In this document: in pieces, positions 1 to 64,000 of the stretch
Layout: the number at the start of each line of letters is the position of its first letter
How positions within the stretch are numbered: the stretch's first letter is position 1
Source: an uncultured Granulosicoccaceae bacterium
GTDB lineage: Bacteria; Pseudomonadota; Gammaproteobacteria; Granulosicoccales; Granulosicoccaceae
Assembly: GCA_938035525.1 (NCBI GenBank)
Contig: CALHOI010000038.1
Coordinates: 1-64,000 of the forward strand
Direction of reading: 5' to 3'
DNA length: 64,000 bases
Position numbers and translations under genes: made by a program
The notes under the pieces: generated by a model
What the model saw: the letters and a program-made list of their open reading frames with translations, nothing else
What the model was told of the DNA's origin: nothing
The model's database searches: none

Positions 1-1025
1 TGACCAAATGACTTAACAAATGCCTGAGAACCTTCATCTTGCAATGACCAGTGCCAGTTGGTTGAACCATAGATACCTTTAACGTTATCACCAGCACCCT
101 GTGCCATGAGACGTGAGTACAACGGTACGATGATCTGGAAGTCTTTACCGTTAACCACTTTGTCGCGCAGACCAAACTGAACTGCCTGAGTCAGTGAGTT
201 GATCATGTCCTTACCGTAGTGGTTCAATACCAGCGTATCAGCGTCAGACTGCAAAATTGGTGTGATGTACTGGCTAAAGTCACCAGCACCTACTGGCGTC
301 TTGACCTTTTGATCAGTTGACCAACCGATAGCTTCAGTCGAAGCAACAATAGATTCTTCCTGTGTCCAACCCCAGTTGTAATCTGCAGTCAGGTGGTAGG
401 CACGTCGCTCTTTACCGTAAGCTTTTTCAAGTACAGGACCCAGTGCAGCACCAGACATGTAACCATTGAAGAAGTGACGGAAACCATTGGCTTTTCTGTC
501 TTTACCAGTTGTGTCGTTTGAGTGAGTAAGGCCGGCCATGAAGATAATGCCCGCTTCCTGACACAGACCCTGTACCGCTACAGCAACACCGGATGAAGAA
601 CCACCGGTAACCATAACAACACCGTCTTTCTCAATCATGCGCTTCGCTGAAGCACGTGCCGCGTCCGATTTGGTTTGTGTATCACCAGTTACGTACTCGA
701 CTTTCTTGCCTAAGATACCGTTGCCCTTAAGCGCACTTGGCTGCATGGTGTTCAGCATGCCGCCGTCACCTTCACCGTTTAGGTGCTCAACCGCCAGTTG
801 ATAAGCGCGCAGCTCGTCCGCACCTTCATCAGCATAAGCACCAGACTGAGGTACGTTGAAGCCCAAGGTAACTGTCCCTGCATCGCCAGGATTGTTACGG
901 AAATCTGCACCGTAAGCGTGACGACTAAAGAACATTGGCGCACCAGCGATGGCAGTTGAAGCCGCACTGGCTTTCAATACGTCGCGGCGTGTCCAATTAC
1001 TTAAGGGTGTTTTTTTATTACTCAT
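1..1025 (-). CDS. ABC transporter substrate-binding protein, branched-chain amino acid/urea type (3' end cut by window)
   Basis: Periplasmic solute receptor of a HAAT-type ABC importer; the C-terminus lies outside the window and about 341 codons are visible. The N-terminus has a twin-arginine signal: WTRRDVLKAS at residues 11-20, then a hydrophobic stretch ending near HAYGA, so it should be exported folded by Tat. The mature part (LGFNVPQSGAYADEG, later GGSSSGVAVAVQGLCQEAG and ADYNWGWTQEES) fits the Peripla_BP_6 fold of LivK/UrtA/amide receptors. The ATG at 1025 is preceded by a clear GGAGG (1036-1040). The ligand cannot be told from sequence. The permease and ATPase genes, if linked, would lie to the left of the window. 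Confidence 0.85.
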   Translation of the reverse strand, partial: MSNKKTPLSNWTRRDVLKASAASTAIAGAPMFFSRHAYGADFRNNPGDAGTVTLGFNVPQSGAYADEGADELRAYQLAVEHLNGEGDGGMLNTMQPSALKGNGILGKKVEYVTGDTQTKSDAARASAKRMIEKDGVVMVTGGSSSGVAVAVQGLCQEAGIIFMAGLTHSNDTTGKDRKANGFRHFFNGYMSGAALGPVLEKAYGKERRAYHLTADYNWGWTQEESIVASTEAIGWSTDQKVKTPVGAGDFSQYITPILQSDADTLVLNHYGKDMINSLTQAVQFGLRDKVVNGKDFQIIVPLYSRLMAQGAGDNVKGIYGSTNWHWSLQDEGSQAFVKSFG

Positions 1026-1367
1026 ACAAAAAATTCCTCCGGGTATTGAACCCTGTGTGACTTTTTTAATAAACAAGGTCTGGAAGATCCAGACCTGCGA
1101 GAGTTCTCCGATCAGTTTGTTGTTCTGGGTTGAGCTCGTCGTCTTGCACAATAATTGACTGAGTTCTGAAGGGCACAATGCTTGTGCCACAGTGACCCGA
1201 ATTACTCCTCAGATAATTATAGGGAAATGATCTGGGTGCCATTAGTATTTTAAAATCTTATTAATATCAATGGCTTGTTGATATTGCGCGTATTCCAGCC
1301 TAGTTCAAATACACTACATTTTCTAATGTGTTACGAAAGGTAACGCCCAAAGCGGCCTGCTTGCACT
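1026..1367. promoter_or_regulatory. Leader/intergenic region with a short palindrome
   Basis: This gap lies between the start of the substrate-binding protein gene and the convergent-side end of engB. It holds the GGAGG ribosome site of the former and, at 1172-1188, a perfect inverted repeat GGCACAA-tgc-TTGTGCC about 150 bases upstream of the start. That could be an operator or an mRNA hairpin. I see no gene here; short ORFs reading through it have no recognisable content. Confidence 0.4.
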
Positions 1368-1970
1368 CTACAGCTCTCGATCAAAAAGCCAGGCATCCAA
1401 AACGCGGTGTGCGTCATTTAATCCTGTGCCCTTCAGCGCAGAAAATTCCTGGATTGTGGCGCTGATACCAGCTTCTTCCATCTCTTGTTGTACTCGGCGC
1501 ACAGTTTGTTGTTGTGCGGAGCGCGAGATTTTATCGGCCTTTGTTAGCAGCAAATGAAGCTCCGCATCGCTTTCCTGTTGTAGTTCTATCATGCTCCAGT
1601 CGCTATCGCGCAGCGGGTGTCGGATGTCCATAACCACTACAACACCACGCAAAGCGGCACGTCGAGTCAGGTATCTGAGCATAGAGGCATGCCACGCCTT
1701 CTGCCGAGACTTTGATACCTGCGCGTAACCATAACCGGGTAAGTCGACCAGAAAGCGTTGTTCATCAATTTGAAAATGGTTTATTAATTGCGTTCGACCC
1801 GGTGTTTTACTGGTTCGGGCAAGTTTGCCATTACGCGTAATCGCATTTATGGCGCTGGATTTGCCTGCATTAGAACGACCAGCAAATGCCACTTCAGCAA
1901 CGGAGTCGGGGCATTGGCTAAGTTGTTCAGCGCTGGTAGTAAACTCAGCAGAAAAATAAATAGGGTTCAT
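1368..1970 (-). CDS. engB: Ribosome biogenesis GTPase EngB/YihA/YsxC
   Basis: Small TRAFAC GTPase (200 aa, normal for the family) needed for assembly of the large ribosomal subunit. The P-loop GRSNAGKSS lies at residues 31-39, the switch I region has the family signature TPGRTQLINHF, G3 is DLPGYGYAQVSK and G4 is TKAD. It is divergent from the cytochrome c4 gene, an arrangement shared with many gammaproteobacteria. The ribosome site before the ATG is weak. Confidence 0.97.
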   Translation of the reverse strand: MNPIYFSAEFTTSAEQLSQCPDSVAEVAFAGRSNAGKSSAINAITRNGKLARTSKTPGRTQLINHFQIDEQRFLVDLPGYGYAQVSKSRQKAWHASMLRYLTRRAALRGVVVVMDIRHPLRDSDWSMIELQQESDAELHLLLTKADKISRSAQQQTVRRVQQEMEEAGISATIQEFSALKGTGLNDAHRVLDAWLFDREL

Positions 1971-2080
1971 CTGGCCTGTTACACGATGGAAGCGGTTGGC
2001 AGTCTGCTAAAATCTGTCTTAGCAAGCGGTGTGTCCGCAGAGAGTTTAACCAGTTTTTATTTTGAATTTCCGGAGGTTTA

Positions 2081-2758
2081 ATGAACAAGCGGACCTTGAG
2101 CGCTTATTTGAGCGCCAACTTGCCTGCAAACTTATTTGCAAGCTTGTCTGCAGGCTTTTTTGCAAAGATGTCAATCGCGTTACTTTGTCTATGTGTATCA
2201 GCCGTATCATCTGCTGCAGGTGATGCGGCCGCTGGCAAGGCTAATTCTGCCGTATGCGCAGGGTGCCACGGGACCGATGGCAAAGCCATCACACCAGAAT
2301 ACCCCAACCTGGCAGGACAACATGCATCTTATATCGCCAAGCAACTGACCGCCTATCGTGATGGTGCACGCGTCAATCAACTAATGAGTCCTATGGCAGC
2401 AGCTCTGAGCGATCAAGGCATTCTGGACTTGGCGGCATATTACTCGCAAATGACGCCCATTGAGGGAGTGTCCGGAGAAGAAAACCTGACCTTGGGGCAA
2501 AACATCTATCGTGGTGGTGTGACATCTGCTGGCATTGCCGCCTGCATTGGTTGTCACGGACCTACTGGCAATGGCAATCCTGCAGCCGTTTTTCCATCAC
2601 TCAGTGGCCAAAATGTTGCGTATTTGGCAGCTCAGTTAAAGCTGTTTCGCTCTGGCGAGCGCAACAACGACCCCAATGAAATGATGCGAGCAATAGCCCA
2701 TCGTCTCAGTGACGCCGAAATAGACGCACTGGCCAACTACGTAACAGGCCTGCACTAG
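2081..2758 (+). CDS. Diheme cytochrome c4
   Basis: Periplasmic two-heme c-type cytochrome (225 aa) that carries electrons between the bc1 complex and terminal oxidases. Two CxxCH heme sites are visible: CAGCH at residues 59-63 and CIGCH at about 155-159, each at the head of one of two similar domains, as in cytochrome c4. The ribosome site GGAGGT precedes the ATG. The signal peptide is unusual: an insert of about 20 residues of period four (LSANLPANLFASLSAG) lies between the basic N-terminus and the hydrophobic core, encoded by four 12-bp tandem units. Translation could also begin at Met30 (ATG 2168), which would skip the repeat, but the ribosome site supports 2081. Confidence 0.95.
   Translation: MNKRTLSAYLSANLPANLFASLSAGFFAKMSIALLCLCVSAVSSAAGDAAAGKANSAVCAGCHGTDGKAITPEYPNLAGQHASYIAKQLTAYRDGARVNQLMSPMAAALSDQGILDLAAYYSQMTPIEGVSGEENLTLGQNIYRGGVTSAGIAACIGCHGPTGNGNPAAVFPSLSGQNVAYLAAQLKLFRSGERNNDPNEMMRAIAHRLSDAEIDALANYVTGLH
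2118..2165 (+). repeat. Four 12-bp imperfect tandem units inside the cytochrome c4 signal sequence
   Basis: Four consecutive units at 2118-2129, 2130-2141, 2142-2153 and 2154-2165 follow the pattern RCTTnnnTGCAR. They stay in frame and encode a period-4 peptide (N/S/G-L/F-x-A). This is the coding counterpart of the intergenic tandem repeats elsewhere in the window. Confidence 0.85.
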
Positions 2759-2924
2759 TGAGTCTGCTCATCTGGGACCCGCCAGGCTAAATAACTTGCG
2801 CGGCGCATGCAATCGGCATGCGCCTTGCGTCTTACAACTCGCGTCATACAATAAGGATAAGATTGACGTAGTTCACACTCGGAACCTAATGGTGTGAGTA
2901 TCCTCTAAGCTGTTGATTTTCAGA

Positions 2925-2978
2925 CGATCTACAAAACATTTTCGATCTACAAAGCATTTTCGATCTACAAAACATTTT
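2925..2978 (+). repeat. Three 18-bp tandem repeats in the dsbA leader
   Basis: The unit CGATCTACAAAACATTTT occurs at 2925-2942, 2943-2960 (one A-to-G change) and 2961-2978, ending 17 bases before the dsbA ATG and just before its ribosome site. The rest of the 2759-2995 gap shows no gene. Confidence 0.95.
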
Positions 2979-2995
2979 AAGTGGAGCTTTCCTTT

Positions 2996-3658
2996 ATGAA
3001 ACTGGCAACCAAACAATTGCGAACCAAGGCGACCATGATTGCCGCTGGTATGGGCGTGCTTCTGCTGGCCCTGGCAGCACTGACGCTATCAAACAATGCG
3101 CAAGCAGCAGGCTTCGAAACAATTGAAGCTCCGCAAAACACATCGGTCGAAGACAAAGTTGAAGTTCTCGAGTTCTTCTGGCTTGGCTGCCCACACTGCT
3201 ATGCCTTCGAGCCATTTATCGAAGGCTGGGCAAAAGACAAGCCTGATCATGTTGAATTTGTTCGTGAAGCACCCGCATTAAACCCAAGCTGGGAGCAACA
3301 TTCACGTGGCTTTTATGCAGCGCAGTTACTGGGTAAAGAGCACGAATTTGTTGTCGCCATGTTCGATGCAATTCATGAAAAGCGTCAACCAATGCGTGAC
3401 CCTAAAAAGATCGCAGAACTTGCCGGTACACTCGGCATGGACAAAGACAAATTCCTGTCGACCATGAAATCTTTCGCGGTAGAAAACAAACTCAAGCAAG
3501 CCAGAGACAAAGCAATCAAAGCCGGTATCAACTCGGTTCCATCAGTTATTGTTAATGGCAAGTACCGCCTCAGCTCTCAAATTTCTGGTGGACACAATGG
3601 TATTATCGATTCCATTAACGAACGAGTTGAATTTGAAAAAAACGAAATGAATTTGTAG
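2996..3658 (+). CDS. dsbA: Thiol:disulfide interchange protein DsbA
   Basis: Periplasmic oxidase that introduces disulfide bonds into exported proteins. From the ATG at 2996 the protein is 220 aa with a signal peptide (basic start, hydrophobic VLLLALAALTL, cleavage near NAQA-A). The thioredoxin-fold active site is CPHC at residues 65-68 and the cis-proline loop is in NSVPSVIVNG. A GTG at 2981 would add five residues, but GGAG at 2982-2985 serves as ribosome site for the ATG. It follows cytochrome c4 in the same orientation, a common gammaproteobacterial order. Confidence 0.95.
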   Translation: MKLATKQLRTKATMIAAGMGVLLLALAALTLSNNAQAAGFETIEAPQNTSVEDKVEVLEFFWLGCPHCYAFEPFIEGWAKDKPDHVEFVREAPALNPSWEQHSRGFYAAQLLGKEHEFVVAMFDAIHEKRQPMRDPKKIAELAGTLGMDKDKFLSTMKSFAVENKLKQARDKAIKAGINSVPSVIVNGKYRLSSQISGGHNGIIDSINERVEFEKNEMNL

Positions 3659-3723
3659 TCAACTTATCTTAAAACTTCCTGTTCTCTTTGCCATGACTAG
3701 TTATTTTAAATAATCGTTGCAAT

Positions 3724-3769
3724 GAAAAAAGCCGGGTAGCTTGACGAAAGTTAAGCCCTGGCTTTTTTG
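3724..3769. terminator. Bidirectional intrinsic terminator between convergent dsbA and phosphoesterase genes
   Basis: A-run, stem with AGCCGGG pairing to CCCTGGCT (one bulged base), then a T-run. The A-tract on one side and T-tract on the other suit termination in both directions, as expected between convergent genes. Confidence 0.75.
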
Positions 3770-3840
3770 TTTTGCAGTGGTCAACCCACGTAGACAATCG
3801 CGCTGGTTGCTATCAGCAACGGCGGCAGGCTTAGTTGGAC

Positions 3841-4485
3841 TCAGTCTTGGTTAATCTCAATAGTAACCGGAGGATTTTGAATTTTATACTGCTCATTCAT
3901 GGTGCTGATGTTGAGATACTCAGTATGTTCGCTTGAGTGTGCGCCATAACATTCGTGTATGTGGCCAAAAAGATGATAGGCAGGCTTGAGCAATCTCACT
4001 CGCTCTTCCAGCACCTTACAGCCAGTATTTTCAACAAACGTTTCAGATCGCCGCACTTCATCTAGCACCCCCCAAACAGGCCCGTGAGTAATCAGCACTT
4101 GGGTATCCTCTGGAATTAGCTGCCAATGCTCACCAATTTCGTCTTCGTCACGCATAAAAGACCAGTCGTGGAATCTTGGCGTTATTGGCGAACCCCAGAA
4201 AGTGACACCGTTAATTTGCACACCACTGTCATTAAGGTAAGCAAGATTATTCTCAGCTGCCACCGCCGCGACTTTGTCTGGGTATTTCTCCAGATAAGTA
4301 TCGTGGTTACCACCAATGAATATTTTGTTTGTATGAGGTTGACTGGCGAACCACTGTACAAATGACAGGAAGTCATCGCGAGACCCGTGCGCGGTTATAT
4401 CGCCGGCATGTACCAGTACGTCACCTTCGGGCAAAGTCACAGCGTCATGTTCGCCGTGCGTATCACTGATGCAGACGATTTTCAC
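3841..4485 (-). CDS. Calcineurin-like metallophosphoesterase
   Basis: Cytoplasmic metal-dependent phosphoesterase of 214 aa. The two-metal site motifs are in order: SDTHG (residues 7-11), GDIT (about 28), GGNHDTY (about 58), THGP and the C-terminal GHIHECYG. No signal peptide or membrane segment. The family includes nucleotide and phosphodiester hydrolases; the substrate cannot be assigned. It is convergent with dsbA. Confidence 0.9.
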   Translation of the reverse strand: MKIVCISDTHGEHDAVTLPEGDVLVHAGDITAHGSRDDFLSFVQWFASQPHTNKIFIGGNHDTYLEKYPDKVAAVAAENNLAYLNDSGVQINGVTFWGSPITPRFHDWSFMRDEDEIGEHWQLIPEDTQVLITHGPVWGVLDEVRRSETFVENTGCKVLEERVRLLKPAYHLFGHIHECYGAHSSEHTEYLNISTMNEQYKIQNPPVTIEINQD

Positions 4486-4571
4486 GTTAAGTTCTCACTG
4501 ACTTGTGTTTGGGTTTATGCGTTGGACTAAATGACACAACAAATTCGACTTATTCGTTCGGCCTATTCGAT

Positions 4572-5579
4572 CTATATATTGCCCAGAGTGACTTCTACTC
4601 TGAATAAACCACCATAGGCTTGTTTGTAATCGTTAGACGATGACCAACTGACACTTGGCCAGATTTCATAATAAAACCAAGGTCTCCATATGCTGTGCCT
4701 GAAACGAATTCTGGCCTCTACGCCACGAAACCTATCTACAACACCTTCATTTAGCGATGTAGCGTATCCCGTTATGCCCTCAAAAGCGAGCGCCTTACGA
4801 CTACCCAAGTTGGCATACAAGCCGACCGTGTCACCAATAGCGGCGCCTTTGTTACCTTTTCGCCAGCTGACTTCAAATGAATTTCTGAAAAACAACCGAT
4901 CTCGATCAAAAAATACTCTGCGGCTGTCTATGCGAAACCGATTTTCGTAACCCGAAGCTGAGAACAAGGTAAAGCTATTACTAAAATTATTGGTAAACCC
5001 TAAAATGGAATTGCGCTTATAACCGATGTTCAATCGACCGAATATTTGTGCCTTGTCGTCACGATATCGAGCACCAATATCGTAGTTAAGCTTAAAAGTA
5101 TCTCGCGCTGTTCGGATAAAACGCAATGCCAAAGCAACGTCATTATTTTCGTTAGTAGCTAATTGCTCTCGCTGCGCAGCATCGGTATTGGCTGCACTGC
5201 TATCGTCGTCTTCTGTACTCAGTAGCAGTCTGAAGCGTTGCTGTGATTGCGGCAGTACAATACGAAGTTTGACCGTAGCTGCAAGCTTTAAATCTTCTGC
5301 ACCCGGCTTGATGGTATCAACTCGGATTCTGGCCCAACTGGTATTGAGCTGCTCACCTTCCTCACCCACACCAATAAAATCGTCAACCTGAACAATGAAT
5401 CGACTAAATCGGTCGCTGAATTTTTCATGTGTCTCATCAACGATATCGCCAACATCCTGGAACACATTGCGCTCTGAATCATCTTTGCTTTCATTGTCGG
5501 GCTGATCATCAGCCCACAGAGCACTGCTGCAAATGCTTAAATACAATGCGCTTAAAAATAGTGTGCGGGCGTAAATCAC
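4572..5579 (-). CDS. Predicted outer-membrane beta-barrel protein of unknown function
   Basis: 335 aa with an N-terminal signal peptide (LFLSALYLSICSSALWA, cleavage near residue 23), then an acidic linker (QPDNESKDDSERNVF). The rest alternates polar and aromatic/hydrophobic residues in short strands (for example FKLNYDIGARYR, FGRLNIGYKR, WFYYEIWPSVSW), as in outer-membrane barrels. I do not recognise a named family. The start is a GTG whose first bases form a GTGA overlap with the hisC stop (5576-5579), so it is probably translationally coupled to hisC, an odd partner for an envelope protein. Confidence 0.7.
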   Translation of the reverse strand: MIYARTLFLSALYLSICSSALWADDQPDNESKDDSERNVFQDVGDIVDETHEKFSDRFSRFIVQVDDFIGVGEEGEQLNTSWARIRVDTIKPGAEDLKLAATVKLRIVLPQSQQRFRLLLSTEDDDSSAANTDAAQREQLATNENNDVALALRFIRTARDTFKLNYDIGARYRDDKAQIFGRLNIGYKRNSILGFTNNFSNSFTLFSASGYENRFRIDSRRVFFDRDRLFFRNSFEVSWRKGNKGAAIGDTVGLYANLGSRKALAFEGITGYATSLNEGVVDRFRGVEARIRFRHSIWRPWFYYEIWPSVSWSSSNDYKQAYGGLFRVEVTLGNI

Positions 5580-6640
5580 GAATAGTCCAGTTTTTCTATG
5601 GCCGATACCAGCGTCTGCATATCACTTTGTGTACCTATTGAAATGCGCAACCATTTTGACAAAACGCCTTTAGGCCAGTAACGCACTAATACATTACGGT
5701 CGTTTAAAAAATCATACAGCCTCTGAGCATTTTCATCGGGAGGCGATACAAAGATAAAATTGGCTTTGCTATTGAGCACGGTAAACCCTTTTTCTGACAG
5801 GGCTTTTGATGTGGCATCCCTGGTTGCAATCACTTTTTCCAGACAATCCTGAAAATAAGCCTCGTCACCAATGGATGCGAGCCCCGCTGCTTGAGCAACA
5901 GCGTCGATGGGGTATGAATTGAAAGAATTTTTCACCCGCTGTAATGCCTCAATTAATTCTTCGTTGGCATAAGCCACGCCTAGCCTCATACCAGCAAGAG
6001 CCCGAGCCTTGGAAAAAGTTTGGGTTACTATTAAATTGGGATACGCGTCTACCAAGCCGACGACGCTCTGCGCACCGAAATCCACATAAGCCTCATCAAC
6101 CAGCACGACGGTGTCCGGCACCCTTTTTAGCAGCGCTTCTATCTCGTCTTTGCTGACAGCTAATGAAGTTGGCGCATTAGGATTAGGGAAAATGATACCG
6201 CTTTGATTGTTTTCGAAAGCTGGCAGATCTATGGCGAAGTTTTCTAGCATGGGTAACCTGCGCTGTTCTATATTCAACAGATCGCAGTAAACAGGATAAA
6301 AGCTGTAACTCAATTCAGGAAACTGCAGTGCAGCCTTGTTAGTAAAAAAGGCCATAAACGCTAATGCAAGCGCTTCGTCCGATCCATTACCGACAAACAC
6401 CTGGTTTGGTTTCAACTGTTGGTATTGCGCTAATGCCGCCTTTAAGGCAACAGATTCAGGGTCTGGGTAGCGACGCAGTTGGTCTGCATCGACTGCCGCA
6501 ATAGCCGCCATAACACCAGGGGATGGCGGATACGGGTTTTCATTGGTGTTGAGCTTAATGACAGAGTCACCATGACGCTGCTCACCCGGAACATAAGGCG
6601 TCAGGCGATGTGTCAGCTCACTCCAAAACTTATTAGACAT
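5576..6640 (-). CDS. hisC: Histidinol-phosphate aminotransferase
   Basis: PLP enzyme of histidine synthesis converting imidazole-acetol phosphate and glutamate to histidinol phosphate. At 354 aa it is full length. Seen: LNTNENPYPPSP near residue 30, GNGSDEAL, the substrate-side PNPNAPTS, VDEAYVDF, and the Schiff-base lysine in TQTFSKARALAGMRLG. It stands outside a his operon and shares a 4-base overlap with the downstream barrel protein gene. Related class-I/II aminotransferases (for aromatic amino acids) are the only serious alternative. Confidence 0.93.
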   Translation of the reverse strand: MSNKFWSELTHRLTPYVPGEQRHGDSVIKLNTNENPYPPSPGVMAAIAAVDADQLRRYPDPESVALKAALAQYQQLKPNQVFVGNGSDEALALAFMAFFTNKAALQFPELSYSFYPVYCDLLNIEQRRLPMLENFAIDLPAFENNQSGIIFPNPNAPTSLAVSKDEIEALLKRVPDTVVLVDEAYVDFGAQSVVGLVDAYPNLIVTQTFSKARALAGMRLGVAYANEELIEALQRVKNSFNSYPIDAVAQAAGLASIGDEAYFQDCLEKVIATRDATSKALSEKGFTVLNSKANFIFVSPPDENAQRLYDFLNDRNVLVRYWPKGVLSKWLRISIGTQSDMQTLVSAIEKLDYS

Positions 6641-6707
6641 AAATAGGATACGTAAACGAATAGTTGCAAAAATAGATAATGGGTAAAAGCCAGTCCCAAT
6701 CGCACAT

Positions 6708-7535
6708 TCAGTCGCTCAGCAAAGTAGACAATTTTTTGCTGGCTTTGCGAACGTTTGGAAGATAGTCAGTGACGGCCTCGAACGATACCCGCATACACGG
6801 TGCATGAAATGATAGCGTGGCGTATAAACGATCATTTTCATCGGTGATTGGAACGGCAAGCGCAACCATACCTTCAATGTACTCTTCGTTGTCCAAAGCA
6901 TACCCACGATCGGCAGTGGCATCTAATTCTCTGTGCAAGACCTGGGTATCAAGTAATGTGTTGGGCGTAAATGGAGTTAGCTTTATGTGGCTTATGAGTG
7001 CTTCGCGCTTTGATCTGGATAAGCTGCTTAAATACATCTTACCGCCGGCAGTGGCGTAGACTGGCACACGGCTACCAATGTTTAGTTGAACCCTTACAGG
7101 CCAATGTGTTTCAGCGCGGTCAAAATAAATCATTTCAGCGCCATCGGGCACAGCCACGTTACAGGTTTCACCGATCTCCTCAGATAAGGTTCCTAATATA
7201 GCGCGACGTTGTGATTGCATTGGCGCACTGGCCAGCACACCCAATGCGACGCGGTGCAAGCGGTGACCTGGTTGCAGACCGCGCTTGTTCATGCGCGTTT
7301 GCAAATAGCCCTGTTTCTCAAGTGCGGCTACCAGCCGATGCAGGCTGGCTTTTGGAATGCCCAGCTGAACTGCCAAGTCTGTGGGCGACAATGGACGCTC
7401 GGACGCAGCGACCGTTTCCAAAATGTCCAGAACACGATTTATCGTGGACCCTTTGGTGTTCCTGGTGGCGCCCGCACCGGCGTCGCCGGCTGGGCTGCGC
7501 GTGGAATCAGCGCTGGTTTGCAGGTCTTCGCTCAT
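6708..7535 (-). CDS. IclR-family transcriptional regulator
   Basis: 275 aa: a flexible Ala/Gly/Thr-rich N-terminal tail (residues 1-28), a winged helix-turn-helix (about 30-95, with LAVQLGIPKASLHRLVAALEK) and the C-terminal IclR effector domain (NIGSRVPVYATAGGKMYL, MVALAVPI). It is divergent from the GMC dehydrogenase gene across a 375-bp region with inverted repeats, which suggests it controls the GMC-pta unit and perhaps itself. The effector is unknown. Confidence 0.93.
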   Translation of the reverse strand: MSEDLQTSADSTRSPAGDAGAGATRNTKGSTINRVLDILETVAASERPLSPTDLAVQLGIPKASLHRLVAALEKQGYLQTRMNKRGLQPGHRLHRVALGVLASAPMQSQRRAILGTLSEEIGETCNVAVPDGAEMIYFDRAETHWPVRVQLNIGSRVPVYATAGGKMYLSSLSRSKREALISHIKLTPFTPNTLLDTQVLHRELDATADRGYALDNEEYIEGMVALAVPITDENDRLYATLSFHAPCMRVSFEAVTDYLPNVRKASKKLSTLLSD

Positions 7536-7910
7536 GGTGCCATGTTAACCGACTGACTGGAAAGCGGGCGGATGACTCTGCTGACTCCTTGCACTCTCTT
7601 TGCCTGGTCAGACCTGTCGTGTGAAACCACGCACGTTTTGCTGCCAATGTTAGGCAAATTCGATAACTTCCTTGACAACTATTGCTCTCTTGCAGGCATC
7701 AAAGGTACACGACCTACTTTCTCATATCGGCTCTCAAAGTACCGATATAGGTGTTTTTTTACAACCATGCCGCGTACAATGGATGCAAAACGAGATTTTT
7801 TGTTCCATTATCTGTATTTTTGTCCGTATGTCCGTACACATTGATGTCCGGTAGATATGTCCAATAAAGATATGTCCAATAGATATGCCCAATAGATTCG
7901 GCGGTTCCTC
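7536..7910. promoter_or_regulatory. Divergent control region between iclR-type regulator and GMC dehydrogenase
   Basis: No gene is seen here. It contains a perfect inverted repeat ATATCGG-11 bp-CCGATAT at 7724-7748, a possible regulator site, and a TTGACA (7672-7677) that could be a -35 element for rightward transcription. A short tandem repeat follows immediately before the GMC start. ORFs crossing this region are not convincing. Confidence 0.5.
7854..7894 (+). repeat. Three 13-15-bp tandem units directly upstream of the GMC gene
   Basis: GATATGTCCAATA units at 7854-7868 (with two extra A), 7869-7881 and 7882-7894 (T to C change); a more degenerate copy (GATGTCCGGTA) precedes them. They end 16 bases before the ATG and occupy the place where a ribosome site would be expected; no good Shine-Dalgarno is seen. 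Confidence 0.85.
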
Positions 7911-9500
7911 ATGCTAAACAGCTTCGATTATGTGGTCATCGGTGCAGGCTCCGCGGGCTGCGTTATGGCCAACCGTTTATCAGCCGATGGCACAACCAGC
8001 GTTGCCTTACTCGAAGCCGGCGCTCGTGACTGGAACCCTTGGATCCACGTACCTGTTGGTTACTTTAAAACCATACACAATCCGTCTACTGACTGGTGTT
8101 ACGAGACCGAGCCCGACCCCGGACTCAATGGTCGCTCACTAAAATGGCCACGTGGCAAGGTGCTTGGCGGCAGCAGTTCGATTAATGGGCTGCTGTATGT
8201 TCGCGGCCAACATCAAGACTACGATCGATGGGCAGAACTGGGTTGCACCGGCTGGTCTTACGACGACGTCCTGCCCTACTTTCGCAAAGCCGAAAACCAA
8301 TCACGCGGTGAGAACGAATACCACGGTGTCAACGGCCCTCTGCAAGTCAGCGATATGAGCTTCAAACGTGCCATATGTGACGACTTTATAAAAGGCGTTG
8401 CAGAAATGGGCACACCAATATCCGATGACAACAACGGCGCAGAGCAGGAAGGTGTCGGGTATTTTCAGCTAACCGCGCATAACGGCCGGCGTTGCAGCGC
8501 GGCGGTCGCATACTTGAAAAACATAAAAAATCGACCCAATCTGACCATCCTGACCCATGCAATGGCAGAACGTATCGGTTTTGAAAACGGTCGGGCCCAC
8601 ACGGTCCACATTAAGCACAAAGGCGAGCCCAGGGTACTAAATGCAAACAGGGAGATTATTTTGTGTGGCGGTGCAATTAACTCACCTCAATTGTTGCAAC
8701 TCTCAGGTATAGGCCCGGGTCAACTGCTACAAGATCATGGCATTGAGGTTATCGTTGACTCTCCCGATGTTGGTCAAAACCTGCAAGACCATCTGCAAAT
8801 CAGATCGGTCTACAAAACGGTTGCCGCCAATACACTAAACGACGAATTATCAAATTCGTTTCAAAAAGTGCGAGCTGGCCTGACGTACCTGACCAGCAGA
8901 AGCGGGCCTTTAAGCATGGCAGCCAGCCAGGTCTATGCTTTTTGCCGCACTCGTCTTTCAAACGAAAGACCAGACATCCAATATCATTTTCAACCGCTCA
9001 GTGCTGACAGCCCAGGAGAAGGCCTGCATCCGTTTTCTGCTATCACAGCATCGGTTTGCCAGCTTAGGCCAGAGAGTCGCGGCACCATTTTGATTAAATC
9101 GCCCGACCCGAGCGTACACCCGACAATCAAACCCAATTACTTGTCTACCGACCTGGACTGCCAAACTGCGATAGAATCCATACGGCACACCCGGCGGGTC
9201 ATGCAATCAAACGCGATGCGTGGTCACATAAAAGAAGAGTATGTGCCCGACCCCAACGCTAACACTGACGACGAGCTATTGAACCAGGCGCGCGACATTT
9301 CCAACACGATTTATCACCCGGTGGGCACCTGCAGAATGGGAGCCGATGAGCAATCGGTGCTTGACCCGGAACTACGAGTCAGAGGGGTTGCGGGACTACG
9401 CGTGGTAGACGCATCGGTGATGCCCGAAATTGTCTCCGGAAATACCAATGCGCCCACCATAATGATTGCCGAGCGCGCAGCGGACCTTATCCTTGGTTAA
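7911..9500 (+). CDS. GMC-family FAD-dependent oxidoreductase (choline/alcohol dehydrogenase-like)
   Basis: 529 aa flavoprotein oxidising an alcohol to an aldehyde. Seen in order: ADP-binding GAGSAGCVMANRLS (12-25), the GMC signature 1 region RGKVLGGSSSINGLLYVRG, GGAINSPQLLQLSGIGP (signature 2), the catalytic His region YHPVGTCRMG and the terminal GNTNAPTIMIAERAAD. The substrate is not determinable; choline, polyethylene glycol and aliphatic alcohol dehydrogenases share this build. It precedes pta by 8 bases and faces the IclR gene, so alcohol oxidation coupled to acyl-phosphate/acyl-CoA metabolism is a reasonable inference. Confidence 0.93.
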   Translation: MLNSFDYVVIGAGSAGCVMANRLSADGTTSVALLEAGARDWNPWIHVPVGYFKTIHNPSTDWCYETEPDPGLNGRSLKWPRGKVLGGSSSINGLLYVRGQHQDYDRWAELGCTGWSYDDVLPYFRKAENQSRGENEYHGVNGPLQVSDMSFKRAICDDFIKGVAEMGTPISDDNNGAEQEGVGYFQLTAHNGRRCSAAVAYLKNIKNRPNLTILTHAMAERIGFENGRAHTVHIKHKGEPRVLNANREIILCGGAINSPQLLQLSGIGPGQLLQDHGIEVIVDSPDVGQNLQDHLQIRSVYKTVAANTLNDELSNSFQKVRAGLTYLTSRSGPLSMAASQVYAFCRTRLSNERPDIQYHFQPLSADSPGEGLHPFSAITASVCQLRPESRGTILIKSPDPSVHPTIKPNYLSTDLDCQTAIESIRHTRRVMQSNAMRGHIKEEYVPDPNANTDDELLNQARDISNTIYHPVGTCRMGADEQSVLDPELRVRGVAGLRVVDASVMPEIVSGNTNAPTIMIAERAADLILG

Positions 9501-9508
9501 ATGTCCCA

Positions 9509-10501
9509 ATGAGCGCATTTGATCGAATACTGGAAAAAGCGGTTCACACCCAAAAGCGAATCGTCTTGCCAGAGGCCAGTGACGATCGCGTTCTACAAGC
9601 CGCTGAGCAGGTTGTTAAGAAAAAACTGGCAAAACCCATATTAATTGGTCAGCACAAAGACATCCAAACACAGGCCGGACGTCTGGGTGTGTCGCTGGAT
9701 TCAATCGAAATCGAAGATCAACTTAGCTCCCCAAAGCTGACTCAATACATAGAGCGTCTCACTGACAAGCGTCAGCACAGAGGCATGACTACCGACAAAG
9801 CTGCTGTGGCTTTGCAAAATCCTTTCACCTTCGCTTGTATGTTACTCGATGACGACGCTGCTGATGGTTGCGTCGCCGGAGCTATAACGGCAACAGCCGA
9901 TGTGGTCCGCGGTGCAATGCAGCTGGTGCAAAAGCGCGATGGTGTGCAACAGGTATCCAGCTTTTTTATCATGCGCCTGCAAGATCACCACCCGGTAAAG
10001 GATATTCTCGTTATTGCTGATTGTGCACTTGTGATCGATCCCAATTCACAGGAACTTGCGGCGATTGCCGCCGATACCGGCGACAGTGTGCTGCAACTAC
10101 TGAATATTGAGCCTCAAATAGCCATGCTGTCTTTTTCGACTGCCGGCAGCGCACGGCACAAACACGTGAGTAAGGTTCGTGACGCAACTGAGCTGTTGGT
10201 CCAACTGCGGCCTAACTGGCGAGTGGTTGGCGAGACGCAATTGGACGCCGCAGTGATACCCGGCATTCTGGCCAGGAAAGCACCTGATCTGGCTTCCGAC
10301 GACCCATGTAACACCCTGATATTTCCTAATCTGGATGCAGGTAATATCGGTTACAAGCTCATTGAGCGATTTGGTGGTGCGCAAGCCATCGGACCTATAT
10401 TGCAAGGCTTGAAAAAACCCGTCAATGACCTGAGCCGCGGCTGCAGCCAGGACGATATTGTGAACCTGGTGGCAGTAACTTCGGCTCAGTGCAGGCCGTA
10501 A
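9509..10501 (+). CDS. pta: Phosphate acetyltransferase (short, single-domain type)
   Basis: Interconverts acetyl-CoA and acetyl phosphate. At 330 aa it has only the catalytic PTA domain, unlike the long enterobacterial enzyme. Seen: RIVLPEASDDRVLQAA near residue 18, AGAITATADVVRGAMQLV, MLSFSTAGSARHKHV and the family hallmark GPILQGLKKPVNDLSRGCS near the C-terminus. In the same likely operon as the GMC dehydrogenase. Short PTA genes also sit in taurine/sulfoacetaldehyde clusters, but no xsc is visible. A phosphate butyryltransferase is possible but less likely. Confidence 0.93.
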   Translation: MSAFDRILEKAVHTQKRIVLPEASDDRVLQAAEQVVKKKLAKPILIGQHKDIQTQAGRLGVSLDSIEIEDQLSSPKLTQYIERLTDKRQHRGMTTDKAAVALQNPFTFACMLLDDDAADGCVAGAITATADVVRGAMQLVQKRDGVQQVSSFFIMRLQDHHPVKDILVIADCALVIDPNSQELAAIAADTGDSVLQLLNIEPQIAMLSFSTAGSARHKHVSKVRDATELLVQLRPNWRVVGETQLDAAVIPGILARKAPDLASDDPCNTLIFPNLDAGNIGYKLIERFGGAQAIGPILQGLKKPVNDLSRGCSQDDIVNLVAVTSAQCRP

Positions 10502-10683
10502 AACACGCTGACACGCAACTTGCCTTAAAAAATTAGTACTTCCTGTGAACAACAGGTTAAGTAACTGAACTTATTCATACATTTTCACATAAAGCCACCT
10601 CTGAAGGTGCCGCTACCCTCCCCAGAGACACGAATTTTTGTGCACAAACGCGCACACGAAAAAGCATCGAGCAAGACAAAGAA

Positions 10684-11814
10684 ATGGATGTGAGAATCGC
10701 CGAGACCCAAACCATAAGTCCAGCATTGCTGGATGCGTGGCAGCGGCTATTTGAATCATCCGTTGAGGCGCGCTTCTATCATCACCCCCACTGGCTACAG
10801 TGCGTTGCAGATCACTTAGCACCCGGCACACTAAAACTGGGTTTAGTGTTTGTTCGAGAACAATTACAAATGGTGTTGCCTGTTCTGAATTCAGGAAAGT
10901 CTGGATGTCGCATGTCTCATCCTGAACATGACCATCTGTCACTTAACGATGTACTGATACACCCCGAGCTACAAGCGGACAGCGCGGCTGTTCTTAATGC
11001 CTTTGACAGTGCACTAAACAAACTTAATTCTGGCTGGGCCGACTGGCAAATAGCTAATGTGCCCCACAGCAGCACGCTGTTAACATCACTTGCTTCGATC
11101 GACAACTCGATTAATGCTGACAACCCAGCAGCCACCACCGTTAACAACCAAACGGCGAAGTTGGCCCCCAGATGGCAACTGAAACCAACACGTTACTCGG
11201 CAAGCTTCCCGTGTACTGCCGATGCATGTCCACCACATGGAAAACTACGTCGTAATCTTCGTCGCCTGAGAAAGCAACTAACACAAAAAGGTGCGGTTAG
11301 AGTTGAGTGTGCAAAAACGCCAGACGCTCTGGATGCTGCGTACAGTCAGTTTTTAGCAGTAGAGGCATCAGGATGGAAAGGTACCAATGCTAACGCCACA
11401 GCTATTGAGACAAATCATTCGCTAAAACAGTTTTATCAATCACTGTTAACGCCAAGCACACCAGGCATTGAACCTGAAATTAATTTGCTGTGGTGCGAAG
11501 ATCAATGCATAGCTGTGCAATTCGGTTTACGAACTGAAAATTGTTTGAGCTTGCTAAAAATTGGCTACGATGAACAATACGCACAGTTTTCACCGGGTTA
11601 TCTACTGCTTGAATCTGTACTGGAACAAGCGCAAGAGCGAGGCATCACTACACTGAGCCTGGTGACCTCACCGACGTGGGCAGATCGATGGCACCCAGAG
11701 ACTGTACCAGTGTGGCACATCAAGCACTACAACGATTCTACAGCCGGAAGTGCTCTGCACCATATCGATCGCTTAAAGCAAGCGGCTAAATCCAAGCTAA
11801 AAAGGGCCGCATAA
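10684..11814 (+). CDS. GNAT-fold N-acyltransferase, CelD/FemAB-like
   Basis: 376 aa soluble protein with the layout of the GNAT_6 (CelD/BcsL-like) acyltransferases: N-terminal ARFYHHPHWLQCVADH, a basic central stretch (KLRRNLRRLRKQLTQKG, about residues 185-201) typical of these enzymes, and a C-terminal GNAT-like half with AVQFGLRTENCLSLLKIG and FSPGYLLLESVLEQA. Such enzymes modify sugars or amino groups in polysaccharide and secondary-metabolite clusters. It ends 5 bases before the carbamoyltransferase start, so the two are surely cotranscribed. The acyl donor and acceptor are unknown. Confidence 0.8.
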   Translation: MDVRIAETQTISPALLDAWQRLFESSVEARFYHHPHWLQCVADHLAPGTLKLGLVFVREQLQMVLPVLNSGKSGCRMSHPEHDHLSLNDVLIHPELQADSAAVLNAFDSALNKLNSGWADWQIANVPHSSTLLTSLASIDNSINADNPAATTVNNQTAKLAPRWQLKPTRYSASFPCTADACPPHGKLRRNLRRLRKQLTQKGAVRVECAKTPDALDAAYSQFLAVEASGWKGTNANATAIETNHSLKQFYQSLLTPSTPGIEPEINLLWCEDQCIAVQFGLRTENCLSLLKIGYDEQYAQFSPGYLLLESVLEQAQERGITTLSLVTSPTWADRWHPETVPVWHIKHYNDSTAGSALHHIDRLKQAAKSKLKRAA

Positions 11815-11819
11815 AAACC

Positions 11820-13517
11820 ATGATCGTTCTCGGGCTCAATTATTATTTTCACGATTCATCGGCAGCATTGGTTATTGACGGCGAACTGGTTGTTGCTCTG
11901 GAAGAAGAGCGCTTCACCCGCAACAAGCACACACGCGAATTCCCAGAGAACGCGGTGCGCGAATGCCTGCGTATTGCGGGTATTTCAGCCGATCAGATTG
12001 ATCATGTAGCAGTATCTATACAACCCACCCACAGCTGGGATAAGAAAGTGCTATACGCACTTAAAAAACCGCATAAAGCAGCCCCATTTATTAAGCACGA
12101 GCTAATAAATGGCTTCTTTAAACAGCGTCGATTCAAAAAGTGGTGTACCGATACCTTTGGTGCGGGCAAAGCCCCAAACATTGCATTCATTGAGCATCAC
12201 ATGTCACACGCAGCGGGTACTTTTTTTGTATCACCCTACAAAGATGCTGCCATCATGGCAATAGATGGCTCTGGAGAGTGGGCATGCGCATGGCTAGGTC
12301 ATGGCAAAGACAACAAGGTTAGTTGTTTCAATGAATCTGTTTTTCCAAACTCATTGGGTTCAGTGTACGAATCGGTTACGGAGTTTTGCGGTTTTAAACC
12401 AAATTATGATGAAGGCAAGACCATGGGCCTTGCGCCTCTTGGCGATGCTTCCAGGTTTATCGACGACGCACGCAAAACAGTTAGCGTGAGCGACGAAGGT
12501 CAAATCACAGTAGACCTAAGTTACTTTAACTATCAGTTTTGGGGTTACCAGCGCTGCGCACCAAAATTCTACGAGGTGTTTGGAACACCTCGAGCCATGG
12601 ATGGAGAATTCGAGGAACATCATCACGACGTAGCAGCCGCATTCCAGCAGGTTTTGGAAGAATGTGCGCTAAAAATGGCGGCATTTCTGAAACAGAAAAC
12701 ACAAGCCCCGCATTTGATTATTGCCGGTGGGGTTGCGCTTAATAGCGTTATGAATGGGCGCCTTTTAAGAGAAGCCGGATTCGAGGATGTTTATATAATG
12801 CCTGCAGCCGGGGACAATGGCACCTCCATTGGAGCAGCATATACTCTGCTGCATCAAGAATTGAATTTGCCACGTTCGTTTGTACACGACAACCCTTACG
12901 TGGGTAACGAGTACAGCGATGACGAAATAGAGCAAACCTTAAAAAAGTTTAAACTAAACTATAAATCAAGTAGTGATATCGCTGCCGATACTGCCGATTT
13001 ACTTGAAGCAGGTAAGATCGGCGGGTGGTTTCAAGGACGAATGGAAATAGGTCCCCGTGCGCTTGGATCTCGGAGCATCGTTGCCAACCCCGCGTTTCCT
13101 GACATGAAAGATAAAATAAACGCCGAGGTAAAATTTCGCGAAGCCTACAGACCCTTTGCGCCATCGGCAACAATCGAAGCTGCAAAAGAATTTTTCGACA
13201 TAGATGTTGAAGCACCTTTTATGCTAAAAGTATGTCAAGTCAAAGAAGACAAGCAATCTGTAATACCAGCAATTACTCATGTCGACGGTAGTGCACGACT
13301 GCAAACGGTCAGATCAGAATCTCATCCCCTTTATCACGCACTAATAAGCCAGTTGGGCAACCGTACAGACGTACCAGTTGTTCTTAACACAAGCTTCAAC
13401 ATTCAAGGGGAGCCGGTTTGTGAGTCACCACGAGACGCCATTCGCTGTTTCTATTCTACTGGCCTCGATTTTCTTGCTATTGGTTCATTTCTAATTGAAA
13501 AGCAGGCGGCACAGTGA
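11820..13517 (+). CDS. NodU/CmcH-family O-carbamoyltransferase
   Basis: 565 aa, full length for enzymes that move a carbamoyl group from carbamoyl phosphate via ATP to a hydroxyl (NodU, CmcH, TobZ, SxtI). N-terminal Kae1-like domain: GLNYYFHDSSAAL at 5-17, metal-binding HHMSHAAG near residue 126, GGVALNSVMNG and AAGDNGTSIGAAY. C-terminal domain: GRMEIGPRALGSRSI near residue 406 and VVLNTSFNIQGEPV. The acceptor is unknown; no nod, antibiotic or saxitoxin genes lie nearby. The stop overlaps the next gene's start by GTGA. Confidence 0.95.
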   Translation: MIVLGLNYYFHDSSAALVIDGELVVALEEERFTRNKHTREFPENAVRECLRIAGISADQIDHVAVSIQPTHSWDKKVLYALKKPHKAAPFIKHELINGFFKQRRFKKWCTDTFGAGKAPNIAFIEHHMSHAAGTFFVSPYKDAAIMAIDGSGEWACAWLGHGKDNKVSCFNESVFPNSLGSVYESVTEFCGFKPNYDEGKTMGLAPLGDASRFIDDARKTVSVSDEGQITVDLSYFNYQFWGYQRCAPKFYEVFGTPRAMDGEFEEHHHDVAAAFQQVLEECALKMAAFLKQKTQAPHLIIAGGVALNSVMNGRLLREAGFEDVYIMPAAGDNGTSIGAAYTLLHQELNLPRSFVHDNPYVGNEYSDDEIEQTLKKFKLNYKSSSDIAADTADLLEAGKIGGWFQGRMEIGPRALGSRSIVANPAFPDMKDKINAEVKFREAYRPFAPSATIEAAKEFFDIDVEAPFMLKVCQVKEDKQSVIPAITHVDGSARLQTVRSESHPLYHALISQLGNRTDVPVVLNTSFNIQGEPVCESPRDAIRCFYSTGLDFLAIGSFLIEKQAAQ

Positions 13518-13945
13518 GAGGCATAAGCAGCAATATGATTTTTAGCCTGATATTAGGTCTGCTTATAGCGGTTGCAGCCTGGCCAGTATTTGTTGCCGTC
13601 AATATTGCGCTTGCCTGGTTAATGGGCGAGGGCTCGGTTATTGATTTATGGAATCTTGAACCCAAACGTAATCTTGTGGCTGACTTTATCTATGGTTACA
13701 AAATCAGTGCACCAATAGCTATATTGCTGGGCATCGTAGCGGTTATTGATTTTCAGCTGCTTACCCGATTTAAAACTACGGGCTATTTCTCTGGTATCTC
13801 AATTATTCTATGTTGCATAGCGGTGGCGTTTGTCTTTTACAAAAATCCGACGCATGTATTTACCAGTTTCGTTGCTACCGGTCTCATATTATGGCTTGTC
13901 TATAAAATTTTGGATATTGGTTGCAGACTCAGGAGAGTAGGATAA
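13514..13945 (+). CDS. Small polytopic membrane protein (unknown) coupled to carbamoyltransferase
   Basis: 143 aa from a GTG that shares GTGA with the carbamoyltransferase stop. A second start is possible at ATG 13535 in the same frame. Four hydrophobic segments are visible: near residues 8-35 (IFSLILGLLIAVAAW onward), 60-82 (APIAILLGIVAVID), 92-110 and 117-134 (FTSFVATGLILWLVYK). The C-terminus is basic. The position recalls small membrane proteins that follow carbamoyltransferases in some natural-product and polysaccharide clusters (for example SxtJ after SxtI), but I see no sequence match to SxtJ. Its stop TAA shares one base with the next ATG. Confidence 0.75.
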   Translation: MRGISSNMIFSLILGLLIAVAAWPVFVAVNIALAWLMGEGSVIDLWNLEPKRNLVADFIYGYKISAPIAILLGIVAVIDFQLLTRFKTTGYFSGISIILCCIAVAFVFYKNPTHVFTSFVATGLILWLVYKILDIGCRLRRVG

Positions 13946-15426
13946 TGCTACGCACTCGCCTTGCATCATGTTTTGTTGCTGCAACCTTACTGACAACACA
14001 AACCACCAGCGCAGACCAGGCCATACTGATAGGTGGAGGATACAACCTTCAAGGGTCACAAGGACAAATAGAACTTAATGTACGTTGGGTTCAAAATGTT
14101 ATAAAACAGGCGAACATACCTGTCACCACCTTTTTTACTGATGGCGATGCCCCCGATGCCGATGTGCACTATTATCACGTCGAATCGGAGAGCTCTGAGG
14201 CAAGCGCAGAAGACGAACTGGCCAAGCAACTGGAACCAGTTGCCCGACTATTCAACAATCACATTCAAAATCAACAGCGTTTTCGTAACCATCAAGTCGA
14301 GGATGTACTTGGCTCAACCCACGCCGATAAATTATCGACTGCTTTAACTGATCTTTTCTCATCTTCGCCCGACGACCCAAGCTTAATTATTTACAACGGA
14401 CATGGAAAACAATCAAAGACCAGCGTCGATAAAGTAACGCTGGAACTGTGGGATAACACTCAGCTAACAGCCGAAGAGTTGCACGGCATACTTGATCATT
14501 CTAACGCGTCGACTCGATTCGTTTTTACTCAATGCTACTCGGGCGGCTTTCATCGGCTGGCCTATAAAAACCCCAGCCATGGGCAAGAACTGGCATCGCC
14601 AACAAGATGTGGGTTTACTGCAGAGTCTGCTTACAGATTGGCAGAAGGATGTTCCGCCAGCATTGAATCGGACGACTATCGCGACTACACCACATTCTTC
14701 TTTGCCGCTCTTAACGGCTACGACAGAGATGGAGAAATTCTCCCCATTGACACTGACTCCGACAGAGATGGCGTTGTCGGATTACGCGAAGCCCATCTTT
14801 ATACGCTTGAAAATGCTTACAGCACAGACTTATCTCGATCAACCAGTGAAGATTATCTAGGCGCGTGGGAGCCATGGTATTTGAAGTGGGTGGCCGATAC
14901 TTCCGGTTTACCAAGCAACGAATACGCTAAGCTGTTTCGAAACGTGGCGCATGAATACGGCATAGAGTTAACAGGCCATCCTTCAAAAGCAATAAGAAGC
15001 ATGATTAAAATGGACGGCCAGAAACTCGAAAGCCTTGCAGCCCGCCGCTCTGCTTTGCATGAAGAACTAAGCAAAATTCAACACTCGCTTATTAGCGAGG
15101 CTGCCGATAAATGGCCCGCACTATCCGGACCTTACACGGCCGCATTTCAAGTTATGGCAGCGTCTGGCGAGATGCTCAGTATGGCTCAATGGCTGAGCCA
15201 ACAACCAGATTACCAACGCATTGTTGAACTGCAAAACGAAGATTCACAACTCAGTGATGACATGCTTGATGTTGAAAGGCATACAACACAAATGCAGAAA
15301 CTGATGCACTTCAGAAAATTGTCCAGACTAAAACACCAACTTTATCAATATGGCTCGCAGAGTGAGATTGATGCCTATGAGTCGTTGGTGAGTTGCGAAA
15401 GCCAGCCCCTGGTTTTTGCACAATAA
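13945..15426 (+). CDS. Exported clan CD cysteine protease-like protein (caspase/legumain type) with EF-hand loop
   Basis: 493 aa from the ATG at 13945, preceded by AGGAG. Signal peptide residues 1-23 (LASCFVAATLLTTQTTSA). The core has a strand-His motif SLIIYNGHGKQ (His153) and a strand-Cys motif FVFTQCYSGGF (Cys197), the spacing and context of clan CD peptidases (C13/C14). A perfect EF-hand loop lies at residues 271-282 (Asp271, Asp273, Asp275, Gly276, Val278, Glu282). The C-terminal third is helical and charged, with a possible coiled coil (about 375-480). Fourth gene of a coupled unit with a carbamoyltransferase. Activity and substrate are inferred only; an inactive carbohydrate- or protein-binding relative is possible. 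Confidence 0.75.
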   Translation: MLRTRLASCFVAATLLTTQTTSADQAILIGGGYNLQGSQGQIELNVRWVQNVIKQANIPVTTFFTDGDAPDADVHYYHVESESSEASAEDELAKQLEPVARLFNNHIQNQQRFRNHQVEDVLGSTHADKLSTALTDLFSSSPDDPSLIIYNGHGKQSKTSVDKVTLELWDNTQLTAEELHGILDHSNASTRFVFTQCYSGGFHRLAYKNPSHGQELASPTRCGFTAESAYRLAEGCSASIESDDYRDYTTFFFAALNGYDRDGEILPIDTDSDRDGVVGLREAHLYTLENAYSTDLSRSTSEDYLGAWEPWYLKWVADTSGLPSNEYAKLFRNVAHEYGIELTGHPSKAIRSMIKMDGQKLESLAARRSALHEELSKIQHSLISEAADKWPALSGPYTAAFQVMAASGEMLSMAQWLSQQPDYQRIVELQNEDSQLSDDMLDVERHTTQMQKLMHFRKLSRLKHQLYQYGSQSEIDAYESLVSCESQPLVFAQ

Positions 15427-15511
15427 CGTTTGACCCCTACTGTTCCCACGTTGGTAGTGGCTTTGTGAGCATTTGGCACAATATGAGGGAATAACGTCTC
15501 GTGTGCGGCCT

Positions 15512-16549
15512 TTAAAAAGACAACGGCAGCTGCTCCTTTACCACTACATTTTGCCACTCTGAAGATGCTTCTGCTCGTCCAGTAGCATCACCACGAGAGT
15601 TTGTTAGTGCGGGCGACAGGTATTCCTCCAACGCAGCAAAGATATCGTCGCCAATAGCACCCAAAGCATGCAGGACCGCACCCAAGGCCACTCTGGCACC
15701 ACGATCCTGACCATCGTCCATTTTTAACGCGATACCAATTCCTTGTTCGGGCAGACAAGCCGTGTAGCAGCCCTCTGCACCCACCTTGACCAATACTTTT
15801 GGCGCTAGTAGCTGCATAAGGTCGGTGCATAGTCGTTCGGCTCCAGCAACCAAATACGGATGTTTGCTAATGGCAGCCTGAATACGGGCAATGGCATCTA
15901 TACGCTGCGAGCTTTGACCAGCACCATCTGAAAAACGCGCCATTGCCAGCGCGATTCTCTGCAAAGGCAATGCAACACAGGGGATACCGCAACCATCGTA
16001 GCCCCAGGGTTGTTGCATGATGCGGGTACCACTCATTGAATCAAGTACATCAAACCACCGTAGTTGCGCGCTGTGAGAGTAAAGGCGGTAATCCTTTGTT
16101 GCATCTCCATGGTGTAAACAGGACGAAAGCAAGCCAAGGTGTTTTCCAGAGCAATTGTGATGTACACGGGTTGGCCCTTCTCCACGACCGAGCATCTCAA
16201 ATTGAGTTGCTTGATGCATTGGTAGGGTTGCACCGCATTCCAAATCGTTGGCGTCGAGCCCTATTAAATTAAGCCAATCAGAAACAAGATCAACATGAAC
16301 GCCTTCGCCATTATGCGACGCACACGACAAGGCGATATGTTCATCATTTAATGCGTAATGTTCAATAGCTCCAGATTCTACAAAAGGTATGGCTTGCAGG
16401 AATTTTATGGCGGAACGTGGAAAGGTGTGATGCAGCACGTCACCCATAGACAAAATCAGCTGACCATCTGAACGTACAACGGCAACCGAGCCACGATGAC
16501 GACTTTCTATTGCGTTCCCACGCCAAAGATTAACCAGTATCGGGTTCAT
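15512..16549 (-). CDS. L-asparaginase, AnsA/RecAII-type (asparaginase II family)
   Basis: 345 aa protein of the Rhizobium-type asparaginase family (Pfam Asparaginase_II), unrelated to E. coli AnsA/AnsB. Seen: RGNAIESRHRGSVAVV, family blocks SAIKFLQAIPFVESGA, ALSCASHNGEG, HHNCSGKHLGLL and PWGYDGCGIPC, and VKVGAEGCYTACLPE with the serine/lysine/cysteine-rich active region. Hydrolyses asparagine to aspartate and ammonia in related enzymes. It overlaps the trpS stop by ATGA (16546-16549), so it is coupled to trpS. No signal peptide. Confidence 0.9.
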   Translation of the reverse strand: MNPILVNLWRGNAIESRHRGSVAVVRSDGQLILSMGDVLHHTFPRSAIKFLQAIPFVESGAIEHYALNDEHIALSCASHNGEGVHVDLVSDWLNLIGLDANDLECGATLPMHQATQFEMLGRGEGPTRVHHNCSGKHLGLLSSCLHHGDATKDYRLYSHSAQLRWFDVLDSMSGTRIMQQPWGYDGCGIPCVALPLQRIALAMARFSDGAGQSSQRIDAIARIQAAISKHPYLVAGAERLCTDLMQLLAPKVLVKVGAEGCYTACLPEQGIGIALKMDDGQDRGARVALGAVLHALGAIGDDIFAALEEYLSPALTNSRGDATGRAEASSEWQNVVVKEQLPLSF

Positions 16550-17553
16550 AGATTACTTAAACCCACCGCTTCGCGCAGTTCGCGTATCAGCTTTTTGCTA
16601 TGCACACGCGCTTTAGCGGCCCCGGCTTGTAAAACAGATTCAACCTCATCGGGTTTAGCCATTAATGCGTTGTATTTTTCTCGTGGTTCGGACAATTGTT
16701 CATCGAGTAACTCAAAGAGTTTCTGTTTCGCATCGCCCCAGCCAATACCAGCAGCGTAATCCTCGCGCAGAATGGCCTTCTGTTCTTCTGAAGCAAACGC
16801 ACTATAAATATCAAACACCGTATTACCTTCAGGATCTTTAGGTTCACCCGGCTCGAGAGAATTGGTTTTGATCTTCATGATCATTTTTCTCAATTGCTTT
16901 GAGGTGCCAAACAATGGAATGGTGTTGTTATAGCTTTTACTCATTTTGCGGCCATCCAACCCGGTTATCAACGACATGTTTTCGTCAACAACCACCTCAG
17001 GGATAACCAGTAGATCGCCGTAGTGATGATTAAAACGCTGGGCAATATCGCGACACATTTCAAGGTGCTGGACCTGGTCTTTACCAACAGGTACTTTCGT
17101 GGCTTTAAACATCAGGATATCTGCTGACATCAAAATAGGATAATTGAACAAGCCCATGCTAATACCTTTATCGGGATCGCTGGAACCCGCGTCTATGTTT
17201 TCCTGCATCACACCTTTGTAGGCATGTGCCCGATTCATAAGACCCTTCGCTGTCATGCACGTTAACATCCATGTTAATTCGGGAATTTCAGGAATGTCCG
17301 ATTGTCTGTAAAACGTCGATTTATCGGTATCTAAACCCATCGCTATCCATGTCGCAGCAATTTCGAGCCGCGATTGACGCACGCTCGCAGGGTCGTGGCT
17401 GTTTATCAGGGCGTGATAGTCGGCAAGAAAAAAATAACCGTCGTTTTCAGCCACTTTACTTGACGCAATTGCAGGTCGAATAGCCCCAACATAATTGCCC
17501 AGATGCGGTGTGCCCGTGGTAGTTATTCCGGTAAGATACGTCTGTTTCGTCAT
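16546..17553 (-). CDS. trpS: Tryptophan--tRNA ligase
   Basis: Class I aminoacyl-tRNA synthetase charging tRNA-Trp; 335 aa is the normal bacterial length. The HIGH-type motif is PHLGN (residues 16-20), the tryptophan site lies in ADYHALI and the KMSKS motif is in GRKMSKSYNNTIPLF (about residue 195). Upstream of and coupled to the asparaginase gene. Divergent from the OmpA-domain gene. Confidence 0.97.
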   Translation of the reverse strand: MTKQTYLTGITTTGTPHLGNYVGAIRPAIASSKVAENDGYFFLADYHALINSHDPASVRQSRLEIAATWIAMGLDTDKSTFYRQSDIPEIPELTWMLTCMTAKGLMNRAHAYKGVMQENIDAGSSDPDKGISMGLFNYPILMSADILMFKATKVPVGKDQVQHLEMCRDIAQRFNHHYGDLLVIPEVVVDENMSLITGLDGRKMSKSYNNTIPLFGTSKQLRKMIMKIKTNSLEPGEPKDPEGNTVFDIYSAFASEEQKAILREDYAAGIGWGDAKQKLFELLDEQLSEPREKYNALMAKPDEVESVLQAGAAKARVHSKKLIRELREAVGLSNL

Positions 17554-17632
17554 GCGTGTGTGTCTTCGTTAACCGAATGAAAACCGATTGAATTCGGTAG
17601 CAAAATGGATTGCAAAATTGAGCTTTTTATTT

Positions 17633-17662
17633 GCCGTCAAAACCGTTGCCGTCAAAACGGCT
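17633..17662 (+). repeat. Two 15-bp tandem units ahead of the OmpA-domain gene
   Basis: GCCGTCAAAACCGTT (17633-17647) is followed directly by GCCGTCAAAACGGCT (17648-17662), with a decayed third piece (GTCAAGAACAG). They lie about 40 bases before the preferred start of the downstream gene. Confidence 0.8.
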
Positions 17663-17704
17663 GTCAAGAACAGCAGGCGCATTGTAACAAGCCCGGCTCA
17701 GGTC

Positions 17705-18865
17705 GTGGCCAGGCACAGGCCATTCTGCGCAATGTTTTGCCTATTCAGTCTGTATGTCAGCCTGTATGCCAGCGAGCTATCGACCGCCGAGGCGAACAAC
17801 CATCCCCCCACAATAGATAAGCCACCCGCCAATACAACCACCGGCGATAACGCCTTGACACAGGCCACGGACGAGTTGGATTTAATCAGTGATTTGCTAA
17901 TTGTGCTTGATGCCGATGGTCGCTCACACACCGTTCAACATACTATAGCGAGCAGCGGCCCGACTCTCACCTTAACGCTACCCGGTAGCATTGTTCCTCA
18001 GGAAGTGATGTTTTTCGGACCATATAACGATCAGCAAATTGCACAATACAAACAATCACCCAATGTCATTAGACTGAACAGCGGTGGCGCATTTGCTCGC
18101 TATCAACATCAATATGGTGCAGAAGTACAGCAGTCGGAGCAACACGATTTTGTACTAACCACTCCATCCGTGCCACAGAACATTAGCATTGAACGGCACA
18201 AACTCACGCACTCAGCCATTACATGGGTGTTTCCAAGTGAGTATGAGCTTGTTTCCTACACGATCACAGATTCCAATACTGGCCGGTGGGTTGTTAACGG
18301 CAACACGATTACCTTTCACCATATTGGTAACGAGCCAGTTGAGCTGTCCATTAACTATAAACATAAAGATAAAATACCGACACAGACAGTTTTGAGCTGT
18401 AACAGCATTGAAGCGCCAAGCGATGAATGTGCAGAAGACACGGATGAGGATGGCGTGCCGGATTATCGAGATATTTGTACTGGTAAAATAGGACAGGAAA
18501 ACAACCTCTATGGTTGCCCATCTGGGCAGAACATGCTGCTGGCCGATATAGAGTTTGTGGTAGGCAGAACGTACCTGGATGCCAGAGCTCGGCACCTGTT
18601 AGATAAAGTTGCTTACGCTTTACTTAAATATGAAGGTCGATACTTTGAAATTGGAGCCCATACCGATAACGAAGGCGCTGCCAATAAAAATCAGGCGCTT
18701 TCACAAAAAAGAGCTAACGCGGTTCGTCACTATTTATTACTAAAAGGGGTAGACCCAAACACACTCAGAGCAACTGGGTATGGCGAAAAATACCCTATCA
18801 GGGACAATGCCAGCAAGGAGGGTCGACGAGCAAACAGGCGTATTGAGCTAGTGCTGCTGGAATAA
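17705..18865 (+). CDS. Exported OmpA-domain protein with calcium-binding (thrombospondin type 3-like) motif
   Basis: About 386 aa from a GTG at 17705; the frame is open back to a TTG at 17588, but that region carries tandem repeats and no signal sequence. The GTG start gives a basic start plus hydrophobic FCAMFCLFSLYVSLYAS, a plausible signal peptide. A beta-rich middle region is followed by DTDEDGVPDYRDICTG, an acidic TSP3-like calcium motif that often precedes OmpA domains. The C-terminal OmpA peptidoglycan-binding domain has FEIGAHTDNEG, LSQKRANAVRHYLL, ATGYGEKYPI and NRRIELVL. It likely anchors the outer membrane to peptidoglycan; partners unknown. Confidence 0.85.
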   Translation: MARHRPFCAMFCLFSLYVSLYASELSTAEANNHPPTIDKPPANTTTGDNALTQATDELDLISDLLIVLDADGRSHTVQHTIASSGPTLTLTLPGSIVPQEVMFFGPYNDQQIAQYKQSPNVIRLNSGGAFARYQHQYGAEVQQSEQHDFVLTTPSVPQNISIERHKLTHSAITWVFPSEYELVSYTITDSNTGRWVVNGNTITFHHIGNEPVELSINYKHKDKIPTQTVLSCNSIEAPSDECAEDTDEDGVPDYRDICTGKIGQENNLYGCPSGQNMLLADIEFVVGRTYLDARARHLLDKVAYALLKYEGRYFEIGAHTDNEGAANKNQALSQKRANAVRHYLLLKGVDPNTLRATGYGEKYPIRDNASKEGRRANRRIELVLLE

Positions 18866-18918
18866 AAGCGAGCTAGCAATAAACTGGCACCTATAAGCTG
18901 CTAGCGATAAAGTAAAAG

Positions 18919-20268
18919 CTATTTTCCAGAGCTGGCAAAAGTTGCCCTACGCGGAAATTTTCGTTTCTCGCCAAGCAAGTCTTTTAACTCTTCCGAATAA
19001 ACTACTACTCTGCTAGTCGCATAGCCTTCATGGTTTTCTATTACTTTTTCAAGGTCATACAAATAGCTGACCATGACACCGGCTGACTGTCCCAGACCCT
19101 TTTCATACACATCGCCTCTTGGTAAAACGCGATCAAGTGCAGCACCATTCCCCAAATGAAATCTTGCTACAGCATCGAGTGGCTGGTTGTCGCTGCGTTT
19201 TTCGTTAACCAGGTAATGAGCAGCTATTTCGCTCAGTATGCGTAATTCGTCATCATTAGGAGTATCGATATCTTTTTCAGATACTCGTGTTACAACATCA
19301 AGCTTGCCTCTTAGCTCATAGTTGTCGGTTTCGACGTGTGCCTTACTAGCCCATTTCATCAAACCGGGAACCGGAGACAGGGTTCTAAAAAACTTCAGGT
19401 TGCTAAACTGCATAGAAAGCTCTTGTGCAACTTGCTTGATAAGAAAATTACCAAAAGATACGCCCGCGAGCCCTGCCTGGCAATTCGATATGGAATAAAA
19501 AACTGCTGTATCAGCCGACTCAGCGTGTATGGTGTTTCGGTTTTCGGTCAGTATCTCTTTGATGGAGTTTGGTGCGGCCTGCGTTAAAGCGACTTCAACA
19601 AAAATCAGTGGTTCATCCAGCATGGTTGGGTGAAAAAACGCAAAACACTTTCTGTCAGTAGGCGCAAGGCGACGGCGTAACGAATCCCAACTGCTTATGG
19701 CATGAACTGCTTCGTAGGCAATCAATTTTTCCAGAATATTTGCTGGCGTCTGCCAGTCAATTTCGCGTATAACCAAAAATCCGCGATTAAACCAGTCACG
19801 AAACTGAACTTTAAAGTCAATATCAATGCGTGCCAGCTCTGGGTTATCTTGCATGTACAGTAATAAACAAGCTCGCATGTTAACCAACCGGCCCGTGGCA
19901 CCAGGGACTCGATTCAAGCGTCGAAACAGTTCTTGGCGTTTTGGCTCAACACAATTAATAAGTTGTGCAAGATTTTCGGTCGTGTTGCTGTGGACCAGAT
20001 TATTAGCTGCACTTTGAACTTGCCTGGTATCTATATCAAAGCGTTCGACCAGCATTTTGAAAAAATCCAGACGCTCGGACTTATCAGATTGAGAAAAGCG
20101 AGCCAGTATAAGATTGGCAATGCGGTTTCCGGATACTTCACCCCTTTCCGATAGCAAGGCATCGCATAGCTCCTCGAAACTGCGCGAGTCACTATCGACA
20201 TCATTGGCTGTGTCTCGATTAAAAACAGAGGTCAACAAGTCTTGAAAAAATGCAATGCGGTTTATCAT
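18919..20268 (-). CDS. Malonyl-CoA decarboxylase
   Basis: Converts malonyl-CoA to acetyl-CoA and CO2. From the ATG at 20268 it is 449 aa, close to other bacterial MCDs. Seen: the N-terminal helical region (FKMLVERFDIDTRQVQ), the active half with CFAFFHPTMLDEPLIFVEVAL, TAVFYSISNCQAGLAGVSFG and FRTLSPVPGLMKW, and the C-terminal HYLVNEKRSDNQPLDAVARF, where the catalytic Ser and His lie in this family. The frame remains open 73 codons further upstream, but that stretch is the tandem-repeat leader and has no family similarity, so the shorter start is preferred. No strong ribosome site is visible. Confidence 0.93.
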   Translation of the reverse strand: MINRIAFFQDLLTSVFNRDTANDVDSDSRSFEELCDALLSERGEVSGNRIANLILARFSQSDKSERLDFFKMLVERFDIDTRQVQSAANNLVHSNTTENLAQLINCVEPKRQELFRRLNRVPGATGRLVNMRACLLLYMQDNPELARIDIDFKVQFRDWFNRGFLVIREIDWQTPANILEKLIAYEAVHAISSWDSLRRRLAPTDRKCFAFFHPTMLDEPLIFVEVALTQAAPNSIKEILTENRNTIHAESADTAVFYSISNCQAGLAGVSFGNFLIKQVAQELSMQFSNLKFFRTLSPVPGLMKWASKAHVETDNYELRGKLDVVTRVSEKDIDTPNDDELRILSEIAAHYLVNEKRSDNQPLDAVARFHLGNGAALDRVLPRGDVYEKGLGQSAGVMVSYLYDLEKVIENHEGYATSRVVVYSEELKDLLGEKRKFPRRATFASSGK

Positions 20269-20269
20269 A

Positions 20270-20308
20270 AAACGGTGCCAACAAACGGTGCCAACAAACG
20301 GAGCCAAC
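20270..20308 (-). repeat. Three 13-bp tandem repeats in the malonyl-CoA decarboxylase leader
   Basis: On the + strand AAACGGTGCCAAC occurs at 20270-20282 and 20283-20295 and with one change at 20296-20308; a degenerate fourth unit follows to about 20322. On the gene strand the array touches the ATG, placing repeat bases where the Shine-Dalgarno should be. Confidence 0.93.
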
Positions 20309-20566
20309 AAACTGGTGTCGACAAAAAAGGCTAACCAAAAAGTGCCAATGGACAACACTTCCGACGATGCTACTACAAATATCTTGCCACGGTTTTGTGC
20401 CCAGATAACGGCAAATACTGATATTTTTTCGGTTTTTTGACGACCATCAACCCAGAACCACGCGGCACTATGCTTACGCATCGACATTTGCGCGTAAGTC
20501 TACGTCAAAACAGCGGAGGCAATCACGGTAAATTCACAGACATAATCATGGAGACAACGCGATAAA

Positions 20567-21271
20567 TCAGCCTAGGTATCGAACAAATTCTGATACGTCT
20601 TCTCTGTGAGACACCAGGTCATTAACAATAGCATCTTTATCTGCATACCCCACTGCCATACCACAGACAATGACTTCTGATGGGTCTATGTGCAGCTGCG
20701 CCTTAACCACCTTATGGTAATCAGACCAAGCAGCCTGTGGGCAGGTATGTAACCCTGCCTCTCGTGCCAACAACATAATATTCTGTAAAAACATTCCGTA
20801 GTCTAACCAACTGCCAGTGGCCAGATCACGGTGAATTGTAAACATTAGACCTACCGGGGCATCAAAAAATAAATAGTTGCGCTTGTGTTGTTGATGCGTC
20901 TTTTCGCGATCACCTTTTTTAATTCCCAATAATCCATATAAGTCCCAACCAATTTTGCGACGACGAGACAGGAAGGGCTCTATCCACTTTTCGGGATAAT
21001 ACGACACCTCAATTTGATGCTTATTTTCTGGATCATCAAACGCGGCACAAGCCGCTGCACATAAACTTTTTTGTGTTTCGCCGGTCAATACATAGACTTT
21101 CCATGGCTGTATGTTGGTTCCACTGGGTGCTCTTGTCGCCGTTTCAATTATTTGTGTAATAACATTCATTGGCGGTAACTCATCAGTAAACGCCCTAATG
21201 GAACGACGCGTATTTACGGCATCAGTTACCGATTTTGCACTGGAATAATTTATATACTTATGGTCTGACAT
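20567..21271 (-). CDS. Nitroreductase-family FMN oxidoreductase
   Basis: 234 aa with the family pattern: TRRSIRAFTDELPP near residue 22 (FMN phosphate contacts), RAPSGTNIQPWKVYVL near 50 (the conserved Ser/Asn/Trp face), and YGMFLQNIMLLAREAGLHTCPQ in the helix before the second FMN region. Members reduce nitro compounds, quinones or flavins with NAD(P)H; the substrate is unknown. Downstream of the second GMC gene in the same orientation (44 bases apart), probably one transcript. Confidence 0.9.
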   Translation of the reverse strand: MSDHKYINYSSAKSVTDAVNTRRSIRAFTDELPPMNVITQIIETATRAPSGTNIQPWKVYVLTGETQKSLCAAACAAFDDPENKHQIEVSYYPEKWIEPFLSRRRKIGWDLYGLLGIKKGDREKTHQQHKRNYLFFDAPVGLMFTIHRDLATGSWLDYGMFLQNIMLLAREAGLHTCPQAAWSDYHKVVKAQLHIDPSEVIVCGMAVGYADKDAIVNDLVSHREDVSEFVRYLG

Positions 21272-21315
21272 TCAGATTACCCACTGGTTTTCGATATATA
21301 AAACTGTACGCCAGT

Positions 21316-22929
21316 TCATTCCTGGTTGTCTTCAAGAATAAAACTTGCCGCTCTTTCACCTACCATAATAGCCGGTGCATTGGTGTTTCCAGTAGGTATA
21401 GTAGGAAACACTGATGCATCAGCGACCCTTAACCCCTTAACACCATGCACATTCAATTTTGCGTCAACGACGGAAGTTGAGTCATCATCGCCCATTTTAC
21501 AAGTGCCGCACTGATGGAACACCGTCCAGGCATTATCTCTTACTGCACGCATAAGTTGTTCGTCACTACTATATTGATCACCAGGAAGCAGCTCTTCTTC
21601 AATAACAGCTTTTAGCGCAGGAGCTGCAGTTAACTGTCGCATTAAACGCATACCTTTAAGCATCAGGTCTTGATCAGCTTGGGTATCAAGGTAGTTTGGC
21701 ACCAGACGCGGAGCAACCAGCGGATCGGCCGACTGAATTTCAAGATGCCCTTTACTGCTCGGTTTGCAGGGGTTGAAGCCAATCAAAAAACCGGGAAACG
21801 GGTCTGGTTTTATAAGCGGTCGCGTGCCCACAGGCGCTCGCGTGTAACTCACTGGTGAAAAATACAATTGCAGATCGGGAGTTGTGCTCGATTTACCCAA
21901 ACTCACAAAGCCACCAGCTTGATTTAGGCTTAACGTTAATGGACCACTGCGCCGCAGTAAAAACTGTAACCCCGCTTTTAATCTGCCTGACCAAGGGCGC
22001 AACTGCTGGTTTAGAGAATCTACGTTAGTCCTGCAAACGAGGTCTGCACCGAGATGATCTTGCAAATTCCGGCCAACCAGAGGTGAATCGTGCACAACAT
22101 CAATACCAAGGTTTCGCAGCAAAGGCGCTGGCCCAATACCAGACAATTGAAGTAACTGAGGTGTGTTTATGGCACCCGCACACAAAATAATTTCCCGTCG
22201 CGCTTTCACCACATTATGTGTTCCACCAATTTGGTAACTGACACCAGACGCGACTTTGTCTTTAAAACCAATACCAGTTACCTGTGCTTCGGTTTTAACA
22301 CTTAGGTTAGGGCGGTGCATTGCGGGGTGTAAGTAGCAAACCGAAGAAGAGGCGCGTAAGCCGTTTCGAGTATTAATTTGATACAACGCCGCGCCCTCCA
22401 TAGACTCTGCATTGTAGTCAGGGTTGAATGGGATTTGACATTCTTGCGCCGCCTTTAAATAACTTTGACACAATGGGTGGGCGTCAGCTGATATATCGTG
22501 AACCGACAACGGCCCACCCGTGCCACGATAACGATTACTGCCGCCCGACCAATCTTCCATTGCCTTAAATACGGGCTCGACATTAGACCACGCCCAACCG
22601 CTGGCAACATTGGACCATTCCTGGTAATCGTTAGGATGCCCTCGCACATAAACCATGGCGTTTATAGAGCTTGACCCGCCCAGAACTTTCCCTCTGGGCC
22701 AATAGGAAGGTCGGTTACTTAAAGCGTCGACGGGCTCTGTTTGGTACTTCCAGTTAACTTTTTCATCGTAATACACTTTCCCATAGCCCAATGGCATACG
22801 AACGAAAAAACGATTATCGTTCGGGCCTGCCTCAAGTAACAAAACCGAGTCACGTCCACTGGCACTGAGTTTGTTGGCCAACACCGAGCCAGCAGAGCCA
22901 GCGCCAACAATGATGTAGTCAAAAGTCAC
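21316..22929 (-). CDS. GMC-family FAD-dependent oxidoreductase (second copy)
   Basis: 537 aa from a GTG at 22929 that shares GTGA with the MAPEG stop; an upstream GTG at 22953 would add eight residues but overlap MAPEG by 28 bases. The preferred start gives MTFDYIIVGAGSAGSVL, matching the paralogue at 7.9 kb. Seen: RGKVLGGSSSINAMVYVRG, AGAINTPQLLQLSGIGP, the catalytic region VFHQCGTCKMGDD and GNTNAPAIMVGERAAS. The two GMC proteins are clearly related but not near-identical, and have different neighbours. Likely an alcohol or choline-type dehydrogenase; substrate unknown. Confidence 0.93.
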   Translation of the reverse strand: MTFDYIIVGAGSAGSVLANKLSASGRDSVLLLEAGPNDNRFFVRMPLGYGKVYYDEKVNWKYQTEPVDALSNRPSYWPRGKVLGGSSSINAMVYVRGHPNDYQEWSNVASGWAWSNVEPVFKAMEDWSGGSNRYRGTGGPLSVHDISADAHPLCQSYLKAAQECQIPFNPDYNAESMEGAALYQINTRNGLRASSSVCYLHPAMHRPNLSVKTEAQVTGIGFKDKVASGVSYQIGGTHNVVKARREIILCAGAINTPQLLQLSGIGPAPLLRNLGIDVVHDSPLVGRNLQDHLGADLVCRTNVDSLNQQLRPWSGRLKAGLQFLLRRSGPLTLSLNQAGGFVSLGKSSTTPDLQLYFSPVSYTRAPVGTRPLIKPDPFPGFLIGFNPCKPSSKGHLEIQSADPLVAPRLVPNYLDTQADQDLMLKGMRLMRQLTAAPALKAVIEEELLPGDQYSSDEQLMRAVRDNAWTVFHQCGTCKMGDDDSTSVVDAKLNVHGVKGLRVADASVFPTIPTGNTNAPAIMVGERAASFILEDNQE

Positions 22930-23324
22930 GTGATTAAAAGCCAGACCAGCCACACCACATTAACAATACTTAGGGCAAGCATTGAAGTCAAAGTCAGCTG
23001 CGTTCCCATAACGCGCATTTTAATAGGCGCTTGGGTATCACGCATACCAACCGGGTGCAAAATGCGACCAGCAATGAAGACCATTGCCAGCAATGCGAGC
23101 AGTAATCGATGCACACCGTTAATTTCAGCACAAGCCAACAATATGAGGGCCAGCGGAGCGTACTCCAACAAATTACCCTGGGCTCGCTGCGCCCGAAGCA
23201 GCAATTCACTACCACCATCGCCAATAGCTATTTTTTCTTTACGCCTTATGCCAACCACTCTAAGCGATAGCATGATATTTAAGGCAGCTAATATAGCGGC
23301 GCTCAGGCCAGTGATATAAAGCAT
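22926..23324 (-). CDS. MAPEG-family membrane protein
   Basis: 132 aa, four hydrophobic helices, with the bacterial MAPEG pattern: LRVVGIRRKEKIAIGDGG near residue 22, AQRAQGNLLEYAPLALILL (the conserved Arg/Asn/Glu of the glutathione site) and FIAGRILHPVGM. Relatives are glutathione-dependent transferases or peroxidases of the membrane. It is coupled to the GMC gene by a GTGA overlap and lies downstream of the lipocalin gene. Confidence 0.92.
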   Translation of the reverse strand: MLYITGLSAAILAALNIMLSLRVVGIRRKEKIAIGDGGSELLLRAQRAQGNLLEYAPLALILLACAEINGVHRLLLALLAMVFIAGRILHPVGMRDTQAPIKMRVMGTQLTLTSMLALSIVNVVWLVWLLIT

Positions 23325-23399
23325 TTTAAGTCTCCTTTCACAGACACCAGTAACAACAGAGAGAAAGACACTACAACGCCGCTGTGGCGATAGAAAACA

Positions 23400-23924
23400 T
23401 TATTGAGCCAGCGACTGATCAACCATAATCAAGTTCTTACTGACAAAACCCAGCTCGTCAACCCGCTGTTTAAAGCGCTCTATAAATTCATCAGTGACTG
23501 TGGGGGTGCGGGACAACAGCCATAAAGATTTTGTGGTATTGCCGCTGACAAAGGCATACTGGTAGTCGGCTTTATCCAGTTCAAAGATGGCGTAGCTGCC
23601 ATAGAAAGGCCCAAAGAACGACACTTTCAAATGTCCGGTTGTTGGATCATCAACAAAATAGGCTTTTCCCGTTGCGTCTTTCCACTCACCTTTTGCAATA
23701 TCAAAACCACGATTTTCCACGACGATTCCACCGTCGTCGCGAGCAGAGTAAGTTGCGGTCACATTACTCAGTCCACGCTCAAACCGGTGATCGAGTCTGG
23801 CAATTTCGTACCAGGTACCAAGGTATTTTTCGGCCTCGAAGCCAGTTATCGGTGTAATGGTTTTGGGCAGCCCCGTACACCCACTGAGTATTGTCAGTGC
23901 AACAACGAAAAACCAGACTTTCAT
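23400..23924 (-). CDS. blc: Bacterial lipocalin (Blc-like outer-membrane lipoprotein)
   Basis: 174 aa lipoprotein: signal peptide and lipobox LSGC with Cys16, then the lipocalin fold with GFEAEKYLGTWYEIARLDHR, YSARDDGGIVVENRG, the GHLKVSFFGPFYGSYAIFEL strand region and WLLSRTP near the end. E. coli Blc binds lysophospholipid and other lipids in the outer membrane. Its neighbours (MAPEG, GMC, nitroreductase) suggest a membrane-lipid or lipophilic-compound setting, an inference only. Confidence 0.93.
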   Translation of the reverse strand: MKVWFFVVALTILSGCTGLPKTITPITGFEAEKYLGTWYEIARLDHRFERGLSNVTATYSARDDGGIVVENRGFDIAKGEWKDATGKAYFVDDPTTGHLKVSFFGPFYGSYAIFELDKADYQYAFVSGNTTKSLWLLSRTPTVTDEFIERFKQRVDELGFVSKNLIMVDQSLAQ

Positions 23925-23974
23925 ACAAACGCCTCTAGACCGACTTGCAGTTGAGTGTAGTTTGTATTGGCTAA

Positions 23975-24286
23975 CTAGTGTTGTGTCTTCTTGTTAGGCT
24001 CTCCATCGCCTAACTGAGCAATAAAATCAAATAACAATTTATGAGACTCAGGGTGCTGGGCTTTGAGTTCCATGGAGAGCTGCGTGAACACCTTAACCTG
24101 CGCATCGTGCTGCATGAGATACTCAGCCAGCTTTTGTTTATCAGCTGCTGATGGGGATATATTGAATTTCTTTTGCTTGTTTTCCAGCGTTTCCATAAAA
24201 GCATAGTGCTGCTGCTTGGTATCAAACATGGCGTTGTATGCCAACCAGGCAGGAGTACAAGCATCGTCCAATGTTAATTCGGCCAA
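23975..24286 (-). CDS. Small conserved-looking helical protein, unknown function
   Basis: 103 aa, soluble, mostly helical, ending in a polar tail (GEPNKKTQH). No recognised domain. The start is a TTG at 24286, supported by a strong GGAGG at 24296-24300 ten bases upstream; no ATG in a suitable place offers a better option. It lies 90 bases after moaA in the same orientation and may be the last gene of the AOR transcript or the first before the lipocalin. Confidence 0.7.
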   Translation of the reverse strand: MAELTLDDACTPAWLAYNAMFDTKQQHYAFMETLENKQKKFNISPSAADKQKLAEYLMQHDAQVKVFTQLSMELKAQHPESHKLLFDFIAQLGDGEPNKKTQH

Positions 24287-24376
24287 AAACAGTTACCTCC
24301 GTGTGTTAACCCGACGCTTAGCCACTGGCTTGCAAACATTTTGGTTAACGTATTAGCCAACATAGTAACCAACACG

Positions 24377-25429
24377 TTAACCACCAATGAATGACATTTC
24401 TACTTTTGGTCGAATGACCGACACTTGAGTTCGGGTTTCAGAGTAACGGTCTTCACGCGTTGACCAGATACGCTTTAGTTCCTGGTTCAATGCACCCGTG
24501 TCCTGATTTCGTAACACAGGCCGAAGATCAACCCCCGAACTGGCAAACAAGCAAGTGTAAATACTTCCAGTGGCCGACAAACGAGCACGACTGCAATCGC
24601 CACAGAACGGCTCAGACACAGAAGTGATAATACCTATCTCCCCACCACCATCAACATACTGCCAGCGTTTGGCTACTTCGCCACGATAGTTCGCCTCTAT
24701 TGGTTTGATGGGTAATGTACCGTTTATAAGATCAGCGATTTCACGACTGGTAACAACATGGGACAAATCCCACGCATTGGTGCTACCAACATCCATGAAC
24801 TCAATAAACCTTAATATTTGTCCTGTGCCATGAAAAAACTGCGCCATCGGCAAAATGCTGTGATCGTTCAGGCCTTTCTTGACAACCATATTGACTTTGA
24901 TGGATTCGAACCCGGCGAGTGAGGCGTTCTCGATACCGTCCAGAACACTTTGCACACCAATTCCAACATCGTTAACGCGTTTAAACGTTTCATCGTCTAT
25001 GGCGTCAAGACTGACATTGAGTCTTTGCAAACCCGCATCGCGCAATGACCGCGCGCGCCTGGTACTGAGTAAGGTTGCATTGGTGGTTAAGCTGATATCG
25101 TTAATACCATCTACTTGTGCTATCCATTCAATCAGTTTTTCCAGGTCATTGCGCACTAATGGCTCGCCGCCAGTCAACCTGATTTTTGAAACACCGAAGC
25201 TTGCAGCCTCTTTTATGATTTTGATGATTTCTTCGTAGCTGAGTAACTCGGCCCGAGGCAAAAACTGGTAGTCCTTGTTGAAAACCGATTTGGGCATGCA
25301 ATACACACAGCGAAAATTGCATCGATCAGTCACCGACACACGCAGATCGCGCAGCGGCCTGTGCAGCTTATCAACGACCTTATTGGGCGATTCGCTCAAA
25401 TGGGTATCTGATTCGGATTCGGTATGCAT
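24377..25429 (-). CDS. moaA: GTP 3',8-cyclase MoaA
   Basis: Radical SAM enzyme for the first step of molybdopterin synthesis, 350 aa. The SAM cluster motif CxxxCxxC is at Cys37, Cys41 and Cys44 (TDRCNFRCVYCMP), followed by RLTGGEPLVR. The C-terminal second cluster is visible in FCGDCSRARLSATG and a later Cys, and the essential C-terminal Gly-Gly is present (SFIGG). AAGAGAACC precedes the ATG. Being last in the AOR operon, it probably supplies pterin for the tungsten cofactor; no moaC, moaE or moeA is in the window. Confidence 0.96.
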   Translation of the reverse strand: MHTESESDTHLSESPNKVVDKLHRPLRDLRVSVTDRCNFRCVYCMPKSVFNKDYQFLPRAELLSYEEIIKIIKEAASFGVSKIRLTGGEPLVRNDLEKLIEWIAQVDGINDISLTTNATLLSTRRARSLRDAGLQRLNVSLDAIDDETFKRVNDVGIGVQSVLDGIENASLAGFESIKVNMVVKKGLNDHSILPMAQFFHGTGQILRFIEFMDVGSTNAWDLSHVVTSREIADLINGTLPIKPIEANYRGEVAKRWQYVDGGGEIGIITSVSEPFCGDCSRARLSATGSIYTCLFASSGVDLRPVLRNQDTGALNQELKRIWSTREDRYSETRTQVSVIRPKVEMSFIGG

Positions 25430-25433
25430 GGTT

Positions 25434-25478
25434 CTCTTAAAATTAAAGCTTCGAAAGTTAGAGCTTCGATTGTTAGGG
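25434..25478 (-). repeat. 15-bp imperfect tandem units in the moaA leader
   Basis: Two clear units (25449-25463 and 25464-25478, twelve of fifteen bases alike) and a weaker one (25434-25448) end just before the moaA start on its own strand. The remaining 25479-25588 stretch between moaA and the small upstream gene holds nothing else I can identify. Confidence 0.65.
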
Positions 25479-25588
25479 CTACCTTAGCTTGGGCTCCGTT
25501 AGCTAGCCCTTCGCTGACTTTAATTTACCTGAGTCTGCGTGCTTTAGGCAATGACTTTACCCGGCACTGGCGCGCAATACCGAACCCG

Positions 25589-25918
25589 CTAGCCGCCGCC
25601 TCGCTGGTATCGTAGGTCAAAATGCGAGGAAAACGCTTCTTGCTGCTCCGGGCTTACACCCCGAAAATTGAATGTGACATTGGCAAACGGAATTTCCAGC
25701 AGTGCGATACGCCGGACTTGCTGCTCGCCAATAGCAATAACCACTGTGCCACCAGCAACATCGCCGTGCACCGTGTTACCTTCAATTCGATAGGGGTGAT
25801 CGCCCATGGCCGATGGCAACAGCCGAAAAAAATCGGCGTGCGTGACACCCATGTCTTTCGAATAATTGATATCTGGAAAACTATCCACCAGCAACAGGCG
25901 GCCAGATTGCAAGCACAT
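25589..25918 (-). CDS. Small unknown protein of the AOR operon ending in Gly-Gly-Gly
   Basis: About 109 aa from an ATG at 25918 that overlaps the end of the MoaD-like gene by 38 bases; a longer form from 25975 and shorter GTG starts are possible. Beta-rich, with DFFRLLPSAMGDHPYRIEG, GTVVIAIGEQQVRRIALLEI and VTFNFRGVSPEQQEAF. It ends RYQRGGG, verified to the TAG stop. I do not recognise a family. The position between moaD and moaA and the glycine tail suggest a cofactor-assembly role, which is inference. Confidence 0.75.
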   Translation of the reverse strand: MCLQSGRLLLVDSFPDINYSKDMGVTHADFFRLLPSAMGDHPYRIEGNTVHGDVAGGTVVIAIGEQQVRRIALLEIPFANVTFNFRGVSPEQQEAFSSHFDLRYQRGGG

Positions 25919-26135
25919 CGCCCTCTTTGAGCATACCCGACTGATCACGATCTGCGTCGCAGACAAACACGCCATTTATCAGAACAAGGTGTGCAAGCTC
26001 TCGCGGCACATGATACTTATCGATGATTGAGTTCAGAGATGCCCCTTCAGGAACGTCAATGCTGGCAACATTACGTACCGCATTGGAAGGCAATAAATCT
26101 CCCAGAGTGGCGTACAACTTAAACGTAATTTGCAT
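25881..26135 (-). CDS. MoaD/ThiS-family ubiquitin-like sulfur carrier
   Basis: 84 aa beta-grasp protein: ITFKLYATLGDLLPS at the start, GASLNSIIDKY in the helix region, VLINGVFVCDAD, and GDVLAIWPPVAGG with the terminal Gly-Gly that is adenylated and thiocarboxylated in MoaD. It lies in the AOR operon 46 bases after aorC. It probably delivers sulfur for the dithiolene of the tungsten pterin. Confidence 0.92.
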   Translation of the reverse strand: MQITFKLYATLGDLLPSNAVRNVASIDVPEGASLNSIIDKYHVPRELAHLVLINGVFVCDADRDQSGMLKEGDVLAIWPPVAGG

Positions 26136-26181
26136 GACGCGAATTTAAACGTGCTTATAGAATCGTTTTAAGACAACAGAC

Positions 26182-27447
26182 TTATACCGCAGCAGTGCGG
26201 TGTTGTCCTTGTGCACCAGCAAGATAAGCCTCGGACAAGCGAGTCGGATTTTCCATGAGTTTGTCTTTCCACTCACCCAGCGGAGAAGCCGTTTGTATTA
26301 GCCCACGCATAACGCCCACATGCTGTGTCATACCAAGACTGCTGGCACCCACCAGCACATCGTCTTTAAATTGCAGGTTCAGGTATTTGAAGTTTTCTTT
26401 GTCGACAAGCTCAGATTCTTCACCACCATCGACCCCCATCCACATACCGAAAGAAGTTGATATAAGACCAACGGTATCTAAAACGTTCATGTTGACGTTA
26501 CCGGCATTGGCGCTGATGTGGCCACTGACCATGCTTTGAGCAGCGATTTTACCGTGCTCTACGGCGGTTGGCTGAATGGCTTGAACATAATACTCGCCGG
26601 TAGAAAAATCTTTGCCCTGCGCTACATCTCCAGCCGCGTAAACATCAGGCAAACTGGTTTCCATGTAATCACCAACCACTATGCCCATGTCAACATTGAT
26701 ACCACTGCCATCAAGAAACGCTGTGTTGCTGCGAACGCCCGTGGCACATATAACCAGATCGGCCGGAATTGATTCGCCCGTATTAGTGGTAACCGACAAA
26801 GTTGAATCTGCGCCTTGGTCGATGCGATCAACTTTGGTTGATGTCATGACTTTAATACCTTGATCAACACACCAGTCCTTGATCATGGTTCCCATGGTGC
26901 GATTGGTCATGCGCGACACCATTCGGTTTTCCATTTCAATAACGGTCAGGTTGACTTTGTTTGCCGCTAGCGACTCAAGGATAATGCAACCGATAAAACC
27001 GGCGCCCATTAGCACGACATTTGAGCCTGGTGTTGCCTTCTCGATTATTTTGTGAGCATCTGCCAGAGACCAGCAATTATGCACGCCGTCCAAGTCTATG
27101 CCAGGAATAGGCGGCTTGGTTGCAGTAGCACCGGTTGCAATAAGCAACTTATCGTAAGCAACTGATTCACCATCCGCCAAAGATACCTGCTTGGCATGAG
27201 CGTCTAAGCCGTTAGCCCGCGCATGTCGAACACTAATACCCGAATTGCTAAAGTGGTCAGCGTTTTTGCGCAGGTAAGTACCCTCTTGCTGAATATTACC
27301 AACGAGGTAATAAGGTATCGCCATACGAGAATACGGCGGCACATCTTCTGCCGCCAGCATTGTAACCTCGCTTCGCGCGTCCAGCTTCTTGATTTGCTCG
27401 GCGGCAGAAACTGCCGCCGGACCGGCGCCGATAATTAAGTGGTGCAT
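26182..27447 (-). CDS. aorC: FAD/NAD-binding subunit of aldehyde oxidoreductase
   Basis: 421 aa pyridine nucleotide-disulfide oxidoreductase family protein. First dinucleotide fold IIGAGPAAVSAAEQI (5-19), second fold VLMGAGFIGCIILESLAA (about 147-164), and the FAD site DVYAAGDVAQG (about 268). No redox-active CxxxxC pair is visible, as in NADH-acceptor and rubredoxin-reductase types. Position next to AOR and a ferredoxin matches the AorC subunit of the Aromatoleum-type complex, which couples aldehyde oxidation to NAD. A four-unit tandem repeat separates it from the AOR gene. Confidence 0.88.
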   Translation of the reverse strand: MHHLIIGAGPAAVSAAEQIKKLDARSEVTMLAAEDVPPYSRMAIPYYLVGNIQQEGTYLRKNADHFSNSGISVRHARANGLDAHAKQVSLADGESVAYDKLLIATGATATKPPIPGIDLDGVHNCWSLADAHKIIEKATPGSNVVLMGAGFIGCIILESLAANKVNLTVIEMENRMVSRMTNRTMGTMIKDWCVDQGIKVMTSTKVDRIDQGADSTLSVTTNTGESIPADLVICATGVRSNTAFLDGSGINVDMGIVVGDYMETSLPDVYAAGDVAQGKDFSTGEYYVQAIQPTAVEHGKIAAQSMVSGHISANAGNVNMNVLDTVGLISTSFGMWMGVDGGEESELVDKENFKYLNLQFKDDVLVGASSLGMTQHVGVMRGLIQTASPLGEWKDKLMENPTRLSEAYLAGAQGQHRTAAV

Positions 27448-27479
27448 GTACTCGTTAATCCAATAAGCTGCTTTACTTT

Positions 27480-27549
27480 AAACAAACTGAAACCGGGAAA
27501 CAAACTGAAACCGGGAACCCAACTGGAACCCGGAAACAATGGAAACCCG
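27480..27549 (-). repeat. Four 18-bp tandem repeats between the AOR catalytic gene and aorC
   Basis: AAACAAACTGAAACCGGG occurs perfectly at 27480-27497 and 27498-27515, with degenerate copies at 27516-27533 and 27534-27549. The array fills most of the intergenic gap ahead of the aorC start on the gene strand. Confidence 0.93.
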
Positions 27550-27560
27550 CAACCCAGCAA

Positions 27561-29417
27561 TCAACCGGGCAAGCCCAGCCGAGAATGCGTCTCTACCGTT
27601 ACGCTGCCATCGCTTGTCCAACCGCGTGCTGCGTAGTATTCGGGTAGCATTTTATCCAGTTCAGACACCCTTCCCGCAGCTGGACCCACATTGGCAGGCT
27701 CAGAAACCAGACGAGCGGGTAAGTTATCGTCAGCACCGGTAAGACCGGCTTTGGCGTTGTACTCACGCTCCATGTTCCAGATTCGCTCGCCCACTTCCAT
27801 CATTCGATCAGTTGACCAGTCGCCCTCGCAAGCTGCATCTACCTGAGGGGCAATGTCATCCATTGTCCAAGCAAATGTAGTGAAGACACACAAACCCGCA
27901 GAATCAACTGCTGCAGTCGCATCCTGAAAAGCCTTGACCAAACCAGCCTTTCCATCAGACTCAAGCGGATCGGTTTTTTCCGGGATACCCAGGATTTCTG
28001 AGGCCACGGTATACCCTCGCAAATGACAAGCACCGCGATTAGACGTTGCGTAAGCCAAACCCATACCTTGAATACCACGAGGGTCGTATGCAGGAAATTC
28101 CTGTCCCTTCACTGTCATGGAGAATTCAGGCCTACCGTACTTTTCGCACAACCGTTTTGACCCCAGACCAATATCCCGACCAAAGCCTTCGCCCTTGGCG
28201 GTGACTTCAGCAGCCCAGCACAGCGCTTCAGCAGAGCCAAACTTCAATTCCACACCATCGGTTTGAGCCGTAGTAATAGCACCGGATTCAAACAACTCCA
28301 TTGCCGCCGCAATCGTTGAACCCAAAGAGATAGGATCCATACCGTCTTCGTTGCATAAAAAATTGACGTAAGTTAGCGCATCGATATCGTCGACACCGGT
28401 ATCAGGGCCCAGCGCCCAGGCTGCTTCGTACTCAAGACCACCTGAGTTAATCCAGTATTCAGGCTTGTCTTTAACGGAGAAGTGAGTGCGATCGATAGTC
28501 GAGATACGTCCGCAAGCAATGGTGCAGGCATAACAAGCGCCATTGGTCGTCAGGTTTGGCTTACCATCAGATTTGCGTGGCTCAAGCATGGCCTCGGCTG
28601 ATACGTTGGCTGCACCTTCAAATTGCGTCTCGCGCATATTGCGGGTTGGGAGCGCGCCCACCTCGTTTATGACATTCATCAGCACTTGCGTACCGTAGGC
28701 TGGTAAGCCTTGACCGGTTACCGCGTTTTCAGCCAATACCGCTTTGCCCGCCTTAGTGGCTGACATAAACGCCTCAGGGTTTTCAACATTGCCAATGCCC
28801 AAGGTGCCACGCACTACTACCGCTTTCAGATTTTTGGAGGCCATGACGGTGCCCACACCACTTCGACCTGCTGCACGGTGCAAATCATTGACAACAGCAG
28901 CGTACAAGCAACCCTGCTCGGCACTTCGACCAACGCAGGCAATTCGGGTTTGCGGGTCTTGATGTTTGGTTCGCAACACTTTGTCTGCCTCCCAAACCGA
29001 TTTACCCCACAAGTCGTCCGCCGGTAACAGACTGGCTTTTTCGTTCTCGATGCTCAGGTACATAGGGCTTGCTGCGCGGCCTTCAAAAATGACCATATCC
29101 CAACCAGCAAATTTAAGCTCGGCACCAAAGAAGCCGCCTGAGTTAGAACAGGCAATTGCATTGGTCAGCGGACTTTTACAGATAACAGAATACCGACCAC
29201 CGGTGGATGCCATTGTGCCGGTCAGTGGACCAGTAGCCATGATCAGTTTGTTGTCTGGCCCAAGCGGGTCGCACGCCGGGTCTGTTTCTTCAACCATATA
29301 ACGCGTAGCCAGTCCACGTTGACCAAGGTAGTCGTTGGCCCACTGCATGTTCAACGCTTCTTCAGTGACGGTACCGTTGGAGAGGTTGACTCGTAATAAT
29401 TTCCTAGTCCAAGACAT
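27561..29417 (-). CDS. aorB: Tungsten-type aldehyde:ferredoxin oxidoreductase, catalytic subunit
   Basis: 618 aa, full length. Oxidises aldehydes to acids with a bis-pterin tungsten (or molybdenum) cofactor and one [4Fe-4S] cluster. N-terminal AOR domain: LGQRGLATRYM, ATGPLTGTMASTGGRY, GFFGAELKFAGWDMVIFEG. Cluster ligands: CYACTIAC near residues 293-300 and the distant Cys in SAGLCVFTTFAW. AAAGGAG precedes the ATG. Neighbours are the ferredoxin subunit upstream and FAD subunit, MoaD and MoaA downstream, the layout of NAD-linked AOR complexes known from Aromatoleum and relatives. Substrate range is not shown by sequence. Confidence 0.95.
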   Translation of the reverse strand: MSWTRKLLRVNLSNGTVTEEALNMQWANDYLGQRGLATRYMVEETDPACDPLGPDNKLIMATGPLTGTMASTGGRYSVICKSPLTNAIACSNSGGFFGAELKFAGWDMVIFEGRAASPMYLSIENEKASLLPADDLWGKSVWEADKVLRTKHQDPQTRIACVGRSAEQGCLYAAVVNDLHRAAGRSGVGTVMASKNLKAVVVRGTLGIGNVENPEAFMSATKAGKAVLAENAVTGQGLPAYGTQVLMNVINEVGALPTRNMRETQFEGAANVSAEAMLEPRKSDGKPNLTTNGACYACTIACGRISTIDRTHFSVKDKPEYWINSGGLEYEAAWALGPDTGVDDIDALTYVNFLCNEDGMDPISLGSTIAAAMELFESGAITTAQTDGVELKFGSAEALCWAAEVTAKGEGFGRDIGLGSKRLCEKYGRPEFSMTVKGQEFPAYDPRGIQGMGLAYATSNRGACHLRGYTVASEILGIPEKTDPLESDGKAGLVKAFQDATAAVDSAGLCVFTTFAWTMDDIAPQVDAACEGDWSTDRMMEVGERIWNMEREYNAKAGLTGADDNLPARLVSEPANVGPAAGRVSELDKMLPEYYAARGWTSDGSVTVETHSRLGLPG

Positions 29418-29428
29418 AAATATCTCCT

Positions 29429-29902
29429 TTAGCCGTTAGTCGCATTGTCGGTTTTTGAAGCCCAGGCACGCATTTTGTCCAGACCGGTTGCATTGGCATC
29501 AACATAAGTGATGGCTTGCGTTGGACAGGCATCGGCGCAAGCCGGGTCGCCACCACACAAGTCGCACTTAACCACTTTGCCAGAAGAGGTGTTGTAATTG
29601 ATGGTGCCAAACGGGCAAGCAATGGTGCAGACCTTACAACCAACGCAGACATCTTCAAGCACATCTTTGGAACCCGTTTCAGCGTTAATGACAATCGCAT
29701 CAACAGGACAGGCCTGCATACACCACGCTTCGTCGCATTGCGTGCACGTATAAGGAACGAACCGACCCTCATCGTGAAAGTTGAATACTTTTATGCGGGA
29801 TTTCGCCGGATTAAACATACCTTCGTTCTCTAACGAACATGCCGACTCACACTGCAGGCACCCAGTGCATTTACCTGGGTCGATGTGCAGAGACTTTTGC
29901 AT
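29429..29902 (-). CDS. aorA: Four-cluster ferredoxin subunit of aldehyde oxidoreductase
   Basis: 157 aa electron-transfer protein with sixteen cysteines in four groups: CTGCLQCESAC, CTQCDEAWCMQAC, CVGCKVCTIAC and CDLCGGDPACADAC, enough for four [4Fe-4S] clusters. The start at ATG 29902 is set by GGAGGAG just upstream; an earlier in-frame start at 29938 would read through the leader. First gene of the AOR operon, 11 bases before aorB. It should carry electrons between the tungsten subunit and the FAD subunit. Confidence 0.95.
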   Translation of the reverse strand: MQKSLHIDPGKCTGCLQCESACSLENEGMFNPAKSRIKVFNFHDEGRFVPYTCTQCDEAWCMQACPVDAIVINAETGSKDVLEDVCVGCKVCTIACPFGTINYNTSSGKVVKCDLCGGDPACADACPTQAITYVDANATGLDKMRAWASKTDNATNG

Positions 29903-30201
29903 GGTGCTCCTCCAAATAATTGTTGTTATGGCGGCCAAATTGGCTCTTGTAGAAGTGGCAGCCAGGTTTGTTATGAAGTAAAACTTATAAAATCAACGAC
30001 TTGGGCTTAGGAAGCCGAAAATTACCGGTGATAACCCTACTTTTCATCAGGTAACACTAATTAAACCCCAACCATTTTGCAAGACAATGGGTCTTTGGAG
30101 GCACTCAGGAACTTGGTGAATGGTTCAATATGCGCCAAATCAGAACCGTTTCGAAGCACTTTACTCCCTTACGACCCCGTTGCCTTGGAAATACTGCGCT
30201 T
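29903..30201 (-). promoter_or_regulatory. Leader region of the AOR operon
   Basis: Likely promoter and 5' leader of aorA. It contains a palindrome GCCAA-a-TTGGC (29934-29944) 32 bases from the start and a small hairpin GGCTT-agg-AAGCC (30004-30016). I looked for the Moco/Tuco RNA motif expected ahead of such genes and could not fit its conserved core by eye. No gene is seen. Confidence 0.45.
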
Positions 30202-30747
30202 TTAGTTTTCTGCCAGCGTAAATGAGGTGCGCAAAGCCTTGCCCAGCTCGTTGACGCTTAAGTCTGTCGATACTTCGAAAATGGCATCAGGGTTACCGTA
30301 ATACGTGTTCAGACCACCCTTTTTGCTCATGGGGTGAAACACGATTCTGCCAACGTAGCACTGCACCATGACTGCCAGGGTGCCAGCATGAAACCCACCC
30401 TGTGACGGCACTTCAGCCGGTTTGTCGGCTGGCTCATCAAGTTGCCTATTGGCTGGTAAGGTGTCAATGAATTTGCCCGTAAACGAACTTAGATACGACG
30501 CGATATCAGCCTGATTTTTCGTGTGCAACAAACACGACAACAAGGTTTCGCCCAGGCTGCTTAGTCGGCTACTGACATTTTGCTTGATAACGGGTGAAGA
30601 TTCGACAATACCACCATGCGTTGATGCGCAAAGAGGCACAAAATAATAGGCATCGGGGCGCAGATAGATATTAGCGGTTTTGTAAAACAGCTCTTCCGAG
30701 CCCTGTAAGTCATTGTTTACGTGCTGTTTAATTTTTTCAGCCAGCAT
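30202..30747 (-). CDS. Unknown soluble protein, 181 aa
   Basis: No recognised domain, signal peptide or membrane segment. Features: IYLRPDAYYFVPLCASTHGG near residue 27, a Pro-rich linker (EPADKPAEVPSQGG, about 104-117) and VMVQCYVGRIVFHPMSKKGG in the C-terminal part. AAGGAAAAC precedes the ATG, supporting it as a real gene. It sits between the AOR operon and polA in the same orientation as both. Confidence 0.7.
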   Translation of the reverse strand: MLAEKIKQHVNNDLQGSEELFYKTANIYLRPDAYYFVPLCASTHGGIVESSPVIKQNVSSRLSSLGETLLSCLLHTKNQADIASYLSSFTGKFIDTLPANRQLDEPADKPAEVPSQGGFHAGTLAVMVQCYVGRIVFHPMSKKGGLNTYYGNPDAIFEVSTDLSVNELGKALRTSFTLAEN

Positions 30748-30940
30748 TTTATGTTTTCCTTAACTTGTACTGGGAGAAACCATTCTCCCCAAAAAAGCGG
30801 GATAATGTTCCCGCTAGTGAAGTACAAGCATATACGATTCAAACCCCGTTGAAAAGGGATGTTTTTCCTACCTTTCAGGCTTCCAAAATTATGCAAAAAT
30901 CTGCACACAGATTCGTACAAAGGTTCGCGCAAGTAATGCC

Positions 30941-30979
30941 GCTAATCAAAGCAGCTAATCAAAGCAGCTAATTAAGGTA
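30941..30979. repeat. Three 13-bp tandem repeats between polA and its downstream neighbour
   Basis: GCTAATCAAAGCA at 30941-30953 and 30954-30966, then GCTAATTAAGGTA at 30967-30979, followed by a partial GCTA. Confidence 0.92.
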
Positions 30980-31007
30980 GCTATAAAAAGTGTAGGACAG
31001 GATTCAC

Positions 31008-31037
31008 CCAAGTGCGCCTAAGACTTGGCGCACTTGG
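31008..31037 (-). terminator. Perfect 11-bp hairpin downstream of polA
   Basis: CCAAGTGCGCC, eight-base loop, GGCGCACTTGG. It lies 71 bases after the polA stop on the polA strand. There is no immediate U-tract (a TTTTT comes 17 bases later), so it may be an atypical terminator or an mRNA-stabilising hairpin. Confidence 0.55.
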
Positions 31038-31107
31038 ATTAGAGAATGACCGAACTTATGACAGGCCAGACCTAGGGTTAAGACTCTTGAGAAGGCTGAC
31101 AGGAGAA

Positions 31108-33861
31108 CTAATGGGCTTCTTCCCAGCTGTTGCCAACGCCAACATCAACTTCCAGCGGCACAGACAGGGTGGCTGCGGCAATCATTTTTTCCTGTATTTT
31201 TTCGCCAATGGCATCGGACTCACCAGCCGGGACTTCAAGAACCAGTTCATCGTGGACTTGCATTATTACTCTGGCATCAATTTTTTCGCTACTCAGCCAA
31301 TCATCAACCAGCAACATGGCTTTTTTGATAATATCGGCAGCCGTCCCCTGCATAGGGGCATTGATTGCGGTTCGCTCAGCGTATTGGCGCAGCTGCCCGT
31401 TGCGCGCGTTAATATCGGGTAAATACAGACGGCGCCCGAACACGGTTTCTACAAATCCGGTTTCCTTGGCCATGGCCCGCGTGTCATCCATGTACTGCTT
31501 GACGCCTGGGTAACGGGCAAAATATAAATTAATGTATTCCTGAGCTTCGCCACGGGCTATATCAAGTTGCTTTGCCAGCCCAAAAGCGGACATACCGTAA
31601 ATGAGTCCAAAGTTAATGGCTTTAGCAGCGCGCCGTTGATCAGCATCGACATCAGCAACGTCAGTGGTAAACACTTCTGAGGCCGTTGCTCTGTGCACAT
31701 CCAGACCCTGCTCAAACGCGCTGACGAGACCTTCATCGGCCGATAGATGCGCCATAATACGAAGCTCTATTTGCGAGTAATCTGCAGCCAGAATGCGATA
31801 ACCTTTTTCAGGTATAAACGCTTCACGAATACGTCGCCCTTCTTCGGTTCTAACCGGTATGTTCTGCAAGTTAGGGTCGGTGCTGGATAAGCGACCCGTT
31901 GACGCAACCGCTTGATGATAAGACGTATGCACCCTGCCCGAGTCTTCATTTATTTGCAGCGGTAATTTTTCGATGTATGTGGACATTAACTTTGCCAAAG
32001 ATCGGTGCTGCAAAATTAATCGCGGTAATGGGTAATCAACAGCCAGCGTCTCTAATACGTCTTCTGCTGTTGAAGGCTGGCCTTTGGGCGTTTTTCTGAT
32101 GATCGGAAACTGTTTTTCATCGAAAAATATTTCCTGAATTTGTTTTGGTGAACCCAAATTAAACTCTTTACCGGCATCTTCGTAAGCATCCGCTTTAATT
32201 TGCTCGAGTTTTTTGCTGATTTTTTTTCCTTGCTTTGCCAGCATGCTCGAATCAATGCCAACACCACCGTGTTCGATTCGGCCCAGCACCTGTAACAACG
32301 GCAACTCCACTTCAAGATAAAGTGCTTTGAGTTTGTCGTTTTTTTCAAGCTGCGGCCAAAGCGCTTGATGCAGTTGCAAGGTTATATCGGCATCTTCTGC
32401 AGCGTAGTGGCTGGCCTGCTCTAACGGAATTTGATCAAAAGTAAGTTGCTTCTTGCCTTTGCCAGCAATGTCTTCAAAGTGAACGGTCTCGATACCTAAA
32501 TATTTACGGGCCAGCGAATCCATATCGTGTCGAGTGGCTGTTGAATCGAGCACATAAGATTGCAGCATGGTGTCGTGCGCAACATTGGTCAGTTCAATAC
32601 CGTATTTACGCAACACATTGATATCGTACTTAATATGTTGCCCGATGATGTTGCCAGTTTTGCGTTCCAGCAAAGGTTTTAGTTTGGCCAGCACTTTGTC
32701 TCTGTCCAGTTGCTTGGGTGCACCCTCATAACTGTGCGCCAGCGGAACGTAAGCCGCTTTGCCGGGCTCAATTGCAAACGACACCCCCACGACTTCTGCC
32801 ACCATGTAATCCAGGCTGGTGGTTTCGGTATCAAAGGCGAACAGCTCTGCTTTGCTTAGTTTTTTCAACCAGGCATCAAGCGCCTTCATGGTTAGAACGG
32901 TTTCGTAATCCTGGTTCTCGCGAGCCGCAGGTACAACGTCGGTTGATAATGTTGATTCAACATTGCTTGTTGTCTTGGCGGAAGAACTCGGCAGTAACGG
33001 CGATTTGCCTTCTGCCAGTTCACGACGCCAGGTTTTAAATTCAAGGGTTTCGTACAGGGTTGCCAGTGCTTCAACATCAGGCTCTTTGAGTTTTAGTTCG
33101 TCAATACCATTGGGCAGCTCTACATCGGTTTTGATGGTGGCAAGCTCGTAGGACATAGGCAAAAACTCAATACTGGCGCGCAGCTTTTCACCTATTTTGC
33201 CTTTGACTGAGTCAGCATTTTTAATGACATCGTCCAACGATTCATTTGCAGCCAACCACTTGGCGGCCGTTTTTGGACCACAGCTGGGTACGCCGGGTAT
33301 GTTGTCTGAGGTGTCGCCAACCAATGCCAGGTAGTCGATAATTTGCGAAGGTTTAACGCCGAATTTTTCAAGCACTGCAGGCTCATCCATGACGGTGTTG
33401 TTCATGGTGTTGATTAACGACACTTTGTCGTTGACCAACTGTGCCATGTCCTTATCGCCGGTTGAAATAACGGTTTTTAATCCGGCTTTGCTGGCCTGGA
33501 CCGCCAGCGTCCCGATGACATCATCAGCCTCAACACCAGGCACAATCATCATCGGCATGCCCATACTCTGCACCAATTGATGCAAAGGCTCAATTTGCGA
33601 GCGCATATCGTCCGGCATTGGGGGGCGGTTCGACTTATACTCTTTGTAGATGTCGTCGCGAAAGGTTTTACCCTTTGCATCAAAAACCACCACCATGACC
33701 TCTGGCTGGTAATCCGCCACCAGACGGCGAAGCATATTTGTTACACCGTAAATGGCTCCGGTTGGCTGACCTTTTGCCGTGGTTAATGGCGGCATAGCAT
33801 GAAATGCCCGGTACAGGTAGGACGATCCATCTACTAGAATTACTGGTTTGGCGGCGGACAT
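31108..33861 (-). CDS. polA: DNA polymerase I
   Basis: 917 aa from the ATG at 33861, chosen because AAGAGAA lies just upstream and the protein then starts MSAAKPVILVDGSSYLYRA; the open frame extends 16 codons further without support. All three domains are present: 5'-nuclease (residues 1-about 300), 3'-5' proofreading exonuclease with intact FAFDTETTSLDY, and the polymerase domain with ADYSQIELRIMAHLS, RRAAKAINFGLIYGMSAFGLA and QVHDELVLEV. Fills gaps in repair and Okazaki-fragment processing. Divergent from the LOG-family gene. Confidence 0.98.
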   Translation of the reverse strand: MSAAKPVILVDGSSYLYRAFHAMPPLTTAKGQPTGAIYGVTNMLRRLVADYQPEVMVVVFDAKGKTFRDDIYKEYKSNRPPMPDDMRSQIEPLHQLVQSMGMPMMIVPGVEADDVIGTLAVQASKAGLKTVISTGDKDMAQLVNDKVSLINTMNNTVMDEPAVLEKFGVKPSQIIDYLALVGDTSDNIPGVPSCGPKTAAKWLAANESLDDVIKNADSVKGKIGEKLRASIEFLPMSYELATIKTDVELPNGIDELKLKEPDVEALATLYETLEFKTWRRELAEGKSPLLPSSSAKTTSNVESTLSTDVVPAARENQDYETVLTMKALDAWLKKLSKAELFAFDTETTSLDYMVAEVVGVSFAIEPGKAAYVPLAHSYEGAPKQLDRDKVLAKLKPLLERKTGNIIGQHIKYDINVLRKYGIELTNVAHDTMLQSYVLDSTATRHDMDSLARKYLGIETVHFEDIAGKGKKQLTFDQIPLEQASHYAAEDADITLQLHQALWPQLEKNDKLKALYLEVELPLLQVLGRIEHGGVGIDSSMLAKQGKKISKKLEQIKADAYEDAGKEFNLGSPKQIQEIFFDEKQFPIIRKTPKGQPSTAEDVLETLAVDYPLPRLILQHRSLAKLMSTYIEKLPLQINEDSGRVHTSYHQAVASTGRLSSTDPNLQNIPVRTEEGRRIREAFIPEKGYRILAADYSQIELRIMAHLSADEGLVSAFEQGLDVHRATASEVFTTDVADVDADQRRAAKAINFGLIYGMSAFGLAKQLDIARGEAQEYINLYFARYPGVKQYMDDTRAMAKETGFVETVFGRRLYLPDINARNGQLRQYAERTAINAPMQGTAADIIKKAMLLVDDWLSSEKIDARVIMQVHDELVLEVPAGESDAIGEKIQEKMIAAATLSVPLEVDVGVGNSWEEAH

Positions 33862-33928
33862 ACCGTTCTCTTTAACCTGATAAACCGACAGTGTACGACA
33901 ACACGACATAACCGTTTCAAGGAATCAA

Positions 33929-34651
33929 ATGCGACAACTACCCGAAAACACCCAAATGAGCGCTGATGCTCGCGATCGCGCACTCACCCGAGATTCATGG
34001 AAGATTTTCCAGATCATGGCCGAATTCGTTGACGGTTTTCAGCATTTGGCCGACATCAGCCCATCGGTCAGTATTTTTGGCTCTGCGCGCTTTAAGCCCG
34101 ACAACCCTTACTACGAGGCCGCTGAAGATATCAGCAGAAAACTCTCAGACTCTGGCTTTGCTGTGGTCAGTGGAGGCGGACCGGGAATCATGGAGGCCGC
34201 CAACAAAGGCGCACTGGCAGGTAAATCGGCTAGCGTGGGTTTGAACATTCGCTTACCGCACGAGCAATCGGGCAATGGCTTTCAGGACATCAGCATTAAT
34301 TTCAAATACTTTTTCGCCCGCAAAGTGATGTTTGTTAAATACGCATCGGCCTATGTGGTTATGCCAGGCGGGTTTGGAACACTCGACGAATTGGCTGAAG
34401 TACTGACTTTGGTACAAACAGGAAAATCACAAAAGGTGCCCATTATTCTGTACGGCTCAAGCTTTTGGAATGGCCTAATAGATTGGTTTAAAACCACTCT
34501 GGTTGATGAGGGCACCATTAGCGCAACAGACATGGATTTGTTCCACATAACCGATGATCCACAATTTGTTATTGACACCATATTTGATTTTTACGATGGC
34601 GTTGATCTGGAAACTATAATTAATCAGTCACAGTTGAAGATGGATATTTAA
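33929..34651 (+). CDS. LOG-family (TIGR00730-type) nucleotide phosphoribohydrolase-like protein
   Basis: 240 aa Rossmann-fold protein with the two hallmarks GGGPGIMEAANKGA (about residues 73-86) and PGGFGTLDELAEVLT (about 146-160). The family hydrolyses nucleoside 5'-monophosphates (LOG/PpnN-like) and is often mislabelled lysine decarboxylase. Ribosome site AAGGAATCAA before the ATG. A shorter start at Met10 is also possible. Confidence 0.92.
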   Translation: MRQLPENTQMSADARDRALTRDSWKIFQIMAEFVDGFQHLADISPSVSIFGSARFKPDNPYYEAAEDISRKLSDSGFAVVSGGGPGIMEAANKGALAGKSASVGLNIRLPHEQSGNGFQDISINFKYFFARKVMFVKYASAYVVMPGGFGTLDELAEVLTLVQTGKSQKVPIILYGSSFWNGLIDWFKTTLVDEGTISATDMDLFHITDDPQFVIDTIFDFYDGVDLETIINQSQLKMDI

Positions 34652-34700
34652 CAAGCCAGGTATACCTGACCAAACGGGTAATTGGTTCGCACAAAACAAA

Positions 34701-34743
34701 CAACCGATCGAGGCAGCTTCTGGAAAACTGTCGCGATCGGTTG
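34701..34743. terminator. Inverted repeat after the LOG-family gene
   Basis: CAACCGATCG and CGATCGGTTG form perfect 10-bp arms with a 23-base spacer, 49 bases after the LOG stop. There is no T-run, so termination is uncertain; a binding site is possible. The rest of 34652-34933 holds no visible gene. Confidence 0.4.
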
Positions 34744-34933
34744 ACTCATTGTTGCAGAGTACAATTCCGAGTTTATTGGTTAGATTAAAGAATAGAGTGT
34801 TGCACTTGAGCTTGGGGCAGCGATGATTTTCAAGCTAGTTGTCCAAGTTTCGTCACGCGGTCATCTTTTTTAAACGCGTTAATTGTCTGTTAGCTTGGTC
34901 CCCAAAGCTGCCTAGATTCAATTAAGGTTTCAG

Positions 34934-35320
34934 CTAGAATTTTTGCTTTCCCCACATATTTTCATAGAGAGTTTTTAAATTTTCTGGGAATAGTTTCCAG
35001 CCCCAAGATTTCAATTTTTGATCTTTTATATCCCACATCAAAGACTCGGTGTAATAAGTATCGATATATTCTCTTTCTACTTCGGAAGCATCATTAAGCT
35101 TTTTTGACATGTAAATTAGGTGCTTTGACGCAGTATCGGAGTCTTTAATTTTGATAGCGTCAGTTGTAACTTGCGAAAAACACTCGAAAAGATCGGTATA
35201 CATTCTATCTTCAGGTTCGATTTCCATATCGATTTCTCTCTGTTCGATTAGGAGCCCAACATCTGGAAACTCACGTTTTATCTCAGAGAGAAAATTTTCG
35301 ACTATTTGATCTTTATCCAT
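34934..35320 (-). CDS. Small AT-rich acidic protein of unknown function
   Basis: 128 aa, acidic and helical, no signal or membrane segment (IVENFLSEIKREFPDVGLLI at the start, WGWKLFPENLKTLYENMW near the end). Its layout resembles small DUF7674/immunity-type proteins, but I cannot confirm this. Base composition is visibly more AT-rich than its neighbours and it sits beside a HigA antitoxin between conserved genes, both signs of an acquired segment. Confidence 0.6.
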   Translation of the reverse strand: MDKDQIVENFLSEIKREFPDVGLLIEQREIDMEIEPEDRMYTDLFECFSQVTTDAIKIKDSDTASKHLIYMSKKLNDASEVEREYIDTYYTESLMWDIKDQKLKSWGWKLFPENLKTLYENMWGKQKF

Positions 35321-35398
35321 AAATTCTGAACCATCCTACGTCAGCTTCGGGCCGTTTTTCTCAATTTACTGATCTACAGAGAACGTCCGCTTTAACTG

Positions 35399-35683
35399 CT
35401 AGTTAGATGCGGCTTGTGGATAGACGGTGATCTCATCTTCCGTCAAACGAGCTTGTGCAAGATCGTAGTTGGCTTGCATTCGAATCCACGACCCTGCCCT
35501 ACCCCAACCTAATTTTTCCAATCGAATAGACATCTCAGGTGTAAGTGAAATTTTCTCATTCGTCAGGTTGCTTAACGTCTGACGTGTTACGCCTAACTGC
35601 TCGGCTGCAGTGGTGATTGTCAGTCCTAGTTCGTTTATACAATCTTCACGTACCAAGCTGCCTGGGTGAACGGATTTTTTCAT
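35399..35683 (-). CDS. higA: HigA-family antitoxin (XRE helix-turn-helix), no HigB seen
   Basis: 94 aa from the ATG at 35683, supported by AAAGGCAGC just upstream; a longer open frame to 35737 adds unrelated residues. The family pattern is clear: VHPGSLVREDCINELGLTITTAAEQLGVTR (split over residues 5-34), QTLSNLTNEKISLTPEMSIRLEKLG and WIRMQANYDLAQAR. HigA binds its operator and neutralises the HigB RNase. HigB is normally encoded just before HigA, yet 35738-35925 contains no toxin-like ORF on this strand, so this is a solitary antitoxin or a remnant. Confidence 0.9.
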   Translation of the reverse strand: MKKSVHPGSLVREDCINELGLTITTAAEQLGVTRQTLSNLTNEKISLTPEMSIRLEKLGWGRAGSWIRMQANYDLAQARLTEDEITVYPQAASN

Positions 35684-35925
35684 GCTGCCTTTTAGTAAAA
35701 GAGATTGTGCTTCGCATAGCACCACTTGATGCTCCATACTTTAGCTAAATGCCAACTAACACACAAGTGATCGGCACTGCGAACTACCTATCAAAATCGG
35801 CGCTGCCTCAGGCGCTAGCAAATTCCACCAAATGCGCAAACCCGGGCATTTTACGGGTTTAGATCACCACCTCGTCACAACCTACACGCACAGCGGAGGT
35901 CCCATGTTACAGATGAGACACTCAT

Positions 35926-38376
35926 GTGCCGCCTAACATTACTGAAAAACCAGTTAATAGGTTTGTACGCATGGCTTCGCGTTTTATTAATCGCATGTCT
36001 TTGAGGCGTTATACGTTTCTTGTGACGGTGGCGATATTTTTATTGATCACGCTTATTATGTGCGAAAGCGCAAGGCACACTGCCGAACAGCGTTTTTACG
36101 ACAACTTTGAAGAAAACGCAGAGCTGGTTACATCCACCATTGCCGCCGCTGCAAACTACGACATCGGCTCAGAAAACACGTTTGCACTAATGCATATTGT
36201 GGCGCGAGTTGTTGACGCGATTCCAGGCTTAAGCTCCGTCATTATTTATAACGAACACAAAGAAATACTCAGTGCCTGGGGATTGGACGTGTTCGAAAAA
36301 GCCGACCAGATAGACACCGTAGCAAGCTTTGAACACATTGTTGAAACCAACGGCAAAATTAACGGGCACATTGCAGTGGCCTTTGACATCGGCCAACAAA
36401 AAGCCACTTTGGCGGCTGGCGCTGTAAAAATATACTTAACCGGCATTGCTATTATCTCTGCTTGCGCCTTGCTTATACTTGGCATACTAAACTACATAGT
36501 GGTGAATCCTATTCAGCGCATTCACCAACATATTCTTGCCATTCAAGCTGGAGAAAAACCAGCGCCACTTAAACCTGCATCAAACAAAGAGCTGTACCAC
36601 CTTAGTAATACGGTTAATGAATTTGGCAATTCATTTGAGCTGAGCAAACAAAAAGAGCATGAATTAAAAGAAGCCTCAAAAGCCAAGTCTGATTTTCTGG
36701 CCAACATGAGTCATGAATTAAGAACGCCAATGAACGGCGTGCTCGGCATGCTCAATTTACTTGAGAAAACACCACTTAATCCAGAGCAAAACGAACAGGT
36801 CAGAATAGCCACAAGCTCAAGTAAAAGCTTGCTGACCTTGATTAATGACATTTTGGATTTTTCTAAGCTTGAAGCCGGCAAACTGCAATATGAAAACATC
36901 GAATTTAACCTTGAAGCACTGATCGATGAATGTGCAGAAGCACTATCTGAGTCTGCCCACTGCAAAATCATAGACTTTGTTTGCAGCATACATTGTGATG
37001 TACCAGTGCATTCAATAGGTGACCCGACTCGCTTACGCCAGGTCATTACAAATATAACCAGTAATGCCATCAAGTTTACTGACAGCGGTTGTGTAACGAT
37101 TAATGTCTCTCATTGCGACAAAGCACAAGATCCGCTTTGTTTGAAATTCTCTATCACGGACACCGGGGTTGGCATTAGCAAACCGGCTCAGCAAAAACTG
37201 TTTAAATCGTTCGCGCAAGCTGATAGCTCAACCACGCGAAAATTTGGTGGCACAGGTCTGGGACTGGCCATCAGTCGACGATTGGTCGAAGGCATGGGCG
37301 GACAAATTGGCGTTAAATCAGAAGAAAATATAGGCAGTACATTCTGGTTTTCACTGCCACTACCCGCCGCAAATGCGATGACAGTTGGTTCGGCAAATCA
37401 ACTTTTGTTAGCAAAAGCGCAAGCCAATCTGAAGATGTTATTGGTTGAACACGTAGAAACCAGCCAAAAGCACATTACCCAACTTTTGAGCGAACACGGG
37501 GAGTGTGTGCAAGTAGCCAATAGCGGTGTTGAAGCACTGGAATTAATCTGTGATGCCAGCGCAAGTCAGGCACCTTTTGATGTGGTTTTTCTAAACACAG
37601 ATTTAATGGACATGGCAGCACGCGATTTTGTTTTGCAAGTCGAGCAAAACCCACAACTGGACGGAGTCAGGTTAATTGCCTTAAACAAAATCAGCCAGGC
37701 AAGTACAAATTTGTACACACACACGCATCAGCGTATTGCAGCCCAGCTGTCTAAACCAGTAAAACGAAGCGCAATCTGCAAAGCGCTGTCCGACGCCTTA
37801 ACTCCTGACGACAATTCAAAGGCTTTACCATCAATTGGTAAAGATACAACACCGCTTAAACGAACATCTGAAGCATCGATGTCTGCAGCGAATGCAGTGA
37901 CCGCCATCTCAAACGGCACACCGATTTGCCATCCATCGGGTGAACCAGAACTACAGTACGAGGGCATAACCATATTAGTCGCTGAAGACAATTTTATTAA
38001 TCAACAGGTAGCAATGGGTATGCTGGAGAATCTCGGTTTTAACTGCGTACTGGCCGACAACGGGCAAGAAGCCTTTGAATTGCTTACCCAGCAACAGATC
38101 GACCTAATACTGATGGATTGCCAGATGCCGATCCTTGATGGTTTTGCCACAACACAAAAAATCCGTGCTCAGGATGTACGTTCAGACGTGCCCATACTTG
38201 CACTCACAGCAAACGCAATGCAAGGCGATGCAGAAAAGTGTCTTGCTGCAGGTATGGACGGATTTCTTACCAAGCCGATTGAAAGTGATAAATTCGAGAA
38301 AGCTATTTTAGCCGTGTTGAAAGATAGAATAGATGAGCTAACCAACAATCCAATCGACTTGAGCCGTGCCGCCTAG
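35926..38376 (+). CDS. Hybrid sensor histidine kinase with two receiver domains, the first degenerate
   Basis: 816 aa inner-membrane kinase. TM1 near residues 28-46, periplasmic sensor to about 165, TM2 near 168-190, HAMP-like linker, HisKA with [15 protein letters not shown] (His262), HATPase with NAIKFTD, DTGVGIS and GTGLGLAIS. Receiver 1 (about 500-620) has Asn557 where the phospho-acceptor Asp belongs (FDVVFLNTD) and lacks the acidic pair. Receiver 2 is intact with VAEDN, Asp731 in LMDCQMP and TKPIE. No Hpt domain follows. The start is a GTG at 35926; ATG 35971 is an alternative. BarA-like in layout; signal and output partner unknown. Confidence 0.93.
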
Positions 38377-38448
38377 ATTACGTATCAAAAGCCTGGCCAA
38401 AGAAAAAAATAAAACAGTAACCGCCAATAAAAATAAAAAGAGGCAACA

Positions 38449-38880
38449 ATGCAAACTGGAAATCAAAAAACAAACACGGAACAAGTGCAAAACGACGTTC
38501 CACCAAACGATGCTAACTTCAACAGCTCCGAATTTAACAGCTTGGAAGCGGTCGAATCTGTGTACGGTGCAGAGGCACTCGAAATAGTGGATTGCGTCAG
38601 CGCGCAAACTGTTACCTTTGATACTGAATCGGGTGCAGACGCTGCCAATGACAACTTCACCGAAAATAATACCTTCACTGGCGCAGAAGTTTATTCACTG
38701 GACTGTGCACGTATGGCCAAACATGATCGAGCACAGGAACGTCGCAGCAGCAAAAGCCGACTAACTGATCGTCGTCAAAGCGCCCGCTTAACTGCCAATG
38801 GGGACATCCAACAAGACAGACGCGCTGCCAACAGAGCTGCCAACATCAATGCCATTCGCGACAACCACACAGATAGCTAA
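38449..38880 (+). CDS. Small hydrophilic protein of unknown function following the hybrid kinase
   Basis: 143 aa: an Asn/Glu-rich acidic first half (residues 1-75) and a strongly basic second half with RSSKSRLTDRRQSARL and QQDRRAANRAA (about 100-135). Probably partly disordered. No signal, membrane segment or named domain. AGAGGCAACA precedes the ATG. It starts 72 bases after the kinase in the same direction, so it may be cotranscribed. Confidence 0.65.
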   Translation: MQTGNQKTNTEQVQNDVPPNDANFNSSEFNSLEAVESVYGAEALEIVDCVSAQTVTFDTESGADAANDNFTENNTFTGAEVYSLDCARMAKHDRAQERRSSKSRLTDRRQSARLTANGDIQQDRRAANRAANINAIRDNHTDS

Positions 38881-39335
38881 GTCAATGTTTTGGCGTAACA
38901 CAGGTTGTAACCTGAAAGGGTGAGTTTTGGCTTGCGAATTGCGGTTTTAACACTATCGTAATGTAGGGTTGGTAATGTTACCTCCCTTAGCGTGCCCGAC
39001 CGTCGTACTATGTACCTAGAATAAAAATGCATGTACACGGCGGAAACACGCGTAATCACGAGTTTTTACAAGGTGTTTCGCCAACGTTTGGCGGTTCACG
39101 ACGCTAAGCAGCTACAATCGAACTCAAAGCACGAGTTATGCTGAATAGCTGTAATGATTGTTGCATAAAGACGAACAGCTTCAATGCCGCTAACCACTAT
39201 GAGTCCATTGCACTTAAATGAACTGCCGTTTGAAAAGATGTACTCTGAAAGTCTACATTTCACCTTCGAAAGTAGGCACGAGGGTCTATCCAGAGTTGCA
39301 ATGGATGTGGGAGCTGTAATGGGTATTGGGGATAT
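38881..39335. other. Intergenic region with two short palindromes
   Basis: No gene seen. A 14-bp palindrome CAGGTTGTAACCTG lies at 38901-38914, shortly after the preceding stop, and CGCCAA-cgt-TTGGCG at 39079-39093. Either could be an operator or small hairpin. The ribosome site GGGGATAT for the following gene lies at its right end. Confidence 0.4.
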
Positions 39336-39719
39336 ATGATGACTAATCTATTGAAAACGTTAAGTTTCTTCACCCTGTGTGTAACTGTAGTCCTGGTCAG
39401 CGCCACCGCCCTAGCCGAAACAAACCACACGTTCACCACCGAACTACAAGAAGTCCGCACGGGCTCTATAGATGGCAAAGTTTTCCTGGACGTGCACATC
39501 AGCTCGTCAGTGGGACCATCCAACTGCCAGGGCAATGTGCTTCGCGTCGACACTGTGAGTGTCTCCCAGCCTGGTCGACAGAACGTAATGGAATCAGTCG
39601 CCCTGGAAGCCATGTTGACGTCTAAGCCTGTGATTATCACTGTGCCCACAACTTGGAACGATTGCGTCGACGGTATGCCGACCATGTCTTACATCAACCT
39701 CCTGAATCACGCGCAGTAG
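39336..39719 (+). CDS. Small exported protein, unknown function
   Basis: 127 aa with a clear signal peptide (LLKTLSFFTLCVTVVLVSATALA, cleavage after residue 27). The mature part of about 100 aa is beta-rich with two cysteines (SNCQGN and NDCVDG) that could form a disulfide. GGGGATAT precedes tandem ATG codons at 39336 and 39339. No family recognised; it stands alone between two non-coding stretches. Confidence 0.7.
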   Translation: MMTNLLKTLSFFTLCVTVVLVSATALAETNHTFTTELQEVRTGSIDGKVFLDVHISSSVGPSNCQGNVLRVDTVSVSQPGRQNVMESVALEAMLTSKPVIITVPTTWNDCVDGMPTMSYINLLNHAQ

Positions 39720-39968
39720 CATCAGCGACCAGGCTTTAATGCGCTCCATATCTGCCTGACAGATACCTCTCGCTAGCAAGTTCCTACTTATTAATCAATA
39801 AGTTGCATTAAAATCGCGGCAAAACCCAAGCTTTCCGATTCAAAATTTGTCTAAAACCGCCGAAACATGGGATAATATTCCCAAGCTTTGTCTGTTTTGC
39901 GAAAGAGCACGGCATTTGTCATTGCGGGAAGCCTTACACTGGCGCTTGAATTGGTCGAAAACGAATTA

Positions 39969-40784
39969 ATGCACGCAACACTTCAAAAAGCAGTAACTCG
40001 CATGCTCGCCCCACTGGTGAGGGTGCTCTTGCGTCATGGTGTCTCACACGCTGAGTTTGCCAGCTGGGCGAAACAAACCTACGTTGAAGAAGCCAACACT
40101 CATTTTGGCATTGACGGCAAAAACCCGACCGTATCCAGACTGGCTATCGTTACCGGCATTAACCGCAAAGAAGTCAAACGCATTCTGGATTTACCCAGCG
40201 ATGTGGTGCCTGCCGTGGCCAAACACAACAGAGCCATCAGAGTGGTTACCGGCTGGCTTCAGGACAGCGAATTCAATTCGGCAAAAGGTGAGCCGTTGAC
40301 CCTAACCTATGGTGATGCAGACGCCGGGTTTAATCGTCTGGTAAAACGCTATGGCGGCGATGTACCAGCAAGAGCGGTGTTAGACGAACTGACCCGCGTT
40401 GGCACGGTTCAAGACAATGACAACCAGATTTCCCTGATCGCAAAAGGCTATGTGCCACACGAAAGCGAAGAAGCCATGCTTGATCTGTTCGCCACCAGTG
40501 CGCGAGATTTACTGACAACACTCGATCACAACGTCAGCGGTGAGGGGAAGCCAAGGCTACAAATGAGTGTTGCTTACGATGATGTTGGTGCTGAAGGACT
40601 AGAAGCTTTCCGAAGCTTAAGTTCAAAAAGAGCACTGGCCCTGTTACAAGAAATGGACAGCGAGCTATCGCAGCACGATCGCACAAAAAACCCACAAGCA
40701 GGTGGAACCGGCCGATTCAGAACAGGCCTGGGTGTGTACTTGATAGAAGAGGCAGTTGAAGATGAAAAAGCCGATGAAGAGTAA
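39969..40784 (+). CDS. DUF6502-family protein
   Basis: About 271 aa from the ATG at 39969 (MHATLQKAVTRMLAPLVRVL); an open frame to a TTG at 39888 adds residues without family support. It matches the DUF6502 pattern as I know it: LLRHGVSHAEFASWAKQTYV, SRLAIVTGINRKEVKRIL (a helix-turn-helix-like block) and the later VLDELTRVGTV. Function unknown, possibly a DNA-binding regulator. Overlaps the downstream lipoprotein gene by 23 bases, so they are coupled. Relatives often sit beside a secreted partner gene. Confidence 0.8.
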   Translation: MHATLQKAVTRMLAPLVRVLLRHGVSHAEFASWAKQTYVEEANTHFGIDGKNPTVSRLAIVTGINRKEVKRILDLPSDVVPAVAKHNRAIRVVTGWLQDSEFNSAKGEPLTLTYGDADAGFNRLVKRYGGDVPARAVLDELTRVGTVQDNDNQISLIAKGYVPHESEEAMLDLFATSARDLLTTLDHNVSGEGKPRLQMSVAYDDVGAEGLEAFRSLSSKRALALLQEMDSELSQHDRTKNPQAGGTGRFRTGLGVYLIEEAVEDEKADEE

Positions 40785-41793
40785 CAATAAAAGCAAACTG
40801 TTCACGGCAACGATGTTCGCTGCGTTGCTGTTGCTCACAGCTTGCGACGGCGGCATCTTTGGCACTGGCGGCGGCCCGGACATGATTCCACCTGGCGATA
40901 ACGATGTAGCAGTAAATGCAGGCACTGAACCTAATCAAAGCGAAAGTGGCAACGATAACGGCTCTGATGGTGCGGCGACATCGGGCACGACCGGGGCCAG
41001 CACTACCGGTGGCACTACCAGTGGAGCGGATGGCGACACTACTGGGGTCGCCACAGCTGGGGACAGCACCACAGATGGTTCAACAGGCAGCAACGAACCG
41101 GACATGAACGCCAGCCCCAACCCCGAAGCGTCTGTCGACCTTCAGTTTATTAATGATACGGCTGTTTTAACAACCACCGACCCTCGCCTTACGGTGGTTA
41201 ATGCCAGCAACATAACCATCAATGTCTTTGCAAGTAGCGTTGAACCTGATGCAGTACTGTTAAGCGAAAATGGTTTAGCCCCGCAAACCGCCAGTAGCAG
41301 TGTTGTATTGCCTGGTAACGAAAACGCGCTGGAATTTGTTAACAACAATAACCTCGGCGAATTGTTGGGGTCCTACGGCCAATTCGATGTGGCAGACTCA
41401 ACGTTATCGACGGTATTTGTAAGACAATTAGACGGAGCGTTCTTTTTGCATGCCGCTGCGTCGCAGGTTTCTTCAAGTGACCCAAGCCTTGCAAGAGTGC
41501 GTGTGGCACAGGCCAGTGATTTAAACGATGCATCACAAAGCGCGCAGTTTTCTCTGCTGGCAACAGGTGCAAACCCCAGTGGTGTTGATGCCAGCTTAAG
41601 CCCGGTAAACTTTTTTGCACCTGTCTCGGCTTACGTGGATATTCCCGCTGGAGACTACGAGTTTAGCGATGCGCTTGGTCGAAAAGACAATGAAACCTTC
41701 AGCTTATCTGGCGGCACTGTTTACACGATTACCGTGCTTGGCGCAGGGGCAACACCATCGTTGCTTAATAACGATACCGCTACGGCGAACTAG
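40762..41793 (+). CDS. Lipoprotein with Gly/Thr/Ser-rich linker and DUF4397-like domains
   Basis: 343 aa. Lipobox LLLTAC places the lipid Cys near residue 28. A low-complexity linker rich in Gly, Thr and Ser follows (about 50-115). Two beta domains resemble DUF4397: the first with LTVVNASNITINVFAS, the second with ARVRVAQASDLNDASQ and YVDIPAGDYEFSDALG. Likely outer-membrane anchored and surface or periplasm facing. Translationally coupled to the DUF6502 gene. Confidence 0.8.
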   Translation: MKKPMKSNNKSKLFTATMFAALLLLTACDGGIFGTGGGPDMIPPGDNDVAVNAGTEPNQSESGNDNGSDGAATSGTTGASTTGGTTSGADGDTTGVATAGDSTTDGSTGSNEPDMNASPNPEASVDLQFINDTAVLTTTDPRLTVVNASNITINVFASSVEPDAVLLSENGLAPQTASSSVVLPGNENALEFVNNNNLGELLGSYGQFDVADSTLSTVFVRQLDGAFFLHAAASQVSSSDPSLARVRVAQASDLNDASQSAQFSLLATGANPSGVDASLSPVNFFAPVSAYVDIPAGDYEFSDALGRKDNETFSLSGGTVYTITVLGAGATPSLLNNDTATAN

Positions 41794-41841
41794 CAGTGAC
41801 GATCTAAGGGTGACGGACTAACCGCAGGTCTACCCTTGCGG

Positions 41842-41880
41842 GACTAGCCCTGCAGAACTAGCCCTGCAGAACTAACCATG
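41842..41880. repeat. 14-bp tandem repeat running into the end of the cobalamin-binding protein gene
   Basis: GACTAGCCCTGCAG (41842-41855) and AACTAGCCCTGCAG (41856-41869) are followed by a partial third unit AACTAACCATG that holds the stop codon and last residues of the leftward gene. Confidence 0.85.
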
Positions 41881-42672
41881 TCGAGCTACTTTGGCAATGA
41901 TGTCCTGCAGTTGATCTAGCCCTTGCGTTAACGCCGCTGGCCCCGGTTGCAAAATATAAGGCGACTTAATTTCAAACAGGTGATCATTTTTCACCGCAGT
42001 GATTGCCTGCCAGCCCGGACGCTCCTTGACCTTTTCTGGTCTGAATTTTTTACCGCACCACGAACCTATTATCACATCTGGGTTTGCGTCGATGACGGCT
42101 TGGGGGTCGGCAATTATGCGATCTTTACCGTGCGAATTCAAACCCAGATGAGCAAACACATCAACACCACCGCCATACACGACAAGCTCTGACACCCAGC
42201 GTATTGCCGATATCATGGGTTCATCCCATTCCTCAAAATAAACCTTGGGACGACGTGGCAGAGAACGCGCTGCAGTAGATGCATCTTCCAACTTTTTTGT
42301 GTAATCATTAATCAAAGCCAGACCGCGCTCGTGCGCACCCACCATACTTGACAGGGTTAACAGCATATTCAGTATTTCCTGAACCGAGCGATGGTTCATG
42401 ATCAGCACATTTGCACCAAGGCGAATGAGCTCAGCGGCAATATCAGCTTGCAGGTCTGAAAAACCAATAACAAGGTCGGGCTGCAAATCCATGATTTTGT
42501 CGGTTTTTGCCGATGTAAAAGCTGATACTTTAGGCTTGTCACGGCGAGCTTCGGGCGGGCGTACAGTGAACCCTGAAATACCAACAATACGATCCTGCTC
42601 ACCGAGCAAATATAAAAGTTCAGTTGATTCTTCGGTAAGGCAAACGATACGCTCAGGGTATTTGGCGCTCAT
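41872..42672 (-). CDS. Cobalamin-binding (BtuF-like) protein without signal peptide
   Basis: 266 aa with the class III periplasmic-binding fold: RIVCLTEESTELLYLLGEQDRIVGIS at the N-terminus (split core), DLQPDLVIGFSDLQADIA, and VYGGGVDVF. The family includes BtuF and siderophore receptors. There is no export signal, and the protein begins directly with the fold, as in a group of cytoplasmic or mis-started homologues; no upstream in-frame start with a signal was found. No btuC or btuD nearby. Ligand inferred only from family resemblance. Confidence 0.8.
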   Translation of the reverse strand: MSAKYPERIVCLTEESTELLYLLGEQDRIVGISGFTVRPPEARRDKPKVSAFTSAKTDKIMDLQPDLVIGFSDLQADIAAELIRLGANVLIMNHRSVQEILNMLLTLSSMVGAHERGLALINDYTKKLEDASTAARSLPRRPKVYFEEWDEPMISAIRWVSELVVYGGGVDVFAHLGLNSHGKDRIIADPQAVIDANPDVIIGSWCGKKFRPEKVKERPGWQAITAVKNDHLFEIKSPYILQPGPAALTQGLDQLQDIIAKVARHG

Positions 42673-42744
42673 ACTGAATCTATTCCTTCACTGGTGGCAT
42701 AGAGATTATAATGACACGTTAGCACGCACCCCCTAAACACTGGT

Positions 42745-43215
42745 ATGACCAACAAAAAGAATCTGGTTGTTATCGCGCATACGCCATCCGTTAATACGAA
42801 ACGGATGTGTGATGCCGTGATGGCTGGCGCTGGCAACCAGGAAATCAACAACGTTGCGGTAAATTTTTTCTTGCCTCTGGATACAAACCCGGAAGTCATT
42901 AAAGCAGCAGACGCCATTATCATAGGCACTACCGAGAATCTTGGTTACATGTCTGGATTAATCAAAGACGTTTTTGATCGCTGCTATTACGAATGCATTG
43001 AACACACGCAAGGCCTTCCATTTACATTTTACGTTCGTGCAGGTCAGGACGGGACCGGTACCAAGAGGGCCATTGAAAGTATTACCACAGGACTGCGCTG
43101 GCGCTTGGTTCAGGACCCATTAATGTGTCGCGGCGAATTTTCTGAAGATTTCGTTTCGCAATGCGAAGAACTTGGCTTAACCATGGCAGCCAGTTTGGAA
43201 GCTGGCATCATTTAA
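42745..43215 (+). CDS. Flavodoxin-like NAD(P)H-dependent oxidoreductase
   Basis: 156 aa flavodoxin-fold protein. FMN-phosphate loop region HTPSVNTKRMCDAV (10-23), then DAIIIGTTENLGYMSGLIKDVFDRCYYE, the WrbA/flavoprotein-like middle block, and YVRAGQDGTG. Likely a small FMN reductase; partner unknown. Divergent from the cobalamin-binding protein gene. Confidence 0.85.
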   Translation: MTNKKNLVVIAHTPSVNTKRMCDAVMAGAGNQEINNVAVNFFLPLDTNPEVIKAADAIIIGTTENLGYMSGLIKDVFDRCYYECIEHTQGLPFTFYVRAGQDGTGTKRAIESITTGLRWRLVQDPLMCRGEFSEDFVSQCEELGLTMAASLEAGII

Positions 43216-43258
43216 AAACACGCAAATAAGCAGCGCTGCAAACAATCAGCAATAAATT

Positions 43259-45430
43259 TTACGCGGGCTGCAAATTGGCATAGGCCACCACCAGCCATTT
43301 ATTACCGGCATCCTCAAAATTCACCTGCACCCGTGCTTGTTGCCCGCGACCTTCCTGGTCTAGCACCACACCCATACCAAACTTGCCGTGTTTAACCATT
43401 TGACCAATCTGGATACCGGTATCGCTCTCTTCCTGAAATCGCGGTGACTGCGAGGCGTTGTACACAGGCATACTGACATTCATACGGGGCCGAATTTCGT
43501 CGAGCAAATTAGATGGCAGTTCACCAACAAATTTAGAGGGCGGATTGTATTGATCGCGACCGTACAAGCGCCGTTGTTCGGCCATGGTCAGGTAGAGCTT
43601 TTTTTCAGCGCGCGTTATGCCAACATAACAAAGGCGTCGCTCTTCTTCGAGTTTAGCCGGGTCTTCAACGGAACGTTGATGAGGAAATAAACCTTGCTCC
43701 ATGCCGGCAAGGTATACCACTTGAAACTCCAAGCCTTTAGCTGAATGCAGTGTCATTAACTGAACTGCATCTTCTTCGGCATCTGCCTGCCCATCGCCAG
43801 ACTCAAGTGCGGCATGGGCAAGAAACTCATCGAGCACGTTAACTTCTGGGTCTTCGGTGTAGTTAAAAGCAAATGTTCGCGCAGCGTTACTGAGTTCTTC
43901 TATATTTTCAACCCGACTCTGACCTCGTTCCGATTGATCTTTTTTAAAGTGATCAAGCAAACCTGAGACTTCGCTTACCGTTTCAACCTGCTGATGAAGC
44001 GATTGATCGGCAATCGTTTCGCTCATGGTTTCAATCATGGCTATAAATTTATTAACCGCTGTTGCGGCACGCGCTGTGAGTCCGTTGTTTTTTACCAGAG
44101 CCTGCGAGGCTTCCCACATGGAACAATTAGCATCGCGTGCATAAACACGAATTTGCGCAACGGTCTTATCACCGATGCCACGTGTTGGCTGGTTAATGAC
44201 ACGCTCAAATGACACATCGTCTAAATGATGCGATACCAACCTTAAATACGCTAGCGCGTCTTTGATTTCTGCACGTTCAAAATACCTTAAACCACCATAC
44301 ACCCGGTACTTGACGCCCGCTGCTACCAAGTATTCTTCAATAACGCGAGACTGCGCATTAGAGCGATACAACACGGCGCAATCTTTTCGTCGGCCACCTT
44401 TGTCGCTCACATAGTCAAGAATAGATTCAACGATAAATCGAGCTTCATCGGTTTCGTTATAGGCGTTATACAAAGTGATTAATTCACCCTCGCCATCGGC
44501 AGTCCACAAGTTTTTCCCCAAACGCCCGCCGTTACAATCAATCAGCGCATTGGCTGCCTCAAGGATGTTGCCGCTGGAGCGATAGTTTTGTTCGAGGCGC
44601 ACAACCGATGCATCAGGGAAGTCTTTGTTGAAATTTAAAATATTCTCTACCCGCGCACCGCGCCAGGCATAAATTGACTGATCATCATCGCCCACTGCAA
44701 ACACGCTGCCCGTGTCGCCCGCCAACAACCTTACCCAAGCGTACTGAATAGCATTGGTGTCTTGAAACTCATCGATTAACAAGTGCTGATAACGTTGTCT
44801 GAAATGCGTTAGCAAAGCGTCGTTATCGCGCAGGGTTTCAAGCGCCCTTAACAACAACTCGGCAAAATCCACTGCACCAGCGCGTTCGCAGGCGCTCTCA
44901 TAAGCTGTATAGATACGAACATACTGCGCCGTGGTTGCGTCTTGCTGATCATCGACGTGTTGTGGTCGTCTACCTTCGTCTTTGTGACCGTTGATAAACC
45001 ACTGCACTTGTTTAGGGGGGTAATGTGCTTCGTCGAGTTCGAGGCTTCTTAAGGTTCTTTTAACCAACCGCAATTGATCATCAGAATCCAGAATTTGAAA
45101 TGCCTGAGGCAAGCCTGCCTCTTTCCAATGCTGGCGAAGGAAGCGATGGGAAATTCCATGAAAAGTACCCAACCACATGGAGGCGACATTCATACCCAGC
45201 AGGTGTTCGACCCGGTGCCGCATTTCGCGTGCGGCTTTGTTGGTAAACGTTACCGCCATGATGCCAAAAGGCGAAACCCCTTCAACACGGTTAAGCCAGG
45301 CAATGCGGTTAGTCAGCACACGCGTTTTACCGCTACCTGCTCCAGCAAGCACAAGAATGTGGCCCAATGGGGCCGTAACAGCCTCGCGCTGTGCAGAATT
45401 TAAGGAATCGATCAGGTCTGAGACATCCAT
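43259..45430 (-). CDS. uvrD: DNA helicase II UvrD
   Basis: 723 aa superfamily 1 3'-5' helicase of nucleotide excision and mismatch repair. Walker A GAGSGKT (30-36), the motif II block LLIDEFQDTN, GDDDQSIYAWRGA (motif III), LEQNYRSSGNILEAAN (motif IV), TLHSAKGLEFQVVYLAG (motif V) and YVGITRAEKKLYLT (motif VI). The C-terminal extension ends in a UvrD-type Tudor-like segment (KHGKFGMGVV). Full length. Confidence 0.98.
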   Translation of the reverse strand: MDVSDLIDSLNSAQREAVTAPLGHILVLAGAGSGKTRVLTNRIAWLNRVEGVSPFGIMAVTFTNKAAREMRHRVEHLLGMNVASMWLGTFHGISHRFLRQHWKEAGLPQAFQILDSDDQLRLVKRTLRSLELDEAHYPPKQVQWFINGHKDEGRRPQHVDDQQDATTAQYVRIYTAYESACERAGAVDFAELLLRALETLRDNDALLTHFRQRYQHLLIDEFQDTNAIQYAWVRLLAGDTGSVFAVGDDDQSIYAWRGARVENILNFNKDFPDASVVRLEQNYRSSGNILEAANALIDCNGGRLGKNLWTADGEGELITLYNAYNETDEARFIVESILDYVSDKGGRRKDCAVLYRSNAQSRVIEEYLVAAGVKYRVYGGLRYFERAEIKDALAYLRLVSHHLDDVSFERVINQPTRGIGDKTVAQIRVYARDANCSMWEASQALVKNNGLTARAATAVNKFIAMIETMSETIADQSLHQQVETVSEVSGLLDHFKKDQSERGQSRVENIEELSNAARTFAFNYTEDPEVNVLDEFLAHAALESGDGQADAEEDAVQLMTLHSAKGLEFQVVYLAGMEQGLFPHQRSVEDPAKLEEERRLCYVGITRAEKKLYLTMAEQRRLYGRDQYNPPSKFVGELPSNLLDEIRPRMNVSMPVYNASQSPRFQEESDTGIQIGQMVKHGKFGMGVVLDQEGRGQQARVQVNFEDAGNKWLVVAYANLQPA

Positions 45431-45549
45431 GGCTCATGGTAACAATGCAGCTCAATTAACGCAGCATTCTACACAGAATAATTGTTGCGCTAACTGGCAC
45501 CAAGGGTGGCGCCTGGCATTAGAAAAATAACCAGGCTGATACGACGGAT

Positions 45550-45861
45550 TTACTCGGCTGGCTTCCATAGACCCTGGAATGCTTCCAGGTCTTTATCTTC
45601 AATTCGGCCCTTGGCGTATAAGGCATTCAGGGCATCTTCATCTAAGGTTTGCTCAGCACCCGATTCATCGATGTACTGCCAGGCACCGTAAATGCCCATC
45701 AGGAATAAGGTCTCAAGGATATCCCCAATACGCACTGCATGCTCGTTGGCATAGCCGCGCAAATCCTGCATGGTCAATGCTTCCTGTTTACGTTCGAATT
45801 CGCCGTACAGCAAACTTGAAATACCTTCGTCCCACAACGGTTCTGCTAGCTGTTCTTGCAT
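45550..45861 (-). CDS. Small acidic protein, unknown function
   Basis: 103 aa, acidic, mostly helical, with LRGYANEHAVRIGDILETLFLMGIYGAWQYID in the middle as the only distinctive block (no more than a helical hydrophobic patch). No signal. GGTAGAATCA precedes the ATG. Convergent-side neighbour of uvrD with 119 bases between; family not recognised but looks like a genuine conserved gene. Confidence 0.65.
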   Translation of the reverse strand: MQEQLAEPLWDEGISSLLYGEFERKQEALTMQDLRGYANEHAVRIGDILETLFLMGIYGAWQYIDESGAEQTLDEDALNALYAKGRIEDKDLEAFQGLWKPAE

Positions 45862-46005
45862 TTGATTCTACCCAACATGGATTTCTTCAAAACCGATGCA
45901 AAGTCGTTGCCAGAGCAGCAAATAACGTCCAATACAGCAACAAATAATGGTCAATTTCAATTAAATGCTGCTTTAGCGCCAGAATTGACCAGACCAGCGG
46001 CGCGT

Positions 46006-46650
46006 TTACATGGAATTACGCAACTCGTCGTAAGACACCATCACACACGATTGATATGCCGGGCGGGTGCTAAGAAGCTCGTAGTATCGTCGTAGATTGT
46101 TTAAAGGTGCTCGATTTAGCGCGATGTCGTAATAGCGATAAAGTACATGGCCCAACTGAATGTCTGCCAGTGTTAAATGCTCTGATGCCAGATACGGTGT
46201 TGTTGCCAAACGCTCATCGGCAATTCGTAAATATTTCTCTAGCAGACTGAGCGCAGCTGCGATTTGATCTGGCTGACGTTTTGACTCAGGCATACGCACC
46301 AATGGCCAAAACAACGGGCCGGTAAAATTTAAGGCGACGTTTATTTTTGACCACTCTGCCCACATGTCAATTTGCGCACGCGCAGCGGGATTGCCTGGCC
46401 AAAAATGTTCATGCCCGTATTGGCCACCCAAGTACCGAAGAATTGCACCAGACTCATACATCGGCAACTGGTCGGTGTCTTGTATGGTTGGTATTGTGCC
46501 ATTAGGGTTCATCGCCAAATATTCATTGGTATCGACAACGCCATAAACAAAGCCTGCATCAATTTGCTTATACGGTATGTCAAGCTCATGCAAACACCAG
46601 CGCACCACTTGTACGTTCGACGATGATCCCCTACCCCAAAGTTTCAGCAT
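46006..46650 (-). CDS. Glutathione S-transferase family protein
   Basis: 214 aa. N-terminal thioredoxin-like domain (1-about 80) with WGRGSSSNVQVVRWCLHEL at the glutathione-activating position and the MNPNGTIPTIQD cis-Pro loop and YESGAILRYLG; C-terminal helical domain with LTLADIQLGHVLYR. Conjugates or reduces electrophiles with glutathione in related enzymes; substrate unknown. It lies close to the second phosphoesterase in the same direction. Confidence 0.93.
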   Translation of the reverse strand: MLKLWGRGSSSNVQVVRWCLHELDIPYKQIDAGFVYGVVDTNEYLAMNPNGTIPTIQDTDQLPMYESGAILRYLGGQYGHEHFWPGNPAARAQIDMWAEWSKINVALNFTGPLFWPLVRMPESKRQPDQIAAALSLLEKYLRIADERLATTPYLASEHLTLADIQLGHVLYRYYDIALNRAPLNNLRRYYELLSTRPAYQSCVMVSYDELRNSM

Positions 46651-46685
46651 CTTTTTCTCCCGTCTACCGGTACTTAAGGAATTAA

Positions 46686-47663
46686 CTATAGCCTCTTTGA
46701 CCTACTACCCTGAGCATTATATTTGGTCAGAATGTGGATGGTAACTTCAGGAGGGCAAAAGAATCTCGCCTCAACAACAGACACGCCCGCCCCAACAGAC
46801 GTGTAACCACGCATCCCGTTGTGGCTCCATTGCCCGCTATTCACATAACGCGGAAAACTTTTACTGGTTTTAATGGGGATAGCACTCGGCAAGCAGATCT
46901 GCCCACCGTGCGTGTGTCCACAAAGATACGCATCAAAACCCGCTTTAGCACCCTGCTGATATAAATGCGGCGAGTGGGCTAACAACACACTGGCTGATGA
47001 TGACTTTATTGGACGTTGACTCAATGCAAAGCCCAGGTTGTCCAACTTATAGTAGCTAGGATCATCCACACCAACAAAAGTCAGTTCCTTGTTGTCCCTA
47101 CTAACAACAAATGATTCGTTAAGCAACACCGTTATACCCAAAGATTCCATGACGGGCACCATTTGAATAGAATCGTGATTGCCTAAAATTGCCACCGTGT
47201 CGCATGAGAGCATTTGTCTTATTTTGGTAAGCCCGGCTAACGCGTTTTCCAAAGGGCCAAAACTGCGGAAACGATAATCCCCAGTTAAAACACACAAGTC
47301 ACAATCGATATCTTGAATTGTCTTAAACAATGCATCAGAAATGGCATTTGACTGATTGAAATGCGGGTCGCTGATTTGCAGTATTCGAAAACCTTCAAAG
47401 CTCTCGGGTAAATCTTTAATGGGCAACCGGTGGATTTTTTTGTGGATGTTGGCGGCATTGTTTGCGCCAATGTGCTTAAACCCAGAACATGTCAGCGCGC
47501 ACTGAATTAATCGACGGGGTACAAACCAGCGTTGGTAGCCACTAGTCTCTTGTTTGGTTAATAACGCAGCCTTGGCATCTTCTTTTGCCAGCCGTGCGTC
47601 AATGAAATTTGGGGGGAATCTGGATTGATTCGTGAGCATCCAGTGATTAAACGTATCACTCAC
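46686..47663 (-). CDS. Metallophosphoesterase, YkuE/YaeI-like
   Basis: 325 aa. Metal-site motifs: ILQISDPHF (about residue 93), LTGDYRF (about 125), ILGNHDS (about 158), LLAHSPHL and CGHTHGGQICLP. Relatives of the YkuE/YaeI type act on phosphodiesters or UDP-linked lipids at the membrane. The N-terminal 85 residues have no clear membrane helix. Substrate unknown. Confidence 0.88.
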   Translation of the reverse strand: MSDTFNHWMLTNQSRFPPNFIDARLAKEDAKAALLTKQETSGYQRWFVPRRLIQCALTCSGFKHIGANNAANIHKKIHRLPIKDLPESFEGFRILQISDPHFNQSNAISDALFKTIQDIDCDLCVLTGDYRFRSFGPLENALAGLTKIRQMLSCDTVAILGNHDSIQMVPVMESLGITVLLNESFVVSRDNKELTFVGVDDPSYYKLDNLGFALSQRPIKSSSASVLLAHSPHLYQQGAKAGFDAYLCGHTHGGQICLPSAIPIKTSKSFPRYVNSGQWSHNGMRGYTSVGAGVSVVEARFFCPPEVTIHILTKYNAQGSRSKRL

Positions 47664-47690
47664 AATAGTCTGTTAGCTTAAAACTACAAT

Positions 47691-47749
47691 CTACCCGGCC
47701 CGACCAACAAGAGTCGATTTAATGTGACTCAAGCCGTCGAACCGGGCAG
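47691..47749 (-). terminator. Long stem-loop downstream of the GT-repeat lipoprotein gene
   Basis: Arms at 47691-47704 and 47736-47749 pair over 14 positions with an inner 5-bp stem (47711-47715 with 47726-47730). The three non-Watson-Crick positions are G-U wobbles only in RNA from the minus strand, which points to the upstream lipoprotein gene (stop at 47799) as the transcript. A weak U-rich tail follows. Probably its terminator. Confidence 0.6.
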
Positions 47750-47798
47750 TTATGGTTTTACTTCTTATTCAAAGCGAGTTTTAACTTTAAACCGCAAG

Positions 47799-48497
47799 TT
47801 ACTCGAAACCGCAAAGCTGTAGGTCAGTAAACGTAATGCCTACTGCAGGGCTGAAATCCATAACCAAAGGTTCAATCGTTACAGTAACAGTACTTCCACT
47901 TTGCGTTATTGAGAATGAATCACCAACAGCATCTTCAAAATTTCCACCGCCAGTTGAAACGATAGGGGTAACAACGATAGGCTCGATGCAGTTGAGGTCG
48001 GTATCGAGAAGCATCAAAATAAACGACAATCGGTTATCGTCGAGCTGCCCGATATCCAGGTAACCAAAACCCGGAGGTACTGCAACGGCAGGCTCGGTAT
48101 CGTTGGTTAAATCAAGCCGGTCCAGTTGATAAAAACCGATCAGACTGGATGAGTTGTCTATTGGGCCACCCGTATCTCCACCAGTTCCACCAGTTACTGT
48201 TCCGGTGCCACCTGTGCCTGTACCACCAGTTACTGTTCCGGTACCACCAGTGCCTGTGCCACCGGTTACTGTTCCAGTGCCACCAGTGCCAGTACCGCCA
48301 GTGCCAGTACCGCCAGTGCCTGTGCCACCAGTGCCACCGGTCGCCGTACCAGCCGTTGTTTCATTGATAAAGGGGCCAGAGGTAGTACCGCCGTCACCGT
48401 CACCGCTCGACGAACAACTTGCCAACAAGACGACGGAAGCCACACAAGCCAACATTGTCAAACTACGTTCTTTAGTGATTAATCCGTTTCTTAACAT
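47799..48497 (-). CDS. Lipoprotein with a Gly-Thr-Val repeat linker
   Basis: 232 aa. Signal and lipobox near VLLASC (about residues 23-28) in the SSSGDGDGG context. Residues about 45-110 are a low-complexity linker with a 12-residue period (TVTGGTGTGGTG repeated about three times). The C-terminal domain of about 120 aa is beta-rich (YLDIGQLDDNRLSFILMLL, VTVTIEPLVMDF). Family not recognised. The lipid anchor and flexible linker suggest display of the C-terminal domain from the outer membrane. Confidence 0.78.
   Translation of the reverse strand: MLRNGLITKERSLTMLACVASVVLLASCSSSGDGDGGTTSGPFINETTAGTATGGTGGTGTGGTGTGGTGTGGTGTVTGGTGTGGTGTVTGGTGTGGTGTVTGGTGGDTGGPIDNSSSLIGFYQLDRLDLTNDTEPAVAVPPGFGYLDIGQLDDNRLSFILMLLDTDLNCIEPIVVTPIVSTGGGNFEDAVGDSFSITQSGSTVTVTIEPLVMDFSPAVGITFTDLQLCGFE
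48177..48350 (-). repeat. Coding 36-bp repeats (12-aa period) in the lipoprotein linker
   Basis: About three copies of a 12-residue Gly/Thr/Val unit plus shorter Gly-Thr-Gly units. Synonymous codon variation between copies shows they are not a very recent duplication. The reverse strand is open too but encodes only a Pro-Val shadow. Confidence 0.85.
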
Positions 48498-48953
48498 AGA
48501 TATTTCCCTCCCGAGAAATTTAATTTTTTATTCAATTGGGCTGAACACAGCAGGGAAATCCATCCAGAATGTCCTTGTGCTAAGTGTCCCTCGAATTCCC
48601 ATTAACGACCTTCCTTCACAGCAAGCCGGGTAAAGCGCTCCAAGGGGATAGCACCGCTAACAAAGCCTTCTTGCAGTCGTACAAATTATCAAAAATACAC
48701 ACACAAGTCTAAGTCGTAGATCAGAAATGTGAGTCTGCCGACTTTAAACATGACTCATGTCGTACAGCACAAACCACTTTGAACGTAGGCGAATTCTAAT
48801 TTCCTATACCAATGACTAGTATGGCTTTCGTCACATTTACCAACATGGGTGGTTCCGACACCTGAGTCCAAGACCGAGTAAATCGTTCATGGGCTCCTGC
48901 TCGGTGACGTTAACGCACACCACACAGGTTTTTAACAAAGTGCGACCGACAAT
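48498..48953. other. Intergenic region between the lipoprotein and ubiB genes
   Basis: 456 bp with no gene I can support. The lipoprotein ribosome site (GGGAGGG, 48510-48516) lies at the left end, so its promoter should be within the next 150 bases, but I cannot pick -35/-10 boxes with confidence. ubiB ends at the right edge. Confidence 0.5.
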
Positions 48954-50603
48954 TCAGGTGCGACCAAACAGGCCTCGTAGCAATAGGGCTAAACCAGAGA
49001 GTCCTACCAGCCAACTCCACCAAGGCACACCCGCACCTTGCACAACATGCGCGCTACCAAACAGTGACGCAACCACAGTCAGCACTGCACCCACTATGGT
49101 GTACCGCAGCAACCGGGATTCGGCTACACCGCTGCGGGGCTTTGCTTGATGAAAAGCATTTTTATTATTGGCTGCCGACTTTTGACTTTGCATATAGTCG
49201 TGTACCAGCATTGGCATATAAGGCATGGCATCCAGAACTAACGGTGCTTGCTCTATGAAGCGCCTGGCAATAGCTTTAGGGCCACGTTTCTCTTTAACCC
49301 AGTCTTCCAGATAAGGTTTGCCTGTGGCCCACAAATCCAGCTCGGGGTACAGTTGACGACCCAGCCCCTCAATGTTTAAAAGCGTCTTTTGCAATAGCAC
49401 CAGTTGCGGTTGTACTTCCATTTCAAACCGGCGGGCAGTTTGAAATAATTGCAAAAGCACATTGCCGAATGATATTTCGGCCAATGGCTTTTCAAAAATG
49501 GGTCCGCACACTGAGCGTATAGCCGCTTCAAAATCACTGACGCGAGTGTCTGCCGGAACCCAGCCTGAGTCCACATGCAGTTGAGCTACACGCCGAAAGT
49601 CTGACCGAAAGAATGCCAGCATGTTCTCACCAAGGTAGGTTAAGTCTTCGTCGGTTAACGAACCGACTATGCCAAAGTCAACAGACAAAAATTTCGGATA
49701 GGCCGGATTCTCGGCAGACACAAAAATGTTGCCCGGGTGCATATCGGCATGAAAAAAATTGTGTGTAAACAGCTGGGTATAAAATATCTCGACGGCGTGT
49801 TCGGCGAGTTTGCGCATATCCATATTAATGGCATGCATAGCCTCGACATCGCGTATGGGGATACCGTGAATGCGTTCCATGACCAACACGTTGGTTCGAG
49901 TAAAGTCCCAGTGGATTTCTGGTACGTAAAGCAGGTCTGAGTCTTTAAAGTTGTTTCTGAATACCACGCCATTAGAGGCTTCGTTAATCAGATTAAGTTC
50001 GTTATGAATGGTGTGGTCGTATTCGGTTACCACATCCCGAGGCCGCAACCGTTTAGCATCGGGTAACGACACTGCTGCCATGTCGGCCAGCATGTACATT
50101 AAGGCCACATCACGATCAATGAGTTTTTCGATACCTGGTCTGAGCACCTTAACCACAACCGATGAGCCGTCTTTTAAGACGGCGCCATGTACCTGTGCAA
50201 CCGATGCCGATGCCATGGGGCCAGGCTCAAACTCTGCAAAAAGATTTTCAATAGAATCGCCAAAAGCGGCTTCTATTGTCTCTTTTGCTAATTCATTGGA
50301 AAAAGGTGGCACCTTATCTTGCAACAGGGCTAACTCATCCCCTATGTCATCTGGGAGCAAGTCGCGACGCGTTGATAACATTTGACCCAGTTTGACAAAA
50401 ACCGGGCCCAGCTCTTCAAGGGCTAGCCGTATACGCTGTCCGCGCGGCAGTTGTCGAGTTTCAGAATTTAGCCATCGCGTGGGAGACAATACGAACACGT
50501 GTCTTAGTAAATCTACACGTGTGTCTTTGAGGAAAAGTTCATCAAGGCCATACTTGACCATGACACGCTCAATCGTTAAAAGCCTCGACAGGCGTGTAAT
50601 CAT
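48954..50603 (-). CDS. ubiB: Ubiquinone biosynthesis kinase-like protein UbiB
   Basis: 549 aa ABC1/ADCK atypical kinase-like ATPase required for ubiquinone synthesis. Seen: ELGPVFVKLGQMLSTRRDLLP (the KxGQ motif), MASASVAQVHGAVLKDG (Ala-rich loop), VVVKVLRPG, ELNLINEASNG, HADMHPGNIF and VDFGIVG. Two hydrophobic segments at the C-terminus (AVLTVVASLFGSAHV and WWSWLVGLSGLALLLRGLF) anchor it to the membrane. Starts by ATGA overlap with ubiJ. Confidence 0.97.
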   Translation of the reverse strand: MITRLSRLLTIERVMVKYGLDELFLKDTRVDLLRHVFVLSPTRWLNSETRQLPRGQRIRLALEELGPVFVKLGQMLSTRRDLLPDDIGDELALLQDKVPPFSNELAKETIEAAFGDSIENLFAEFEPGPMASASVAQVHGAVLKDGSSVVVKVLRPGIEKLIDRDVALMYMLADMAAVSLPDAKRLRPRDVVTEYDHTIHNELNLINEASNGVVFRNNFKDSDLLYVPEIHWDFTRTNVLVMERIHGIPIRDVEAMHAINMDMRKLAEHAVEIFYTQLFTHNFFHADMHPGNIFVSAENPAYPKFLSVDFGIVGSLTDEDLTYLGENMLAFFRSDFRRVAQLHVDSGWVPADTRVSDFEAAIRSVCGPIFEKPLAEISFGNVLLQLFQTARRFEMEVQPQLVLLQKTLLNIEGLGRQLYPELDLWATGKPYLEDWVKEKRGPKAIARRFIEQAPLVLDAMPYMPMLVHDYMQSQKSAANNKNAFHQAKPRSGVAESRLLRYTIVGAVLTVVASLFGSAHVVQGAGVPWWSWLVGLSGLALLLRGLFGRT

Positions 50604-51223
50604 GTTGAGGCGCTATTCTTTTCTAAAAGACTGAGTCTGGCTATTAGCCTATCGGTTTGCTCGCGCAGCTGATCAACCTCTGTTCCGAAACGTTTAATTT
50701 CGGTGTTCGGTGCCAGAACTTGCGCTTCTTCTTGCAGGTACTCGCTGGTATTGCGCTTCATACTTTGTGAGGTATCAGCAAACCAGGCACCCAGGGAGGA
50801 ACCGATACGACCCAGTTGATGGGCCACGGCATCGCCGGTGATGGGCGCAATAAGGTCTTCAAGGTCGATATCAATTTGGCCAATAATATTGCGCAACGAC
50901 TCACCGGTTTGCAGGTCGCCGCTTAATTTAACCGCACCGGTATACAAGGCATCGTTTGCGGTTCGAAGCGACAGTAAGTCGGTGGCACTGCCGCGAATAA
51001 TAGTGTCGGGCGTATCATCGAAGTGGCCGGCAACGTCTACTTTTTCATCAATGACAATTAAATGGAAACTCACCGAAGGTGAAGTGACTTCGACTCTGAT
51101 AACTTTTCCATTGATGGCAGACAATGCACTCTTTGTATGCGGATCGAGTTGCAAAACAGTGGCAATGCCCTGTTCAATGGCAAACGCCAGCGGTAAAGGC
51201 AGATTATTAACAGTACGCGTCAT
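50600..51223 (-). CDS. ubiJ: Ubiquinone biosynthesis accessory factor UbiJ (SCP2 domain)
   Basis: 207 aa from the ATG at 51223; the frame continues 15 codons into ubiE, which is not expected. An N-terminal SCP2-type lipid-binding domain (about 10-110, with VTSPSVSFHLIVIDEKVDV and IIRGSATDLLSL) is followed by GDLQTGESLRNIIGQIDIDLED and a C-terminal coiled coil (EVDQLREQTDRLIARLSLLE). UbiJ holds ubiquinone intermediates in the soluble Ubi complex. Sits between ubiE and ubiB as in E. coli. Confidence 0.95.
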   Translation of the reverse strand: MTRTVNNLPLPLAFAIEQGIATVLQLDPHTKSALSAINGKVIRVEVTSPSVSFHLIVIDEKVDVAGHFDDTPDTIIRGSATDLLSLRTANDALYTGAVKLSGDLQTGESLRNIIGQIDIDLEDLIAPITGDAVAHQLGRIGSSLGAWFADTSQSMKRNTSEYLQEEAQVLAPNTEIKRFGTEVDQLREQTDRLIARLSLLEKNSAST

Positions 51224-51230
51224 GAAGGGA

Positions 51231-51977
51231 TCAGACCTTGAACCCTTTATGTAATGCCACAACTCCACCGGTCATATTGTGATAACTGGTTTTAAAGAAC
51301 CCAGCTGTGTCCATCATTTGTTTTAAGGTTTCCTGGTCGGGGTGCATACGAATTGATTCAGCTAAATAGCGGTAACTATCGGCATCGTTGGCAACCAGCT
51401 TGCCCATAAAAGGTAGCGCCGTAAATGAATAAGCATCGTATGCTTTACTTAGCAGGGGCAAGACCGGCTTGGAAAATTCCAACACCAATAAACGACCGCC
51501 CGGTTTTAGCACTCGATGCATTGACACCAGGGCTTTATCTTTGTCGGTGACGTTTCGCAACCCAAACGCAATGGTGATGCAATCAAAACTGTTGTCATCA
51601 AAAGGCAGCTCTTCAGCATTGGCCAAGGCATATTCAACGTTACCAACTATACCCTTATCGGTTAAGCGTTCTCGGCCAACACGCAACATTGATTCGTTTA
51701 TGTCTGCCAGTACAACCCGCCCTGACTGACCCACACGTCGTGAAAACTTGGCAGCCAGGTCACCCGTTCCGCCGGCTAAATCCAGAACATGCTGACCAGG
51801 ACGAACCGCTGATTGTTCTATGGTGTAACGCTTCCAGATTCGGTGTACACCAAACGACATTAAGTCGTTCATGACATCGTACTTTTCGGCTACCGAGTGG
51901 AACACCTCGCCAACCATACCCGCTTTGGCGTCGCTATTGACAGTCTGGTAACCGAAATGGGTTTTATCGTCTGCCAT
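51231..51977 (-). CDS. ubiE: Ubiquinone/menaquinone methyltransferase UbiE
   Basis: 248 aa SAM-dependent C-methyltransferase of quinone synthesis. Seen: [13 protein letters not shown]-like start (FGYQTV at 8-13), [24 protein letters not shown]-site [39 protein letters not shown] and LEFSKPV. 3 bases after the DUF971 gene. As no menaquinone genes are present, its visible role is ubiquinone. Confidence 0.98.
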
Positions 51978-51980
51978 ATC

Positions 51981-52343
51981 CTAACCCTGATTACCTTTGT
52001 GTTTATGGCCGGCATCACTCAGCGCCTGCAGGTATTTTGGCCAATTAACATTGTGCTCTTTACCGAGCTCGTACAAATAAGACCAGGTAAATATGCCCGT
52101 GTTATGACCATCGTCAAAATGCAGCTTTAACGCGTAGTTACCAGCCGGTTCAATTTTCTCGATACCGACATCTTCTTTTCCTACCTGCAGTTTTTCCTGA
52201 CCGGGGCCGTGCCCCTGGACTTCGGCCGATGGAGAAAACACACGAAGATACTCACACGATAAGTTACACGCGAAGCCATCATCAAAGCTGAGCTCCAACA
52301 CCCGGCTTTTTTGATGTAACTTTATTTCTGTTGGTCGAGTCAT
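51981..52343 (-). CDS. DUF971 protein (gamma-butyrobetaine hydroxylase N-terminal-like domain)
   Basis: About 120 aa from the ATG at 52343 (MTRPTEIKLHQKSRVLEL); a start at 52370 would add nine residues. Typical block: LELSFDDGFACNLSCEYLRVFSPSAEVQGHG, then NYALKLHFDDGHNTGIFTWSYLYELG. The family occurs as a free-standing protein between hslVU and ubiE in many gammaproteobacteria. Possibly iron-sulfur or zinc related; role not established. Confidence 0.92.
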   Translation of the reverse strand: MTRPTEIKLHQKSRVLELSFDDGFACNLSCEYLRVFSPSAEVQGHGPGQEKLQVGKEDVGIEKIEPAGNYALKLHFDDGHNTGIFTWSYLYELGKEHNVNWPKYLQALSDAGHKHKGNQG

Positions 52344-52415
52344 CGTTTTGCCTTTTCGCCCGTTTTGCACTTTTGCTGTGGGTGATGCATGTTATGGGTG
52401 ATACACAGTAAACAC

Positions 52416-53753
52416 TTACAAAATGTATCTGCTTAAATCAACGTCTTTAACCAGATCACCTAAATGACTGTCTACATAGTCTGCGTTGACGACTATTGAC
52501 GTGCCACCGTTATCTGCTGCATCAAATGAAGCAGATTCGAGCAGACGCTCCATCACTGTATGTAAACGACGAGCGCCAATGTTTTCGGTTGTCTCATTGA
52601 CTTGCCAGGCTACTTCTGCAATGCGATTAACACCATCGCCAGTGAACGACAAATCGACATTTTCTGTGGCAAGCAAGGCAACCGCCTGTTCTGTCAATGA
52701 CGCACTGGGCTCGGTGAGTATGCGAACAAAATCGCCAGTGGTTAACGCAGAAAGTTCAACCCGTATGGGTAGTCTTCCCTGAAGCTCGGGTATAAGGTCA
52801 GATGGTTTGGAAACATGAAACGCACCAGATGCAATAAATAAAATATGATCCGTTTTAACCATGCCGAATTTTGTTGATACCGTGCAGCCTTCAACCAAAG
52901 GTAATAAATCGCGCTGCACACCTTCTCTTGATACATCCGCGCTACCTGAGCGTTCTGCGCCGCGAGCCACTTTGTCTATTTCATCAAGAAAAACAATCCC
53001 ATTTTGCTCGATGTTTTCCAGCGCCTGAGCTTTGAGCTCCTCGTCATCCAGTAGTTTCATGGCCTCCTCGTCGGTGGCCAGCTTCATTGCCTCTTTTACG
53101 TTGAGCTTACGGCTTTTGGTTTTTCCAGCGCCGCCCATGTTCTGAAACAACCCCTGAAGCTGCTGGGACATGTCTTCCATGCCCGGCGGTGCCATGATTT
53201 CAACTCCCATAGGCGCTGCACTGACGTCTATTTCGATTTCACGATCATCAAGATCACCTTCGCGCAGCTTTTTACGAAATTTTTGCCGCGTGCTGCTTTC
53301 TTCATTTTCGACAACACTGTATCCGGCCCCGCCACGTGCCGGCGGCAGCAGTGCATCAAGAATGCGTTCTTCGGCTGCATCTTCTGCGCGGTTACGTACC
53401 CGCTTGGATTCTCTTTCGCGCGTTTCTTTCAAGGCGACATCGGCCAGATCCCTGATAATGGATTCGACATCGCGTCCCACATAACCAACTTCAGTGAACT
53501 TGGTTGCCTCAACTTTTATAAAGGGCGCATTAGCCAGTCGCGATAAGCGGCGCGCTATTTCAGTTTTACCAACGCCGGTTGGACCGATCATGAGAATGTT
53601 TTTAGGCGTTATTTCGGCACGCAACTCTTTGGAGACTTGCATACGACGCCATCGATTGCGAAGCGCAATAGCGACAGAGCGTTTTGCTGCGTGTTGCCCA
53701 ACAATGTGCTTATCGAGCTCTTGCACAATTTCACGAGGTGTCATGTGAGACAT
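52416..53753 (-). CDS. hslU: ATP-dependent protease ATPase subunit HslU
   Basis: 445 aa AAA+ unfoldase of the HslUV protease. Walker A GPTGVGKT (57-64), the I-domain with low-complexity acidic region (about 110-240, including [18 protein letters not shown]), Walker [12 protein letters not shown], sensor and C-terminal [14 protein letters not shown], ending DVDLSRYIL, the tail that docks into HslV. One base after hslV. Confidence 0.98.
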
Positions 53754-53754
53754 G

Positions 53755-54303
53755 TCAGTCGTATTCCAGCGTTTCTATAGTTAAATTGTTATTGGTATAA
53801 ATGCAGATATTTGCAGCTGTTTCAAGGCTGTAACGCACAATACTTTCAGCATCAAGCTCTGTGTGGTCCAGCAAGGCGGTGGCTGCTGACTTGGCAAAGT
53901 CGCCACCCGATCCTATTGCAATCAGACCTTTCTCAGGTTCGATCACATCGCCGTTACCGGTAATAACCAGCGACGCTTTGGCATCTGCCACGGCCAGCAA
54001 TGCCTCCAGACGTCGTAACATTCGATCGGTTCGCCAATCTTTTGCCAGTTCAACAGCGGCCCTGGTCAGGTTGCCTCCGTGTTCCTCGAGCTTGGCCTCG
54101 AAACGCTCAAAAAGTGTGAACGCATCGGCAGTACCACCGGCAAAGCCTGCAAGCACTTGATTGTTATACAGACGCCGTACCTTACGCGCATTGCCTTTCA
54201 TGACCACGTTGCCCATGCTGACCTGCCCGTCACCACCAATGACCACTTGATTACCGCGACGCAGCGAGCATATGGTCGTTCCCCGGTATTGTTCCAACGC
54301 CAA
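53755..54303 (-). CDS. hslV: ATP-dependent protease peptidase subunit HslV
   Basis: 182 aa Ntn-hydrolase. The catalytic threonine is Thr9 in the motif TTICSLRRG, preceded by a short propeptide MALEQYRG, unlike the E. coli enzyme in which Thr follows the initiator Met. Other blocks: [28 protein letters not shown] and [16 protein letters not shown]. Heads the hslVU-DUF971-ubiEJB series, which is probably one long transcript. Confidence 0.98.
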
Positions 54304-54406
54304 ACTCCTTCGATTATCAGTGGAATGTCACACGATTAGATTGTCATGTAGTTTAAACTGTTCGGCACACAGATTGGCCCAAACAAGGCGCACAACGACC
54401 AACTGC

Positions 54407-55972
54407 ATGCAACTGACCCTCCCAAAACGCACTGTCGCTGATACCGAAAGCTTTCCGGTTCAACCGGATGGGGTGAGCAATTGGCTAAGCAAGCTGAACC
54501 CGACTCGCTCTGTTAGTGATGCCATGGAGGTCTATCGGGGTTTACGGCACAGTAATCGACTGCATAATGATATTAATCGTCGCCGGGCAATCATTGCGTG
54601 TTTTATTCCTACACTGCGCGAACTGAATACGTCTTTGCTGGAAATTTGTCAGGCTCAGCCGCTGCCGTTAACGTCCGAGTTTCAACGCAGTGCGCAACTA
54701 CTTGACGGGCTGTTAAGAGAGGAAGCTTTTGCGTTCAAAATTTTGCTGGCTGATAGCGCGCAGCCTCGTGGTGACGATGTCAGGCGAGCCATGCAAGCTT
54801 TGGCAAGGCAAGCTGAATGCCGTATACACGGTTACAAGCGAATACCAGAATCGCTGATGCAAGACGCCAATCAATTGTATGCTCTGGCCGAAGAGTTCTC
54901 CTTGCTGGATTCAAAACCCGACGAAGAAAATTTAAGTTGTGCCGAGCACTACAAATACATTTTGTTGCTAACCCTGGCAGACACACAACAACACCGCGTG
55001 CGGCAGCTTGTTCCGATACTGGATTTTTTAAAACACAATGCATCTGTTTTACGCATTAGAAACAAAGCCCCTAACGAAACAAATCGCTCGGTCAATTACG
55101 CTGTGCATCTTGACCATGGCGCTCGACCGGTACCTGCCGCCACGTTAATAGCTGAATCTCATCAACGGGTTCGCTGGACAAACTTATCTTCGATACTGAC
55201 ACGAGTTGATGTGCAGCTAGCCAAATCTCGCTCCAAAGAAACGGCTTTGCTGGGGTCGGAGTCTCTGGACAGACAATCCTATGCAAGACTTCGCGTTACC
55301 CTGGCGCGCAGTCGCTCACGGCGCACTCAGCGCTCTATTGGACATACCAAAAAAACCGTCATGCTGGGGCATAAATCCATCTGCGCGCATTTACACCTGA
55401 ACACGGCAAAAACAGCAGGTAAAGATGCAGAAAACGCCACAACTGATTTCGCCGCAAGCTATGAGGCCATGGATAAAGCAGCCGATGTGTTACACCAGAG
55501 CGACGAGCAAAACTGGGTCACACTAAACGAGTCAGCGCAAGGTATGTGTTTGTACAGTGCCGATTGCCGAGCCGGTATGGTGCAGGTTGGCGAGCTCATT
55601 AGTATCGAAGATCTGCAGCTGGACACCGATGCTTACTTAAAGGGCAAGTCGAGTGCCCTTGTCGGTGTGGTGCGCTGGATTAGAGCGGGCGATGGCAGTG
55701 CTTTACGTATCGGCATTGAGTACCTGGCCAAAGGTGTTTTGCCTGTGGGTATATCCAGAACACACAGTGATGACATAGTTGCCGACGATGCCATGATCAT
55801 TGCCTGCAAAGTCAAAGAATCCATATTGCAAACAATATTGTTACCGGCGTATCTTTACCAGCCGGGCGATCAACTCAGCGTTGCGCTAAAAGGTAAATCG
55901 CGAAACGTGAAGCTTAATCAGTCTTTACAAAACAACGGATTGTTTTCACACTTCTCTTTGCAAGACGTTTGA
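54407..55972 (+). CDS. Large cytoplasmic protein with PilZ-like C-terminal part, function unknown
   Basis: 521 aa from the ATG at 54407; the frame is open to 54272 but that stretch overlaps the hslV start. No signal or membrane segment. The N-terminal 300 residues are helical. Near residue 374 NESAQGMCLY fits the second half of a PilZ motif ([DN]xSxxG), followed by a beta-rich segment (VGVVRWIRAG, LRIGIEYLAKG) as in c-di-GMP-binding PilZ barrels; the RxxxR half is less clear, perhaps in the basic RSRSRRTQRS region near 305. A c-di-GMP link is plausible, not shown. Divergent from hslV, convergent with xerC. Confidence 0.7.
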   Translation: MQLTLPKRTVADTESFPVQPDGVSNWLSKLNPTRSVSDAMEVYRGLRHSNRLHNDINRRRAIIACFIPTLRELNTSLLEICQAQPLPLTSEFQRSAQLLDGLLREEAFAFKILLADSAQPRGDDVRRAMQALARQAECRIHGYKRIPESLMQDANQLYALAEEFSLLDSKPDEENLSCAEHYKYILLLTLADTQQHRVRQLVPILDFLKHNASVLRIRNKAPNETNRSVNYAVHLDHGARPVPAATLIAESHQRVRWTNLSSILTRVDVQLAKSRSKETALLGSESLDRQSYARLRVTLARSRSRRTQRSIGHTKKTVMLGHKSICAHLHLNTAKTAGKDAENATTDFAASYEAMDKAADVLHQSDEQNWVTLNESAQGMCLYSADCRAGMVQVGELISIEDLQLDTDAYLKGKSSALVGVVRWIRAGDGSALRIGIEYLAKGVLPVGISRTHSDDIVADDAMIIACKVKESILQTILLPAYLYQPGDQLSVALKGKSRNVKLNQSLQNNGLFSHFSLQDV

Positions 55973-55979
55973 CTTTACA

Positions 55980-56894
55980 TTAGCTCTTTTCCGTTTCCTT
56001 GCTGCGTTTGGCACGAGGGTGCGACTCATCGTAAACCTTCGCCAAATGCTGGAAATCCAGGTGTGTGTAAACCTGCGTTGTGCTGATATCAGCATGCCCC
56101 AAAAGCTCTTGCACCGCACGCAGGTCTCCGCTGCTTTCCAGCAAATGTGAAGCAAAAGAATGACGCAGCATATGTGGGTAACAATCGCGATTAAGCCCTT
56201 GCGACTCTGCCAGCTTTTTTAGCCGCATTTGCACTGTTCGAGGCGCAATGCGTTTCCCGCGTGAACTTAAAAATACGGCCTTATCGTCGGCACCGGGTGT
56301 CATACGTCGATAACTCAGCCACTTGTTTATGGCTTCAACCGCGTGTTTGCCCACCGGTAGGTCACGTACCTTGCCGCCTTTACCTGTCACGCGTACCTGA
56401 CCCACACTTAAATCAAGGTCCGCCAGATTCAACCCAACGAGCTCTGCCAGTCGCAAGCCGGAGGAGTACATTAGCTCAAACATGGCCAGGTCACGGCAGA
56501 TCATCGGGTCGCTGAGATTCTGCGACAGTAAGCGGCTGACTTCGTCTGGGTCGAGCGTGGCAGGTAATGCCTTTTTGTCTTTGGGGGCCAAAATATCAGA
56601 GGCTGGATTGGCATCACACCGACCAAGCTTGATCAGAAAATTGTACAAACCTCGCACAGCAGAGAGTCGGCGCGCCAAAGAACGTCCGGCAATACCCTCA
56701 CGGTGCTGTTCAGCAATGATCGATCTGACATCACCACCGGTAATGTCGTTCCAGTTATCAATTTCCCGATTGCTGGCCGATCGCGCAATGGCCTTCAAAT
56801 CACGCGCATAGTTGCTGACCGTGTGCGGCGAGCAACGTCTGGCGACTCGCAAATCTTCCAGGTAATCGTCTATCGCTAGATCGAAGTTTGACAT
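55980..56894 (-). CDS. xerC: Tyrosine recombinase XerC
   Basis: 304 aa site-specific recombinase resolving chromosome dimers at dif with XerD. N-terminal SAM-like domain (AIDDYLEDLRVARRCSPHTVSNY), catalytic Arg in SSGLRLAELVGLN, CYPHMLRHSFASHLL (HxxR), ELLGHADISTTQVYTHLD with the final His and the Tyr nucleophile. Last gene of the lptM-lysA-dapF-DUF484 series, which marks it as XerC rather than an integrase. Confidence 0.96.
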   Translation of the reverse strand: MSNFDLAIDDYLEDLRVARRCSPHTVSNYARDLKAIARSASNREIDNWNDITGGDVRSIIAEQHREGIAGRSLARRLSAVRGLYNFLIKLGRCDANPASDILAPKDKKALPATLDPDEVSRLLSQNLSDPMICRDLAMFELMYSSGLRLAELVGLNLADLDLSVGQVRVTGKGGKVRDLPVGKHAVEAINKWLSYRRMTPGADDKAVFLSSRGKRIAPRTVQMRLKKLAESQGLNRDCYPHMLRHSFASHLLESSGDLRAVQELLGHADISTTQVYTHLDFQHLAKVYDESHPRAKRSKETEKS

Positions 56895-56908
56895 CGGGTG
56901 TTCTCCGG

Positions 56909-57601
56909 TTAGGTTAGCGTATCAACCCGTCGGCTCAATACTTCGCCAAGTTGATTGAGAAACATCACCCCTTTACCAAGAGCAAACCGTGATTCATCTT
57001 TGCTTGCCAAAACCACCAGCCCTAGCTTGCGATTGTGTACCAAAGGAATCACCGCTGCCGATGCAACGTTTTCGGCCTCTGTGCCAAATAATAATTGTTT
57101 TTGAGCGTCCCCAAGCTGACCACACCTGGTTTCGCGCTTTTTGAAGATATCGCTAAACAATGCGAGCCCTGGGTCTTTTGACTCCATCAAAGTGTAGTCG
57201 GCAGAGGGCTGGTCGAATTTTTCCGATGAAACCAGCATCACACGAACATCGTCCGCGTTAAAGTTGCTCAGCATGCTGTCTCGGGTTAGTTCCACAACAT
57301 CGTCTATGGACGACGCTGTAATAATGTCTTGAATGAGTTTGTGCAGCCGCTGGTGAAGCAGCTCGTTTTCGCGGGCAACACTGATGAGGTCGCGTAAACT
57401 GTTTTCCAGAGTGCAGCACTTATTGCGAAGCACGCTGACTTGCTTCTCTATTAGCGAGACTGCCTGGCCTGTATGATGTGGAATCGTCAACCGAGGAAGC
57501 ACATCAGAGTGCTGATTGAAAAAGTCCGGGTTCCGAGTTAAAAACTTCAGAACAGAGTCTGCGTTCGGTACATCCCGGCGCTCAGTTTGATCGACTTGCA
57601 T
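56909..57601 (-). CDS. DUF484 family protein (GAF-like)
   Basis: 230 aa: an N-terminal DUF484 segment (VLKFLTRNPDFFNQHSDVL and VSLIEKQVSVLRNK, coiled-coil-like) and a C-terminal GAF-like fold (GLALFSDIFKKRETRCGQL, AAVIPLVHNRKLGLVVLASKD). Nearly always encoded between dapF and xerC in gammaproteobacteria; function unknown. 2 bases after dapF. Confidence 0.95.
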   Translation of the reverse strand: MQVDQTERRDVPNADSVLKFLTRNPDFFNQHSDVLPRLTIPHHTGQAVSLIEKQVSVLRNKCCTLENSLRDLISVARENELLHQRLHKLIQDIITASSIDDVVELTRDSMLSNFNADDVRVMLVSSEKFDQPSADYTLMESKDPGLALFSDIFKKRETRCGQLGDAQKQLLFGTEAENVASAAVIPLVHNRKLGLVVLASKDESRFALGKGVMFLNQLGEVLSRRVDTLT

Positions 57602-57603
57602 AG

Positions 57604-58437
57604 CTACATTCTTGTTTGGCCCTCAAAGACTGTAGAACATGCACCGGTCATTTCAATCGAAGTATTGAAATCTTCCCATACTATTTTTAACGGTCCACCC
57701 GATAAGGTCACATTGACGCTTTTGTCAAGTAAGCCTTGTTTGTGCCCTATTGCCACTGCCGCACAAGCACCGGTACCACAGGCTCGCGTCTCTCCGACAC
57801 CTCTTTCGAAGACCCGTAATCGGATGTTTTTAGCGTCGATTATTTGCATAAATCCGACATTCACCCGTTGTGGAAATAAAGTGTGACTTTCGAGTAACGG
57901 GCCCAGGGTACTAACATCGGCGGTATCCACATTGTCCACTTGCAACACGACATGTGGATTACCAATAGCAACGCTGCCCACGTTCAGTGTGTGCCCTCCA
58001 ACACTTATGCTGTAATGGTCTTGCTCTGTATCGGCAATAAACGGGATCTTGTCTGGGTTAAAAACTGGCACACCCATTTTGACGGTAACCTCACCGTTAT
58101 CGAGTAACTTCAAGTGAATCAAACCTGCGCTGGTATTAACCGGAATAAGCTGACTGCTGGTTAGTTTTTTATCGTGCACGTATTTGGCAAAACAACGCGC
58201 GCCATTGCCGCAATGCTCGACTTCACTGCCATCTGTATTGAAAATTCGATAGTCAAACTCGGCTTCAGCGACCGATGCCGCCTGAATAACCAGCATTTGA
58301 TCAAAACCAATACCGGTACGACGATCACCGAGTTCGGCAATACGCTCATTGTTCAGCGGCACACTGCCATCAAGGTTATTGATCACGACAAAGTCGTTAC
58401 CAAGACCATGCATTTTTGTGAAGTTAACTTCGCGCAT
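57604..58437 (-). CDS. dapF: Diaminopimelate epimerase
   Basis: 277 aa; converts LL- to meso-diaminopimelate for lysine and peptidoglycan. Two catalytic cysteines: Cys76 in VEHCGNGARC and the one in RACGTGACAA (about 219). Other blocks KMHGLGNDFVVIN, NTDGSEVEHCGNGARC and GNPHVV. Between lysA and DUF484. Confidence 0.98.
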   Translation of the reverse strand: MREVNFTKMHGLGNDFVVINNLDGSVPLNNERIAELGDRRTGIGFDQMLVIQAASVAEAEFDYRIFNTDGSEVEHCGNGARCFAKYVHDKKLTSSQLIPVNTSAGLIHLKLLDNGEVTVKMGVPVFNPDKIPFIADTEQDHYSISVGGHTLNVGSVAIGNPHVVLQVDNVDTADVSTLGPLLESHTLFPQRVNVGFMQIIDAKNIRLRVFERGVGETRACGTGACAAVAIGHKQGLLDKSVNVTLSGGPLKIVWEDFNTSIEMTGACSTVFEGQTRM

Positions 58438-58481
58438 AATAAAAACCCAAACTAGCTATTAACCGAACACTGAGGTTAGCA

Positions 58482-59738
58482 CTAGGGTAATAGAGACTCA
58501 CCAGCAAACAGGCTTTCAACTTCTTCTCGCTCCCGCACAACATACGCATCATCACCACTGACCATCACCTCAGCAGCGCGCCCACGCGTGTTGTAGTTTG
58601 AACTCATCACAAAGCCATAGGCGCCAGCAGACATGACAGCCAGTAAATCGCCTTGCTCAATAGCCAACACGCGGTTTTTGCCTAAAAAGTCAGCCGACTC
58701 GCACACGGGTCCAACTACATCGTATTCCTTTGCAGGCGTATCAGTTAATTCGACTGCCTCAATCGCTTGCCACGCGCTGTATAAAGCAGGCCTGATTAAA
58801 TCATTCATAGCGGCGTCGACAATAGCAAAGTGCTTGTCTTCGTTTTGCTTTATGTATTCAACACGTGTTAACAGAATACCGGCCGGCCCGGCAATGAATC
58901 GACCTGGCTCTACCAGAATCTCTAGCTTGCGATCACCAACAGCATCAATAACACAGACTGCCCACTGTTTAATATCCAACGGTTGCTCATCTTCGTAGCA
59001 AATGCCTTGTCCGCCGCCAACATCGATGTGTGTCAGCTTAATGCCTTCAGCGTCCAGTTGATCAATCAGGCTCATTAATCGGGCCAAAGCATCTTTGTAG
59101 GGCTCGATACTGGTGAGCTGAGAGCCGATGTGACAATCCATACCCTGTACGTTCAAGGACGGCATTTGCGCGGCTCTTTTATATATATCAACGGCATCAG
59201 ACATATTCACGCCAAACTTATTTTCTTTGAGCCCGGTAGAAATATATGGGTGCGTTTGCGCATCCACATCAGGGTTAATGCGCAAAGATACTGGCGCAAC
59301 AACATTTAATGCTGATGCAATTTCTGCTAATCGGTCGAGCTCGGGTTCAGACTCTACGTTGAAGCACCGAATGCCAACTTCGAGGGCTTCGGTTAATTCC
59401 TGCCGGGTTTTTCCAACACCTGAAAACACAATTTTATCTGGGTCGCCACCAGCAGCCAGCACGCGCTTAAGCTCGCCACCAGAAACAATATCAAAACCGG
59501 ATCCTAATCGCGCCAGTACATCGAGTACGGCCAGGTTAGAGTTCGCTTTTACGGCATAACAAATCAGATGCTCATGACCCTCCAGGGCATCGGCAAATTG
59601 TTGCCACGACGATTCAAGCGACTCACGACTGTATACAAACAATGGCGTGCCAAAGTCCTCTGCCAGTTGAGAGCAAGCATAGCTTTGCGCAAACAAGGCG
59701 CCCTTGCGACGATGAAAATGTTCCGTAGTGGATTGCAT
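58482..59738 (-). CDS. lysA: Diaminopimelate decarboxylase
   Basis: 418 aa PLP enzyme forming lysine from meso-diaminopimelate. PLP lysine Lys64 in CYAVKANSN, glycine-rich GFDIVSGGEL, MDCHIGSQ, DVGGGQGICY and EPGRFIAGPAGILL; the catalytic Cys is in GPVCESADF. Follows the small lipoprotein lptM by 29 bases. Confidence 0.98.
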   Translation of the reverse strand: MQSTTEHFHRRKGALFAQSYACSQLAEDFGTPLFVYSRESLESSWQQFADALEGHEHLICYAVKANSNLAVLDVLARLGSGFDIVSGGELKRVLAAGGDPDKIVFSGVGKTRQELTEALEVGIRCFNVESEPELDRLAEIASALNVVAPVSLRINPDVDAQTHPYISTGLKENKFGVNMSDAVDIYKRAAQMPSLNVQGMDCHIGSQLTSIEPYKDALARLMSLIDQLDAEGIKLTHIDVGGGQGICYEDEQPLDIKQWAVCVIDAVGDRKLEILVEPGRFIAGPAGILLTRVEYIKQNEDKHFAIVDAAMNDLIRPALYSAWQAIEAVELTDTPAKEYDVVGPVCESADFLGKNRVLAIEQGDLLAVMSAGAYGFVMSSNYNTRGRAAEVMVSGDDAYVVREREEVESLFAGESLLP

Positions 59739-59767
59739 ATGCTTACTTTCGTTTTTTACCGTTTTAA

Positions 59768-60031
59768 TTATTGGGTGCCGGTACTGTCAATGCCAGACTC
59801 AGCAGGATCATTTGCGCCAGGTGTTGTACCCGATTTTTTATTTTTGCTTTTTTCGTCATCGTCTTCTTCATCGGGCTTTTCCGATGTTTCCAATTGATCG
59901 AGCAAGGCTTTTTGCTCTTCGGTCAGCTGCACTTGCTCAAGGTATAAATCGCCTTTGTTGCCACACGCAGCAAGCAAAGAGCAAATCAACATAAATACCG
60001 CTAAACATGCGCGCTTGTACACGACATTCAT
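59768..60031 (-). CDS. lptM: LPS-assembly lipoprotein LptM (YifL-like)
   Basis: 87 aa outer-membrane lipoprotein: signal and lipobox LLAAC, then the family hallmark CGNKGDLYL immediately after the lipid Cys. The rest is a polar, acidic tail rich in Asp/Glu, Lys and Ser. LptM assists maturation of the LptDE LPS translocon in E. coli. Position upstream of lysA is typical. Confidence 0.93.
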   Translation of the reverse strand: MNVVYKRACLAVFMLICSLLAACGNKGDLYLEQVQLTEEQKALLDQLETSEKPDEEDDDEKSKNKKSGTTPGANDPAESGIDSTGTQ

Positions 60032-60060
60032 ACGAAATCATCTCGGATTGTGTTCAGTAG

Positions 60061-60068
60061 AGTATACT
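60061..60068. promoter_or_regulatory. Candidate -10 element in the lptM/hydrolase divergent region
   Basis: The palindromic AGTATACT contains a TATACT -10 hexamer in both directions midway between the two divergent starts. No convincing -35 box is found at 17 bases on either side. Confidence 0.3.
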
Positions 60069-60105
60069 CCGACGCGGCAAAGGCTCTCTTGAATATCAGA
60101 CTCAA

Positions 60106-60780
60106 ATGACCAAATTACTCGAATATATCGAGATTGAAACTGGCGAAAGCATCGAATTCACCGTGATCTGGCTGCACGGCCTGGGCGCCAGTGGTCACGA
60201 CTTTGAACCCATCGTGCCTGAGCTCAAGCTGTTAAGCCGGCCTGGCATTCGGTTTCTGTTTCCGCACGCGCCCATACGGCCAATAACCATTAATGGCGAT
60301 GCTGCCATGCGCGGCTGGTATGACATTGACTCCTTGAATTTTGAAGCACGCAATCAGGACAACGAAGGAATTGCTGAGTCTGTTGCTGCAATTGACGAGC
60401 TCATTGCCAACGAAATAGAGCGCGGAATTGCAGAAACCAATATTGTGATAGCAGGGTTTTCTCAGGGCGGTGCAATTGCCTTGCAAGCCGGTCTCACCTT
60501 GCCGCGCAAGCTTGCCGGTATCGTGGCGCTGAGCACCTACTTACCCATGACAAAAGCGGAAGTAGAGCAGCTTGACGATACAAAAATGAGCATGCCTATC
60601 TTTATGGCTCATGGCGCTGTTGATGAAGTTATTCGGGTTGAATACGCCGAACAGTCTTGCGAGAAACTAAAAGCCCGCAATGCGAATATAGAATGGCACC
60701 AATACGATATTGCCCACAGCGTCAGTAACGAAGAAGTGGACGATTTATCCATTTGGTTTAAGCGCTTGTTTGGTATGTAG
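60106..60780 (+). CDS. Carboxylesterase/phospholipase family alpha/beta hydrolase
   Basis: 224 aa serine hydrolase of the acyl-protein thioesterase/EstB type. Seen: [21 protein letters not shown] (oxyanion loop, split core HGLGASG), [13 protein letters not shown], nucleophile GFSQGG (Ser about 121), the acid in HGAVDEVI and the His in [11 protein letters not shown]. Full length for the family. Its 3' end overlaps the convergent argH end by 23 bases. Confidence 0.93.
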
Positions 60781-62194
60781 TGGCTAGTCGTGCACTCGCA
60801 CGCTCAATAGCAAGCTTAACCTGCTCAGGCGCTGTTCCACCAATATGGTTTCGTGCGTTCACAGAGCCTTCCAGGGTTAATACTTCAAAAACATCTTTTT
60901 CAATTTTGTTGGAAAACTGTTTAAGTATATTCAGTGACATGTCACTTAGATCGCAGTTGTGTTCCAGCCCGTGTCTTACCGCAAACCCAACCACCTCGTG
61001 TGCATCACGAAACGCCAGACCTTTTCTAACCAGGTAATCGGCTAAATCGGTTGCTGTAGAAAACCCTCGACTGGCGGCCTCTCGCATAGAAGGCTCGTTT
61101 GCTTCTATGGCTGGCACCATGTCGGCGAAAGCACGCAGACAGCCCAACAAGGTATCCACAGAATCGAACAAGGGTTCTTTATCTTCCTGATTGTCTTTGT
61201 TGTAGGCTAAAGGCTGACCCTTCATGAGTGTTAATAAGGCGATAAGGTTTCCATTGGTGCGGCCCGTTTTACCTCGTACCAACTCTGGCACATCCGGGTT
61301 TTTCTTCTGCGGCATAATTGAGGAACCTGTGCAAAAACGATCTGGCAAACGCACAAAGTTAAATTGAGCCGATGTCCACAGCACAAGCTCTTCAGACATT
61401 CGCGACAAGTGCATTAAGCAAGTCGCAGCGGTGGAACAAAACTCAATCGCAAAATCACGATCACTGACCGCATCCAGAGAATTTTCGCACACACCATCAA
61501 ACCCAAGTAGCTCTTTGGTGATGTTACGGTCGATCGGATACGAGGTTCCAGCCAGGGCCGCAGCACCCAAAGGCATTTGATTAAGCCGCCTGCGCGTATC
61601 GTTTAACCGATCCAAATCGCGCAGTAGCATTTCAAACCAGGCCAACAGGTGATGTCCAAAAGTAACCGGTTGCGCGGTTTGTAAATGCGTAAAGCCTGGC
61701 ATGATGGTGTCATGGTATTTATCAGCTAGCTGCAATAACGCTTGCATTAACCGAGTGGCTTCTGCCGCACATAAATCACATGCATCGCGCATGTACAAAC
61801 GAATGTCAGTAGCAACCTGGTCATTACGCGAACGACCTGTGTGCAAGCGCTTGCCTGCATCGCCAATATGCTCGGTCAGTGCCGCTTCAATATTCATATG
61901 CACGTCTTCGCGTGCAACAGACCACTGGAACTTGCCCGCACTGATATCAGCTTCGATTTTATCGAGCCCGGTGTTTATTTTTTGTATATCATCGCTGCTT
62001 AAAACACCCACTTGTCGCAACATTTGAGCGTGCGCTTTTGAACCTGCAATATCTTGACGATACAAGCGCTGATCGAAGGTCACTGAAGCTGTGAATGCTT
62101 CGACAAAAGCGTCGGTTCCTTCATCGAAACGTCCACCCCAAAGCTTGGCCGCTGGTGCACTGGACTCGGTTGTGGGTTTTTCAGGCGGTTTCAT
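60758..62194 (-). CDS. argH: Argininosuccinate lyase
   Basis: 478 aa; splits argininosuccinate to arginine and fumarate. Seen: [18 protein letters not shown] at the start, [29 protein letters not shown], the catalytic-loop [21 protein letters not shown], and [18 protein letters not shown]. Divergent from hemC, an order shared with many gammaproteobacteria. Confidence 0.98.
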
Positions 62195-62228
62195 TGTTTT
62201 AAACTTTAAAAGGGCAAGATTGAGAGCG

Positions 62229-62234
62229 TATACT
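62229..62234 (+). promoter_or_regulatory. Candidate -10 box for hemC
   Basis: TATACT lies 28 bases before the hemC ATG in the argH-hemC divergent gap. The -35 region (TTAAAA at 62206-62211) is weak. Confidence 0.3.
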
Positions 62235-62262
62235 ACTAGTTTTGCAGTAGATTCGTCGATTC

Positions 62263-63198
62263 ATGAACACCCCAATTCGCATAGCGACTCGACAAAGCCC
62301 TTTGGCTCTTTGGCAGGCACATACGGTTCGAGACCAACTGCGCCAGCGACATCCCGACCTGAACATCGAGCTTCTGCCTTTAACAACCAAGGGAGATCGC
62401 GAACAGGCTGTGCCACTGGCACATATTGGTGGTAAAGCGTTATTTCTTAAAGAGTTAGAAACCGCATTGCTGGATGGGTCGGCCGATATGGCCGTGCATT
62501 CCATGAAAGATGTTCCTGCCGAGCTGCCTAATGGGCTCACCATATCAACGGTACTGGAGCGCCATAATCCGTTTGATGCACTGGTTTCCAACAAATATAA
62601 AAGCCTTGAAGCTTTACCAGACAATGCAGTGATTGGCACTTGCAGTCCTCGGCGTCAGGCACAACTGCTTAATCTAAATTCTACGTTTAACATTGTGCAA
62701 TTACGCGGCAACGTTGGCACACGACTTAAAAAGCTCGATGCTAACGAGTTTGATGCAACCTTGCTGGCCTGTGCTGGGTTAGAGCGACTGGCGCTTAACG
62801 ATCGTATTGCACAAGCCATTCCCGCCAAACTCAGCTTGCCGGCAATGACTCAGGGCACCATAGGCGTAGAAATCCGCTCGGACGACACACGCATGCATGA
62901 GTTACTTTCTCCACTGAATCATAAACCAACCGAATACCGTACCTATGCCGAGCGCGCTTTCGGCGCAAAACTCAGCGGTGGGTGCTCAGCGCCCATTGCA
63001 GCCTATGCCGAAATAAAAGATTCGATGATTAAAATGACTGCCCGGGTCATTGCTTATGATGGTGCTCGACTACTGGAAACCAGTGGTTCCGTCCCACTTT
63101 CAGAAGCAAAATCGCTCGGAACTCAATTAGCCATTGAATTACTCGATCAAGGAGCGCAGGATATACTTGACGAGGCCGAACATGGTTTGTCTGTCTAG
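62263..63198 (+). CDS. hemC: Hydroxymethylbilane synthase (porphobilinogen deaminase)
   Basis: 311 aa enzyme joining four porphobilinogens. N-terminal IRIATRQSPLALWQA, TTKGDREQ, AVHSMKDVPAELP, GTCSPRRQAQLL and RGNVGTRL; the dipyrromethane cofactor cysteine is Cys241 in GGCSAPIAAY. First gene of hemC-hemD. Confidence 0.98.
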   Translation: MNTPIRIATRQSPLALWQAHTVRDQLRQRHPDLNIELLPLTTKGDREQAVPLAHIGGKALFLKELETALLDGSADMAVHSMKDVPAELPNGLTISTVLERHNPFDALVSNKYKSLEALPDNAVIGTCSPRRQAQLLNLNSTFNIVQLRGNVGTRLKKLDANEFDATLLACAGLERLALNDRIAQAIPAKLSLPAMTQGTIGVEIRSDDTRMHELLSPLNHKPTEYRTYAERAFGAKLSGGCSAPIAAYAEIKDSMIKMTARVIAYDGARLLETSGSVPLSEAKSLGTQLAIELLDQGAQDILDEAEHGLSV

Positions 63199-63199
63199 G

Positions 63200-63235
63200 T
63201 TGGTTTATCTTTATGGCTTGGTTTAACTTAATAAC
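63200..63235 (+). repeat. Two 18-bp tandem units between hemC and hemD
   Basis: TTGGTTTATCTTTATGGC (63200-63217) is followed by a copy (63218-63235) alike at 14 of 18 positions, starting two bases after the hemC stop. The rest of the gap to hemD holds no clear promoter. Confidence 0.65.
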
Positions 63236-63319
63236 GAAGCTAAGCTGGTTATGTTTGATAAAAGCTGTCTTATTTGTGTTGGTTGAACATTGAATAAAAA
63301 ACAAAGCGACAATACAAGC

Positions 63320-64000
63320 GTGACTCCCCGAGTTTTGGTAACCAGACCAAAGCATCAACAGTCTCATTTTCTAAAAAGCTGTTCCGACGCCGGGCTGGAA
63401 ACTATAACCATGCCCTGCATCGACATTTTACCCGTACCCTGCGAATTATCCATACAAGACACAACCCAATCAGACTTGGTCATTTTCACCAGTCGAAATG
63501 CCGTGGAGTTTGCGCACAACTTATTGCCAATGCCCTGGGAAAACGTTTCTGTTTACGCTATTGGTCGCGCTACAGGGCGTATCTTAATCAAACTGGGGCA
63601 ACAGCTGATTCAGGAACCAGTGGAGCCATACAACAGTGAAGCCTTTTTAAGTTGGCACGAAACCCAAACATCCATTAAATCGGTGTTAATTGTTAAAGGC
63701 GTTTGCGGGCGAGGTTTAATTGAAAGCACGCTTCCAGAGCGCGGCGTTACCGTTGTGGTTAAGGATGTTTATAAACGCGTCACGCCAGTGGTTGGCGATG
63801 CAGAACGACAGCGGGTGTTTGTGGAAAACCCTCCTCATATTATTAGTATTACCAGCGATGATGTGCTGCGCAACCTGGTGAATATTGCCGGCCCGGAATA
63901 CGCTGATGTGCTGCATTCGATACCGTTGGTGGTAAACAGTCAGCGTTGTGCCGATACGGCTGCTAGATTAGGTTTTGACCATAGCGCCAAGGTGGCGTAT
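63320..64000 (+). CDS. hemD: Uroporphyrinogen-III synthase (3' end cut by window)
   Basis: 227 codons are visible; the frame stays open to the window edge. From the GTG at 63320 the protein begins MTPRVLVTRPKHQQ, the usual HemD start; a TTG at 63290 is in frame but adds ten non-conserved residues. SDLVIFTSRNAVEFAHN and YAIGRATGRIL fit the first lobe and ISITSDDVLRNL the second. Closes the linear tetrapyrrole to uroporphyrinogen III. Follows hemC as in the standard operon. Confidence 0.92.
   Translation, partial: MTPRVLVTRPKHQQSHFLKSCSDAGLETITMPCIDILPVPCELSIQDTTQSDLVIFTSRNAVEFAHNLLPMPWENVSVYAIGRATGRILIKLGQQLIQEPVEPYNSEAFLSWHETQTSIKSVLIVKGVCGRGLIESTLPERGVTVVVKDVYKRVTPVVGDAERQRVFVENPPHIISITSDDVLRNLVNIAGPEYADVLHSIPLVVNSQRCADTAARLGFDHSAKVAY

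Follow-up and report, generated by a model that had tools for sequence, protein, structure and literature searches.

Cysteine peptidases of clan CD carry a catalytic His-Gly motif and a (Gln/Glu)-x-Cys motif, each preceded by a hydrophobic strand, and the described families closest to the enzyme considered here are C13 (legumain, GPI8) and C14 (caspases, metacaspases and orthocaspases); we take PorU to belong to the same clan. The locus that we compare with them lies in a 64,000-nucleotide stretch of DNA from an uncultured Granulosicoccaceae bacterium (the window), where four co-directional open reading frames encode a GNAT_6 acyltransferase, a NodU-type O-carbamoyltransferase, a membrane protein and a peptidase, in this order (genes 1 to 4, Table 1). 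Gene 4 is like C13 and C14 in having His-Gly and Gln-x-Cys motifs after hydrophobic blocks and in its profile match to them, and differs in its lack of a Pfam match, in three extra conserved cysteines, in an EF-hand-like loop and in the membrane partner that is constant among its relatives. PorU is reported to be the type IX secretion sortase that attaches cargo to A-LPS. By analogy, gene 4 might likewise be an exported enzyme acting with surface glycans, which for gene 4 is a proposal only; the host of gene 4 is not a Bacteroidetes. No description of the four-gene combination was found in the titles and abstract beginnings searched, and the terms caspase and carbamoyl each occur zero times in PMC12419801.

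Table 1. Features of the four-gene locus, in window coordinates
Feature	Position	Strand	Evidence
Gene 1: GNAT_6-type acyltransferase, 376 aa	10684..11814	+	PF13480 E 1.1e-28
Gene 2: NodU/CmcH/TobZ-type O-carbamoyltransferase, 565 aa, distinct subfamily	11820..13517	+	PF02543 and PF16861 above cut-off
Gene 3: small integral membrane protein, 143 aa, about four hydrophobic helices	13514..13945	+	
Gene 4: putative exported clan-CD-like cysteine peptidase, 493 aa	13945..15426	+	motifs and profile match to C13/C14
TAATG stop-start overlap between genes 3 and 4	13943..13947	+	
Codons of the EF-hand-like loop and the following Ala, DSDRDGVVGLREA, gene 4 residues 271-283	14755..14793	+	pattern in 35 of 38 aligned relatives

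The four families and the junctions between the genes, as proposed in the initial annotation, were borne out by the open reading frames and Pfam and, for gene 4, by motifs and profile: a 5-base gap separates the GNAT end (11814) from the NodU start (11820), the NodU stop and the gene-3 start share a GTGA at 13514-13517, and the gene-4 ATG at 13945 overlaps the gene-3 stop in a TAATG, the mechanical reading frame of gene 4 beginning at a TTG at 13921. This spacing suggests that the four genes are carried on a single transcript; a promoter and terminator scan returned fewer promoter-like sites in the sequence than in its shuffles. In 24 of the 30 loci measured, the membrane protein and peptidase genes overlap by 1 or 4 bases, a count in which the start nearest the stop was taken, favouring short distances, and which skipped three duplicate loci and minus-strand loci such as L112. 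The junction overlap, combined with the order and partners recurring in other families, is more than chance.

Gene 1 scores 100.7 bits against GNAT_6 (PF13480; cut-off 22) and has no signal peptide visible by eye, and the profile of its family found no relative among solved structures at E <= 1. The likeness of gene 2 to the NodU/CmcH/TobZ enzymes lies in both of their Pfam domains, Carbam_trans_N and Carbam_trans_C (212 bits for a cut-off of 24 and 230 bits for one of 27; PF16861 E 2.1e-68, PF02543 E 1.8e-62), and in its similarity to solved structures, the best being 7xb6 (E 4.7e-101), with TobZ (E 1.1e-88) and GdmN also among them. It differs from them in forming a separate subfamily and in missing the NCBIfam NodU equivalog NF041651, against which it reaches 155.9 bits for a cut-off of 1000. 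The subfamily is bounded by a gap in identity, at least 49% inside and at most 43% outside, which holds for full-length matches, short C-terminal fragments of other enzymes scoring higher. Judged by its sequence, gene 2 is thus a NodU/CmcH/TobZ-type enzyme, but one outside NodU proper.

For gene 4 nothing in Pfam or NCBIfam exceeds its cut-off, and the window protein gave no match to PF01650 (C13) or PF00656 (C14) at E 0.1, remaining below both gathering scores. When its 38 relatives were compared with Pfam, the best matches were to C13 (E 0.0016, one member) and to the caspase-like Raptor_N (E 0.0021, six members), with no C14 match among the 25 of 36 families listed. Its motifs IIYNGHG and FVFTQCYSGGF nevertheless contain NGHG and QCYSGGF, which fit both clan CD motifs, and the putative catalytic residues His153 and Cys197 are each kept in 37 of the 38 aligned relatives; both are lost in the one exception, G026, whose genome also lacks GNAT-NodU. 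Further conserved cysteines are Cys222 (38/38), Cys236 and Cys484 (37/38 each), and the EF-hand-like loop at residues 271-282 is a probable calcium loop. A signal peptide, recognisable by eye and ending ...TTSA/DQA, makes the product seem exported.

The caspase/legumain likeness first noted for gene 4 holds at the profile level. Using hhalign, the gene-4 profile matched a C13 set (6 loci) at 96.8% probability and a C14 set (24 loci) at 93.8%, with the catalytic His and Cys both aligned in each case, whereas the controls, namely the reversed and 19 shuffled gene-4 profiles and the NodU, GNAT and membrane-protein profiles, stayed at or below 0.6%. The seeds and five members of these sets came from weak matches of the gene-4 profile, which may raise the score, and the remaining members from separate Pfam searches; five weak class-sample matches of the peptidase profile are, by Pfam, one C13 and four C14 proteins. 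Matches of the profile to the PDB were weak (3bij, GSU0716, at E 0.021 and metacaspase-1, 4f6o, at E 0.84, among the six listed), and the single gene-4 sequence found no caspase there. The motifs and the homology to the C13/C14 core place gene 4 in clan CD by sequence, yet by Pfam score it is neither C13 nor C14, and it represents an apparently undescribed exported caspase-like enzyme.

Gene 3 is likewise above cut-off for no Pfam or NCBIfam family, and membership of a known one was rejected, the Pfam matches of its relatives being weak and scattered (best E 0.0004 in one of 27 members, among the 25 of 31 families listed). Among 95 related genomes the peptidase is present in 24, the window's own included, and the membrane-protein profile, built in part from the peptidase loci themselves, matches exactly these 24 genomes with one copy each; the two genes adjoin in 23, and in G080 the membrane protein lies at a contig end. 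The uninterrupted four-gene order is found in 14 of the 24, among them the window, the peptidases of the other 13 being 42-62% identical. In G007 and G010 the contig begins inside NodU, in G011 and G080 contig ends divide the unit, whose NodU and GNAT close another contig, in G056 the order is NodU-membrane protein-peptidase-GNAT, and G001, G005, G013, G016 and G026 hold the membrane protein and peptidase only (two duplicate locus sets spanning the same Granulosicoccaceae genomes were counted once). The membrane protein and the peptidase are therefore the core among relatives. That the four genes would form a single indivisible pathway, as initially supposed, did not survive these counts: the pair stands together in 24/24 genomes, while NodU, found in 19/24, is locally absent with its GNAT partner in 5/24. 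As a NodU-type match at E 0.001 is missing altogether from four of these five genomes, carbamoylation is optional rather than required. A search for remnants in four gaps lacking GNAT/NodU gave one weak, unconfirmed GNAT match (E 0.005, L064).

The association also runs in the opposite direction. The NodU subfamily occurs in 20 of the 95 genomes (counted at 59% identity or more, plus one 78% fragment in G007). The peptidase accompanies it in 19, and in the remaining genome, G032, NodU runs into a contig end; Fisher's test gave p 1.8e-14 over the 95 genomes and p 5.8e-4 within 27 same-genus genomes, kinship being uncorrected in both. Among 369 genomes sampled from the class, the peptidase profile finds a match in 19, in 14 of which most of the profile is covered. 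A NodU of at least 49% identity occurs in eight genomes, seven of which have the peptidase; the eighth, G119, is the sole one without it and holds GNAT-NodU. Conversely, half of the full-length-peptidase genomes (7/14) are without NodU at this identity. Some NodU-type match occurs in 111 of the 369 genomes, and 30 of these loci were covered by a neighbour check in windows of about 1.5 kb, shorter at contig ends, with a GNAT profile derived from the unit itself: each of the eight close loci had one partner or more, and none of the 22 next-best (full-length identity at most 43%) had a GNAT, membrane protein or peptidase within that distance. In a phylum sample of 398 genomes there were 15 weak core matches and a full-length peptidase in one genome, the window's own, and the peptidase family is accordingly rare.

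Named genomes, distant taxa included, yielded 40 peptidase loci when scanned by pattern: from Granulosicoccaceae, Sphaerotilus, Leptothrix, Pokkaliibacter, Marinimicrobium, Sulfuriflexus, Thiohalobacter, Chromatiales, other gammaproteobacterial or proteobacterial MAGs and one Phycisphaerales MAG. All four genes recur in exactly this order in Thiohalobacter (L072), Pokkaliibacter plantistimulans (L076), a Chromatiales MAG (L080) and, judged by genome code, two further families (L087, L112), so that the arrangement, which the initial annotation had left to be sought in distant taxa, is not specific to one strain. In Marinimicrobium the order is GNAT-membrane protein-peptidase, in Sphaerotilus and Leptothrix GNAT is followed by a multi-hydrophobic-helix reading frame (a possible gene-3 counterpart) and the peptidase, and in L082 membrane protein-peptidase faces NodU-GNAT-GNAT. 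Seven distant peptidases (L066, L070, L081, L085, L088, L110, L113) have none of the partners nearby; that of Sulfuriflexus (L070) neighbours a PlsC-like acyltransferase, a deformylase and ClpB, which give no functional clue, and nor do the neighbourhoods of L081 and L085. In a quick tree of 44 peptidases, with SH-aLRT only and several long branches, the full unit is on basal and scattered branches and is thus probably ancestral, the label changing 10 times for NodU and 3 times for the membrane protein. These labels are partly assumed: the full unit for the contig-end loci L050, L052, L053 and L074, the membrane protein in Sphaerotilus and Leptothrix, and, for L073, the absence of GNAT-NodU, its contig starting just upstream; the partial peptidases L078, L083 and L086 are omitted from the tree and its alignment.

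What the transferases act on is suggested by three contexts. In G119 the GNAT-NodU pair lies inside an exopolysaccharide cluster, adjoining genes for a sugar dehydrogenase, a glycosyltransferase, Poly_export and a PF00953 transferase, with two more glycosyltransferase-like reading frames by eye; the Marinimicrobium unit adjoins a UDP-sugar dehydrogenase, an epimerase and an XrtA-type polysaccharide deacetylase; and L082 lies amid glycosyltransferase-like genes named from below-cut-off matches. These contexts point to decoration of a surface glycan. It had been proposed that the transferases modify an envelope or a small-molecule product; since the G119 pair is of the same subfamily, an envelope glycan is now favoured as their target, and the small-molecule half of the proposal less so. 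Against this, the Granulosicoccus unit itself has metabolic genes (pta, GMC oxidoreductase, asparaginase) rather than polysaccharide genes as its neighbours. Poly_export is found in 23/24 peptidase genomes versus 45/71 others (p 0.0015), but this co-occurrence was rejected as support, the gene being near-universal in the family (47/48 genomes). The Marinimicrobium deacetylase also recalls XrtA/PEP-CTERM clusters; the unit differs from these in that exosortases do not co-occur with the peptidase (5/24 peptidase genomes versus 15/71 others) and the window's own genome has no match, and this link was rejected on the same count.

We tentatively propose, with somewhat less than even confidence, that the locus is a conserved envelope-modification unit, in which a membrane protein-peptidase core is combined with accessory glycan-decorating GNAT and NodU enzymes and with the processing of surface proteins. 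The core would consist of the four-helix membrane protein and the signal-peptide-bearing clan-CD-like peptidase, linked by their co-occurrence among relatives; the peptidase would be exported to the periplasm, where the two probably partner at the outer face of the inner membrane. The accessory and probably ancestral acyltransferase and O-carbamoyltransferase would add decorating groups to a surface glycan or to its lipid-linked precursor, and the peptidase may then process, perhaps anchor, a surface protein that forms an assembly with the decorated glycan or is fixed to it, this being the step to which we would lend the least weight. A bolder version, which we think improbable, has the pair act as a Gram-negative glycan-anchoring transamidase, similar to PorU or GPI8, that cleaves exported proteins and ligates them onto the GNAT/NodU-decorated surface glycan; if it were true, clan CD would gain a further anchoring system beside GPI8 and PorU. 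Even short of this, two model-less families (by Pfam and NCBIfam) share one set of 24 genomes out of 95, an orphan caspase homologue gains a concrete and testable setting at the cell surface instead of the cell death in which such proteins are usually discussed, and the unit hints at an unstudied way of finishing or anchoring the cell surface.

It is conceivable, if rather doubtful, that one operon simply houses two modules with no common pathway, GNAT-NodU serving a glycan and the pair being a separate envelope quality-control or processing protease. The five pair-only genomes, the pair-less G119 and the repeated NodU label changes on the tree speak for such modules, but the near-complete overlap of the NodU subfamily with the peptidase among relatives (its one exception cut by a contig end), the gene order kept across families and the partnerless state of the 22 next-best NodU loci argue against it. 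We consider it distinctly unlikely that the unit makes a small molecule or peptide for secretion, with acylation and carbamoylation taking place in the cytoplasm, the membrane protein serving as exporter and the peptidase as trimming enzyme: the solved relatives of gene 2 are indeed natural-product enzymes (such as TobZ, GdmN and decarbamoylnovobiocin carbamoyltransferase), but the informative contexts are polysaccharide genes, and clustering of the distant neighbourhoods revealed no recurring synthase-like neighbour, most neighbours being unannotated and a short precursor peptide likely to escape. Bacterial caspase homologues are often discussed in stress, cell-death or defence roles, yet we regard such a system as very improbable here, given that the protease seems exported, that none of the four proteins has a PADLOC family at E <= 1, by which a known anti-phage defence system was rejected, and that the peptidase matched none of 72,556 plasmid and 50,697 phage records, by which a mobile element was rejected as well.

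Across the 18 loci with all four genes, the pairwise identities of the four proteins co-vary (rho 0.80 to 0.91), a correlation that also mirrors species relatedness. Within the family the median identity is 73% for NodU, 45% for the peptidase, 36% for GNAT and 32% for the membrane protein.

In one genome of the related-genome sample (G026), both catalytic residues of the peptidase, corresponding to His153 and Cys197 of the window protein, are gone, the histidine being replaced by leucine and the cysteine by serine. The four-helix membrane partner is retained beside this gene and the GNAT-NodU pair is absent. Judged from its sequence, the G026 peptidase is a natural pseudoenzyme.

Coordinates of the features discussed, by compared locus
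Feature	Locus	Position	Strand	Remark
Peptidase gene, G026	L046	9401-10918	minus	L046 and L067 are one genome
Exopolysaccharide cluster with GNAT-NodU pair, G119	L151	6964-17131		
GNAT-type gene past peptidase	L074	1583-2761		
GNAT-type gene past peptidase	L077	1535-2749		
GNAT-type gene past peptidase	L080	4829-7813		
GNAT-type gene past peptidase	L082	13660-14778		
GNAT-type gene past peptidase	L087	8783-9670		

In G119, a genome of the class sample, an exopolysaccharide cluster encloses a GNAT-NodU pair, with NodU of the same subfamily as in the unit, and carries neither the membrane protein nor the peptidase. No partner is visible around the peptidases of L066, L070, L083 and L086; L083 and L086 are truncated where their contigs end. 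In L066 and L070 the gene has a ClpB-type gene on one side and, on the other, a group with a PlsC-like acyltransferase and a deformylase, and the peptidase may have a different role there.

Several distant loci have a GNAT-type gene 3' of the peptidase or farther out (see table). In L080, L082 and L087, and also in L074, by its split contig, it is the second such gene, as if two acylations were needed. The family placement of L087 (CAKZUS010000110.1) is discordant: Granulosicoccaceae in the record title versus another family for the matching genome (G241) in the genome collection.

Elsewhere in the window, a 335-aa protein (4572-5579), exported-looking by eye, matched no Pfam family above its cut-off and adjoins an aminotransferase that appears, also by eye, HisC-like. 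Two GMC oxidoreductases of ~43% identity (7911-9500 and 21316-22953) lie on opposite strands, either side of the region.
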